The notes below the pieces were generated by a model. The model saw only the letters and a list, made by a program, of their open reading frames with translations. It was not told where the DNA came from and searched no databases. From the NCBI RefSeq assembly GCF_000003605.2, contig NW_003106597.1, positions 427,320 to 491,319 on the forward strand: a stretch of DNA of 64,000 nucleotides. Direction: 5' to 3'. The DNA is from Saccoglossus kowalevskii. Lineage: Eukaryota > Hemichordata > Enteropneusta > Harrimaniidae. Within the stretch, counting starts at the first letter, position 1. Each line of letters opens with the position of its first letter. Shown here one piece after another: positions 1 through 64,000 of this stretch. The translations under genes and the position numbers were made by a program.

Positions 1-50
<50 letters not shown>
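1..50. repeat. (TAA)n microsatellite
   Basis: A pure TAA trinucleotide run starts at the window edge and stops near base 50, so its left end is not seen. Bases 51-599 after it are AT-rich and hold nothing I can name. Confidence 0.95.
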
Positions 51-53
<3 letters not shown>

Positions 54-599
54 GTACTCCAGGGCAATTTAGGGATATTGACCTAAAAAAAATTGGGGGT
101 CACCAGCCTTTTTTTTTCGAGAAATTGATGGTTGTATTTTAGTGGATTATATTATATTATTGGACTATTATAACACTTTTACCACAGGTTCCTATGACAG
201 AGATATTATGCAGTATCTCAAAATCAAGCCTGGTGACATAGGCTGAAAAAATCATATATTGTTAATGATAGAGTACCTATTGTTGTTCTGAATTATTAAA
301 AAAAATCTTGGTTTTAAAAAGTGTCAAAAAATGCAATTTTTCTTTAACATTATGTTCTATGGAATTGTTCTGAAAATAGCAATTTTTAAGAAATATTGGG
401 AAACGTTTCTTAAAAAGCATAACTGTAACACACAAAATAATGCTATTTCATTGTACCATGGGACATTAGCTTCATGATTGTACATAATAAACTAATGAAC
501 ATTGTCATGCGATTTATGACCAATTTTGTCAAACATTATGACTAAGCTTCTAATAAAAGTTACTATAAAGCACTAATACTACTTAGTTTGGTGGAGCTG

Positions 600-1510
600 T
601 TACATGTATAATTCATCTCTGATGTTCATACCTGACTGGATAAATTGTGCAACATCGACAGAGCACTTCTTCATGATTTCAATAAATTGAACTTCAGAGG
701 GCAATGTGTCGAAATCTTTAATTTTGTTTTTACTCAATTTCAATTTAATTTCTACAATCAATTATGAAATGATATTCACTCTCAATTACATTACAAGTGT
801 TGCATTTACGTTCTGCTCTTGGTATGTCTTTATCTGCCAGTCTCTATTAGCAACTTATGATCTGAAATCCTGAATTTACATAAAAGTTATCTCAGTTTAA
901 TATTGCTACTCTCTGTTGAATAATTTTCCATTTTAAATTCAATTTTAAATTTTCTGTATGTGGCTAATTTATGTGTCTCACCATTTATTCTTACGTCATT
1001 ATAGATACTAGCAGAGGTACATTACTTGGGGTTTGCAACTCGCATAGTACTGTATGGTGACATCATGTCAAGATCCCATTCAAGTCTCTTCTCGTAGATA
1101 GCGAGACTGAGGTTACGACCTTCTGACATGACACATATCAATGTTCAAGGTTTGTAATAAAAAAAATAAAACTTTTCTTGTCACTATCATAGTGAAAAAT
1201 GTAATACATCGAAAATGTACAGAAAATATAATTCTCGTAATCCGTCATATCGTGGGCAGATATTTTGATCCACCTGGACATCCCAGTATCCTAGTTACCT
1301 CGGGCATGCGCATTCGCATTTTTCTGAGTTGGAACGCTTATGCGAGAGCGAGATTGTGACGGGATCTTGGTATCATGTCACCGTAGTTGCAAACCCCAAG
1401 TAATGTATCTCTGATACTAGTAGTTCACATTTCCACTGTTTTTTATTCAAAAGATTTTTATCAGACTTTTCTTGTTGTCTGATGTAACTGTTTAAATTAT
1501 TATCTGCAAT
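600..1510 (-). mobile_element. Non-LTR retrotransposon (LINE) remnant, RT C-terminal region
   Basis: Read on the minus strand, short in-frame blocks match the C-terminal end of LINE ORF2 proteins. A block with YRKFKIEFK is followed by a segment with SDHKLLIETGR, then RLADKDIPRAERKCNTCN, then EYHFIIDC, and finally KIKDFDTLPSEVQFIEIMKK, with a stop codon at 600-602. The pattern 'IETGR ... IPR.ER.C..C ... E.HF...C' is typical of the zinc-knuckle-like tail of CR1/Jockey/RTE-type elements. The blocks sit in different frames with stops between them, so this is a decayed 5'-truncated copy. It is split by the MITE at 1012-1413; the part at 1421-1510 carries further plausible upstream codons. The clade cannot be fixed from so short a piece. 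Confidence 0.72.
1012..1413. mobile_element. hAT-like MITE with TIRs and 7-bp TSD
   Basis: The ends are inverted repeats: left CAGAGGTACATTACTTGGGG and right, reverse-complemented, CAGAGATACATTACTTGGGG. Similarity continues inward for about 30 bp, plus a shared GGTGACAT block. ATACTAG flanks the element directly at 1005-1011 and 1414-1420. CAGnG ends are typical of hAT elements, whose duplications are usually 8 bp; here 7 bp are identical. The 402-bp inside shows no transposase, so it is non-autonomous. It inserted into the LINE remnant and is younger than it. Confidence 0.82.
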
Positions 1511-1606
1511 GATTTTTTTTTACTATATTAATCCAACCAATTTTGAGTACTTTCATCTCCTTTATTGCCATTACTATAATTTGTGGTGTGTTGGGAATGT
1601 TTTGTC

Positions 1607-1739
1607 TAAAGGGCGACAGTCGTCACGCCGCGTCCTGTTCGATATGGGGACTCATAGCAACGTATACAACGCGTGTAAAATACATTGTTTATTTGCATGA
1701 AATTTGAACACGCGCTGCGCGACGACCACCGCGCTTTAA
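1607..1739. mobile_element. GCGGTGG-ended MITE, copy A
   Basis: A 133-bp GC-rich island in AT-rich DNA, bounded by TAAAGGGCG and CGCTTTAA, with inner inverted arms (GTCGTCACG / CGCGACGAC). It is about 90% identical by eye to 17197-17329, sharing CGTCCTGTTCGATATGG and GTAAAATACATTGTTTA. No coding capacity. The TTAA-like boundary recalls piggyBac-type target sites, but the end bases are not CCC, so the superfamily is open. Confidence 0.75.
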
Positions 1740-1976
1740 TTGCGCATGAATTTTTACTGATGCCTAATACAATTCTACAGAAGGAATAATTGACAGTTTC
1801 AATAATAGAAGACGATGGATTCTTTTGTCGATTCACGGCCACTCGCTTTGAATATGTTTCGAATCATCCAGATATGTTTATACAAGCTTTGTGTAAAGTA
1901 TACAAACAGAAATTTTCATTTTAAGACAAGACATTTACAATCAGCTGTCACACACTGAGTAATTCAGAACGTAACA

Positions 1977-2137
1977 GCGATAACCCCACAGTCAGCTGGC
2001 GCACACGTGTTAATAAAATAAATACGATATTTACTATATGGGGGCCGCCATCTTGAATGACGCATAAAACTAAATATTTAGTTTATATCGTATTTATTTT
2101 ATTATCACGTGTGTGACAGCTGACTGTGGATAACCCT
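1977..2137. repeat. Foldback (long inverted repeat)
   Basis: The left arm at about 1983-2030 and the right arm at about 2085-2134 are reverse complements over roughly 50 bp with few mismatches. Both contain CACAGTCAGCTG, CACGTG and AATAAAATAAATACGATAT when read on the same strand. The 54-bp loop contains GGGGGCCGCCATCTTG. Probably a small non-autonomous DNA element; no target duplication was found. Confidence 0.75.
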
Positions 2138-3270
2138 GATGCCGATACGCGCGCGTGTTCCCTCCGCGTGCGATCTCCTGCCGTGAAACTCGGGTCACTA
2201 GTTGTCCGAGTGTGAAAACGAGTTAATAGTAGTTTCAGGCTTCGGTGAACCCACGTACATAGATTATTACAAAGGCACCACTGGATAAACAGATTAAGTA
2301 TTAACATGTGTGATGGGAATTACAAAAAAAAAGAGACGAATTCACATAAAGACTGTATTTACTGTGCGCTCGAAATCCCAACGTATATGAGGCGTTTTCA
2401 AGCTATTTTTTCTATTCTGCTATATATGTTTAGAATGTTTTAGTTTGCTAGTAATTTATTTTTCATATGTGAATTGTTGGCATGCTAAATTTGTGCAGTT
2501 CTGTTCAAAATAAGACCGACCGGACATTTCCATTTTATAAATTATATGTTTATGAACTACTAAAAGTTTATTCTCTACGCATCTCCTATTTGCGGTCACA
2601 CCAAGTCCCTGCAATTAGTTTTGTTCTTCGGCCAACATCAAAAACAATTTCACCTTTTGCCTAGTTACAAACACAAAATTTAATTTTAATTTTAAAACAT
2701 TAACTTTATTAATCAGCCAGTCTTGCAGGCTAAAACAAACGTCCAGCAAACGCAATCACTCTTATACTTTCTTTTACTTTTTTTATATGGCTACATATAA
2801 TATAAAACAGAAAAATACAAGCACATTTTGCGAATTATCACAACTGGACAAAAATAACCCAAAATAGTGTTTACACAAAGCGAAAATCGGCACACGACAA
2901 CGGTAACGTTGGTGGCGTCCTGTATGTAGATTCCTCCCGCTTTTCGTATCATCAGCATCACGTATCGATGTCTTTTTCTATTTACCTTGACTTCACTTTC
3001 GCATCCATCATTATGAGAAAGGCAAGCACAGAGAAAGCGTCGAACATATTTGGCGTATTACACAGCGCGCAAATGGACGAACAAGCTGGTGTGAAGGTAA
3101 AACACTTCTCATTTTTACCTGTCGTATTATTTTCGTGACAATTTCGCTGCCGTAGCCGTCGTTGTCGGGAGTGGAAAAGATAAGATGGCAACACGGCCGT
3201 TGTTGCCGGCGCAACGGCGGTCCGTGCCGACGCGCCACAGCATTGTAATTATTACGTGTGTACATTTATT
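2120..3270. promoter_or_regulatory. CpG-rich patches, candidate promoter / 5' UTR region
   Basis: Two patches stand out from the AT-rich background by CpG density: about 2140-2215 (GATACGCGCGCG, TCCGCGTGCGATC) and about 3120-3260 (GCCGTAGCCGTCGTTGTCGG, GCCGACGCGCC). The coding exon at 4720 begins with a splice acceptor, so at least one upstream non-coding exon must exist, and these patches are the best local candidates. I see no TATA box, initiator or donor that settles it; GAAG|GTAAAA near 3095 is only a possible donor. The exon could also lie left of the window. The stretch holds no convincing coding ORF. Confidence 0.25.
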
Positions 3271-4719
3271 ATTCGGAATTCGATCGTTGACATCCAAACC
3301 TTCTATAAAGTCTCTTGGTGGTGAGAAGGATTCTTGTGATAGCTTGGCTACTACATACAACATTTCTTTTTCTATATTGGCGTTGTTTTAATACGAATAA
3401 CAATAGGAGAAAATCACGACATCCGCTTTACACTATAGGAATAATTCCTCAATAGCGTGGTATTGAATGTGTCGACTGATAGTATAAAACATGACAACAC
3501 TCAAGGCTTGCTACTCGCTGCAGTAATAGAACATTTATAACTGCCATGTCATAACTGTCTATTATGATTGCATGCCATTGTAATTGAGATTTTGGCAGAT
3601 TTTAATTTAATTTTAAATAATTTCAATAATATATAATAATAATAATATTTGGCAAACCATCAATATTTAATTAACAATACTAATAGTCTTTTCTCATCTG
3701 TGAATATACAAATATTTTGTATTATCATCCAAGAAAACAAATCATCAAATGTGTTTATTTTACCATTTTGTTGTTTACTCACTTGCCTCGGAGATGGATG
3801 AATGGAAGTATTTTCAACCAAAGTATCTGGCATTAATTTCAATCAACCGATAGATGCAATAATCACAGTGTCTACGGTATTAAACTCAGCTAGACATTTA
3901 CCAAAGGATGCTACGCTGATGTGAAGTTAATACTCAAAAGAAAACCCCTCATCTCAAAATTCAACAGTGAACATAATGTTCAGTTTCAATAATTTCCATT
4001 CTGCATCATGTAATAATAATATTTTATTGCATTCTAAGAAAAGGATTTATGTTTCCTTTGAATAAATGTTAGCAAGTGAAAGTATTTTAAATGTAAGTGA
4101 ATAATAGTATGCTAAATAACTTTAAGTGAGCTATGTATGAATTCAAGAACTTCTTAATTATGTGGTTTTCTAATTTTTTTTTTTACATTAGGGAATACTA
4201 TTATTATATATTATATAATAATGATTTTAATAGGTTGTCATGACAACAATGTTTTTCTTTTTTATTGTTGCTCTCTGTACTTGTAAATGTTGTAGCACTA
4301 TTAATATGGCACCCAATAAACTGTTATAACTAAAAATACGTGAAGAGTTTTTCAAGCGGTACAATAACCACATGATCAAATGATGCATATTCATGACTAG
4401 ATGATGCGTGAGTGGATGGGGGGGGGGGGGGGGCTGTGTTTTATATTTTATTTAAGTTGAAATGTAAGCCAGGCCCAACTGACATATTTTTTTTTCATTT
4501 TTAGGTGTGAACTTCCCTGAGCATGTTTGAATTAAGAAGTCAGTCAACTAAATTATAGATGCGACATGAACAAAATCCATATGAATGATTAATTATCGAT
4601 ATTTTATCAAAGATGATATATTATTACATTATGACGATCACAAATCTGATGCCGACGTCATTGGAAGGATCTTGTATCTTCGGGGCAAATCACTGATAAC
4701 AAGTTTCTGTTTTGCTTAG
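3271..4719. other. AT-rich upstream flank of the exchanger exon
   Basis: No gene or recognisable element. It holds an ATAATAATA stretch near 3630-3650, an X-box-like palindrome GTTGTCATGACAAC at 4234-4247, and a run of 16 Gs at 4418-4433. It ends in the pyrimidine-rich acceptor TTTCTGTTTTGCTTAG at 4704-4719. Confidence 0.6.
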
Positions 4720-5610
4720 TTGTATGTGGCAAATGCAGTGAGTATGCGACGCACAAGGTATCTGAGACCTCGGAAGAGGTTAACTGGAACTCGTATACTT
4801 TCACTTATTACTATATTGGGAGTCGGTTGGATTATGATCCTGTACTCTACATCTCAAGACCTTAGCAATATTGAAATGGAGAAGGCTGTGGCTTCGAATA
4901 ATTTACAAGACGATGTGTGGAACACGTGGAGTGCCAATTCAAGACATTTACTTGAGGAAACAACTATTGCATCAAATTCTGTTACCACGGAAGCAACGAC
5001 AGAGGTTGCAACAGTTCGTAAACAAGAGTATCCCCCTGATGCGTTTAGTTTAGAAGACCGACGGAAGGGAGCCGTCATTCTTCACACCTTTGGGCTTCTG
5101 TACATGTTTATTGCATTGGCAATCGTTTGTGACGAATTCTTTGTGCCGTCACTTGCTGTCATAACCGACAGACTCAAAATTTCTGATGATGTTGCCGGGG
5201 CAACATTCATGGCAGCAGGAGGGAGTGCTCCTGAACTTTTCACCAGTTTCTTCGGCTTGTTTGTTACCGCTAGTAACGTTGGTATATCAACAATCGTTGG
5301 TTCAGCCGTTTTCAACATACTATTTGTCATCGGTATGTGTGCTGTGTTCAGCCATGGTGTTCTACAGCTAACATGGTGGCCTCTCTTCAGGGATGTCTTT
5401 TTCTACAGTCTTAGTCTTATTGTTCTGATTATAGCTTTTGACAACTCTTACATCGAATGGTTTGAATCACTGGCACTGTTGTCTGTGTATGCTCTATATG
5501 TCACCTTTATGAAGTTTAATTTCAGAGTTGAACGATTCGTCAAACGGAAACTCGATCATAACAAAGTTAGCAAAGTCTCTAGCCAAGAAGAACTTCAAAA
5601 ACGTGCAGAG
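4720..5610 (+). CDS. SLC24A1/2-like: K+-dependent Na+/Ca2+ exchanger (NCKX1/2 type), first coding exon
   Basis: Encodes residues 1-289 of a plasma-membrane exchanger that in this family swaps 4 Na+ for 1 Ca2+ plus 1 K+. The exon starts after the acceptor ...TTGCTTAG; the first ATG is at 4744 with A at -3, and the 24 bases before it are open, so an upstream start in another exon is not excluded. Seen: basic N-terminus (RPRKR), hydrophobic signal-anchor about 18-34, a Ser/Thr-rich extracellular segment about 35-95, then the conserved [14 protein letters not shown] (96-109), helices at about 110-129, 150-176, 180-203, 211-232 and 238-256, and the alpha-1 repeat with [10 protein letters not shown] (159-168) and [15 protein letters not shown] (178-192). 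Glu164 of GGSAPE corresponds to the ion-binding Glu188 of human NCKX2. It ends in phase 0 at CGTGCAGAG|GTAAGT. Having most of the N-terminal half in one exon behind a non-coding exon resembles the vertebrate SLC24A1/A2 genes. Without the donor, the frame would run 34 more codons to a stop at 5710-5712. Confidence 0.95.
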
Positions 5611-5616
5611 GTAAGT

Positions 5617-8600
5617 GGAATCAGTCATCTTAAACACAACTGCAATATTTTAACGATTAAAAATGTTCTGCACTGTATGACTCTACTTTTTACCTTTCAG
5701 AAAACTTTATAACCCTCCTCTCCCTCCCCCTAAAGAACCAACAGTTGTTGTAGACCTCTCATATATCAATTATAGCTGAGTAGGCATTGCCACTGAACCC
5801 TCATAGGTGTGGGCATATTTATAAATATTTATATTTATTGGTAGCAACAAAATCTGTACCATATTTATACTAAAGTATGAATTGTTATAACCCCTTTTTA
5901 TAACAAATACAATGTACCGATATATAACAATGCTAAGTATATACTTACCCTAATTTCTTGTTATTTTCAAAATACACATTATATATGAAAGTTTTATAAA
6001 TTATTATGTGAGATTGTGTATAATTAATAACTGTTTTAGATAAAAGACTGGTGTCTGATACATGATATAAAATACAATGTACGTTGAATAAGCGTGTTGA
6101 GGAAAACCCAAATAGAAAATGTTTACTTACTATGACAATTTTTATATCTAATTTTTTTTTTTTCAAAAATTGGATTCCCACTTATATCTAAAATCCTGAA
6201 AAATGGGATTCATTACATCACCACATCCTCAGTAGGTAATTTATAATCTAAGCTTCCCTCGGGATCACTAGTGGTTTTATCATGACACATGTAATGGATC
6301 AAAATGAAAAAAAAAAAATGGCACTGTGACTGAACGGGTAAATTTTCAAATCGATGTATGAGATTTACGATACATGTTTCAAAAAGTGAAATGAAAATCT
6401 GAAGGGTTCCATCTCGCTATGATATTTGTACTACGATGGCTATAATTTGCATGAAATCTACTTGATAAGCAATGATGTCTATTTCCCTGAGGTAGACCTC
6501 TTTCCTCATCTGTAATCAATATCACTTTCTTGCTACAAAGCATTTCTCTGTCTTGGCAGCTTGACTTCAGACCTTGGGGGGATCATATTTGTATCCATAT
6601 ACATATATAGTATCTGATACGACAAAAGATGTTTTCAAAAACTTACCGGTATCTCTTGTTTGAAAAATGAACTGTACACTAGTGTATATAGACTTCTATT
6701 CAATGTTTATACTGGTTTATATTTGAGCCGTGACTGTCTCCGCTTGATCGACTTGCTGATCGTACATCAAACAGTTGTATTTCTTAGCTTTTTTAACTGT
6801 CAATGGTTTCAAATCAATATGTTGTCGGTAGTGGCATTTTTAATTAATTTTAATTTTATTTTGAAATGAAAAGTTCAGCAATTTAAAATACCTTTTTTTT
6901 GAAATCTAAGCTTCATTTTTATAATAAAAAGAATTGATCTGCCATTTGCACCAATTTTCATGGACAGGACTAAATAAAAAGTTGCGATCATAATCAACTC
7001 GTAGCAGCGACCGAAATCTAAATGATATCACTGGAGTGTGCTCGTAAAGGAAAACATTACAAGCACCCAGAGAAATAAAGCATGATCTGTTTTTCAAGGG
7101 TGTTAGGTAGCACTTCAACGCTTTGAGGTTACAAGTTAGCTTAACAAAATAGTGGAAAGGTTTAAAAACGTTTTATTCTACTGCGTGCATGGCTGTAGTC
7201 TTCAGAAGAATAAAAGCGCCCTCTTGTGTCTGAATACTGCCCTCTTGTGATAATATATATTGAAGTAACACATACTTTTTCATTGATAACACCATATGCT
7301 ACAATATTGGAGTTTTAATAGTGTAGATCAATAAGCGAATCGATTTGTTTTATTGAGTAATCCTGTCAGATGAACCTTTTAGCAGAAACTTTGATTTGTA
7401 ATATTCAGTCAGTAAAGGTAACCATTGGAGAAAAAATGAGTTGTTAAAAATTTATCTGTGACATTTGTACAGGACGTTCGTAATGCTTGTCGAGTACGAA
7501 ACAATCACATATAGGTTTTGCTTTATCTGCCTTTGTTTTATAACTTTGTCCAAATAACTACAGAAATGTAAAGTCTAATTCGTTATCATAGCATGTCTTT
7601 TACAAATGCCCTATGCGAGTCACAGACCATTCATTCCCTTGACTGAAAGTGTTTAAAAAAAGGTATTTTCAGGAGTCGGAATAGTCAGAAAAATACAATA
7701 AGCGAAGTTGGCCATCAGGTAAACATTGGTACAACATACATACTATCATATTCATCTATGTATAAGCTTTCAGATGATTTTAGGTTGTTTAACAGTATGC
7801 TTTAATACCGTAAAATCTGTATTAAAAGCTGCGGCTTTTAGTAAAATGCTAGAATGCAACAGATTCTATTAGAGCATCTACATTTATGAGAAATGATGAA
7901 TTTTTGGTTCTCAATTATTCAAAAAGAATGTGTGCAGCTTCTAATTAAGTATGCGGATTCTAATACAGATTTTATTGTAGTAACTTTTAGAGATCGTCTA
8001 AATCACAGATCGATGTGATTTCCCCCCTGCTACCACTTTAAAGACTAAATCGTAATCTATTCAATAGGCGGAAAAATATATAATTTGTTCGTTTTTTGAA
8101 AGAAAAAAAAATTGTATAAATTACAGATTAATCAATATTTTTAAAAGCAATTTATGCATTTTCTCTGTATCAGTGGCAATAATAATTTTTTTTTTTTTTT
8201 CAAATGTGAAAATAAAACAACCTTTTAGTCACTTCCTGTTGGAAATAATAATCCTCTTTAATATAACCTTCACATGCACCTCGTTCTCCAGACCCGAGAG
8301 AAGGGATCTATGGCCTTCCATTACTGTACCCTCCCTTTCAAGGCTGTCTTTATTGCACCTATGTATACAGTGACAAAAAGGTTCAAGACCCAGAGATTAA
8401 AAAAAAAAGTAAATGTTAGTTTTAACAACAGCTTTCAAGGATATAATTCAGACTTGCAATAGCTTTTGACGCTGACATCCTGGTTTGTAGTGCTAATGTC
8501 AGCTGACATCAGTGGATAGGTATACTTCGTATGTGCAACTAGAATTCTGATTGATTTTCTTCAGACTATAGTTACGAATGAGCTTCTATTGTGTTGCGTA

Positions 8601-9423
8601 TTACTATACGTATTTCAATTTTTTCCAACTTGAGGGTCATTGATTGATGAGTTTTCTGCAGAGAGAGGAGGGGGGGGGGCAGGGTTTTAAAAAATCTATA
8701 TTTGTTCCACGTTTTTTTTTAATGGCTTCTTTGTGTGTTTTGCTATTCTTACTCTTCCTCTTGGACGAGCTGAAGACACGTTAGATTTGTTCAACATATT
8801 ATGAAAAAACATGTGGCACTCATACGTAATAATAATAAAATAATAATAATAATATAATTCTAATTATTGTTATGCTTTTGTTTTTTATGTTTATTGTAAT
8901 TTAACTCATAAAATCATTGTATGCAATCTAATTAATTATGTGCATTTATCTAATATTTGACACATTAACACCCTAAGTTACTGTAAATGAAAAAATCGGT
9001 CAAATAATAAAATAATCGCCAACATTCAGACTCATTGAGAAAACAACATCCTCGTAATTCATACATATTCCCAACCATTAAATATGTGTTACATACTCAT
9101 TCTGAAAACATCAATGATTTTAATCCCGGCTATGTAAGGATCAACTTTTATAATATCATTATGTTGGCTGAGCCTACCGGAATTTGGACAAAATCCAAGT
9201 ATTTTATTGTCTCTCCTTTGTCCCTTCACAACACACACATATGAATACACTTATAATCAGCGTTCTCCATTTTCAGAAATCATGTATTTGTATTCACTGT
9301 TGATTCAGGGATAAAAGTAAAGAAATAAAATCGACAGCCAATTATTTCATTTCCAATTGATGGCTGACATGACAGTCATTACTGAGAAAAAATCTATGCA
9401 TGTAATATCAGGCATTTCTTCCT
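5617..9423. other. Intron stretch without recognisable element
   Basis: AT-rich DNA with scattered homopolymers. It contains GCGCCCTCTTGTG near 7217, one TACCGGTA at 6644-6651, a G run near 8669-8677 and short TAA/ATA runs near 8828-8855. I see no coding region and no clear element ends. Confidence 0.6.
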
Positions 9424-9640
9424 TTGCACCAAATTTTTTTTTCGCTAAGATTTCAGTACAACATGTTATCAATTTTCATGTGTCTTTCAACAATTTCTGT
9501 TGATTTTAGGCCAAATGGAAATAATTTAACACCCATTGCAGATAGGACCTGATCAAAAATTGTTGAAGACTTATGGAAAAAAATTATATTTATTTTGTAA
9601 AATGTGACAAAAGTGGACTTGGTATTAAATTGGTTAAACA
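9424..9640 (+). repeat. R3 dispersed AT-rich repeat, diverged copy
   Basis: Shares the ordered blocks of family R3: GCACCAAATTTTTTTTTCGC at the start, then TTTTAGGCCAAATGGAAATAA, then GGACCTGATCAAAAATTGTTG. In the better copies these read GGACCAAATGGACAT and GGTCTTGATCAAAATTTTTG. Confidence 0.5.
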
Positions 9641-9676
9641 AATTTTATTTTGATACAAGTCTGCACCACAAAAAGG

Positions 9677-10094
9677 TTTTTAGCTCCGCTGTCGACTTTG
9701 TCGAGCGAAGTCTATCATATGAGTGATTGACTGTCGTCGTCGTGTCAACAACTTTTTTACTTTTTCGACTTCTTCTTGAAAACTACAAGCCTGATTGCTT
9801 TGATACTTGGTGTATATGTACCTTGGGCAGACCTCTCTTAGATTTGTTGATTTCATGATGATATTTTTAATTCTTTAATCTTGGTGAATATTTTTGTAAT
9901 TTTTGGTAAAAAGTGATATTTTCGACTTCTTGTTAAAAACCGCAAATCTGATTGCTGTGATACTATACATATAGGTAGATACCTCAGATAGACCTCTCTC
10001 AGATTTGTTCATTTTCCAATGATGTTTTCAGTTCTTTAATTGAAATGTGCATTGCTGCTAACAGTGGAGCTATCTCAGCCGAGAGGCTGCTTGT
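9677..10094 (+). mobile_element. H1 tandem-core Helentron-like element, copy 1
   Basis: 5' end TTTTTAGCTCCGCTGTCGAC; 3' end AACAGTGGAGCTATCTCAGCC followed by GAGAGGCTGCTTGT. The 5' arm TAGCTCCGCTGT is matched, inverted and subterminal, by ACAGTGGAGCTA, then a CAGCC/GGCTG hairpin and CTTGT. The interior holds about two monomers of a roughly 157-164-bp unit containing TTCGACTTCTTG, CCTCTCTCAGATTTGTTCAT and GTGAATATTTTTGT. No ORF. The asymmetric inverted ends with a terminal hairpin follow the plan known for Helentron/Helitron2 non-autonomous elements; tandem cores of about 160 bp are known from the oyster pearl elements. The family assignment is inference. Confidence 0.7.
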
Positions 10095-11695
10095 CCACAT
10101 TCTTAACCATCTCACCCCTACCATGTAATGGCATATTCTAAAACCTTAGCATAAAATTGATTATCAGGGTGAGAGCTAATTAAAAAAGGTACAAATGCAT
10201 AATTAGTGCCGTGACCCTTTTTAGTTATCGTCTCATCTGTGGACAAACAACAAGTTGTTTCAGCAATGTGTCTAAAATTAATTCAATACATTTGGTTCAG
10301 TTGATTTTTAGGCTTTATCGCTCCACTGCGTATAATAATCAAAAAAAGTTCTATTCTTAATTCGTTCAGCCTGACGACTCTTGTTAAAGTGGAGTACCTG
10401 CTAAATATCTGAGTAATATTACATCTACAAGAAATTATTTGAAAATTTTATGTAGGGATCTTCAGGGTATTTCTTGAATATTCTAAATGTCCAGTGAATG
10501 GCCAAATAGATGATTCGATCCTCAATGGATAAACCAAGCAATTATAAATGACTATATTTTTTTTCTCTATTCTGGCATTCAAATTTAAGCCCAGAAATAA
10601 GGTCATCGATTACAAATATGCAGGTCACAGCTTTTTTTCAGAATATTGAAAAAAAAATTATATGACACAATTATTTAAAAAAAAATTTTAATAAATATAA
10701 AAAGAATATTGTTTCCTTAAATGATTTCATGAAATATTAAAATTAGCTTTTTTTTTATTGTTTGCTGGACTTTGTGTTGTATTAACCCCCGGTATTCTAT
10801 TTGAATAGCAGACTTCACCAACATTGAAAAAAAATTAATGCGTGTACTTTCACATACTGCCCGAGTACATACTTTGCGATATTCACGTGATAACAGTATT
10901 ATTATAAATATTTTCTCCGTTTCAAGTAATAATTTAATAAGAGACACAGTCAAAATGTCAACTAAAAGTGCTTTACACTGTTCGGACATTTGCATCCAGT
11001 CATGGGATTCCATTTCTATCACATGTTTTAGCACTATAATGCATCCAATATAAACAAAATGTCTAAAATGTAGAATGTATTTAAAGTTATTACGTAGGAT
11101 ACATGTAGTCCCATAAATAATATAATAAATAATCTTTCTGAACATTAACAGATTTTCTGGAATTAGATGGTGGGTGTTTCAGTGAATATATACCGGTACT
11201 GTCGCGGTTCATCAATAAAAAAAAGCATATATTTTCGCAAAACTTTTAATGCGGCATCTACAGATCAGAATATTCCTTCCCAAATATTTGATGCAACATT
11301 TAGTACTATTTTTTTCATTTTACTATCATTTCTTTATTAATTTGGGACCAAATTGTCACATTTTTGAAAAAATATAGAAAAAATTGTGTAGGTTTAAAAT
11401 GCGAATGACCCCTAAACTGCACTGACAACAGGTGTTATTTACTTTCTCAGGCTATGAAAAAAGACATTTGTATTTATGTTATTGTTTATAATATGATTAA
11501 CTACCAGTACATAATATCAGGTGATAATTAAAAAAGAATGTAAGCATTTCCTTGTTGACAAAAATCTCAGGATATCGTAGTTCTTTAAAACTCATTATAT
11601 AATGCATTTTTCTTATTGCAGGTAAAATATTTTAATGACTAGTTGTATTTAAAAAAAATTGTTTTGGTTTAATGTATAATTTTCTGTCCACTGCT
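10095..11695. other. Intron stretch, no supported gene
   Basis: AT-rich. A 142-codon minus-strand open frame at 10717-11145 is Ile/Lys-rich with no motif I recognise and is not taken as a gene. A 30-bp motif near 10855-10886 recurs at 49405-49436, and one TACCGGTA lies at 11191-11198. A 17-bp target duplication of the following SINE sits at 11679-11695. Confidence 0.6.
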
Positions 11696-12046
11696 TATTC
11701 TTATTCTTCTTTTTCTACGGCTTTATTCCCAGTTGCTGGGGTCGCCGGTGCGGATAATATCTTCGCATCATATTGTGTTTGGCATGGGGTCTTACTACCG
11801 GATGCCCTTCCTGCCGCAAACCAAACCTGAAGAGGCAGACAAGCTGCCAACCAAGGTTATGAGTCCAGTCAACTTCGCATTCGTGAATGAATCTCGTCCA
11901 GTGGAATTGGCCTTCCCATTGGGTCTGTGGCACACTCACCCAGGGTAGGGGTCGACCCTTTTGATGTTCAGCCTGAGATAGGATTTGAACTTGGGTCTAC
12001 CGATCATGAGTCTGATGCGACAATCACTACGCTAGCAGTGATCGGT
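11696..12046 (-). mobile_element. tRNA-derived SINE with 17-bp target duplications
   Basis: Read on the minus strand, the head at about 12046-11965 carries a tRNA-like promoter: A box TAGCGTAGTGA and B box AGTTCAAATCC. A body of about 200 bp follows, then a tail with AGGGCATCCGGTAGTAAGAC and GGCGACCCCAGCAACTGGG, ending in GTAGAAAAAGAAGAATAAGA. The GGGCATCCGG tail block resembles those shared by several metazoan SINEs with RTE/L2-type partners. Flanking duplications are ATTTTCTGTCCACTGCT (11679-11695) and ATTTTCTGTTCACTGCT (12047-12063), with one mismatch. The element looks complete and fairly young. Open frames of 71-74 codons on both strands here come from its higher GC and are not genes. 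Confidence 0.87.
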
Positions 12047-12063
12047 ATTTTCTGTTCACTGCT

Positions 12064-15000
12064 AGATCTTGTAAAGTCTTACATACCGAAAGTCTTTTGA
12101 ATTTCTTTTTTTATATGTCAAAATGCCAATCTTTCAGAAATGATGCACCATTGAGGTACCCTTACTTTATTAAAATTGACCATTATCAAATGTGTTTAGC
12201 GCTAATTTAGCATTAAAATTATCAAGCCAAAAGTACTTTCGCATTTGTTGAATCTACCACAATGTTTTGATGCTATGATCTTTTGTTTGTTCTGTTCAAT
12301 TTCATGTTTAAAAAGGGATCTGGCGGTGAATGGAAAATGGTGTAATTAGCGTAGTTGTTTCAGGGAGTATTGAAAACTCCTGTAATTACGATTCCAAAAG
12401 TTAGTGAAAAACACCAAATTTTGTATCAGGTAATGGAAATTTCACCTGAGTTCGCCCCAGATGAGATCGAGTCACAGTTACTTTCGTGAAATTCATGTTA
12501 TATAGAGAGGGCAAGGTTGGATTCTAACAACTCAATCATTTCTATGATTGGAAACACAGCGACAACCGTTCACGTACTTCAGGGCATTTCATTGTGTCTC
12601 CGACTATGAGAGACAAAATGGTATATTCCATAAAACAAAATCTGTTACCGAATTATCTATGAGGTCATCGCGATAATAATGCAAAGACTGCAAACGGTGA
12701 TCGTATCAACCGACATGTAGCAGAGTAGATGCTATCCCCGTACTGCCTGTGATAATCTAAACTCAATTTTCAGTCCAGTCCCTCGCGTATATAGGTGCCA
12801 TTCCTGTTTGCTATGCTGTATTTCTTATGATATACAGGGGCACAGACTGGAAAGTCTTGACAGTGGTAGCTTGTGCCAGCCTTAATCCGACCTGGTAATT
12901 AAAGGGGGACCTTCCAGTCCCAGGGATTGCACCAAAGAATCATGGGACACTATTGTTCATGTTATTTACAAAGTTAATCTATCTTTTGTTATCCATTGTA
13001 ATTTTAATCCAGAAAGTAAATTTGTTGTGAGATTAGGCTTAACTGGAAGTGTCCCTATAAGGTAATTTTGTATCTATGTTGTGTACTGTTTGAGAACCAT
13101 TTATATCTTGCCATAAAATTGATGTGTCCTTGTCAAGTTTCATGTCAATAATCGCTAAACCAAACAGCCTTGTTGATGATCAAATTAACGTAATGTGCCG
13201 TTGTTTGTTCCCTCCCCCCCCGAGCCCTATGTCTTTATAACAAATACACTAATCTTGTGTCGATAGCTCATATATTATAATTTTATCTTAGTGTCTCTTA
13301 AAAAAAATAGGAACAGCCTTATCTCTGAAATGTTGTTGACACAGTTGTTGTTGATGATTCAGGTTGCTTGATAGAAAAGAATAATACTTTTTTTCTAAGG
13401 TGTGTGCTAAGACTTCAACCGAGTCAGTACAGAGGGAGTATCGGCTGACGCGCAGTGGAGGTCAATGCTCCGCGTACTATCTGAGTGCATACTTTGAGGT
13501 ACCGGGGTATCCTTATTTTAATGCATCTTTTCCTTCCAAGGATACATCATGGGAATGTCGAAATCTAAAGAGTTTAGTAGAAAATAAGAATTAGCAAAAT
13601 TGTTTGTGTGGAGTCCGATCAAACCCTGGTGGCAGCAATGTTTGTTTTTATTATTAGAGGACTCTTACATGCGTAATCATTCCATATTTGGAATTTGCAT
13701 TTCCTTATATGGTAGGATGAAAATACCCCGTAAAAGAACGCAAAATTATGGCACGCTATAACTTATGGCGACAGATGTATAATAATAATTTTTACCTTGA
13801 CCAATTTGCTAAAGAAGAATTTTCCCAGTTACAATAAGACCTTTGTTGAGCAGTGTATCTAATAAAGTGTGATTAATTCACCTCTTGAACAAATTATATT
13901 CATTATTAAATATGAGCAGTTTTTTTATCTGGTTCCCTTTTTTTTAAGGAGGTTATATATATTTTTTTTAAATTTTTTATGAAAGCTGTTTTTTAAGTCA
14001 GACTGGTTTTCATATCTACCATCTTTTTGATATTGTGCGAGTCTCTTTCAGAGTGGTTCATTTGACGACATTTCTTTGTATTGTGTTATTAGCCAAAACT
14101 GATAAAAAATTTTCAATTGCACAAATTTTCAAGAAACTTTAGAATATTGGAAAGAAATCGTTAAAACTTGTAACGAGTGATCTTGATTCAGTAGTATCTA
14201 AAATATATATAAATATAATCTTGAGTTTCTAAAGTTTGCTAAGAAGAATGTCAAGCACAATAGAGTGGTATTTTTTAGAAAGTGCCGGCCCAGATACATA
14301 TACAGTACGTAGTCTAGAATCTACGCAGATTTGCTGTTCATCACTTCAAATGTCTAGATAAAATGATAGTAGTATCTCATTACAGACAGCTACTTTGATT
14401 TGAAAATGCCTATTTTGAAAGGAAAATGGCTTTGATGTGAAAATACTGAAGAATGTGTGATCGTGGGTATTTCCCTGTGTCAATGGTCAATGTACTTCAA
14501 GTATTTTATTTTTTTAAAGACAAATGTAATGCCCCAAAATATGTGTAATGATATATTATTATACATGTGACAATGAAAACAAAAAGTTATAGTATTTTTA
14601 CCCATTCATAAAATGAGATGATCAAAGTGTTACGGTCACGTAACCGCATTTCTAGGTTGTGTACTAGTACTGGTATATATCCAAAAAAAAATGTGGCAAT
14701 CCCATCGTATCTGTCATTGACGAATAAAATACCATATACCGAACTGCCGAATATGGATGTTTAACATCGCCCAAAGATTCGTGCTGTTACATTTTTATTA
14801 CATACCCCCTAGGTGATATTCATTAAAATTTACTCAACAAAACAACCACATACAACACCTTTTAACAAAATCCATCATCCACTTTTGTGAGCGCAGTCAA
14901 TCTTGGACAAGTATTCTTTGCAGGGGCAATGGTCCGTACAAGTGATATCGGTCAATACACGCTTCACTGAAATGCAAAATAGGGATGTTTCTTTTCTAAA

Positions 15001-16553
15001 CCATATATCGAATTTGCATTAAAGTGAAAGCATGTGAGAAAATACCATATTAAGTCTATTTGTAGAGCACTTACACATCAAAGGATTAATGTGAGATTGG
15101 TATACCAGTACATAAGATTCTGCAAGTGTTTGACTTGGATGGTAATTTTTTTGTGGCGGTTTACTAGTTCAGAATCATGCATTTAATTACATGTATATCG
15201 ATTACCATCCAAAAACTTTTTACTTGCAGATTTTTTTTTTTTCAAGTTTAGTGTTATTCCTTAAGTATGAAACACATACTTTTTCTTACATTTTTCATAA
15301 TGCATAGCAAGGTAGAACATAAATCTTGGAGATAAAAATGTGTTACTCTCAAAATAAATCACATACCGGTAATTATGGTACCGGTATTTCCATTTTCTTT
15401 CATTAATTCTGATCAATTTTCATACCCAATAAGCATTTATCGACTTTTGACTCGAAATCATTGAAAAATATCGGTACATAAAAATGTGTAAAACGTTATT
15501 GCCATTTTTGGCGACAAAAAATATAGGTTTCAAAGAAGAATTTTAATAGTGGTACATTTACATCCGCCACCTAATCATCAGGTTCTTTATGTAGTAATGT
15601 TATTTGATGGCAGAACTCTTTCTACTAACTTGTTATTATCGAACTCGGCTTTTGTGAAAAAAAAAGACCTAATCTGACTGGAAATGTATTCTATATGTAA
15701 TTAACATTTTCTTAAACGAAATATTTGTTTTGTTTGATTATGTACGCTATTTAGTTACGCGGACAAAGAAAATGTCATGACGAGTTATCCAAGAAAAGAA
15801 GTTCAATTTTAATATTGCGGAAATCTTTTTTTCCCTCTGAAATATTCAATTTCAGATTTCAAATTGGATTTAGGATTTTAATAATATTAGGTTGTAATTT
15901 CCTGCTCTGTATGGATTTATGATAATAATAATAATTTATGAACTCTAAATTGAAATGTACACATGTACATAATTATACTCACCATCTTGTTTTTTTACTG
16001 CACTGACTCAGCGATTTTACTTCCTTTTGATCAACTGCTTTAATACATGATGGTTGCTATGCATTAAATTTGCATAAATGCATCTTCTGCATCCATGTAG
16101 TTTACAAAATAGGAAATTTGATTGACATTTCATCGCCTTGAATTCCTAAACAAAACTTTCTTATGATAGACATATATAGCAGCTGGTGACCCTTAATATA
16201 ATTTGTCGCTAATGAATCACCATGACAACGATAGGCCAGATAATATACCTAATAATAAACTGATTTGCTGATTGAACTGCTAGGTTTGTTCTCAAACAGT
16301 GTGAAATGTACGTGATAAACCGCGATAAACCGCAATTGTTGAGTTTTATATGAAAGAGTCTCATTGGGGCATGTAACAACAATCAAGCTACAAGAGCAAA
16401 TTTTTTCTGTTCTTTTTAATCAAAGAAACAAAAAAATTATAAAATCAATATAACATTTAATGTATCATAAATCAATTATATATACTTCTTATCTGCAAAA
16501 TAAATCTCGACTGAACAGAACTTTTCAAAATGTTCATTTCCGGACAAACATTC
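12064..16553. other. Intron stretch without recognisable element
   Basis: AT-rich. Around 12841-12925 a weak inverted pair (GACTGGAAAGTC / GGACCTTCCAGTC) could be a decayed DNA element. A third, weaker match of the 30-bp motif lies at 13475-13501. TACCGGTA occurs twice at 15364-15371 and 15379-15386, and an X-box-like ATCACCATGACAAC lies near 16216. No coding region seen. Confidence 0.55.
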
Positions 16554-16748
16554 TTATTTTTTCAAACACCAAAGTCTAATTTTGTCACTTTTCACGGAAT
16601 AAATATTTTGAAAATTTTGTTCAAAATCAGTAATCATTGAAAAATAATGTCTATTTGGTCCGAAATAAAAAAAAAAAATGATAGAAAAACATATAATAAT
16701 GCACAAAATGGGATGGAAAACAATGAGAGCATTCAGAGGGTTAAACAT
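16554..16748 (-). repeat. R3 dispersed repeat copy
   Basis: The reverse strand shows GTTTAACCCTCTGAATGC at the start, then the TTTCGGACCAAATAGACATTA block and the roughly 200-bp layout of family R3. Small open frames on both strands are by-products of the AT-rich repeat. Confidence 0.6.
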
Positions 16749-17196
16749 ATTTCACATAGTTCTTTTATTTCTATTTTTATTCTATGTGCTTTTAATAAGC
16801 CTGAGGCTTAATAGTGATTTGTCTTTCAATAATACTATAATGACATTACTTTTTTTTGTGAAATTTCAAATAACAACAACCAGTAGATTGTACAGATTTG
16901 GTTTTAAATTATTATAAATAACTACTCTGGATCTGATATATAACAAACGCTGCCAGCTATATTTTCACACAAATCGATTTCTCTCATAGATTCAAGCTTT
17001 CAATCGTGTGTAAGTTCTCCTCTGCCAATTGTTTTCTCGTCATGTGCAAGCATGCATCATGACCAGATTTATTTTCAAATGGCCAAGTGTCTCAAGTGAA
17101 AAGAAATATGGCTTTAACTGTTTAAAAAGTTAACAAGACTTGAGTATTCTGATTTACTTTTTGTTCTCCTGCGAGCAGAATATGAGTCCATGCATT

Positions 17197-17329
17197 TTAA
17201 AAGGCGGTGGTCATCACGCCACGTCCTGTTCGATATGGGACTCATAGCGACGTATACAACACGTGTAAAATACATTGTTTATTTACATGTAATTCGAACA
17301 CGCGCTACGCGACGACCACCGCCCTTTAA
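17197..17329. mobile_element. GCGGTGG-ended MITE, copy B
   Basis: 133 bp bounded by TTAAAAGGCGGTGGTC and GACGACCACCGCCCTTTAA, inverted repeats of about 17-20 bp. Near-identical to copy A at 1607-1739 over its whole length, which fixes the element's limits. No ORF. Confidence 0.82.
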
Positions 17330-18865
17330 TACAAGACAAGATTACATGTAAAAATTCTTTTTTTTTTTAAATGATTGTGTGTAAAATATAATCTAAATTT
17401 TATATAAATAATTTTGCTTAGTTTATATTTATGTAATTTTGTATTAAATCATTCTATGAATGCAACGGTATACAGAAGTGAAAAGCATAAACATTTAAAA
17501 ATAAATTTTAAAAAGCATTCACCAGCATAAAGCAAAAAGGATTTTTGAAAGTACATGATCAATGCACTATAAAACCACCTGTTGACTCTTTTTTACAGCA
17601 AAGTGTTGCCCTCGATATCATTATCTTTTTGTTTATACATTGTCATGGTAACAGACATGTATCATCTGAGAACGTTAAACTCGTACTTACAGAATTGTTA
17701 CGCAGTCGCATTCTTTAAGTGCGGTACCAAATAGGCATACACTTCTCTTATGATTCTTCTTTTCCTAAGATATATAGCCGTAGTGCCATTACGGTTGTCA
17801 TATACCCTCCAACTCTATCGAGTGATTAATGATCCTTTTATGTTTTTTTATAATCCATCTTAATTCTTTAGATGGATATGATAATGATGCAATATAATTT
17901 ATTATTAAAATATTTTCAATGTCATATTTAGTGCTATTTTTTTTTGTAGGTACTTTGGGTTGATCGCTTTCAGATTGATTTGATTCATTTCTCTGCCAGA
18001 TTAATTCATTAGAAGGTTTTTTTAAAATTGCCGAATATTCTTATTATCTTTAATATTGTACGACAAAAAATTATCTACCTTGCTATATCATGTTGACTGA
18101 AAAACTTGGTTTGGTGGATTAACTGGATAAATGTGTATCACCATGGTGACCAACATATTAATATCTTCTTCTACAAATCCTGATTCATGGTCGTCTGCCA
18201 AGTTTCGTTAAAATACCATTATACTATAATTTCATGCGAAAAATAAAAGTTTGTGATCATCCACAAAGCAAATTTCATAAATTCAAAAGTTTTTAAAAAG
18301 ATTTTGGTGGTGATTAGGATGTATCATGTTGTTTAATCTGGTTATTTTAATTCATTTTAAAACGCTGTGTCTTTATAATATTTTTTGTTCACAGATTCAT
18401 TTTCACCTTTCAATTATTATGGGCAATTTGATAATGGCCATATTCCCTATATTGTGATTTCCAGACAGACAGACAACACTGTTCTCAGCACTAGCTATAA
18501 ACTTGTCAATGCTGAAAAGTATTATTTTTGCAGTTCATTATTATCATATTTGTAGTGAATTTGAAAAAAAACACTATTTATCATTCAAAGATGATTTTGA
18601 CTCACGGAATGTACAACTGGATTTTATTTAATTTAATATTCCACGTGCAATCATTTATTATTCTGTTTCACTTCACTTGTTAAAAAGTTGCGGAATGTGG
18701 TTCTATTCACTGTATGCGCTCACGGAGATTAAATGTATAAGCTTTGGGAATCAGTGGTAGACATGTTTTGTCAGACCAGCCATCAATCTGTCACTCAATC
18801 TGTCGCAGATATTTCAGTGTCAACATGTTATATATTTCTTCTCTATGAAATATTTGATGATTTGA
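17330..18865. other. Intron stretch, nothing recognised
   Basis: AT-rich, with X-box-like half sites at about 17638-17651 (TTGTCATGGTAAC) and a TCACCATGGTGA palindrome near 18138-18149. No ORF or element ends found. Confidence 0.5.
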
Positions 18866-18885
18866 ATGCCATAATGTTTCCCGCC

Positions 18886-19116
18886 NNNNNNNNNNNNNNN
18901 NNNNNNNNNNNNNNNNNNNNNNNNNNNNNNNNNNNNNNNNNNNNNNNNNNNNNNNNNNNNNNNNNNNNNNNNNNNNNNNNNNNNNNNNNNNNNNNNNNNN
19001 NNNNNNNNNNNNNNNNNNNNNNNNNNNNNNNNNNNNNNNNNNNNNNNNNNNNNNNNNNNNNNNNNNNNNNNNNNNNNNNNNNNNNNNNNNNNNNNNNNNN
19101 NNNNNNNNNNNNNNNN
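18886..19116. other. Assembly gap (231 N)
   Basis: Undetermined bases. The left flank TTTGAATGCCATAATGTTTCCC matches the start of an R3 copy, and the right flank belongs to the R4 repeat also found at 44521-44610, so the gap probably falls in nested repeats. Frames of 93-177 codons drawn through the gap have no meaning. Confidence 0.97.
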
Positions 19117-19215
19117 ATAGCCAAATTTTTTGAGTAAAAACTGAAAATTGACTAAAATTTTGTCTATTGGCTCCAAAATTTGGGTTTATTTCCAGCAATA
19201 TTGAAGAATAAAAGA
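19117..19215 (-). repeat. R4 dispersed repeat fragment
   Basis: On the minus strand it reads ATATTGCTGGAAATAAACCC, AATTTTGGAGCCAA, TTTTCAGTTTTTACTC and AAAAAATTTGGCTAT. The same blocks in the same order occur on the plus strand at 44521-44610. The true end is hidden by the gap. Confidence 0.6.
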
Positions 19216-19440
19216 AAAACAAATTTGGGCAAGAAAGACTGATATTGAAAAGATTAAGACTGACATTTTTTTTCATCAAAATGATAATACTGGTCTGGAC
19301 TACAAATATTGCTTTAATACACAAATTATGATTTCTAAAAAAAAAAAAATGACTGTTTCAAGATTTGCATTGACATTTAGACTTCACAAATGCTTATGTT
19401 GGAATAAACAAACTGTGACAGTGATCACAACTTAACCTTT

Positions 19441-19605
19441 TTAGCACCATAATTTTTCCCGCCTTAATTTTGCTGCAACATTTTTCGTATTTTTATTTAT
19501 TTTTCTTTGATTTTGGGTAAGATTGATGTACTTTCCCATTGATTACAGGTCTCGATAAAAAATTTTCAAAAAAAAAATTATAAAAAAATGATTTACCAGT
19601 AGTTT
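19441..19605 (+). repeat. R3 dispersed repeat copy
   Basis: Starts CACCATAATTTTTCCCGCC, then TTTTGCTGCAACATTTTTCG, a T-rich middle, and ends ATTACAGGTCTCGATAAAAA. These are the diagnostic blocks of R3 (compare 46192, 51003 and 62529). Confidence 0.65.
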
Positions 19606-19619
19606 TATTTTGTGAATGG

Positions 19620-22600
19620 TGATGAAATTCAACTTGAACATCAAAAGGTCAATAGCTATGTATTTATTAACTATCAAAACCTTCTTCATGTTGCTTTATT
19701 CTGGTGCATTGGGCCTTGCAATAATTCTTTGTCTTTAATACTGCTACACTACACTGATGACGCACAGATTATCTTTGCAATTTGCATCAAAAGGCAACAG
19801 CTTGGATCGGTCGTAGCATGATTCACCTATAAAAATTGTGCACCCATAGATCATAGATTTTGGTGTTATAACTTTATATGTTCACAATTAAAAATGAGCC
19901 TTATTTAAAATTATTATTATAATTGCCATGCATATTCGTAATAAATACACTTTTGAAAAATCTAATGCAAAAGAATTTTGGAAAAGACATTTCTTCTCAC
20001 TGAATGTATCAGTCTTATTAATTGATGAATATTTTTCAACTATATTTGTAATAATTGATTTTATTGTTGTTGTTGTTATCACTAAAATACCACCCCCCCC
20101 CCCCACCCCGGTTAGATTTCATGCTGTTTGAAGCAAATCAGTGTGTTTATCACGACTTTAAAATAACAACCAAATGGGTATTTTATAATTCGAGAACTTG
20201 GTCATCCAGTGATTAAATCATCAATACACAAATACCCATAATGCATTGCTGATGGTAGGCATTTTGAATTGAGTTTGATTTAGATATGATAGAATAGTAA
20301 TTGTATTATTAAATAGTTTCTCTTTGTTTCTCATTATTATTAAAAAAAATTATAATAACAAAACAAAATTAGTATGATAAAATTATAAATAAGATTATAA
20401 TAAATGAATCCACATACCAAGGTTGTGAATGATTACCCACATGCCTTAGTGGCTCGTATGAGGCAAAAATCCGCAACAAGCATGAGAATTCACATCCCAG
20501 GCCTTTGGTGTGTTGGACACTTAATCTCACGTAACATCAAAATAAGTTAATAAACTGAGAAAACAAGCTTGCTATGCCCTTACAGTAGATGTAAGCTGGC
20601 TCAAATTAGTGAATGTATCATTCTATCTCACAAAACATACTCCCTATCATCTACTGAATGTGAAGAGCAGATAAAAATCAGATAACAATATAAAAACCTC
20701 GCTGCATACAAACTAGTTTGAACTTGCCAACATTTTGCGTGCACAGGTACATGATGATGACAGTGTTCACTGACGGGCGTTTTACATCTTCCACAAGCAG
20801 AATCATGATACTTCTAAGAGGTTCTGTATTCGGTAAAGATATTATCTGCATTCACATTAGTGTGGCATTAATAGTTTGTGAATTAGCCATGTTTTATTAT
20901 CATTGCATTCCCCCAGTATTATAGGTGTCTCTGCCAATTTTATTAATATTATCAAATCAGAGAATGAATTCACAAAACTAATGTGGGAGTGTGGGTTCAA
21001 TTTGATTCCATACTGGTGTTCTTGCGCTCCAGCAGCCGAGTCAGGGATGTGAAAAACTTGTATGTTGCATGTTTTGTTTGGCGGGTTGAGAATTAACGCA
21101 TTCATCTTCATGATCAAAATCGACCATTTGAAAAGACCTGCCGATTTAAACAACGTGCATAAATGCATATTATTATCTGAAACAAATAAGCTAGTTGTTC
21201 CAGAGTTGGTGAATTAGCATTCTACCTGTATATGTATTATCATTTTTTATAATTATGAAAGCTGTTAATACTCTTTCAATACTTGTTTTAATACTTTTTA
21301 CGAAATTTATTTCCAGGATGGTTTCATTGCGTTCATCAAAGCTCGGAAGATGTTGGTAATTGTTTAATGGCATTTTCTTTAATGACACCATGGTAGATCA
21401 ACTCAATGGTTCAATGGTTTTTGTTTTCATAATTAAAGCCTAAATTTTGAATTTAAAAGAACTAAAAACAGCACAATTCTATGATCTGTTGAAATTTTAT
21501 GAAAATTTGCAAAAATTAGGTGATTGAATTTTTAGAGTACCGGTAGATAAGTTTTAACAGTATGCATTTAAATCTTAAAATCTTGTAGATTCTAGCGATG
21601 AATCTTAAAATTTGACATTATGTTCTATTATATCGTGCTTGTTGGCTCGTTTGAATTTGGTTCATAGTATGTATGATAACAGTAGCCTTAAGAAATTCAA
21701 GTTCCTTCTTTTCAAATGCTCTCTCCTTCTCCCTTCAAGCCTTCATAAGAATGTCAAGTTATGTTGCTTAGCAACAATTTATGTGTATAATTATGTGAAC
21801 ATTCACCGTATATTCATTAACGAAATGAACATAAACTAAATTTTGTATTCACGAAACTTGATGTTCATATTATTGCGTCGTAATCAAGGATTATTATTTA
21901 AATGTTACTTTCGGGTAGAAGTACGTTTGACTGACAGCTGCCGATCTTTTTTTAATTAGTCTGGAATCGTCAAGACACACGGGTGGCGGTGTTGTTGAAA
22001 GCCAGTGCAAAATTTTCATCTCAATTTTAATTACAATGTACTCTGGAAAGAATTCTGTTTGAAGAAAAAAATATTTGTTTTCTGTATTAACCAAATCGAA
22101 ATTGCAGTCTGCGTGAATAATGCGTTAACAAAACTTACAATTCACGAAGAGGATGTTGCATTAGATGAAATCAGCATGGCACCCGTGCCCCTTCTTTTCA
22201 TCTGAAAATCACCAATTGTGAGTTAAAGGGAAAAAAAAACAGAATATTGATTGACTTGAATTGGGTGGTCGCCGTGGTTACGTAATGCTAGGAATATAAA
22301 TTAAAGGGTATAAAGCTCTGATGCACGCTTTTACTGAATTAAGTTTTTGTCAAATGATGTGTTTGCTGCGTTAATAACGCTTTTTATTTGACAGTTAACG
22401 GTTCAGCTCATCTTCGTAATCAAATCATGTTGCAGTTTGTTGCTAGACAACCATTGTTTATGGCTTTTTTTCCAATTAGGTTAATATTCATAAATGCTGA
22501 AAATTAGTTTAGTTCGTTTTAATTGAGATAAACATTGTTGTATATATACAGAAGGTCACTTTCATTTCATGTGGCGTCATTGAATGATCGAAAGGATCGT

Positions 22601-22800
22601 CTTTTGAACTAAATAATCACAGCAGATTGTATGTTAGATTCAAAGGTAGTCTTTTTTGTGAATTTCTGTAAAATCTCTTCAATACACACCCATTTTAATA
22701 GCAAAAGTGATTTTTACACAAATTGCTGGATTGTTATAGTTATATTCAGTTCTGATTTTTTTTTCTTGGAAAAAAATATTGTTATAGTCTGTTCTATGTA
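19620..22800. other. Intron stretch, nothing recognised
   Basis: AT-rich with a 12-C run near 20093-20104, TACCGGTA at 21538-21545 and X-box palindromes at 21763-21775 and 22439-22451. Open frames up to 103 codons have no recognisable domain and are not annotated. Confidence 0.5.
21763..21775. promoter_or_regulatory. X-box-like palindrome (possible RFX site)
   Basis: GTTGCTTAGCAAC, a perfect inverted repeat that fits the RFX X-box half-site layout GTTGCn(0-3)GCAAC. Function is inference; see the finding on X-box enrichment. Confidence 0.35.
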
Positions 22801-22813
22801 ATCTACTTATAGT

Positions 22814-22954
22814 AAAAAGGGCAGAGGTTTGCGTGGAGTGGTTTGCGTGCAGCGCATGGTAAGATTTAGTGTAAACAAAACTGCCTATTTTTACATGCAT
22901 TGTTTTCACTGCATGGGACCCACATAAAACATGTTGCTATGACCACCACTTTTT
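22814..22954 (-). mobile_element. GCGGTGG-type MITE, diverged copy F
   Basis: Bounded by AAAAAGGGCAGAGG and CTATGACCACCACTTTTT. The inside, on the minus strand, keeps GTGGGTCCCATG and a GTTTACAC block corresponding to the ATGGGACTC and TTGTTTA blocks of copies A and B. Much decayed. Confidence 0.5.
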
Positions 22955-23024
22955 CATAGTGCACCAAGACTGGGACCTTCATGTGTTCCATGACATGTTT
23001 CATGCTCAGCATGCAGAAGACAAC

Positions 23025-23933
23025 TTTTTAGCTCTGCTGTCGACAAAGTCGACACAACGGAGCTGTTCATATTACTGATTGTCCGTTGCTGTTGTCAACT
23101 TTACAACTCAGAATGTTTTCAAATTTAATATGCAAGTACCTTGGATGGTTCTTTCTCTGATTTGTTCATTTCATGTCAAAATCTCAAATTCTCTATTTTT
23201 GGTGAATATTTTTGTTATTTTTGGTAAAAAGTGATATTTTCGACTTCTTGTAAAAAACCGCAAGTCCAATTGCTTTGATATTACATGTATAGGTACTACA
23301 TGTGGACCTCTCTCAGATTTGTTCATTTCGTGATGATATCTTTTATTCTCTAATTTTGATGAATATTTTTGTCATTTTTGGTAAAAAGTGATATTTCCGA
23401 CTTCTTGTAAAAAACGGCAAGTCTGATTGCTTTGATATTACATATATACTAGGTAGGTACTACATGTAGACCTCTCTCAGATTTGTTCATTTCGTGATGA
23501 TATCTTTTATTCTCTAATTTTGATGAATATTTTTGTCATTTTTGGTAAAAAGTGATATTTTCGACTTCTTGTTAAAAACCGCAAGTCTAATTGCTTTGAT
23601 ATTACATATATAGGTACAACATATGGACCTCTCTCTGATTTGTTCATTTTGTGATGATATCTTTAATTCTCTAATTTTGGTGCATATTTTTGTAATTTTT
23701 TGTAAAAAGTTATATTTTCGACTTCTTGTTAAAAACTGCAAGTTGAATTGCTTTGATATTATGCATATAGGTACCACATGTGGACCTCTCTCAGATTTTG
23801 TCATTTCATGATGATATCTTCCATTCTCCAATTTTGGTGAATATTTTTGTTATTTTTGGTGAAAAGAAAAGTTCTTGAATTGAAATGTGCATTGCTAACA
23901 GTGGAGCTATGTCAGCCGACTGGCTGCTTGTTT
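23025..23933 (+). mobile_element. H1 tandem-core Helentron-like element, copy 2
   Basis: 5' end TTTTTAGCTCTGCTGTCGAC followed by an AAA-centred palindrome (GTCGACAAAGTCGAC). Four to five core monomers follow; the GTGATATTTTCGACTTC landmark recurs at 23231, 23388, 23552 and, as GTTATATTTTCG, at 23709, giving periods of 157, 164 and 157. The 3' end is AACAGTGGAGCTATGTCAGC then CGACTGGCTGCTTGTTT. No coding capacity; a 105-codon frame at 23514-23831 minus is repeat-derived. Confidence 0.8.
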
Positions 23934-24516
23934 GGCCTCTCGTCACAAAATTCACCGACTCAATTTTTTCTATATTTTATTTCTAAAATTTAATCCATCC
24001 ACATTTGTAGCCAATGATAAATTATCTTATGTGGCTCCAAATTAATAAAGGTATTATAGAAAAATACTTAAAAATGATCAGAAAAAACTCCCACTGCAAA
24101 TTGTCTGGTAGTAACATCATCTCTATTATGTCGATAATGTCATCATAGTTTATTATTTTAGCTCAGAGGGGGATGCTGAATGATTCAATTTATTCAGTTT
24201 TTATTAACTGTTTAATTTCCATAGCTTGTATAGGCAGTGTAGAATTTATAAATTTATTCTCCAGTGGGGGTGGGGAAATTGAGTAGATATCCCCTGACTC
24301 TCCTCTGTTTTTCATTTATTGTGCTGTCAGAACACCTGGAACTTGAATTTGTATCACTCACTATCGTGACATTTTCATTTTTTTTTAGAATAGACTGTAG
24401 CTTTCAGTGTTACATGATTATTATGTCTATAAGTACATCATCAAATTTGCCATCTTGGTTCATCCTCGTTCACATCATAATTGTGTAATAATCACTATAA
24501 TATTCCCACAAATATC

Positions 24517-24731
24517 TAGTGTAAAATACTTTATTTTAGCTGGAATTAATTTTAGCTTAAAAGACTTTTTTGGGGTATTTTGTTTGGAGTTTATTTTCAC
24601 TGATTGTTGACGAGTTGAATGTAAAATATAGGAAAAAAGGTATATTTGCCGGATTTTATTTTCACAGTATCATTCCTTCAGCAAAAATAGCGAAAATTAG
24701 TGCAAAGTGAAAATAAAGTATTTTACTGTAT
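24517..24731. mobile_element. TA-flanked palindromic MITE, full copy
   Basis: The left end TAGTGTAAAATACTTTATTT and the right end AATAAAGTATTTTACTGTA are inverted repeats, and inner arms (TAGCTGGAATTAATTTT / AAAATTAGTGC) extend the pairing. Length about 215 bp, with TA at both edges as in Tc1/mariner-type insertions. Aligns with 55127-55337 and 62037-62250. Confidence 0.75.
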
Positions 24732-24832
24732 TTATGATGACATGGCAAGTAATCATATGAATATAATGCTTGGTTGATCCACCCCAATATCCTGAATTTG
24801 TTTAAGCTTCTGAGTGCTTTCAGTCAGTTTTA

Positions 24833-25044
24833 GGCACCATCCACAAAATAGTTCCAGGAATGTTCCATTTCTAGTCTGCTCTTTTTCACAGAAATGTCAA
24901 ATCATTTGATCAAAAATTAAAAACAGTGCTATTTTAGGTCTGTTTGGTCCAAAATTAAGACTGAATTCAGTGAAAATTACAAAAAATGTGAATAAATTTA
25001 CAATAATTTTGAACGTCAACAAATTTGGCATTCAAAGGGTTAAA
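24833..25044 (-). repeat. R3 dispersed repeat, well-preserved copy
   Basis: Aligns along its length with 37164-37375: GGCACCATCCACAAAATAG, TTTGATCAAAAATTAAAAAC, GTCTGTTTGGTCCAAAATTA, TGAATTCAGTGAAAATTAC and ATTCAAAGGGTTAAA. The minus strand begins TTTAACCCTTTGAATGCC, the usual R3 start. Confidence 0.75.
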
Positions 25045-25978
25045 AATGCATAAACCTCAAAGTTCCAATTATCTGAAATAAACAATGTACCAGACACTAG
25101 TTATACTGCAATTATGCTCTCATTTCATTGTCTTTGTTAGCCACGGCTGTCTGCATATGTCATATAACTTTGTAGGTCATTATCCTTGAACAATTACTAA
25201 GTTTGTGAACATTACAACAATATGTGGTCACATGATCAGACATCATACTGCTCATTATTTAATGAACCTATAGAGTATATAATAAAATAGAGATGATTCT
25301 AGCCTTTGTTTTTTTACTTTAAACCATTTTTTTTCAGGGCAGGATTTTGGTGCACAATTTCTTCACCATTTTTATAGTGAATACATTTAAATTTTCTTCT
25401 TCAACATCATCATTCTTCTTCTTCTTAATATTTCCATTTTCTCAAGGGAGATGTAAAATCAGTTGATACCAGCAGTTCTGTTTTGTGAATTCTTGTATAT
25501 TCGCGATAGTTATTGGTTCATTGTATCATGTTGTCCACCCACTGCCAGTTCTGTCTTTGTCATAACCTGTTTTGCCTGATATCTTTCCTTCCAATAAACT
25601 ACATTGTAAATTTCCATCTTTTTTTTCATCAGTGTGAGTGAAATATACCTGATTATTCATATATTAAATAAATTTTAAAGCTAAAATGTAAATTTCATTA
25701 CTTATTAATATGCAAATGATACGCATTATTGAGTTTTACAACCCTTATGAAACACTTAAAAGTCATGGCTCTTTTGCTACCTCATTAATCATTTTTGTCA
25801 AACTATTCATGAGAATCGATAAAATACAAGCATTCCGAAAATATTGCTTTCAAGTGTATCAGTAACTATAGGATCCCATTCAAACTACTCATATTGTGTT
25901 TGGTGATTCAAAAGACACTTTGTTTTTTGGTCATTCATTTCGCAGACCTCTAAGACTAGTAAATTATAATTATAATAC
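25045..25978. other. Intron stretch before the minisatellite cluster
   Basis: AT-rich with a TTCTTCTTCTT run near 25410. No gene or element recognised. Confidence 0.5.
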
Positions 25979-27860
25979 TGTATAGACCAGTGTTCTTGAG
26001 AGTTATAGTGGATATAGACCAGTGTTCATGTGAGTTATACTGGATATAGACCAGTGTTCTTGTGAGTTTTATCGGGTATAGACCAGTGTTCTTGTGAGTT
26101 ATACTGGATATAGACCAGTGTTCTTGTGAGTTATAGTGGATATAGACCAGTGTTCATGTGAGTTATACTGGATATAGACCAGTGTTCTTGAGAGTTATAC
26201 GGGATATAGACCAGTGTTCTTGTGAGTTATACTGAGTAGAGACCAATGTTCTTGTGAGTTATACTGGATATAGACCAGTGTTCTTGTGAGTTATACTGGA
26301 TATAGACCAGTGTTTTTGTGAGTTATACTGAGTAGAGACCAATGTTCTTGTGAGTTATACTGGATATAGACCAGTGTTCTTGTGAGTTATACTGGGTCTA
26401 GATAGACCAGTGTTCTTGTGAGTTATACTGGGTATAGATAGACCAGTGTTCTTGTGAGTTATACTGGATATAGACCAGTGTTTTTGTGAGTTATACTGAG
26501 TAGAGACCAATGTTCTTGTGAGTTATACTGGATATAGACCAGTGTTCTTGTGAGTTATACTGGGTCTAGATAGACCAGTGTTCTTGTGAGTTATACTGGG
26601 TATAGATAGACCAGTGTTCTTGTGAGTTATACTGGATATAGACCAGTGTTCTTGTGAGTTATATTTGGTATAAACCAGTGTTCTTGTGAGTTATACTGGA
26701 TATAGACCAGTGTTCTTGTGAGTTATACTGGATATAGACCAGTGTTCATGTGAGTTATACTGGATATAGACCAGTGTTCTTGAGAGTTATACAGGATATA
26801 GACCAGTGTTCTTGTGAGTTATACTGGATATAGACCAGTGTTTTTGTGAGTTATACTGAGTAGAGACCAATGTTCTTGTGAGTTATACTGGATATAGACC
26901 AGTGTTCTTGTGAGTTATACTGGGTCTAGATAGACCAATGTTCTTGTCAGTTATACTGGGTCTAGATAGACCAGTGTTCTTGTGAGTTATACTGGGTATA
27001 GATAGACCAGTGTTCTTGTGAGTTATACTGGATATAGACCAGTGTTCTTGTGAGTTATATTTGGTATAAACCAGTGTTCTTGTGAGTTATACTGGATATA
27101 GACCAGTGTTCTTGTGAGTTATACTGGATATAGACCAGTGTTCTTGTGAGTTATACTGGATATAGACCAGTGTTCATGTGAGTTATACTGGATATAGACC
27201 AGTGTTCTTGAGAGTTATACGGGATATAGACCAGTGTTCTTGTGAGTTATACTGGATATAGACCAGTGTTTTTGTGAGTTATACTGAGTAGAGACCAATG
27301 TTCTTGTGAGTTATACTGGATATAGACCAATGTTCTTGTGAGTTATACTGGATATAGACCAGTGTTCTTGTGAGTTATACTGGATATAGACCACTGTTCT
27401 TGTGAGTTATACTGAGTAGAGACCAATGTTCTTGGTAAGTTATACTGGATATAGACCAGTGTTCTTGTGAGTTATACTGGATATAGACCAGTGTTCTTGT
27501 GAGTTATACTGGATATAGACCAGTGTTCTTGTGAGTTATACTGAGTAGAGACCAATGTTCTTGGTAAGTTATACTGGATATAGACCAGTGTTCTTGTGAG
27601 TTATACTGAGTAGAGACCAGTGTTCTTGTGAGTTATACTGGATATAGACCAGTGTTCTTGTGAGTTATACTGGATATAGACCAATGTTCTTGTGAATTAT
27701 ACTGGATATAGACCAATGTTTTTGTGAGTAATACTGGTTATAGACCAGTGTTGTTGTGAGTTATACTGGATATAGACCAGTGTTCTTGTGAGTTATACTG
27801 GATATAGACCAGTGTTGTTGTGAGTTAAACTGGGTATATAGACAAGTGTTCTTGTATGTT
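25979..27860. repeat. 32-bp minisatellite array
   Basis: About 58 copies of a 32-bp unit containing TATAGACCAGTGTTCTTGTG and AGTTATACTGG. Variant units include GAGTAGAGACCAAT (31 bp), GGTCTAGATAGACC (36 bp) and TTTGGTATAAACC. Variant order repeats: TTTGGTATAAACC recurs 396 bp apart (26664, 27060) and the GGTCTAGATAGACC block recurs near 26390 and 26561, so higher-order units have been duplicated. Confidence 0.95.
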
Positions 27861-28377
27861 GTATGTCTTCCAGAAAACCAAAAATGTATACACTTTTATC
27901 AACATGGATGCTAACTAATTTTTGTATGAGTGACGGCCGGAGTGTTCAAGGCCGTAAACATCTGATCACATACGCAATTGATAGACATGCCAATCAAACT
28001 AGTTTGCACCCATTAGATCCTGGTAATTTTTTTTATGGTGTCATTAGATTGTTTTCTTTATAATAATAATGATCATCGGAACAATGACAATTTGTTTAGT
28101 TCAGGGTAAAAAAGTTCTTGTAAAGGTCAATGTTAATAATGCCTCTTCTACTGAATTCTATAAATACGTTCATGCATGTCAAAAGAAAAATATTACTTTT
28201 ATTGGCAAAATTTATGAAAAAATTTTCAACTTTAGTGATTTATAAGAAATTTGTGTTTACAAAATAGAACTTACTAAGGGGTCCTTTATATACTGTTGTT
28301 GTTTTTGCAAATTCAGTCAATAAGACAAATTTATCGGGGGTATTATTATTATTAATAACAAAATTTCCTAATACACT

Positions 28378-28760
28378 GCATTTCAAAATGATTTATTCAA
28401 AACGGTTTATTCAAAACGCTATTTTAAATGATTTAGTTAAATCGCTACTCAAAATACTTTGTTCAAAACGGTTTGTTCAAAATGATTTATTCAAAAAACA
28501 CTTCAAAATGATTATTCAAAACGGTTTATTCAAAACAGTTTATTCAAAATGCTATTTTAAATGATTTATTCAAATCGCTACTCAAAATACTTTGTTCAAA
28601 ACGGTTTGTTCAAAATGATTTATTCGAAACCCTTCAAAATGATTATTCAAAATCCTTTATTCAAACCATATATTCAAAACACATTTCATTCAAAACATTA
28701 TTCAAAATGAGACATAATTCAAAATGATTATTCAAAGCTCTTCATTCAAAACCATATATT
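28378..28760. repeat. TTCAAAA-type short tandem array with ~120-130-bp higher order
   Basis: Built from about 14-bp units of the type TTTATTCAAAACGG. A compound block starting TTCAAAATGA at about 28382, 28502 and 28633 repeats with the same internal order (CGCTACTCAAAATACTTTG in two of them). It decays on the right into looser TTCAAAA units. Confidence 0.85.
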
Positions 28761-29182
28761 TTGCTAAACGAAAGGCTCCATTAAAAAAATAGAAAAAATA
28801 AAATAAAAAGGGTATTTAAATAATGAGAATAATAATGGTCATAATACACACATTTGAATTTCATAATTCAAAAACTATTTTGAGTAACCAAATTTTTTTC
28901 TTTTGACTTTCAAACATTGCGTGTTCAAATATGGAATGCTCACACACTTCTTTTACTGGAAATGTAACTTCATTTTGAATCTAAATCTATAAAGCCCATT
29001 GAAAATACTTGTGTCTAGGAGCATTGACTTGTTGGAATTGCCCCATTATGGGAATTTTCATCTGGTAACAGTTTGCATAAACCAACTTGTGTTGGTTCAA
29101 TGAATACAGACACTGATTTAGTGTTCTATCATTGGTAACTTTTGAACTATAAAGTTGTTTCTATAAATAAATATTCTCAGAA

Positions 29183-29850
29183 CGAGATTCAGAATCTGAT
29201 GCCATAATTCACAGAATCTGTACCTGTGTTCCCAGAATCTGATGCCATATATCCCAGATTCTGTACCTGTGTTCCCAGAATCTGATACCATATCCCCAGA
29301 ATGTGATGCCATATTCCCTGAATATGATACCATATTCCCAGAATCTGATGCCATATTCCCAGAATCTGATGCCATATTCCCAGAATATGAAGCCATATTC
29401 CCAGAATATGCCATAATCCTAGAATTCGATGCTATATTCCCAGAATCTGATGCCATATTCCGAGAATCCGATGCTATATTCCCAGAATCTGATGCCATAA
29501 TTCCCGGAATCTGTACCTGTGTGTTCCCAGAATTTGATGCTATATTCCCAGATTCTGATGCCATATTCCCAGAATCCGATGCTATATTCCCAGAATGTGC
29601 CATAATACCAGAATTTGATGCTATATTCCTATAATCTGATGCCATATTTCCGGAATCTAATGCTATATTCCTATAATCTGATGCCATATTCCCCGAATCT
29701 GATGCCATATTCCCAGAATATGATGCCATAATCCTAGAATTTGATGCTATATTCCCAGAATCTGATGCCATATTCCCAGAAGCTGATGCTATATTCCCAG
29801 AATCTGATGCCATATTCCCAGAATCTGATCCCATATTCTCAGAATCTCAC
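29183..29850. repeat. 21-bp minisatellite, frame-preserving
   Basis: About 30 copies of a 21-bp unit, CCAGAATCTGATGCCATATT plus C, with variants such as CTGTACCTGTGTTCC. As 21 is a multiple of three, the same frame stays open: the minus strand reads a SGNMASD-type heptad for 238 codons (29118-29834), the plus strand FPESDAI for 130 codons (29242-29634). Two open strands point to unit composition, not coding selection. Confidence 0.93.
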
Positions 29851-30198
29851 AATGGCCAATATCTCACAATGAGTGATGTCAAAAGGGGACTTGAGATAAC
29901 TCCAGAGATCAGTGAACATAAGAGATAATTTCTGACCTGCAGTCAAATTTTGAGAGGTTCAGTCTGCAAAGCAATAAATAAAGGCTAACATTGATCCTTA
30001 TCAATGTGTGCTGTGATTATTATGGGTTATTTTACTTGAAAGTAAGATCAGCGGGTATTATTGAGGAATTTATTTCAATGATGTCTCAATAAATATATGT
30101 CTAGAATAAATTGAAGTGAATTTATTTAAATATATTAGTTTTTTTATTACTGATCTGATACATGTGTTATAATTTATCAAACTCAACTGTTGGTTTGA

Positions 30199-30863
30199 TT
30201 TTTTTAGCCCCGCTGTCGACAAAGTTGACGCAGCAAAGCTGTTCATATTACTGATTGACCGTCGTCGTCTGATTGCTTTCATATTGTATATATAGGTACT
30301 GCATGTGAACCTCTCTCAGATTTGTTCATTTTGTGATGATATCTTTAGTTCTCTAATTTTGGTGAATATTTTGTCATTTTTGGTAAAAAGTGATATTTTC
30401 GACTTCTTGTTAAAAACTGTAAGTCTGCTGCTTTGCTATTACCGGTATATATATATATATAGGTAAAACATGTGGACCTCTCTCAAATTTGTTCATTTTG
30501 TGATGATATCTTCAATTCTCCAATTTTGGTGAATATTTGTGTCATTTTTGGTAAAAAGTGATATTTTCGACTTCTTGTTAAAAACTGTAAGTCTGCTGCT
30601 TTGCTATTACCGGTATATTTATATATAGGTAAAACATGTGGACCTCTCTCAAATTTGTTCATTTTGTGATGATATCTTCAATTCTCCAATTTTGGTGAAT
30701 ATTTGTGTCATTTTTGGTGAAAAGTGATATTTTCGAATTCTTGTTGAAAACAGAAAGTCTGATTGCTTTGATACTATACACATTGTTCATTTTCTAATGA
30801 TATCTTCTGTTCTTTAATTGAAATGTGCAGTGCTAACAGCAGAGCTATCTTAGGCTGCTTGTT
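30199..30863 (+). mobile_element. H1 tandem-core Helentron-like element, copy 3
   Basis: 5' end TTTTTTAGCCCCGCTGTCGAC-type followed by AAAGTTGACGCAGC; about three and a half core monomers (GTGATATTTTCGACTTCTTG near 30389, 30559 and 30726). The 3' end AACAGCAGAGCTATCTTAGG then CTGCTTGTTT has lost part of the hairpin. Two of its monomers each carry TACCGGTA next to short AT runs (30440 and 30608), so these two octamers share one origin. Confidence 0.75.
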
Positions 30864-31025
30864 TATTCATGCCATGCTGCTTAGAGTTGTGGAAACTTTA
30901 CCAGTAAGAAGGTCATTGTCATAATTTTGGTTGTTGCAAAAATAAAAGTGTATTTTTCTTGTTTGTACCAGTGCTGATCCTAGCATAAGTCTTGTATGAA
31001 AAGTGCGAATCATTGCACATATTTG

Positions 31026-31140
31026 TTTAAAGCGCTTCGGTCGTGGCATGTTTGAAATGGCACCCATATGGGACATACAGAACTAAAATACATTGTTTAC
31101 ACAAAATCTGAACGCGTTTTCCGTGACCATCGCTGAACGT
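31026..31140 (+). mobile_element. GCGGTGG-type MITE, diverged copy C
   Basis: Starts TTTAAAGCGCTTCGGTCGTGG, contains ATATGGGACATACAG and AAAATACATTGTTTACAC, and ends CCGTGACCATCGCTGAACG. The order matches copies A and B. Confidence 0.55.
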
Positions 31141-33030
31141 TCTTACCTTGCTATGATCTGTAAATCATCTCAAACACTAATTCTCATCTACTTTCGCCCG
31201 GTCCCCCTTCATTAAAAAATTTTCATGTATTGGTTTATGATAACATTCACCATGGCAACACTTCAAACATTTACTTGAGTTTATTACTTTTATCGATTTT
31301 ATTTTCTCATTCGCTTCAATATGTGAATTTTGTATAATTATATTTGCTACTGTGAATAATATTTGCTTGATAGCACGTTGTATATTCCACTCACACAATA
31401 AATAGAGCCTTTCTCTTAATTTATAATCAAATTTATACATTAAATTTCCAATTAGTTCTCTATTTAATTTTGACTTAAAAAGTTGCTTTCAGCAGTATTA
31501 TTATTGTCTATGACAATGCTTGAGGCTATAGTTTTCCCGAAGAACTGCATGTACATGAATAACCTGTCAGCCATTTTTGGTTGCCATAGTAACTACAAAA
31601 CACATACGTAGTTCCTGGTGAACGTCATAGTGCAGTATGGCGAGATAGCGCTACAGTTCTTATCTCTGCATTTTAGATCGATTCTGATCACTTTGCATTA
31701 GTCTGTTTCATTGTGGTTTTTTAGTTAACCCTGAAAAGGCTTTTGTCAGATGTACAAATAAATCTTTATTTACATAGAAATGGAGAAAAAAATAAATCCT
31801 TGGAGCAGACAAGGCTTAATGATGTGCAAAGAATTGGAACCAATCCCTGTTCTCCTTGCAAATTGATGTAATTGCGAGTTTCATAAATCTCACTCGTGAT
31901 AATCGTGCCATACTCGTTGGTGCATGTTTTGTAAGGTACCAAATTGTCCATTATAAAGACGTACATTTATCATTTCGAGTTATCAATATGAGCTGAAATT
32001 TAATTGTAAAAATTACTGAAGATAATTCATCAAACGGTGATGTCAGTTTTTGTTTTGTTATTTTCTATTGAAATGAGAGAATTGGGTTGTCATGGTGACA
32101 TTTGAAAAGCAATGAGACGAAATAATGGTAGTCTAAATTACAGAGTGAACTCTCAACCCATGTCAATATCAGTTGATATTCTGTGAAAATAATTATATAC
32201 CAAAGTGACATAAACTGCATATATTAAGCATTCTACAAGCTATATAGTTGACTGGCTATACATTAACTACATATTTTAAAGTAGCGTATGAATACAGAAT
32301 CAGCTCGGTAAATTGAGGTGACGGTGAAATATCATACTTGTCCTTATTCCCATATAGCTTCTGCTGTAACATATTTTTGAATTTGACAATTCAGCATCGC
32401 CAATTTTAAAATTATTAATAACCATCCCTTTTTCATAATATTCTTCATTTCTTTATAAGTTTGTCATTGTATGACCTGTTGGAATTATACGACACAAATC
32501 ACTTTACATGTCAATCAAAATATAGAGGCGACAGCTTTAAATCCTTGTAATTATATATTTGTAGTGAAAATAATGCCCTGTGTTCGAGTGATGTACACGA
32601 TGTTACTGTAAACTAAAATTGGCTTTATTAAGTGCTTTTGTATATTTCAGTTGTATATCATGAAACAAACAACTGTTTAATTTCTTTGGTATCAGATGCT
32701 GTCTGATGTTTCGTTTTTTATTGCGACTGTTCTTGAATGTTATTTCTCTTGACTTCATTATTATGAAAATTGGAAATGTAATTGTTTTTTTAACTCATAG
32801 ATTCTAATTGTGTTCCAAAATGACAGTCATAATATGAATTGTAAAATACTCAAATTGTCAGTCAAGACAGTTCTGCTATCATATATGTTGATTTACAGAA
32901 TTCAGAATTTAATAGCAGTATTTGGGATTATCAGCATTAATAATCTCATATTTTATGGAAAAAAAATATTAACTTAAATTACAGAATTAAAATTATAGTC
33001 ACAAATGAAAAAAATATGACATCGATCCAC
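31141..33030. other. Intron stretch, nothing recognised
   Basis: AT-rich; carries X-box-like sites at 31248-31259 (CACCATGGCAAC), 31580-31593 (GTTGCCATAGTAAC) and 32086-32099 (GTTGTCATGGTGAC). No gene. Confidence 0.5.
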
Positions 33031-33034
33031 CCTA

Positions 33035-33170
33035 GGTACATGTCAAATATCACGGAAATTGGGCTAGTTATATTTGAGCGAAAATTGCAATATCATTTTT
33101 TTTTTACAAAAATATTTATAAAAAATAAAGAACTGAAATTATCGTCATAAAATGAACAAATCTGATGGTA
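33035..33170 (-). repeat. Solo, diverged H1-like core monomer
   Basis: On the minus strand CAGATTTGTTCATTTTATGA is followed by TTTCAGTTCTTTATTTT and ATAAATATTTTTGT, tracking the H1 monomer (CAGATTTGTTCATTTTGTGA, AATATTTTTGT). No H1 ends are visible nearby. Confidence 0.45.
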
Positions 33171-35356
33171 AGTATATTAGTATGCACAAGGAATAAAGAT
33201 TAGTGACAGTGTGTGAATTCATCTAGGTGCTGTCATCTAAATAATTATAACTGTATACCACGATTCTGAATCACCTTACCAGGAATCAACAGATTGTATT
33301 TTTGAGGGTGCATGCTAGAGGGCGCTTTGTATGTCAACAGTGTACACCAGTTGGCTGATGTGTGCATGAACCCAGTACTTTTAATCGACTTAGTTATATT
33401 GGAGATTTATTGTGTAATTTCTTGAATACCTAAAGTCAACTTTTATCAATTTTACAAATAATTATCACTTTTTCCATATTTTAACTAGATTGAGACCTGT
33501 AGTCGGTGGAAAATTTTGTCCAAAATTTTAAGAAAAAATAATAAAAAAAACCCACATCACTGCATCTTTTTTTTTCAAGAAACCTAGAACCATCTAAAAA
33601 TAGCCCTATGGGTAACACCAATCAAAGATGATATTTCTGATAATGGTATTGCTACTGGGTATATATTACCAGACAAATTCATCATTATCATAATGTCCCA
33701 GCAACACAGGCTCAAGATTATGAATATAAATATTTTATGCTCAAAAAAGTCAAGAATCTTATCTCATATTCTTGTGGTATATAAAAGTTTTATCTCATTT
33801 GAATGTTTCCAATTACCAGGATGCTTTGGGAAGTAAAAAAAAAATCCTGCCTTACAAGGTCTTGCCAAACTATACTGAGTTAGGGGGCCTTTGGAAAAGA
33901 CATCACTGTTACTGCTTAAGAAACTGATCAAAGCCTTGACAAAACCGCAAAGAAAATAGGATGACCATTTGGGGGGATTTGAAGTTGACACAGATATGCT
34001 ATAAATAATGGGAATTGAGAACATACTATTGATAATACTTCAAGTAAGACGGAAATGCATATAAAAATACATTTGTAGATTAAAATCTTGTTTGTTTCCA
34101 TGGAAACAGGGTTCTGCGTTGATATTCTCGGCATTGTAAACTTGATTTCTGATGTAGCCATTTTGATTTCAATATTGCAAAATCCGTTCTTGTAATATGT
34201 TTCAACTTTTCATTAACATGGACTGCTATTTTCCCCAGATTTCTAACAGTCGTGCCCTGACAAAGATTAAGTGTTCATCACTTTCCGAGTACAGAAAATA
34301 ACTGGATTTATATCACTCTTAATATCAGACAGAATCACAAATTCTTTTTCACAGTCAGAGCTCAGATATCAAGAATGAAAAAATACAAACAGCGACACTT
34401 GTTATTGTGACGTTTCAGTCGTCAAACGAATAAAATTGACACAAAGGGGTCAACAACCACTTCAAGGTAATAAAAAATGAGGTTACCATGGCAGCGATAA
34501 TGATTCTTTATTTTCTTTGTACATTGTAGCTATAGTAACAGTTATCACAAGCCTGCCTTGTGTAAATGATGCAACCTGTGAAATCACTCATCCTGGAATG
34601 TTAACGTAATGAATCACTCACAATGTGTTGTCAACGTCTTGTTGTGTTGTGATAATTATTGTGTTATCATTTCAATATTCTGTAGATGATTTCATGAATT
34701 CAACAAATTACCAAAAATAAAAAAATAATTTTTTTTTTGTTTCTTTGTAAAAATGGTTGTTCTAATAAGTTCTAATTATGCAACAACCTTGAGAAGTGTA
34801 TAGCAAACCAATAAACGACTCAGTGGTAGCTCTAAATATTGCTGTTTCGGGTTCCGAAATAATATAGCGATGAAAACAATTTGTATATGAAAATGATTTT
34901 GTAGGCTGAAGATTTTTTCCCTGCAGATTTCCATAATAAAATTCCATCTTTGACAGCATGTTCTAGTGGGTTCTATAACTTTTGCTTTATCACATATTAC
35001 TAATAACCATAACATGGCTACCAACAGAAATTGCCATGGCGATAAAATTAGCATATTATAATGCGAGAGAGAGAGAGAGTTATATGGTATTCAGAATTTG
35101 TCATAATAATTATTGGAATAAAATGATTGTGAATAAATCTGTTTATGAACAAGGTGGTTGCCAGCATTATTTTTTTTTTAACGCCCGAGTTAAAATTGAA
35201 CTTTTATTAGTTTTCTCAAAATAAACTTAAATAATTGTTTTTTCAAATTAAAATTATAAATTCGGTCTAAAAACAAGCAAAAAAATTATATAAACATGCA
35301 CAAAAAATATGGCATCAAACTTCAGATATTTTTGTCATGCATGGGAATAAATAAGA
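33171..35356. other. Intron stretch, nothing recognised
   Basis: Contains AGAGGGCGC near 33319, a GTTTCCATGGAAAC palindrome at 34094-34107, GTTACCATGGCAGC near 34482 and a short GA run near 35065. Open frames here are short and without motif. Confidence 0.5.
34094..34107. promoter_or_regulatory. X-box-like palindrome (possible RFX site)
   Basis: GTTTCCATGGAAAC, a perfect 14-bp palindrome of the RFX-type class (GTTnCCATGGnAAC). Location deep in an intron; role unproven. Confidence 0.35.
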
Positions 35357-35522
35357 TTAAAGCGGTGGAGTCATCATGTGCACATGCGTCAGATGGCCAT
35401 AGCGTGTCATTGTTTACAAACAAGCGTCTACCCATGAGACTTTGCATTTTTAGCATGTGTTGTTATCGTTGCTTGGGACTCAATTCCCACGCGTGCTCAG
35501 GTGACAACCGTCTCACTTTAAA
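35357..35522. mobile_element. GCGGTGG-ended MITE, longer copy D
   Basis: TTAAAGCGGTGGAGTCATCA at the left and GTGACAACCGTCTCACTTTAA at the right, with ATGTGCACATGCG / CGCGTGCTC inner arms and a TTGTTTACAA block. At 166 bp it is longer than copies A and B. The higher GC yields a 90-codon plus-strand frame that is not a gene. Confidence 0.6.
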
Positions 35523-36366
35523 TTCTAGTAGCCGTGACATCTTGATTAGAATGATGTGCTTAATTTAAGGTATTTTTGTCACTTTGTGGTATTATCGATC
35601 ATTGTTGTGCATATATTGGCTTATAAATAAATATAAAATCAATTATCTTCCCGAGTGCCTATTTGTAAAGTCTGAGCAGTCAGACTGTTTAATGAAGCAA
35701 TATGTATTTTTTGAATATTTATGACATAACCTGTAGGAACACAACAAATTTATTTTGGCAGCAGACAATAATCATATCATGAAATAATGATAAAAGGAAT
35801 TGTGCACGGGCCTTGAATTTATGGTACGTACCATTAATACAAAGTGGATTTGTTCACGTTTCCACAAAACCGCTTTAATTTCATGGGAAATTTTTTTTTG
35901 TTAATTTTGCATGAGAGTGAAAATTCACTAGGGTGCTATTAAGACACTGAATCACAGGGAGTCACATTGAGTACAAACAATGATTAAAGCAATGTGTGAC
36001 AAAACTTTTTTATTTTTAATTTAAATATAATCAAAGGTGCTTGAATACAGTATTGAAAAAATTTATGTCTGGTTTCCAAGATGGTTGTCAGGCAATCAAT
36101 TCTGCCATTTATTATATTTCTCAGTGAGCCATTGAGGGACAAATACAGGTATACATGTCAGGCTTTTTACCTGGAAATTGTAAACTTTTTTTCTTGGAAA
36201 TGTTATTTTTTATTATGAAATCTTAGTTTTTATACTGAGTGTCAAACGATTAAACGGAAAGTAGTTTTTATTACCATGCTTTGCATGCAACCTAGTGACA
36301 ATAATGGGTTTCATGTATGCCATAGTGGACCTCTAGAGGGCACCATTCACAAAAAGTGAATTAGTT

Positions 36367-36382
36367 GGGGGGGGGGGGGGGG
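36367..36382 (+). repeat. Poly-G run (16 G)
   Basis: Sixteen consecutive Gs, the same length as the run at 4418-4433; G-quadruplex-capable and error-prone in assembly. Confidence 0.9.
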
Positions 36383-36599
36383 TATTAACTTATTATTAAT
36401 TTTAACACCATTATATCCTATCCTAGCATTCAAAAGATGTGACTGCACCGCAGTAAGGTTCATTATATTTTTGTGGCAGGGCACCAGAGATATTTTTATG
36501 ATATTAGTAACGTATGCACAGGTGTCAAAATAAGTTATATTCCGATGATTCAATAATCAACAAATGTGATTTTTGGTTTAATCTAAAATATAACTATAT

Positions 36600-36722
36600 A
36601 AGTTTTTCCCTATATGTCACATTCAACTCGTAAAAAAATTAGTGAAAATAAATTCCATACAAAACACCCAAAAAGTCTTTTCAGCGAAAACTAATTCTGG
36701 CTAAAATAAAGTATTTTACAGT
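36600..36722. mobile_element. TA-MITE half copy
   Basis: Only the right half of the MITE: AGTGAAAATAAATTCCATAC, AAAACACCCAAAAAGTC, TTTTCAGCGAAAACTAATTC and AAATAAAGTATTTTACAGTA. It matches the right half of 55127-55337 and the fragment at 59578-59697. Confidence 0.65.
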
Positions 36723-37163
36723 ATATGAGATTCTAAAAAAGCAGATATGGTGCAACCCTGTTCTTCCCTGTCATGAAATGGAATGGTCCTACACTGTGGA
36801 GTTGAAACGTACTATATAAGAGGGGTTAAAAAGGCCAAGTAATTTCAGATATCAGATTAATAATATTTGTTAAGAGCCAATAATTGTCATCATGGGATTT
36901 CTTCATTGTCTAGTTTAATAGCATTATGGTATGAGAGAATTCTGGGTATGACCCCAATATTGCAACTGACGCCTCCATTGTTTATCTGCCTTAGGGACGT
37001 TGATGTTTTCACGTTTTTAACTTATTTTTTCCCCGTTTAAATATAGTGCAAAATTCAAAAGATGAGTTTTTGTTATCATTTCTGTTTTCAATGAGCAGTC
37101 AAATGTCATCTTCAAAGATTACAGTTTTTAACAGGTTGACCATTTAAGTGTCATTGTCAATCT

Positions 37164-37375
37164 TGGCACCATCCACAAAATGGTTCCATTTATAGTCTGC
37201 GCTTTCCCACATAAAATGTTGTGAAAATTTCAAATTTTTTGATCAAAAGCTAGAAGCAATGTCACATTTTGTCTGTTTGGTTCAAAATTAAGATTGAATT
37301 CAGTGAAAATTACAGAAACAGAAGAAATTTTCTCAAATTTGAGCAGGCGACAAATTTTGCGCTCAAAGGGTTAAA
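37164..37375 (-). repeat. R3 dispersed repeat, well-preserved copy
   Basis: Aligns with 24833-25044 from GGCACCATCCACAAAATGG to GCTCAAAGGGTTAAA. The next 300 bp (to about 37690) contain a second partial block (TTTGGTTCAAAATTAACAAC), probably a truncated R3. Confidence 0.75.
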
Positions 37376-37690
37376 CACCAATGTCAACCCACATGATTTT
37401 GTTCATATTATACTTTAAATGTCATGTCAGCAGGACTTCAACGTCAACTCTGCAATTCAGAGGGATCCTCATTTTCAAGGCAAAAATTTATAAAATGATT
37501 TTAGCATATAGGAATAACAGTGGGAGTCTTGAAGGGCACCAAAGCAAACTTATTCCACATCAAAGCAATTGCCTTCGAAGCATTTATGAAGTTCAAATGC
37601 TGTTTCAGGAAACTATTATCTATTTGGTTCAAAATTAACAACGAAATTGTAGAAAATTACATGAAACTGTTGCTCTAAAATGTAATTTAC

Positions 37691-38518
37691 AGTGACTTAA
37701 ATAAAATTCCCTATTCAATCTTTTACACTTTTTTTTATATACAGTTGGATGAATTTGTTATTTTCCATATTCACCTATATTGCGTTTTTTGTAGAGCAGT
37801 GCGGTAGTGACGTGGTAAAGTTCAAACTTGTTTCATTTCTGACTCATTATTTGACACTTTGCATCAATCTTATAATGCCAACAATATTGTTTCCAGCTAT
37901 TACAGGCATCAAGTCAAAGCATCACAACTTTGGGTGGTAGGGGGTCTTATTTGTAGAAATGAAAGAAAAAAATGATTTTAGATTATTTTCCAATCAAAGA
38001 TAATTCTACGTGTTTTCATTCATATTTTGAAAACTTGTTGATAACATATCAAATCTACTCTGTCAGGCAATAGTGGCAAGATATTGTCACTATAGTAACA
38101 TCTCTAAAGCAGCAAAAAATGGCAACAATTGATGATTTTGAAAAATGCATTTTCTTAAAAAAAAATGTCACAATATTTTTTTATTTTTCTTCTTTTATTT
38201 ATCTATGTTAGCTGAACTATTATTTTTTAGAAATTATATTATTTTTTTTGAAAGCTTCATTTGTTATTCTTAGTGTAAGTTGCCCCTGTCGATCACCATA
38301 GCAACGATGCAAGCAATGATGGGGAATCCTCTCTGAGCTTGAGATGTGTAATGACTTTCTGCTTCACTGAGTTTGTTTTCTCAATTTTTTTTTTTTTTTT
38401 ATTTTCTTAGACGAAAAAAAAAATTGTTTTTGGTTTGGTTTGGGTTTTTTTTTCTTTTATTTTTACGGTACCATATTTTTTTACAGAAACAAGAAAAAGA
38501 AATTGTTATCAACCCCTG
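37691..38518. other. Intron stretch, nothing recognised
   Basis: AT-rich with long T runs near 38381-38460 and an X-box-like ATCACCATAGCAAC at 38292-38305. No gene. Confidence 0.5.
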
Positions 38519-38595
38519 ATAGAATAGAATAGAATAGAATAGAATAGAATAGAATAGAATAGAATAGAATAGAATAGAATAGAATAGAATAGAAT
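38519..38595. repeat. (AGAAT)n pentanucleotide microsatellite
   Basis: Fifteen near-perfect AGAAT units, ending in AGAATGGAGTGGAG. The purity suggests recent expansion. Confidence 0.97.
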
Positions 38596-40515
38596 GGAGT
38601 GGAGAGTGGAATATTTAAATACGCTTATTTTATACTATATGTCACATGTCACATTTCTATAATTATATATTGCAGTTCAAAATAAGCTACACTGTCATAC
38701 TCAGATAAAACTGCATTTTTTAACTTGTCTAAAATTTACCTTTATATCAAAATTCATGATGGTTACCAGACAGCACAAAATAATGTTAATTTGACCAATG
38801 AAAACACTGTTCACTCTGTACTATTCAAATTAGTTAGTGGTCAAAGGTAACATATGGATAAAAACAGAATGAAATGACTCTTGGTACTGCCAACAACAAA
38901 AAGTCAAGAAACACTCATGAAATGTTTATTTTGTGCAAACTGCACAAGACAAAGTGAGTGATGATGTCTGACTATCAAGAGAGTCAGAAAATTGCAACAT
39001 TTCCTTTATGATCATAACCTGAAAGCTTTTAGAAATGTCATCAGATTGTTGCCATGGTGACAAAAATAGCTTGTAATGACACTGTTTCTCAGGACCAAGG
39101 TTTTTGGAATGCTAGTCTACTTGCAAACTCTGCCACTAACAGTGCAGACCAGCATACTAAAAAATTTAAGAAATTAGACCCGAGCATAGAAGTCTGTTTC
39201 AGTTTTATACTATCTTGAGCATCGATTAAAATTCCAAACTGAACTCATCAAGAGCTCCCAGTATGAAAGAGAAAAAAATCAAACCAGTGCATGACGTTAA
39301 AGAAATCTGAATTTTATACTCTATTGTATTCATCAACTTTCATTTTGCTGTAAATGGCAGATCAATCTAGTGGTACCCGTTGGGTAATTTATTTATCATT
39401 AAAATGCTAAGCGTCAGAGCTTATATTTTCTAATTCCTGTGATTTAGGTGTTGTTATTTTAGTTTAACCCTTTTACTGCCAGTTTTGATTTCTCACCAAC
39501 AAAACTTGATAAATCTATCTAAGATTCTGAAAAGTCCATTAAGTCTGTGTTTTTTTTCAAAAGAGTATTTTCAGAGTTGTTCGCGTTGTTAACTGAAATT
39601 CATCCCAAAATGTGAACATTATACTTTAATATGCAGGTTTTTTTCCCTATTTATTTATATATCAGGAGTTTCTTGCTAAAAATAAATTTGAATTGATGTA
39701 ATGCATTAAAGTCAATAATGATGTTTATTTTTTTGCTTTTGTATTCAATGAAAATACAGCAAGGTTTTATACTATGAATCCTGAGCGCAAATGTGAGCGC
39801 CGCTAACAGCAGAGGCCGACATAGTCAAAAATGTCCATCGGTACTTTGAGCTTAGGGTCTGAGTACTGGGATTTGTTTAGATTTTATACACCAGATACTG
39901 GAAACAAAACTGAGCGTGAGCTAAACTAAGTATGTACAAAAGCCCCAGATTAAGGAAACCAATTGAAACCAGTGCATGACGTCACATCTAATTATTTTCT
40001 TTTTCATGACAGAAAATAATGAACCACTGGTACTTTTACTTTAATACAAGTACGTTTTAATTGAAACCTTTTTGCAAAACATGTTTTACTTTTTATATGC
40101 TTTATACACTGTAGTCTAGAGATCAAGTACTGTCTGTGTGTGTACGGACTTGGCATACGTGTGTGGGTGAGTGTGTGTGAATGCATGTTCAACCAATATC
40201 TTGAGAATCACTTATAACTTCATTTAAAATTTGTTTACACAAGTGCTTTAGAAAAATCAAAAGACGTCATTAGTTGTTGGTTTCAATCTGTACATATTAG
40301 TAACATATTAAATTGCATAATAATTAGTTAATTAAGTTACGCTAGGTTTATTTCCTGTAATACTCTTAGAGCTTTAATGGAATTCATGTATATGTATTAG
40401 TACGTAGTGATTTATATGCCACTGTAACTGGTTGGCAAGAACCAGTTTTTCAAACCTGAAGATAAAATAATGGTGTTGGTCGCTGCTGTTATTAGGTAAA
40501 AAAAAAAAATTGTTT
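38596..40515. other. Intron stretch, nothing recognised
   Basis: Contains an X-box-like GTTGCCATGGTGAC at 39049-39062, a TTAACCCTTTTACTGCCAG block near 39464 that may be a decayed R3-type start, and GT-rich DNA at 40130-40175. Confidence 0.5.
39049..39062. promoter_or_regulatory. X-box-like site (possible RFX site)
   Basis: GTTGCCATGGTGAC, one base from a perfect GTTGCCATGGCAAC palindrome. Confidence 0.35.
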
Positions 40516-40660
40516 TGTTGCCCTCAGCGACCGATCGAAAAATATGAAATATCGGGTCACGTTTTTTGTTTTTTTTAATAGACCCAAATATTTAAAAACT
40601 CACCAAACTCACTCACCAACGACAGACCCAATTTTTAAATTTTTCGACTTGAAGGCAACA
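40516..40660. mobile_element. Small foldback element
   Basis: The left arm TGTTGCCCTCAGCGACCGAT then CGAAAAATATGAAATATCGG pairs with the right arm, which reads in reverse complement TGTTGCCTTCAAGTCGAAAA then ATTTAAAAATTGGGTC. About 145 bp, flanked by A/T runs. No target duplication or coding sequence. Confidence 0.6.
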
Positions 40661-43600
40661 TAAGTTTTTTTTTCTTTTGGCCTTAAATATACACGAATGT
40701 GTCCTGTGAATAAAATAATTTATAGGCGATACATGTATTATCAGAGCAGATCGTGAGCTATTGTTGATTCGATGTCCTGGTCATGAGGTGAGCAACATTT
40801 TTTGTAAACAGATGACGTAACAGTGCAACTGCCTAGAACATATGCTTCATTATATACCTGGATTTTGTTAGAAATTCAGCTAAACTCAGCTAAAAAAAAA
40901 AAAAACATTCAGAAGCTAGTTTAGGATTTTTGCTCACAATCCTGCATATAAATGAGATAATATAAATAGCTTTTTACAAATACTGAATGATTTAAACACC
41001 ACATATTTCTCATCAACACTTTGATTCAAATTTTTTCACATTTTTATGTATTTTCTATTATTTAACATTACTCCTCATTGTCCATAAAAGGTCTTGGTAA
41101 AAAAAAATTTGAATAAGGTAGGTTTATTTGGTGAAAGGTGACAGAAGTCGTCTTTATTGGCATTTAGATGGTTAAGATCACAAACAACGTTGACAATGCA
41201 GTCAAAGTACTTAATATTGTCAAATTGATGAATTTTCTTCATTTTAGAAGACTTTTATTTTCTAAAAATAGCTTGGCTGCCCCTGAGCTTTAGTTTATGT
41301 CAGATTATTATGATTATTCATAATGTACGTGATGTAAGTGGATATCTAATATAAAGACTGTGACAATTGTGGTAGTAATATATGGTTAGTAGTAGACTAA
41401 CCAGACTCTCACAAATCTAAATGTTTTCTCAGCAATTTTGGTTCAAATTTGTGTATATTTCCTGTTGCCTATGGGGGTTGATCTAAAGATGGAAAATAGT
41501 CTGCGCTTATAAAATTTGCATTTATTGCTCTGCATCTGATCTACTTTTAACAAAAATAAAATTTTTGCTATTTATTAATAACTAACAGTTATATTTAAAT
41601 AAATCAATTACCGATCTCTCTCAGTCTGCCGAAAGGCATGCTCATACAGGTCTGTTATCCCAATTATCTTGTCTCTTCCAACACAACAGTATTGCAAAAT
41701 CTTGTACGTTTTCAAAGCCAATATTATGCAGCGTGCATGTTTTGGATGCGAGTGATCTTGAGATACAGTTCAGTGTTTCTATGGCAACTCATCAGTTAGA
41801 GACAAATTTACATGAGTTAGAAATATTAGTGAAATTTTTCAAAATTACCAAATAAGGAATTGATGGTGGCAAAAATTGAAAGGTTATGGTAGTTTTCACT
41901 GTAGTATAAGCATGCGACACAGTTTAGCGATTTTGTATGAAAATTTAGAAGGTTAAGAGGTCTTCCATGAAAACATTTCTCATATATGATATAACAACAC
42001 TTGAATTTATAATAAAATTATTAGTATTAAAAAAATAATTGATAAGGTATTCTTGAACAAATTTAAGTGTATACAAAAAAAAGTAGCTATAGTAGTGTAG
42101 GATTGTTCCATGATTCAATTGATCACTAAACCAGAGTTCTAAATCCTGGTTTAGAACACCAGTAAAAAGGTTGAAATCTATTCATTCAGGAATGCAACTT
42201 TTTTTTTAAAGTTCAGGGATGTGCACTAAAAAGAAGCTGAGATAATTGCTAATTTGCATAACAATTCACTCAGTAAGAAGTTTGCTAATGCTCATAATTA
42301 AAATGACTGTAACAGTTCCAAATTTAAATATATTATCATTTTGTAAAAAGTTAAATATAGTGCATAATATGGAGATCCCGTCATTTATTTTTTTCACCAT
42401 GTTTCTTTTTTATTATTTATGTACAGCCTTGCTAAATTTTGCTAAGCATTCGAAAGAGAGAATGTTTGCACCTGTTATCTATATTTTAAAATCGTTTTTT
42501 GGGTATGTTACACTATTCACAATTCTACAAAATTTTAACAGTCTTTAGTCAAGACTGTTTGGATAATAAAAAGCAAAAAAAAAAAATTTCGCTCCCAAGT
42601 GCCCACGAACGTGCGTCTCTACCTTAAGATTCTAGACATAGTATATAAGACCTGAATAATTTATCTTCATGCTCACTTGAATGATAATCAAAAAAATACT
42701 CAGCCAACCTTAGAAATTAAAAATTAATCAACTTTCTTGACATTCCAGCAGACAAACCTCTTACACGGTCTTGGAGTCTATGATCAGCACCAGAAATCAA
42801 ACAGTCAGCTGTAATTCAAATCTTCCACAGGTGCGAGCATTTAGGAAATTGAATTTATTTGCGATAGAAGTATCGTTAAAGTGGCTATCAATCATTGCCG
42901 ATGGCAACACTTCTTCCCACTATATTGTCTATTTTGAATGCAAAGAAGAGGTCTTTAAGTGGTATATCTTGTTAAAAGTTAAGAAAGAAGGGAATTTAAT
43001 TTGTCTGTAGGGAGGTCAACAATCGTGGCACTTACTCGTCACAAGTGACAGAATTCAATTTAAAATGTTGTTCTATATTCCAGAAATGATTTGCTACTTC
43101 TTTCTTTTTACTGATGTGAAAGTAAAATTTTATTTTTTAATACTCTCATAATTCTTGCTAAATATACAGTATGAAATGTACTATATTATGCTAACATGTC
43201 AACAATCATAAAGGATTATATTGGGGTTTTTTCATGACTTTAAGAGGCATGTTTTCTAACGATTGCTTTATTTTCTCGGTCAGCCATGAAATATAGGCTT
43301 TGATGTTGTTGACTATCTGCTAGCCAACATCTGTTTAGTTGGTAATTGCCTCAATCGCCACTACCGGTATTACTATTGCAGATTCTGTTATGTATTAAAA
43401 TGTACTCTCATTGGTAATAAAACATCCATTTTATGGCCATTCTCATAAGCTATGCCGACTCTGATTGGATGAATGTTTTACCAGCTGCATTCAATCAGAT
43501 CTGTAGTAGATGACTTAGATTCTTGCAAGACTGTAATGTTGTCATTTTTTTTTTATTAATTAATGAATATTAAGATATACATGAAATGATTGTAACTGAA

Positions 43601-44520
43601 ATGAACACTGAATCATGTTGGTGCATTTCTCACACATGGCCTGGTGAAAGCTTCCATGTATAGCCAAAATAAATAGGGGAAAATGGCGTTACCTGGCGAT
43701 ATATTAACTCTTCTTCTAACATCATATTTTGTTCTCACTAATATATTTAGCACATTTTCCAATATTTTTTTTGAAAAATACATGTTTTATAGTTTCTGAA
43801 AAATAGCAAAATTTAACTTTGGATGACAGTCAAATTCCTATTTGCCGTAGGAAACTATAGCCCTGGCTATAAACAAATATGTATTTGTATAAAATAGAAA
43901 TCTCTTGCCATATGGACAGGCTTTTATAAGCATTTATTTTAGAAAAAAACACCTAACTCACTGTGACGCCAAATCAATTGTCATCAACTCAAATACACAT
44001 CATGGTTGTTTTTTTTATTCACATACAATTCATTTTGTACGACAGTTACGTCTGTATGTCTGTCTTATGTGTCGTGTTTGGGTTATTTAATGATTTTTAT
44101 GATGGCAAAGTGCCGTGAGCAATGTTTATTGTGTTTGAATGAATGTATCACGTAGAGTCTGCAACGTAGAATGCATAAATACACAGTTCTGACGACACTG
44201 TCGCTGTTATTCATCAAATTATGAAAATATCTAGTCACAAAAATGTAACACTAAGCTACTTCGTCATTTCAGTTGATTCTGCTCCACAAGAACTTTTCAA
44301 ACTATCACTGTTAGTTTTCTTTTTATTTCTGATTGGAAAGTGAAAAGTAAGGTTCTATCTCGTATCCATGCTCTGTTGAAATTTCAGGCTTTTATTCACT
44401 CAAACAGGTGGTTTTTTACGTGAACTAGTACTATGAAAACCATGATTGGTGCAGTTATGTCACATGATTATGCTAATCATTTTTACATTGCATTATGGGT
44501 AGATTTTTCTGTACTTTTTC
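40661..44520. other. Intron stretch, nothing recognised
   Basis: AT-rich; holds GTTTCTATGGCAAC at 41774-41787 and TACCGGTA at 43362-43369. A 100-codon frame at 42246-42548 has hydrophobic patches but no family resemblance and no splice context, so it is left out. Confidence 0.5.
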
Positions 44521-44610
44521 TTATATTCTTCAATATTTCTGGAAATGAACCCTAATTTTGGAGCCAAATTTGGGTAACTTTTCAGTTTTCACTCCAAAAA
44601 TTTGGCTATT
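44521..44610 (+). repeat. R4 dispersed repeat fragment
   Basis: Contains TTCAATATTTCTGGAAATGA, ATTTTGGAGCCAAATTTGGG, TTTTCAGTTTTCACTCC and AAAAATTTGGCTAT, the same order as the minus-strand fragment at 19117-19215. Its 3' continuation (to about 44700) cannot be checked because the other copy runs into the gap. Confidence 0.6.
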
Positions 44611-45973
44611 TTTGTCCAAATCTTCTGCAGGAAAGTGCAGACTATAAACAGGGCTATTTAAGAATTTGTGATGAAAAGCAAAAATTGGTGGTGAAAAGGT
44701 AAAAAAGAAATTTCATTCTTTGTGCTAGTATAAAGGTAATTGTAAGTATTTTGGACATTTTATCTTATAGTTAGAATCATGCCTGGTGTGGGAGGATTCT
44801 GCAGTAATATGTTGGTGTGTTGATTTTATGCAATCCAAGTGGCATCCTGCCAAACTGTATTGTGCCTTTCTTTACACCGTTCTCGCCATCAAAAACAATA
44901 CTGAATCCCTTGCAGCTGTGGACGGGGACATCGTTCCAGGATGTAGCGTTCGATTGAAATTATCCTCCATCTGAACAAGCATTGATATTCTTTCTCAAAA
45001 ATCACTAACAAGACATTGTTCAAGGCTCGAAAAAGGGAATTCTGGTGTGAAAAATGCTCTTGTATTATATAAAATTGATATCATAGAAAAACCTTAATCT
45101 ATCAAGAGGTACTGATATGTATTTGTGGAGACAGCAACCCGTGTTGAAAATATGACATATGCTATCAGCGTTGATTGATTTAGAGTCCAATCTGAACTGA
45201 TTAACTGTTATTCCCCATACGTAGGCATACACTCCGTTATTTATGTTAAGAAACCGAGAAAATTATGTGTCACTGCAATCCAATCAAACTTTAATTTGAA
45301 TTAGCGCAATCATAATCAAGAGGGAAAGCTACAAAATATGATTTAACTATAGTTACATATTGTATTTGGTTCAAATGATTTTCTGCCCAATTATTTCTTA
45401 ACGAGGACTATAACACAGAATGAGAAATTTCTGTTCAATTAAAATTAGGGATACTAAAGGATCCTTGAAAATGAATAATGATGATTAATGTTATTCAATT
45501 CTAATTAGTTGGTTTGCTGAGTTAACAAAGCTGGAAAATGTTCTCAAAGGCACAAGTGTTGTCGTGGTATTTTGAAAACATATGTGTTACTTCCAGGTCT
45601 TAATATCCATACTTGACACAGCAAGATATTAAAACAAATTTTAGTGCGAGTGTATATATTTAATAGCGTCGTAATTCACACGTACCGTATAGATTGTAAT
45701 AATATTTTATGCACAACAACTTTTTAGCTTCTTACCGATACTACTACTCCTATAAAATAGATGGATTCTCCCTTAATAGGTAGTTTCAAGTTCTTTTTAT
45801 TACTGATCGTCCGCAATGTTGATTTCATGATAGGAAAGGGGTTTGATTACTGTGACGTTTGTCGGGCCATTTAATGATGCAACTTATAGATTTCTGTAGG
45901 TGATGTCTTTCTGATGTCATGGTCATCAGCGATTATAAATATAAAATATATCTCTCCCATATTACTATGGCAA

Positions 45974-46023
45974 NNNNNNNNNNNNNNNNNNNNNNNNNNN
46001 NNNNNNNNNNNNNNNNNNNNNNN
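45974..46023. other. Assembly gap (50 N)
   Basis: Exactly 50 Ns, the usual size of an unsized scaffold gap. The left flank ends in ACTATGGCAA. Confidence 0.97.
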
Positions 46024-46189
46024 AGCAACCCAGAACCAAACACTCTGCTATTATATAAACGATTTAAATAATTATGTAGTTACTAGTTCATGTTAAATGG
46101 ATGGAAATGATTAGAATGCGAACATACAGTCTATACAAAGTGTATGATTATTATATTGTGTATGTGTATGTCCTTTAATCACTATCATT

Positions 46190-46350
46190 TTATCCGCCAA
46201 AAATTTGCTGCAACATTTTGCGCATTTTTAGGTGTTTTTCTTGAATTTTCGTGTTAATTTTAGATCAATTAAACATAATTCATGATTTCTTACAGGTCTT
46301 GATCAAAATTTAAAAAAATTGTGTTCAAAGTTGCGCTAAAAATGTTAAGA
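46190..46350 (+). repeat. R3 dispersed repeat copy
   Basis: ATCCGCCAAAAATTTGCTGC then AACATTTTGCGCATTTTTAG, TTTTAGATCAATTAAACATA and TCTTACAGGTCTTGATCAAA. All diagnostic R3 blocks in order. Confidence 0.65.
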
Positions 46351-46758
46351 ACTGTTTCAGCAAGCGTGAAGTAGTGAGAAAATAATCCTGGTTCATACGT
46401 TACTTGTATTCAAATTCTTGCTCCTATGAGATTTTGTGTAGTTTTTCAGTGTTGATGTCACATGAATATAATGGACAGAAAATTATTCCAGTTTAACTTA
46501 ATAATTTTCTTTTTACCCGTTCAGTTTTATTGGGTAAAATTTTCAAGAGAAACACATACACAAATAATAATTTTTGTAAAAGTAAAAAACACATTTTTAT
46601 TTATTTTTCATATTTTCTTTGTTAATCCATTTAAAAAAAAAATGAAAAAAGTTGATTTTTCTAATTAGTTATTTTGACCATATACCGGTAGTCATACCTC
46701 TGTCATTTACGTAAGCCCATTGCCATTTGTTTAATAGCCTTGCAATGTCAGATGCTAT

Positions 46759-46771
46759 GTTACCTAGCAAC
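46759..46771. promoter_or_regulatory. X-box-like site (possible RFX site)
   Basis: GTTACCTAGCAAC; fits the RFX consensus with a one-base spacer. TACCGGTA lies 70 bp upstream at 46683-46690. Confidence 0.35.
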
Positions 46772-47056
46772 CTGAAAGTAAAAAAAGTTGTTATTAGGGA
46801 TAAAAGATGATAAGTTTCACATCAAAAATCGTAAATTGTTCAGATTCGAACTCATTAGCATCATGATGTACACTTACAATCAGTGCTGAGAATGTGTGGG
46901 CGGCTTGAATTTTTTTTTTAAATATATGTTTTTTTGTTTTCTCCTGATGTGTTTGTTTTGTTTTTGGTGCTTTTTGCAAGTACATGCGTGAACCATTGCG
47001 TGTTCAGAAAGCAGAGCAGACTGTACTGTGTTATGCTACTGAGCAGATATTTGGCT

Positions 47057-48832
47057 CCTGAACCCACATCCTCCCTGAAGTGAGAACCCACATTCTCCCT
47101 GAAGTGAACCCACATTCTCCCTGAAGTGAACCCACATTCTTCCTGAAGTGAACCCACATTCTTCCTGAAGTGAGAACCCACATTCTCCCTGAAGTGAACC
47201 CACATTCTCCCTGAAGTGAACCCACATTCTTCCTGAAGTGAGAACCCACATTCTTCCTGAAGTGAACCCACATTCTCCCTGAAGTGAACCCACATTCTCC
47301 CTGAAGTGAGAACCCACATTCTTCCTGAAGTGAACCCACATTCTCCCTGAAGTGAACCCACATTCTCCCTGAAGTGAACCCACGTTCTTCCTGAAGTGAA
47401 CCCACGTTCTCCCTGAAGTTAACACACGTTCTCCCTGAAGTGAACCCACGTTCTCCCTGAAGTGAACCCACATTCTTCCTGAAGTGAGAACCCACATTCT
47501 CCCTGAAGTGAACCCACATTCTCCCTGAAGTGAACCCACATTCTTCCTGAAGTGAGAACCCACATTCTTCCTGAAGTGAACCCACATTCTCCCTGAAGTG
47601 AACCCACATTCTCCCTGAAGTGAGAACCCACATTCTTCCTGAAGTGAACCCACATTCTCCCTGAAGTGAACCCACATTCTCCCTGAAGTGAACCCACGTT
47701 CTTCCTGAAGTGAACCCACGTTCTCCCTGAAGTTAACACACGTTCTCCCTGAAGTGAACCCACGTTCTCCCTGAAGTGAACCCACATTCTACCTGAAGTG
47801 AACCCACATTCTTTCTGAAGTGAACCCTCATTCTCCCTGAAGTGAACCCACGTTCTCCCTGAAGTGAACCCACATTCTCCCTGAAGTGAACCCATGTTCT
47901 CCCTGAAGTGAACCCACATTCTACCTGAAGTGAACCCACATTCTACCTGAAGTGAACCCACATCCTCCCTGAAGTGAACCCACATTCTATCTGAAGTAAA
48001 CCCACGTTCTCCCTGAAGTGAACCCACATCCTCCCTGAAGTGAACCCACATTCTCCCTGAAGTGAACCCATGTTCTCCCTGAAGTGAACCCACATTCTAC
48101 CTGAAGTGAACCCACATTCTCTCTGAAGTGAACCCTCATTCACCCTGAAGTGAACCCACATTCTCCCTGAAGTAAACCCACGTTCTCCCTGAAGTGAACC
48201 CACATTCTCCCTGAAGTGAACCCACATTCTCCCTGAAGTGAACCCACGTTCTTCCTGAAGTGAACCCACGTTCTCCCTGAAGTTAACACACGTTCTCCCT
48301 GAAGTGAACCCACGTTCTCCCTGAAGTGAACCCACATTCTACCTGAAGTGAACCCACATTCTTTCTGAAGTGAACCCTCATTCTCCCTGAAGTGAACCCA
48401 CGTTCTCCCTGAAGTGAACCCACATTCTCCCTGAAGTGAACCCATGTTCTCCCTGAAGTGAACCCACATTCTACCTGAAGTGAACCCACATTCTACCTGA
48501 AGTGAACCCACATCCTCCCTGAAGTGAACCCACGTTCTCCCTGAAGTGAACCCACATTCTCCCTGAAGTGAACCCACGTTCTCCCTGAAGTGAACCCACA
48601 TTCTCCCTGAAGTGAACCCACATTCTCCCTGAAGTGAACCCACATTCTACCTGAAGTGAACCCACATCCTACCTGAAGTGAACCCACATCCTCCCTGAAG
48701 TGAATCCACGTTCTTTCTGAAGTGAACCCACGTTCTCCCTGAAGTGAACCCACATTCTCCCTGAAGTGAACCCATGTTCTCCCTGAATTGAACCCACATT
48801 CTCCCTGAAGTGAACCCACATCCTCCCTGAAG
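47057..48832. repeat. 22-bp minisatellite array with higher-order structure
   Basis: About 80 copies of a 22-bp unit, CCCTGAAGTGAACCCACATT plus CT, with 24-bp variants (GTGAGAACCC) in the left third and point variants (GTT, TAC, TCC, TTT). A rare variant GAAGTTAACACACG recurs at 47415, 47729 and 48279, that is 314 and 550 bp apart; a 207-bp stretch at 47733-47939 is repeated at 48283-48489. As 22 is not a multiple of three, a frame reads three consecutive units as a 22-residue minus-strand period (WVHFREN, VGSLQGE, CGFTSGR), so long stretches of all three minus frames stay open. No gene is claimed. Confidence 0.95.
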
Positions 48833-48869
48833 CAAGGTGAAAATGCTAACCACTGTACAACTGCTCAGG

Positions 48870-49035
48870 TAAAATTTGAATTTAACAAAATGCCACAAAA
48901 CCAAAGAGTACTCAAATTTTAATGCCAATAATTTCTTAACTTAGGACCAAATGAACATAATTTCGCATTTACTACCATTCTTGATCAAAATGTTTGAAAA
49001 ATAAGGTTTAACGTTATTTGTGAAAGCTGGCTGAA
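48870..49035 (+). repeat. R3 dispersed repeat, diverged copy
   Basis: Contains TTAGGACCAAATGAACATAA and CTTGATCAAAATGTTTGAAA at the usual spacing; the start is decayed. It abuts the right end of the 22-bp minisatellite. Confidence 0.55.
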
Positions 49036-49627
49036 AAATTGCTACAACCAGCAATGGTATCAATTATTTTCAATGAAGTTTATAATGCCAATTATTTTTT
49101 TCATATGAAGCAATAATCTTTTACATTTGAATTCAGAATTAACATTAAATTTTAAGAAATAAACAGCAGTTCGATTAACTCTGAATTGTATGTAAATATC
49201 TGCAGTGTACATCTCCATGGCAACTGAATAGCTAGTAGCAATGCTCAACCTGCTCTTTATTTATCTCTAAACATATCACTGAGATTGCGTGTGAAGGTCA
49301 ATTCCATGTCAATTCAACAAGTCTGCCATCACTATTTGAGATCTTCTGTGAATTGTCAGAGATAACGAAGCGTTTTATTATTTCACTTTATTCAGTGGTT
49401 GCCTGTACTGCCTGAGTGCATACTTTGCGATAATCATTCTTGTGAGATTATTATCATTATACAAGTAAAAAACAACAAAAGAGAAGAAATTTAACAACTG
49501 AATATAACCTTAATTAGACAGATTAGAGAATATTTATATACCATTTTTTTCTATTAGGAGAGAGTGCGTTGACTTCTGACTGTTCGTTGGTTTTTCATTT
49601 TAAATTATTTTATATCTTAACACTTTA

Positions 49628-50516
49628 TTAGTTCCCGTTCGGATGCAGTCCGAAAACGAGGACTTATGTTTTGACCTCCGTGTGTCTGTGCGTGCATGCA
49701 TGTGTGCGTGCGTCCAGACCTGTATCTTAGAAATGCCTGGACCAATCACAATCAAACTTCACACATCCATCATACATGATATTATACATATGCACGTCAA
49801 TTTGTTTCATAATCTGATTCAAGATGGCCGAATGGTGGCCATTTTTGTGCTAAAAATCATCAAAATCAAGCATTTCTCAGCTGTTTACAGATGGATTTTG
49901 TTCAAACTTGGTATATACATTAGACATTATGGGACCTTGATGCAAATAATTTTATTTTTCAGATAAGATTCAAAATGGCCGACTGGCAGCCATTTTTTAT
50001 TAATGAATTGTTCTCGTGCCATATCTCTGACTTGCTTTCACTGATTATGTTCAAATATATTGGTTCGACTATCCTATTCAAAATGGCCGAATGGTGATCA
50101 TTTTTGTGCTAAAAAATCATCAAATATCAAGCATTTATGGGTGGATTTCATTCAAACTTTTTATTTTTCAGATTGGATTCAAAATGGCTGACTGGCGGCC
50201 ATTTTGTTTTAATGATTGGGCTTCTAGAGCCATATCTCTTAAATGCTTTGACTTATTATATTTAAATTTTATATATTCGTTATACATCATGTTATATATA
50301 TACATGTATTCAAAATGGCTGATTTTGAATGCTGTTCCAGAGCAATATCTCTCAATATGGACAAGTACTTGTTTGACGATCAGATACAAATGTCAATCAT
50401 TTTAATGTTAAAAAATCATATTCCTGCCATGATTATATTCCAGCTATATTACTATAAACAAACTATATATCTTAAATTTGATAACTAACGAGGACTGTGC
50501 CATGCATGGCTTGTTT
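49628..50516 (+). mobile_element. H2 tandem-core Helentron-like element, copy 1
   Basis: 5' end TTAGTTCCCGTTCGGATGCAG; 3' end AACTAACGAGGACTGTGCC then ATGCATGGCTTGTTT. The core repeats TTCAAAATGGCCGACTGGC / GGCCATTTT blocks separated by TTCAAACTTGGTATATA- and CATATCTCT-type segments. The 3' end forms a GCCATGCATGGC hairpin followed by TTGTTT, and the inverted arms AGTnCCCGTT / AACGnGGACT sit at the 5' end and just inside the hairpin. Aligns with 58608-59580. Its open frames (104-107 codons) are not genes. Confidence 0.75.
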
Positions 50517-50999
50517 CTTTGTTATTTCTAAAGATGCAATAAATTTATTATTATTATTGTCTTTCTCTGCTCCTAATTTGGTGACAGATTAATGTTAACC
50601 TTTGCGATCATTTGCATTCAGTGATAATGTATTATAATTTCCATCACGCACTATACTGCTGTGTACGGTGTCAACAAAGGAAAGTGTTTGAACGTGAACG
50701 AAAAATAATACGGCAATGTTAGTGACGTGGTTTACCCCAAATAAGGGTAATTTCAAATGTTGGAAAGCTCAAATGAATACAAATACGAATTTTGATGGAG
50801 TGAGAATTTCTATTGTTTTCGGTGTCAGACGTAATAAACTTTAAATCAACATATTCGTCAATTAGTTAGTTTAAACCGAATATATAGCGTTTTTATACCC
50901 TCGAATGAATTTTCCAGTATAGTCATTGTAATCTTGTGCACAGCCAAGCAGAACAATCACATCTGCTGTGTCAGTATATACATTCAATTCAACTGTTTG

Positions 51000-51185
51000 G
51001 ACGCCATCATTTTTCCCGCCAAAACTTAGGTCCAACATTTTGTACATTTTTGTATTTTTTTCCATAATTTTCTGTCTAATTTTGAACCAAGTAAATATTA
51101 TTTCTCGGTCTTGATCAAAATATTTGAAAAAAAAAAAGTCACAAAAGTTGACTATGACATTTAAAAGACCAAAAAGTTAAAGAGT
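51000..51185 (+). repeat. R3 dispersed repeat copy
   Basis: GACGCCATCATTTTTCCCGC, then CCAACATTTTGTACATTTTT, TTTTGAACCAAGTAAATA and TCTCGGTCTTGATCAAAATA. A clear R3 copy. Confidence 0.68.
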
Positions 51186-51848
51186 TTCGGTGGGTGGGGC
51201 AGCTGAATTATTTTGAATATTATTATTTAGATTCTATAGTGCTGAATGAGGATTATAAAATAAGGTACATGTATGCGATGAACGTCCCTTTCTGCATAAA
51301 TTGAATTTGTTCTGACCAATAGACTAATATCATGCCATGGACAGAGGAACCTACATACATATAAGGACACTTCAGCCATTTCTGTCAGACTCATTTGCAT
51401 TTCTAGAAATGTACATTTATCTTATTAAATTACGATTTTATGATCATCTTGCAATTCATGCGACTTCAAATTCATTTTGCAATAATTATGTATTTTTGTA
51501 ATTGTTTTGTTAGTTTTTTGAAGCATGTGACAACAGTTCACGTTGGTTTTTATAGGGTTAACAGCCAGCAATGGCAAAAATTACTTTCAACTCGGGTGGA
51601 TTGAACGCGGCATGCCAGACAGCATTTTCAAACTTTAATGAATATCTCAAGATACCTACCTGTGGAGAATGCTTAATGTGTATAAACATGACAATTACTA
51701 GCCACTATACTCTCTTGTAGACAGTGGAAAAGACAGCATGTTCCACGTTTTATTGTAACGTGACTGCACTGCAGATTTCCCATCAGTATTTACCGCTCTT
51801 GTAGTCAATTAAATGTTAAAAAAATCAGTTATCGTGCATGTACGAAAA

Positions 51849-51929
51849 TAATGTATTTTACGTGTGTTGTAAATGTTTAATGTGGGACCCACATCATGTG
51901 ACACGAATCGACGACCATGCTGCTTTAAA
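51849..51929 (-). mobile_element. GCGGTGG-type MITE, copy E (partial)
   Basis: The minus strand reads TTTAAAGCAGCATGGTCGTCG, then ATGTGGGTCCCACAT and ACACACGTAAAATACATT, matching copies A and B in order. The far end is decayed. Confidence 0.55.
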
Positions 51930-52554
51930 CAGTGATCCTTCTGTTTGAGCCTCACATTGTGAGAGATTCAGGGCCCTAATTATTTGACCATTTCTCTGAT
52001 TTTAATAATGTGTGCCACTGAATGCAATATATCTTTTACTTTAATTGGCAAGTTTCCCGTCAGGTTTCACGATCACAATGATTTGTAAACAACAGCAAGG
52101 ATAGGAATTTTAAAACAAAATGCAAATCCAGAAAGCAGCAATCAGATATATATTACTGTTCATATAAAATGTAATTTTTCAGATGCTGAAAAATCATGAT
52201 ATATGTTCGTCCATTGCATTGACATCCTCAGAACTCAGACTCATACAATTCTGATGGAATCAAGACAACTGAATATTATAAGATTTTTTTATCTATATCT
52301 CCATATTCAATTTGCTTAATAATTAACAACTTATTAAACTTATACAAGAACCCAAATCGTACAAATTTAAACACAAATTATATTCTCAATTTTCTTGCAA
52401 CTTAATTACACTCAAAACTTTTTTTTCAAATGCTTTGGTAGCTAGTCATGTCATATTTGGGTATATGAAATATCCAGAATGTATTGAATTAATCAGTTTC
52501 AGAAATATACACGCAACATTTGGACAAATCACAACACCTCAACCTTTTATATTA

Positions 52555-52601
52555 CATAGAGGGCATACTTGAACATTTAAAGTTAAAGTATGCCCTCTAT
52601 G
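52555..52601. repeat. Perfect 16-bp hairpin
   Basis: CATAGAGGGCATACTT (52555-52570) and AAGTATGCCCTCTATG (52586-52601) are exact reverse complements with a 15-base loop. No U-run follows and no element ends are seen around it. Confidence 0.8.
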
Positions 52602-53359
52602 GCGAAAATAAATTCTAAGTGAAACTAAAGTAATTTACGATAGCTAGACATTACAAACCTTCGTTGGAAAAGATGGATTAAGAGTCTCGTTCACAATTGC
52701 AGACGAGTTAGGCAGGCGGCTTTCTACCATTATTTGTGGACATTGCCGTCCTTGCCCTGTAATTGTTGTAATAGGGGGCATTGCATGGACCATAATTCCC
52801 TAAATAAGACCTCTGTGTAATTTAATTATTAAATAATTTTAATTATACTATTTAATGTATGTATAAAAAGCCAATTACATTGTGTTCTTGCTGAATTCAA
52901 CATAATTACCTGCCGATGGCGTTTTTTTTTTTCAATTCATATCAGAGGAGGTTTACAGAGGGCGATGCATGTAATGAACATCAAGACACTGGTAACAACC
53001 GGTATTCAATATTCAGTTTTGTGAAAAATTGATATTTCTGTACCTAAAAGATAGATAAACTCAACAGATGGCGAACAGTGACGTACGTGTGGGCGGATTG
53101 TCAGTACTGGATTATTATCCTAATTCTTAATCCTTTTGGAGTTGTATTTCTTAATCATGGCTATCAATATTTGACTAGATTTATCTATATATCTTGTAAT
53201 ACAAATCCAACAGTCTGCTGCAACAGCTTCCACGTCTGAAATTTGAATCACAAAGCATTATGGTTCCTGCGTTAATAGCTTGGCACTCGAAATGCTTCTT
53301 CAACTGAACATAATGTTTTTGTTCATTCATTTGTTCCATTATTCACTCAATTGGTAATT

Positions 53360-53490
53360 GGCTCAAAAAAAATAACATTAAATTTTTTCCTATTTTTGCA
53401 CCATTTTGATCAAGACCTATAGGCAATAATAAATAAATAAATAGTAAATGTTCATTTGGTCAGAAATTAACAAAGAATTAGGTGCATACA
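53360..53490 (-). repeat. R3 dispersed repeat, partial copy
   Basis: CACCATTTTGATCAAGACCT, then TTCATTTGGTCAGAAATTAA: the R3 blocks in reverse orientation. Confidence 0.5.
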
Positions 53491-54477
53491 CATGTGAGAA
53501 ATGATTAATCAATAATTAGGCAGAAAAAGTTATGATGTGCAATGGTTTAACAGGAAAGATTGCATCATCGGATAGCGTTGTCTTTATAAATAAACAATAT
53601 CGCTTGTTTCTCATTGTGGTTTATGAGAATAAACTTACAGTAACATTTTGCTAATGTCTGCCATAAGACATCGAACAAAAATATCGTCTTTCGTGGTTGC
53701 TATGGCTACTACTAGAAATCGTAGCCTTGTGTTATCATTCATCATATAGTTATATATAGTATTTGAATCGCACAAAATTTAACCACAGGCTCTGTGAACT
53801 CATCGTTCAGTGTCTGATGTGTGTGTCGTGACATCTGTCTTGACATGCAAACATTATTTATTGTAGAAAATAGGATGTTTCAAGGGATTTTTGCTTTTTT
53901 TATATTTTTGTGCCAAACGATTACAGACATTTGAAGTCACTGCTGTTTTTATGAACCCAGAACCTCCCTGACACAAGGAAAACTTGCTAGTGTAGCATTT
54001 CCCATATCTGTCTTGACTCAGAAAAAATTTGAATGAAATCTATATAGCTTTCAGTGCATATTAAGTACCTCATTTGCATATCAGATAGTTATCAGTATAT
54101 ACTTTATACCTTATTTGCATATACCCAATAGTACACATTTTAATACATTAAAATGCAACAAATCAGATTCATTTTTGTTAAATTTTTTGAGTAGTCCATT
54201 AATTGTATAGTAATTCCACAACAAATAATGTTGGTAATCATGTTTTAGTCTGGATTTTTTATTCACCATAAAGTCAGTGTGAGATATGCACACACTGAAT
54301 ATTAATAGTACACTTGATTCAGAAAAATACAAAACATGAACAGAATCATTTTATATAGTTGTCATGGTTATACATTTATCTTTTAACCCATAATCTTATA
54401 TGCTGGTCTGAAAATACTTAATATTTTTATCTTGTCTAGGATCATTGACGAAAATGTTTTGACCACAGTGGAATGTT

Positions 54478-54490
54478 GTTGCTAGGCAAC
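54478..54490. promoter_or_regulatory. X-box palindrome (possible RFX site)
   Basis: GTTGCTAGGCAAC, a perfect half-site pair with a three-base spacer, one of the best matches to the RFX X-box in the window. Confidence 0.38.
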
Positions 54491-55126
54491 AAATGTGAGT
54501 TTGGAGTGAAAAATAAAATGATGTACTGGTATCTATTACTTTGGAAGAGTGGAAATACAAAAAAAAAAAGAGAATTTTATGACAAGTTGGGATGGCTGTA
54601 AAATCACGAAATGTGTTGTTTTTTTCTGTCGGCAGCAAAGTTGAGTTGCACAGGGAACAGTTTTTAAGAACTCCAACCTCTCTACATTATTCCTTTAAAC
54701 TCCAAAATAAAATTTTTGACTTTTGCACAAAAACAGAATCCGAGCAATTTTTCAAAAACAATTACAAGATGTGTAGGTATAATAGAAAATGTTAGAAATA
54801 TACATAAAAATTTGCAAAAAGTTGGTCAGAAAAATGATGAATTCAAAGTGTACTTTCCCGCAGCTTTTTATTTTTTTTTCCATTTTGTTGTAAAGTACAC
54901 AATGGGAGCCTTTGTGGTTACTTGTCTGTATGTATGTATGTATGTTCCACTAACAAATGTTCAGAACAAATTATGTCATTTTTATTAAACAGATATATTG
55001 ATGCTCTTGGATGTGCAGACCTGGTTAGTTTTGAATTGAAATTTGTGCATACTAAGTACCTAATTTGTATAATGGTAATTGTTAGCAAGTATTCAGCTTT
55101 TCCACTGATACCTCAAGCATATAAAT

Positions 55127-55337
55127 TACTGTAAAATACTTTATTTTGCTTAGAATTAATTTTCGCTATTTTCGCTGCAGCAATGATTCAGTGAAAATAA
55201 AATCCAGCGAATATACCTCTTTTTCTATATTTTACATTCAACTTGTCAAAAAACAGTGAAAATAAATTCCATACAAAACACCAAAAAAGTCTTTTCAGCA
55301 AAAATTAATTCCAGCTAAAATAAAGTATTTTACAGTG
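55127..55337. mobile_element. TA-flanked palindromic MITE, full copy
   Basis: TACTGTAAAATACTTTATTT at the left and AAATAAAGTATTTTACAGTG at the right; inner blocks TTTTCGCTGCAGCAATGATT and CAAAAAAGTCTTTTCAGC. It lies 24 bp upstream of H1 copy 4. Confidence 0.78.
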
Positions 55338-55360
55338 CCTAATTTGCAAAAATTAATATA

Positions 55361-56193
55361 TTTTTAGCTTCGCTGTTGACAAAGTCAACACAGCGGAGCT
55401 GTTTATATTACTGATTGTCCATCGTCATCAACTTTACAATTTCAACTTCTTCTTTGAAACCGCAAGTCAGAATGTTTTCGAATTTGATATGCAAGTACCT
55501 TGGATGGTTCTTTCTCAGATTTGTTCATTTCATGTCAAAATCTTGAATTCTCTATTTTGGTGAATATTTTTGTCATTTTTTTGTAATAAGTGATATTTTA
55601 GACTTTTTGTTAAAAACAGTAAGTTCGATTGCATATAGGTACTGCATGTCGACCTCTCTCAGATTTGATCATTTCATGATATCTTTAATTCTCTAATTTT
55701 GGTGAATATTTTTGTCATTTTTGGTAAAATGTGATACTTTCGACTTCTAGTAAAAAACGGCATGTCTGATTGCTTTGATATTACATATATAGGTACTCCA
55801 TATGGACTTCTAGCAGATTTGTTCATTTTGTGATGACATCTTCAATTCTTCAATTTTGATGAATATTTTTGTCATTTTTGGTAAAAAGTGATATTTTCGA
55901 CTTCTTGTAAAAAACGGCAAGTGAGATTGCTTTGATATTACATATATAGGTACTACATGTGGATCTCTCCCAGACTTGTTCATTTCATGATGATATCTTT
56001 AATTCTCTAATTTTGATTATTATTTTTGTAATTTTTGGTAAAAAAAATATATTTTCGACTTCTTGTTAAAAACCGCAAGTCTGATTACTTTGATACTATA
56101 CATATTGTTCATTTTCTAATGATGTCTTCAGTTCTTAATTGAAATGTGCATAGCTAAAAGCGAAGCTATCTCAGCCGTCAGGCTGCTTGTTTT
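55361..56193 (+). mobile_element. H1 tandem-core Helentron-like element, copy 4
   Basis: 5' end TTTTTAGCTTCGCTGTTGAC with the palindrome GTTGACAAAGTCAAC; about five core monomers; 3' end AAAAGCGAAGCTATCTCAGC then CGTCAGGCTGCTTGTTT. The 5' arm TAGCTTCGCT and the 3' arm AGCGAAGCTA pair perfectly even though both differ from the other copies. Confidence 0.8.
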
Positions 56194-58005
56194 AGCTTTT
56201 CCAGTACGTTCAAAGCTTTCTTTGATTTATGAAATTAACATTTCAATGTCATCATGCCCTTCCATGGATAAGGTCATCTAGGTTGTCATAGCAACAGCAC
56301 TTCAACTTCATTTGTAACAAGTGATGGTTATCTCTCAAATGCAGAGATGGTTGATAAAAAACTGTCGCCATGACAGCTAGGCTGCCTACTTACCATTTGT
56401 ACAATTTATAGATGTAGACGTCAGTTTTTTTTTTATTATAATTCACTGGTTTTATTTGCATTTCTTGTTGCCATGGAAATCATACATCTCTCAGCCTCTA
56501 TTACATATAAAGGTAAAATATTGTCAAATGAAAGTTTATTCTTTGAAACAATATAGTTGCATGTTGATTTAGGTTCATTCTTGAATAGTTAGTTGCATCT
56601 TCATTCTATCTCAGATATTAAGCAAATAATCATATGTGAGAAATCCTCCTAAAGTAAAAATAGTCTTTTTCCTAATGAAGCTACATCCTATCATTTCAGC
56701 TCTATTAAAGTTGTCATTGCATGGAAAACCATAAAATAAAAAAACTCAAAAACCGTACAAAGTTCTTCATGGCTCAAATTTAGTACATACCATATACATT
56801 AAATCGCATGGAAACTGGGATTAAATTCTTGCATCACGTAATCTGCATTACAAATGTTCAGTTTGGTCCGAATTGTCATGTGACTATTGGTAATATTATG
56901 TTATATGATTTTAGTGTTGTATTTGCTTTATTAGAAGTGTATACTTTGTTTTTGAATGCACTTATTTAAAATTTAGTGACAAATCGAAGTACCGGGGGAT
57001 AGCTAAAAATTCTACTTAATTCATCGCCTACATGAATAGCCGATATGAATGGAATATACGGTAATGGCGTCAGAATGTGATACGTGTCATGCTTGATATG
57101 AGTTTAATGCCATGTACAGAATGTTTTAAACATACTGTATAAGGGTTAATTATTCACTGGGTTTTAGTTTTGCTTATTTCGCTGACTGGAAAATGCGCCA
57201 AAATAAAAACCCTGTAAATATGTAAAATTTAGCATAGAACACATTATCTAAATGATAAAACCGTGAATTTAAAACTCACTAAATATGCCTGAAATGCTAA
57301 ATCAGCGAAATTTAAACCCAATGAAAATTAATCATTTTACAGTATCCTGCCTGTGACTGTGACTTTTATATTCTCTTCTTTCATAGATCTATTGTGTTGT
57401 GAACAAAACCCAGTGTATTTCCTGAATATACTGCATACCATTAAAGTTGGAATCAATCTTTTGAATGGCATAGTCAACTTTTCTCACCTTCACAAAATCT
57501 CCAATTAACATACTTATTCTAATATGGCAGGACGTTAATAATTCAAACTAAATTGAATTCCTCACACAAAGCAATGTATCGGTGCATTGGTATTTTAACG
57601 ATCTTGGGTTTTTACTATGTATAGACCCTTTGCATGATCAATATTTCAAATGACGTTGCCGAGATATGGCGGCCATATTGGTGTATTTTCAACAGTTCTC
57701 TATACCTTTAAAATGTCCATTATTATTTTCACGCGGTGGAGCACTTCATTACGTCACATGTGAAGACTCATAGCAGAATTATGTATGAACTAATTTTAAT
57801 ATCTACAGCAAATATTAAAATAAATTAAACTTTTTCTAAAAACTTCAAAATCCAAAATATTTATTTTTGTCTGATTTTGAGTGAACTAAACTGACACTGA
57901 TTTTAAGCGCACTGTTTTAATTAAATAAACGCTCTTTATAGCAGAGCGAATTTGGTAATCCTAAAATTAATTTGATAATAATAACTGTTGTTTATTTGTT
58001 TTCAG
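56194..58005. other. End of the giant intron
   Basis: AT-rich. X-box-like sites at 56282-56295 and 56467-56480. A diverged relative of the TA-MITE lies at about 57138-57344 (TTTCGCTGACTGG, ATCAGCGAAATTTAAAC, CATTTTACAGTA). A possible GCGGTGG-MITE scrap lies near 57734. The acceptor tract TGTTGTTTATTTGTTTTCAG closes the intron. Confidence 0.5.
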
Positions 58006-58117
58006 CGAACAAGGCGACTACGTCGGCAGCATACATTACCAGTGCTACGCAGTGCAAACACATATCGACATGGTGCCCTCCAGTTAATGATCCATACAAT
58101 TGATCCAATAAGTAATA
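58006..58117 (+). CDS. SLC24A1/2-like: NCKX exchanger, cytosolic-loop exon
   Basis: After ...TTTTCAG the phase-0 frame reads RTRRLRRQHTLPVLRSANTY, then RHGALQLMIHTIDPISN. This matches the conserved start of the large cytosolic loop in NCKX1/2 (the 'QLM.HT.DPL' block), and the exon would give residues 290-326 plus one base of codon 327. The donor ATA|GTAAGT starts at 58118. The basic RTRRLRR stretch faces the cytosol. An alternative donor a few bases upstream would break frame with the next exon, so 58117 is preferred. An R3 repeat begins about 25 bp beyond the donor. Confidence 0.88.
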
Positions 58118-58142
58118 GTAAGTATTTATTTAATAATACTTA

Positions 58143-58260
58143 ATAATGCAACAATTTACACATTTTTATGTATTTTTATGTAATTTCTTCGTTAAATTTG
58201 GACGTTATGGGGATAATTTCCCATTGCCTTTAAGTTCTGATTTTTAAAAAAAAATGAAAA
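58143..58260 (+). repeat. R3 dispersed repeat, truncated copy
   Basis: AATGCAACAATTTACACATT, then TTAAATTTGGACGTTATGGG and TAATTTCCCATTGCC; R3 middle and end blocks directly behind the splice donor of the exon. Confidence 0.5.
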
Positions 58261-58607
58261 ACAGATATTTTGAAAAAAATATTTGTAATCAAATGTTAAC
58301 GCACAAACACACACATACTTTTATTCTGCATTCATTTGACGCTTATCAGCCATGTTCATTTCCACTTATGATTATTCTTCGACCTCTGGCATTTAATTTT
58401 ATATATCCCTTCAACTATCATGTATTTACCTATTTAAGCATTTTGATGTCTCAGTGTCTCTCCCACATCCCTCAGTCTTAATAGTTTTCAAAGTGCCCCA
58501 CTCGGTTTCTGCTTTCACGCAATGAGCATCGCCAAAGTTTTCCTTCCACCTTTTCATCATTTCAGATTTGTCTCCTTTCATACATAATTTTTTTATGTTC
58601 TACTTTG

Positions 58608-59291
58608 TTAGTGCCCGTTCGGGCGCAGTCTGTGTCTTAGAAATGCCTGGACTAATCACAATCAAACTGCACACATACATCATACATGATATTATACATA
58701 TGCACATCAATTTGTTTCACGATCTGATTCAAGATGGCCGAATGGCGGCCATTTTTGTGCTAAAAATCATCAAAATCAAGCATTTTTCGGCTGTTTACAG
58801 ATGGATTTTGTTCAAAATTGGTATATATGTTACACATTATAGGACCTTGATGCACATCATTTTGTTTTTCCGATAAGATTCAAAATGGCCGACTGGCGGC
58901 CATTTTGTTTTAATGAATGTGGTTCTAGACCCATATCTCCGACTTGTTTTGACTGATTATGTTCAAATTTTAAATATTCATTATTTATCATGTCATAGAT
59001 AGACAGATATATTGGTTTGAAGATCCTATTCAAAATAGCCGAATGGAGGTCATTTTTGTGCTGAAAAAATCCTCGAATATCAAACATTTCTTGCATTTAT
59101 GGATGGATTTTGTTCAAACTTATAACACACGTTAGACATTACAGGTTCCTGATGCATGTCATTTTATTTTTCAGATTTTATTCAAAATAGCTGACTGGCG
59201 GCCATTTTGTTTTAATGATTGGGCTTCTAGAGCCATATCTCTCAAATGCTTTAACTGATTATATTCAAATTTTATATATTTGTTATACATC

Positions 59292-59372
<81 letters not shown>

Positions 59373-59580
59373 TCAAAATGGCTGATTTTGAATGCTGTTC
59401 CAGAGCAATATCTCTCAATATGGACAAGTACTTGTTTGACGATCAGAAACAAATGTCACTCATTTTAATGTTAAAAAACCATATTCCTGACATGGTTATA
59501 TTCCAGCTATATTACTATAAACATAACTATATATCTTAAATTTGATAACTAACGGGGACTGTGCCATGCATGGCTTGTTT
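58608..59580 (+). mobile_element. H2 tandem-core Helentron-like element, copy 2
   Basis: 5' end TTAGTGCCCGTTCGGGCGCAG, itself a GCCCGTTCGGGC hairpin; 3' end AACTAACGGGGACTGTGCC then ATGCATGGCTTGTTT. The core carries several TTCAAAATGGCCGACTGGC / GGCCATTTTGTTTTAATGA units. It lacks the GT-rich stretch that copy 1 has near its 5' end and has a 70-bp AT microsatellite where copy 1 has a short TATATATATAC. No gene. Confidence 0.8.
59295..59364. repeat. (AT)n microsatellite inside H2 copy 2
   Basis: About 35 AT units at the site that in H2 copy 1 (50286-50302) is only a few units long; frames read through it (IYIYIY) are meaningless. Confidence 0.95.
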
Positions 59581-59697
59581 TCATACATTTCACATTAAAC
59601 TCATCAAAAATCAGTGAAAATAAATTCCATACAAAACACCCAAAAAGCCTTTTCAGCGAAAATTAATTCCAGCGAAAATAAAGTATTCCACAGTATG
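59581..59697. mobile_element. TA-MITE half copy abutting H2
   Basis: The right half of the MITE (AGTGAAAATAAATTCCATAC ... AAATAAAGTATTCCACAGTA) starts immediately after the TTGTTT end of H2 copy 2. The missing left half is not found before the H2 5' end. Confidence 0.65.
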
Positions 59698-61085
59698 CAT
59701 TATTTGTAGGTTATTAAAATTAAATTTAAATGAACAAATCCACAATCACTTGCAAATTTATGAACTTTATAAAACCCAGTGATTACCGGGGTATGCTAAA
59801 AAGATCAAAGTAGTGTAATGTCAGTGAAAATAGATAGTTTTATAGTATGTGTTCGAGTTTGTGTTCAAAGTTTCAACTAATATGAAATGAAATATCCCAT
59901 ATAGTGTTTGATGTTTTGTGGTAATCACAACTGAATGTTCAGGCACGCAATGACGCATATGCAGACTAGCATTATGCACCTTACGTCATCTTTTTGTAAG
60001 CTGTGAGGGAAGTGCAGCCTGTTGTTACAGTGTAACCGTGGTATCAATAAAACCTGTCAAAATTATATGGTTCTGATGATTTGATTGATCAATAAAATTA
60101 ACAATAACATTACCCATCATGCATATAGGACATTTTCCTCCTCAGAAATTGCATTTATGATAATTGTAATTATTAAAATTAAACTACAATATCAATTTTT
60201 TTTCGTTTACACAAAAATAATTAATTGTCTTAAACCATTTTCTTTTCTTGTGTCTTTGGTTTATGTACCGTTCATATCCACTATCTGTGGAAGCTTGCGT
60301 CACAGGAGAAAAACATAAAAGATTTTATTTCTGAGAAGTGCGCATAGTAAAATATCCAGTTAGCACCAAAACAAAAAAAAATATTAGAAGAAATAGCAGT
60401 GAAATATAAGTGTTGTGTGGCACAAAAAGAATTATAAAAAAGGAATATCCAATTACATCTGTTGTGGGTATTACAGGGTAATTTATTCGACTTGTAACTT
60501 ATGACGTGTTTCTTTATATGTACGTATTTAATCTTATTTGACGTCAGTATAGTTGCAAAAACAAATTAAATAAAATGTGATAATCAGCTGATGATGAAAT
60601 CTGGTAAAAGTCAATGACTACATCACACCACAGATTAAACCTAACACAAACAGCCACATAATGGGATCAGAGTTTGCATGATAACTTGAATTTGTTCGCA
60701 CCTTGGTTACTTGATGGGCCTTTTGAGTACTAATTAATATATAATTATACCGATAATTAATAGTAATCAACCATCAATGCAGCACTATATTCATTACCAA
60801 CGTTCTCTGCGTACGGTAGGTGTTTTTGTAACGCGCCTATTATATTGTTAACATCTTAGAATTTAAAAGCGCCGAAAAACAAAATATTGTTTGCTTATCA
60901 ACCACAGCGCGGCACAATGACGGTGGAGGTTCATAAAATACTGAGGTTTGCTCATTATCACAAAAAGTTGCGAAATGTTCTCGAAACTTTCTTGATTTTT
61001 GGTTACACAGACAAGACATCTCTTGTGTTATAGCGTCTGTAACACCGGTTAAAAATGAATTGTTCTAGAGGAAAATGTTTAGGAC
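59698..61085. other. Intron stretch, nothing recognised
   Basis: AT-rich intron DNA between exons at 58006 and 61556. Slightly CpG-richer near 60810-60920. No ORF with a recognisable motif. Confidence 0.5.
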
Positions 61086-61340
61086 ACTTGTGAACAGTTT
61101 TGACTCCCATGATTTTAATGAAACTTGGTACATAGATGCCGTGGAATAATGCTCAGATTAGTTTTTGGGTGAAATTCTTGTATATTAATGACCTAATTTG
61201 CATATAAATTGGGCAATTTCACTTGTTTCTTATGTACCATTAAACAGATTTCAATGAAACTTGGTATATAGATATAGTCAAATTTAGACATATTTCAATG
61301 ATTTTGCATGCAATAAACACAAGTTTTGCTTTATGCGTAT
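61086..61340 (+). repeat. Tandem-like repeat with 'AATGAAACTTGGTA' units
   Basis: Two related units: TTTTAATGAAACTTGGTACA / TAGATGCCG and TTTCAATGAAACTTGGTATA / TAGATATAG, about 120 bp apart, with TTAATGACCTAATTTGCATA between. Similar TACCTCATTTGCATAT blocks occur near 54066-54122. Possibly the core of a third tandem-core family; no ends were seen. Confidence 0.45.
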
Positions 61341-61555
61341 TGAAGATGTGCTTCTAATAAAGTAAATACAGTATTCCTTATTTGTACTTCATACCTCCAA
61401 TACTCTCAACACACAAGAGTTCTTTCTAAGCTTTCTTTGATTTTTATTGAATGTGTAGAATGGAAGCGTAAAGTGCCAAAGTTAATGTGCAGTTTTAAAT
61501 GAATTATTTAAGTTATAAATTTCAGCCAATTAATTTGTTTTTGTCTACTTCTCAG

Positions 61556-62016
61556 GAGAACTTCAGGAAAAAGCAGTCAAATTGCAGGAATTAGCAACAA
61601 AAAGTGACGATGAAGAAAAAGGTGATGAAACAGTTAAGGAGAATGTTCCTGGGTCTCAATTACCCCAAAATGGCAATGGTGTTGCCCTGGGTAGCGGTAA
61701 CCGTAACAACTATGCATCTACAGTTTCAATAATTAATGCTGAACAGTTACCTGAGCAATGTACTCCACCGTGCCAAAGTTATTCAAACGAGACTGTGACC
61801 AGCCCCGAAGCCAGCGAAATCAAGCAACATCGACAGTCACAGGATGCGTCATCAAATACAACGCAAATCACCACATTGGAAACACCGCTAGATGCTCCCA
61901 GGGATACCTCTCCTGTTACAAACTTACATGCAAGTACACAAAGTGATCAAGTTCAAGCTGGTGAGGGTGCTGCCACTGAATTCAGCAGAACCGGCACGAT
62001 AGATGCTATCTCACAG
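61556..62016 (+). CDS. SLC24A1/2-like: NCKX exchanger, variable cytosolic-loop exon
   Basis: The acceptor is TTGTCTACTTCTCAG. Two bases complete codon 327 (AGA) and then ELQEKAVKLQELATKSDDEE follows, giving residues 328-480. The start resembles the conserved helix after the HTIDP block; the rest is Ser/Thr/Gln/Asn-rich low-complexity sequence (for example SNETVTSPEASEIKQHRQSQ) with no domain, as expected for the poorly conserved loop of NCKX1/2 proteins. It ends in phase 0 at TCACAG|GTATTT, a weaker donor than the others. Assignment rests on frame, flanking splice sites and position. Confidence 0.85.
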
Positions 62017-62036
62017 GTATTTTACTTGAATTGATA

Positions 62037-62250
62037 TTCTGTTAACTATTTTATTTTAGCTGGAATTTATTTTCGCTGAATAGACTTTTCGGGTGTTTGT
62101 ATTGAATTTATTTTCACTGATTTTTGAAGAGTGGAAAGTAAAATATATTAAAAAAAAGTCTATTCGCTGGATTTTATTTTCACTGAATCATTCCTTCAGC
62201 AAAAATAGCGAAAATTAATTCCAAGTGAAAATAAAATATTTAACCGTATA
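62037..62250. mobile_element. TA-MITE, full copy beside a splice donor
   Basis: Left CTGTTAACTATTTTATTTTAG, inner TTTTCGCTGAATAGACTTTT and CCTTCAGCAAAAATAGCG, right AAATAAAATATTTAACCGTA. It begins about 20 bp after the donor of the 61556-62016 exon and takes up a quarter of the 810-bp intron. Confidence 0.68.
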
Positions 62251-62527
62251 CAAAGTCAACTTTTGTCAGCTTTGCCGAAATAAAACTACACCATTTTTTT
62301 CAATCCTTCATTCTTTTGTTATCAGAACCCATAACCATTGGAAATGTACCCGTTTAGACGAAAATTATCCGGGAAAATTACAGAGAGTACATAAAGTTTG
62401 CAAAATGATGTACACGTACCGGTAGCAATGTTTCAGCAGGGAAAAAGGTCAAGGCATTACATCATACACCTGCTTTGAGACGTGTACAACCACGTTGCTT
62501 GTTAACACAAGATTTGAATCCACCTTT

Positions 62528-62740
62528 TGAATGCCATATATTTTTCCGTCTAAAATTGTGATGCAACATTTCCTATCTTTTGAAGTATTTTTCTATTACT
62601 TTTTTGTTATGTTTGGGTCAAATGGACATACATGTAATTCACCATTTTTTACAGGTCTTGGGCAAAATTTTTGCGTAAATATAGAAAAAATATATGTCTT
62701 TATTTTGTGAATAACTTTGGCATTCAAAAGTTTGTCGACA
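62528..62740 (+). repeat. R3 dispersed repeat copy
   Basis: TTTTGAATGCCATATATTTT, then TGTGATGCAACATTTCC, GGGTCAAATGGACATACATG and TTTACAGGTCTTGGGC; a full-length R3 copy in the intron before the acidic exon. Confidence 0.7.
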
Positions 62741-62826
62741 AAGCTTTAAACATGTCAACTGAGTTTATCACAATACATTGTTCGGATTAGTCATTTGACA
62801 GCCAAATCTCAAATGTAATATTTTAG

Positions 62827-62964
62827 AAAGGCGATGAGGAAGATGAGGAAGAAGAACCACTTGATCTGAGCTGGCCAAAGACAAATAAGAAGCGGATCAC
62901 ATACTTGGTTCTAGCACCAATTGTAATCCCATTGTGGTTGATGTTACCAGACGTAAGGCGACCA
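62827..62964 (+). CDS. SLC24A1/2-like: NCKX exchanger, acidic stretch and first helix of second half
   Basis: Forty-six codons (residues 481-526) in phase 0, between TATTTTAG and CCA|GTAAGT. It begins KGDEEDEEEEPLDLSWP, matching the acidic run and 'EEPLSLDWP' block that end the cytosolic loop of NCKX1. Then KTNKKRITYLVLAPIVIPLW / LMLPDVRRP forms the first membrane helix of the second half, with the family motif PLWL..PDVRR. Strong family match over its whole length. Confidence 0.94.
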
Positions 62965-63387
62965 GTAAGTATATTAAGTCCTTATTTGGGCATTACATTA
63001 CCATATATGGTAACATGGAATAAAAATAAAATGGAGTAATTCTTCGGATCAGTGGCTCCCACATGCACTATAAACGCAAGGGTTGCCGTAGCAACAGAAT
63101 CCTAGGGGAAACTTTCATTATTTTGTTAAATAATATATAATGTGATGATAAAAGTTAAAATTCTTCAAAAGTTCAATAAACTAGTTAAATGGTCTCAGAT
63201 TAAACAATCACCATATTAGCTTGTTTGGTAGACGTGCATCTTCAATAAAAACACATGTAAACAGCAGTTGTATTGTTTACTGCATCATTAAAATATGACT
63301 TATTTTCACCAAAGACACGCCTCGATAATCTACGTAATAAATAGATAAGTTGCATAATATTCCTTTTGTTTTTTTATGTTTTTGCAG
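62965..63387 (+). other. Short intron
   Basis: A 423-bp phase-0 intron with donor GTAAGT and acceptor TTTTTATGTTTTTGCAG. It contains an X-box-like GTTGCCGTAGCAAC at 63082-63095. Confidence 0.85.
63082..63095. promoter_or_regulatory. X-box-like site (possible RFX site)
   Basis: GTTGCCGTAGCAAC, with half-sites GTTGC and GCAAC perfectly inverted; inside the last complete intron. Confidence 0.35.
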
Positions 63388-63507
63388 GAAAAAAGGAAAT
63401 GGTTTGCAATCACCTTTTTAGGTAGCATATTGTGGATAGGTATATATGCGTATTTCATGTTGTGGTTTGCTGAACAAATCGGCGAGACAATCGGTATACC
63501 AGATGTG
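63388..63507 (+). CDS. SLC24A1/2-like: NCKX exchanger, next helix and start of alpha-2 repeat
   Basis: Forty codons (residues 527-566), phase 0 at both ends (TTTTTGCAG| and GTG|GTAAGT). EKRKWFAITFLGSILWIGIY / AYFMLWFAEQ is a membrane helix, and IGETIGIPDV is the lead-in to the alpha-2 repeat, which in the family continues VMGLT.LA.GTS.PD. The alpha-2 core, with its ion-binding aspartates, and the C-terminus lie beyond the window. The last seen codon is GTG (V566). Confidence 0.94.
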
Positions 63508-63545
63508 GTAAGTTATTATGATGAGTATACCCAACGACTTCACAG

Positions 63546-63735
63546 GCAGCCCTCGCTGCGTCAATGTCTAAACTCAGTAGTTGCAGCCCCCGCTGCCTCT
63601 ACCCATAACCTCTTAACTTCATGCAGCCCCCGCTGCATAACCATGGTGTAGCCGCAGCACTCGCTGCCTATACTTTACAGTTGCAGTCATGCTGCAATCT
63701 GCCATTCCATACTAACATCATGCAGCTATGCTGCA
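63546..63735. repeat. Cluster of six GCAGC/GCTGC hairpins
   Basis: Six short palindromes at 27-40-bp spacing: GCAGCCCTCGCTGC (63546-63559), then the same form at 63583-63596, 63623-63636 and 63654-63667, then TTGCAGTCATGCTGCAA-type at 63681-63696 and TGCAGCTATGCTGCA at 63721-63735. The stem is kept while loop and flanks differ. It begins about 40 bp after the exon donor. An AATAAA lies at 63918-63923. It could be part of a mobile element, for example a solo terminal repeat, but no ends or target duplications were found. Confidence 0.7.
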
Positions 63736-64000
63736 CCAACCAACATGTTTTCAGTCTTATTCTAGTTTGTATTTTAGTTTAGAAACTGTAAGCCAGCTAG
63801 TTTACACCTGCTTTGTTCTACATTTTGGGGGCGGCACCAGGGACCATCTTATCAGTCTGTTATGCATTGTCTCACTTTTGTGTACGATGGTCTTGTGGTG
63901 TGCCCCCCTATTTGCCAAATAAATTATTGGTTCATGTACATGCTCTTGTGTTTGTGTCATAAATCTGACAAAATATGGTGAAAATTTGTAAGGACTGTAA

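What the first reader, a model, noticed from the sequence alone, without database searches (positions are those of the whole stretch)
58608..59580. H1 and H2 share one end grammar despite different sequences
Both begin TTAG-plus a 5' arm, place the inverse of that arm just inside the 3' end (ACAGTGGAGCTA in H1, AACGGGGACTG in H2), then a hairpin (CAGCC..GGCTG; GCCATGCATGGC) and finish TTGTTT. Two unrelated tandem arrays wearing the same mobilisation signals suggest one transposase family that can capture and spread satellites. This is the best candidate here for an under-described system.
Basis: partly seen in the sequence, partly recalled or inferred. Interest (0 to 1): 0.7.

Follow-up and report, generated by a model that had tools for sequence, protein, structure and literature searches.

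The report
Satellite-carrying non-autonomous Helentron transposons (HINEs)
The two repeat families are ordinary members of a known class of rolling-circle jumping genes that carry blocks of tandem repeats around animal genomes, so the shared end pattern is real but already described.

Summary
H1 (unit about 157-167 bp; four copies in the window) and H2 (two copies, one at 58608-59578) share an end layout: a 5' arm followed by its inverse; central repeats; the inverse arm again near the 3' end; a short palindrome; TTGT. It is not chance: the H2 3' end occurs 1153 times and the H1 3' end 3586 times in the 572-Mb source genome, with 0 matches to the reversed patterns. Two H2 insertions have uninterrupted counterpart sites, with no target duplication beyond an ambiguous TT. 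These are published features of HINEs, non-autonomous Helentrons, which are known to carry unrelated satellite-like arrays (PMC4067079, PMC7492417). The genome also encodes Helentron-type Rep, PIF1 and endonuclease domains at one locus, but no Rep locus could be tied to H1 or H2 ends. "Under-described system" is not supported; "one transposase family" is plausible at superfamily level only. One lead remains: contig C1873 has an exact H2 3' end 4.2 kb downstream of a related Rep, without an H2 body.

The parts
58608..59578 (+). H2 copy b (the finding): HINE-like element TTAG...TTGT, degenerate ~151-bp unit array, (TA)n, 5' inverted repeat and microsatellite missing
   Evidence: genome copies
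49628..50514 (+). H2 copy a: 5' arm and inverted repeat, microsatellite, core, 3' subTIR and palindrome
49630..49664 (+). H2 5' subTIR plus its inverted repeat (terminal hairpin)
   Evidence: -7.2 kcal/mol, 6 of 200 shuffles fold as well; genome copy L027 -15.3 kcal/mol, 0 of 200
49679..49713 (+). left-flank microsatellite (CGTG-type) of H2 copy a
59551..59578 (+). H2 3' subTIR AACGGGGACT, palindrome GCCATGCATGGC, end TTGT
   Evidence: 579 + 574 genome matches with up to 3 mismatches; reversed control 0
50487..50514 (+). same 3' end in H2 copy a (one mismatch)
23028..23931 (+). H1 copy b: 5' module B, ~157-bp units, 3' end
30204..30862 (+). H1 copy c: 5' module B, ~166-bp units; 3' palindrome partly lost
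55364..56190 (+). H1 copy d: 5' module B, ~157-bp units
9680..10094 (+). H1 copy a: 5' module A (GTCGACTTTGTCGAG), short body
55366..55400 (+). H1 5' subTIR plus inverted repeat (terminal hairpin, module B)
   Evidence: -11.5 kcal/mol, 0 of 200 shuffles
23898..23931 (+). H1 3' subTIR ACAGTGGAGCTA, palindrome CAGCCGACTGGCTG, end TTGT
   Evidence: 1437 + 2149 genome matches to the consensus with up to 3 mismatches; reversed control 0

Best explanation
H1 and H2 are two HINE families (Helentron-associated interspersed elements, i.e. non-autonomous Helentrons). Each consists of a 5' terminal hairpin made of the subterminal inverted repeat (subTIR) and its inverse, a short microsatellite, a central array of satellite-like units, the inverse subTIR, a 3' palindrome and TTGT. 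They sit in T-rich sites without target-site duplication, apart from an ambiguous TT. Inferred, not shown: a Rep-helicase-endonuclease supplied in trans by an autonomous Helentron nicks at the 5' end, copies one strand by rolling circle, stops at the 3' palindrome and pastes the single strand into a TT site; unit number changes by slippage or recombination. Shown: anatomy, copy number, T-rich flanks, two empty sites, and Helentron-type Rep, PIF1 and endonuclease domains in the genome.
For: Anatomy and copies. Copy number: 1153 H2 3' ends, 3586 H1 3' ends, 1015 H2-type 5' hairpins, reversed controls all 0 (100 places listed in each). Empty sites: L028 and L016, both H2 inside the same MITE-like repeat, whose uninterrupted copies lie at window 55167-55281, 24575-24689 and 62096-62207 and in other loci; cutting out TTAG...TTGT restores the repeat to within one or two bases in a T-run that itself varies between copies. 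T-rich flanks. Strong folding of most 5' ends. Head-to-tail H2-H2 junction in L005 and an H1 inside an H1 in L056. Helentron proteins on C2261: Rep motif YRVEFQQCGSPHTH (Helentron-type S before P according to PMC4067079), PIF1 and Exo_endo_phos E 5e-12 in adjoining open frames. Layout in print.
Against: No autonomous element with H1 or H2 ends was found. If H2 is parsed as TTAG...TTGT, its 5' neighbour is A in 15, T in 10 and G in 4 of 29, so the exact cut point is ambiguous. The arms do not visibly co-vary (5' arm against 3' arm, permutation p 0.72). The H1 5' end at 9680 folds weakly (23 of 200 shuffles as good), and the four 3' ends folded are not clearly better than shuffles (11, 33, 66 and 80 of 200).
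Confidence: 0.93

Rival explanations
1. Canonical Helitrons (5' TC, 3' CTRR, insertion between A and T).
For: 3' hairpin; no clear target-site duplication; A precedes TTAG in 15 of 29 H2 copies.
Against: Ends are TTAG or AG and TTGT, not TC and CTRR; there are subterminal inverted repeats; H1 5' ends have T at positions -1 to -3 in 19 of 19.
Confidence: 0.03
2. Foldback or MITE-type cut-and-paste elements with terminal inverted repeats.
For: Inverted arms at both ends; the related bivalve Pearl element was once called a MITE (PMC7492417 passage).
Against: Arms are asymmetric (the 3' arm lies about 20 nt inside the end, before a palindrome); no duplication longer than TT at two empty sites.
Confidence: 0.03
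3. Chance or low-complexity resemblance of two unrelated satellites.
For: AT-rich window; arms of only 10-12 bp.
Against: Thousands of genome copies with 0 in reversed controls; 3 strict hits against a mean of 0.1 in simulated strands.
Confidence: 0.01

Closest known systems
Cg_HINE elements of Crassostrea gigas (PMC7492417)
   Same: subTIR, inverted repeat and often GTCY/GTCC-type microsatellite in the left flank; central satellite-like array; subTIR plus palindrome in the right flank; T-rich sites, no target-site duplication; different arrays on related flanks (group 2); autonomous partner not identified there either
   Different: No sequence comparison with the published Cg_HINE consensus sequences was possible here; the species of this window was not identified
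HINE-Mo, DINE-1 and autonomous Helentrons (PMC4067079)
   Same: subTIRs, 3' palindrome, T-rich insertion with ambiguous Ts; [quoted passage not shown]
   Different: There the non-autonomous families were tied to autonomous partners; here not
Pearl elements of bivalves (named in a passage of PMC7492417; identity with CvA recalled)
   Same: satellite-like units between conserved ends; unit size of about 160 bp is recalled
   Different: Sequence not compared

Membership tests
HINE (non-autonomous Helentron) | 11-15 bp subterminal inverted repeats, the 3' one inside the end | tested here: met
   H2 AGTCCCCGTT / AACGGGGACT (10 bp as scored; often one or more mismatches); H1 TAGCTCCGCTGT / ACAGCGGAGCTA
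HINE (non-autonomous Helentron) | inverted repeat next to the 5' subTIR | tested here: met
   lost in some copies, e.g. 58608
HINE (non-autonomous Helentron) | short microsatellite in the left flank | tested here: met
   GTGTGTCCGTGCG-type in most H2 copies; GTCCGTCGTCGTC in H1 module B; H1 module A not examined for it
HINE (non-autonomous Helentron) | 3' palindrome after the subTIR | tested here: met
   folding not clearly better than shuffles
HINE (non-autonomous Helentron) | T-rich/TT insertion site without target-site duplication | tested here: met
   two empty sites, L028 and L016, to within one or two bases; net TT ambiguous as in print
HINE (non-autonomous Helentron) | no coding capacity | tested here: met
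   longest open stretch inside any of the six copies 124 aa; six open frames in or overlapping three copies have no Pfam match near a curated cut-off (best E 0.022)
HINE (non-autonomous Helentron) | autonomous Helentron partner with matching ends | tested here: inconclusive
   Helentron-type Rep, PIF1 and EN on C2261 but its ends were not found; C1873 lead not contiguous
canonical Helitron | 5' TC and 3' CTRR ends, A|T insertion | tested here: not met

The most novel reading that the evidence does not exclude
Contig C1873 of this genome holds the decayed autonomous partner of H2: a Rep related to the C2261 Helentron (69577-70236) and the start of a PIF1 helicase (71005-71280) on the same strand as an exact H2 3' end (74421-74448) that is preceded by ORF-like DNA instead of an H2 body. 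This would link a satellite-carrying HINE family to its driver, a link reported as unresolved in the oyster.
Probability: 0.2. Interest if true: 0.45.

Novelty: new member of a known kind. Interest (0 to 1): 0.22.

Why it matters
It shows in another, unidentified genome that satellite-like arrays ride on non-autonomous Helentrons. It adds two families, each with more than a thousand 3' ends, whose ends are modular: H1 keeps its array and 3' end with either of two 5' modules, and an H2-type 5' hairpin also heads a different 284-bp array (one well-read example). The open question, which enzyme moves them, is narrowed to a few loci.

Tried and rejected
H1/H2 end signals near the 8 PF14214 (Rep) hits, in the twelve stretches of about 10 kb held around them: only an H1 3' end in L044 and an H1-like 3' end in L049, neither placed as the end of the Rep element. 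Ends of the C2261 Helentron: the scan met one hairpin and no candidate pair, and the 3' side runs into an N gap. C1873: no H2 5' end in 67700-69600 and no helicase or endonuclease match by tblastn in 71270-73255, although by eye the helicase runs on for about 150 bp in another frame; so Rep and the H2 3' end are not shown to be one element. Only 100 of the 1153 H2 3' ends are listed, so most Rep contigs could not be checked this way.

Co-variation of the arms (some inverted-repeat rows there are mis-assigned where that part is deleted): 5' arm against the inverse of the 3' arm no better than permuted (206 of 230 positions, mean 206.5, p 0.72); inverted repeat equal to 3' arm in 9 of 28 copies (p 0.06; by position p 0.02); 5' arm against the neighbouring inverted repeat 196 of 230 (p 0.008). 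Common ancestry of the H1 and H2 5' ends: 20 of 37 identical, shuffle p 0.006 for the 33 positions after TTAG, but both are hairpins, which inflates it, and one arm alone gives p 0.21. Search of the paper library for six end strings: one paper, seen in the listing only, unrelated by its title. ORF-like pieces of L073: no Pfam match up to E 1 for four pieces, no PDB match for one piece. ARAGORN and Rfam on the window: 0 hits each.

Full report
What is there. The finding names two families. H2 is the element at 58608-59578 with a second copy at 49628-50514; H1 is the family with units of about 157-167 bp at 9680-10094, 23028-23931, 30204-30862 and 55364-56190. All six lie on the + strand. One H1 copy compared with one H2 copy shows no significant similarity. 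The longest open stretch inside any copy is 124 aa and six such frames have no convincing Pfam match.

End anatomy. Thirty H2 loci, one of them the window copy itself, were fetched from the source genome (73 matches listed, only 40 of 3578 first-look candidates scored, so a lower bound) and read at both ends. The full layout is TTAGTCCCCGTTCGGAC-GCA-GTCCGAAAACGGGGACT, then a GTGTGTCCGTGCG-type microsatellite, a core of degenerate repeats of about 151 bp, then AACGGGGACT, GTGCCATGCATGGC and TTGT; a number of copies lack part of the 5' end. For H1, 20 loci were taken at exact 3' ends, chosen from the 100 listed of 3586, so the 3' string is fixed by choice; after it come a palindrome and TTGT or close variants. 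At the 5' side 13 of 20 carry module A (TTAGCTCCGCTGTCGACTTTGTCGAGCGGAGCT or a variant), 1 of 20 module B (TTAGCTCCGCTGTYGACAAAGTYGACACAGCGGAGCT) and 6 of 20 show no recognisable 5' end within about 1.35 kb, four of these having gaps. The notebook figures of 14 and 5 are a miscount. In the window the 9680 copy has module A and the other three module B. A near-consensus H2 5' end (L027) folds at -15.3 kcal/mol with 0 of 200 shuffles as good; the window's H2 end at 49630 is weaker (-7.2, 6 of 200), H1 ends at 55366 and 23030 give 0 of 200, the 9682 end is not significant (23 of 200), and the four 3' ends tested give 11 to 80 of 200.

More than chance. Genome-wide the H2 3' end (28 nt, up to 3 mismatches) has 579 + 574 matches, the H1 3' end (22 nt, up to 3 mismatches) 1437 + 2149, and a generalised H2-type 5' hairpin (up to 1 mismatch) 485 + 530; the reversed patterns give 0 in every case. 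Inside the window a strict grammar scan gives 3 hits on one strand and 0 on the other, against 2 in 20 simulated strands; it misses three of the six copies because of mismatches.

Same ends, different arrays. One H2-type locus with a GAA loop (L071) keeps the hairpin and microsatellite but carries a different central repeat of 284 bp, 2.4 copies before a gap, 68% similar to H2 over the first 218 nt. A second GAA-type start, in L027 at 2556, has the same interior as L071 by eye. A third locus (L072) was cut by its contig end. This rests on one well-read example and one partial one.

Insertion. After the palindrome the sequence is TTGT, with the next base T in 26 of 30 H2 and 25 of 27 H1 ends. 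Before AG there are two Ts in 27 of 29 H2 ends and three in 19 of 19 H1 ends. Joining the flanks of 42 rows (L001 repeats the window copy; L056 enters twice with one 3' end) and comparing with all sequence then held gave two usable H2 empty sites, L028 and L016, both inside a MITE-like repeat with uninterrupted copies in the window. Cutting out TTAG...TTGT restores the repeat except for one missing C in L016 and T-run or C-run differences of one or two bases in L028, where the run also varies between the uninterrupted copies. Whether two Ts belong to the element or are a 2-bp duplication cannot be told, the same ambiguity as in print. L056 shows an H1 inside the 3' part of another H1, one base short at the junction and with other small differences nearby; L005 shows a head-to-tail H2 pair.

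Comparison with the literature. PMC4067079 (passages seen) describes Helentrons and HINEs by subTIRs, palindromes, T-rich sites without duplication, and a Rep motif with S before PHxH. PMC7492417 (abstract, passages and the second half of Results seen) describes 11 Cg_HINE elements in the Pacific oyster with subTIR, inverted repeat and microsatellite on the left, central satellite-like arrays, and subTIR plus palindrome on the right; group 2 there has related flanks with unrelated arrays, and the authors could not relate autonomous Helentrons to them. PMC12628747 and PMC11136912 (passages seen) describe satellite-like arrays in Helitron/Helentron elements. The finding therefore restates a known layout. 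The species was not identified; that it is a mollusc is only a guess.

The driver. Eight PF14214 matches exist in the genome. C2261 encodes Rep, PIF1 and an Exo_endo_phos domain in adjoining but separate open frames, with the Helentron-type Rep motif, so a Helentron was or is present. No H1 or H2 ends were found in the right places in the stretches held. A protein search added C1873:69577-70236, 37% identical to that Rep, on the same strand as an exact H2 3' end at 74421-74448. There only the last 70 bp or so match H2, and the kilobase before it is ORF-like, not H2. The helicase match stops at 71280, 71270-73255 has no helicase or endonuclease match by tblastn, and no H2 5' end lies in 67700-69600. 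With about one H2 3' end per Mb per strand and 14 Rep places on 13 contigs, a chance neighbour within 5 kb downstream has a probability of roughly 0.07 (own estimate). It is a lead, not a link.

Verdict. Observation confirmed with corrections; best explained as HINE rolling-circle transposition, shown for anatomy, copy number and sites, inferred for enzyme and process; novelty limited to new families.

Noticed in passing
window 47059-48832: 80-copy minisatellite of a 22-bp unit; read on the - strand its unit and right flank (GTACAGTGGTTAGCA...GTGGGTTCAC) look by eye like part of a tRNA-derived SINE, but ARAGORN finds no tRNA.
   Followed up: partly
window 4720-5709, 61534-62031, 63358-63648: Putative exons of a sodium/calcium exchanger gene on the + strand (PF01699 in the first; the other two have no Pfam match and are assigned by recall). 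All six H1/H2 copies would lie between them in the gene's sense orientation.
   Followed up: partly
window 24520-24735, 36596-36726, 55127-55335, 59578-59696, 62036-62249: MITE-like repeat (CAGCGAAAATAAATTCC...); H2 is inserted in copies of it in L028 and L016 and abuts one at 59578.
   Followed up: partly
whole genome: The H1 3' end is found 1437 times forward and 2149 times reverse, an asymmetry not seen for H2 and not explained.
   Followed up: no
L073 (C1873:73250-74380): ORF-like, frame-broken DNA directly before an exact H2 3' end; four pieces have no Pfam match up to E 1; nature unknown.
   Followed up: partly
L066, 3' flank of the H1 copy: An H2-type (GAA-loop) 5' end begins about 20 bp beyond an H1 3' end: neighbouring insertions of the two kinds.
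   Followed up: no
window 25981-27855 and 29190-29847: 32-bp and 21-bp minisatellites; the strict grammar scan, which misses half of the known copies, found no HINE-type ends there.
   Followed up: partly
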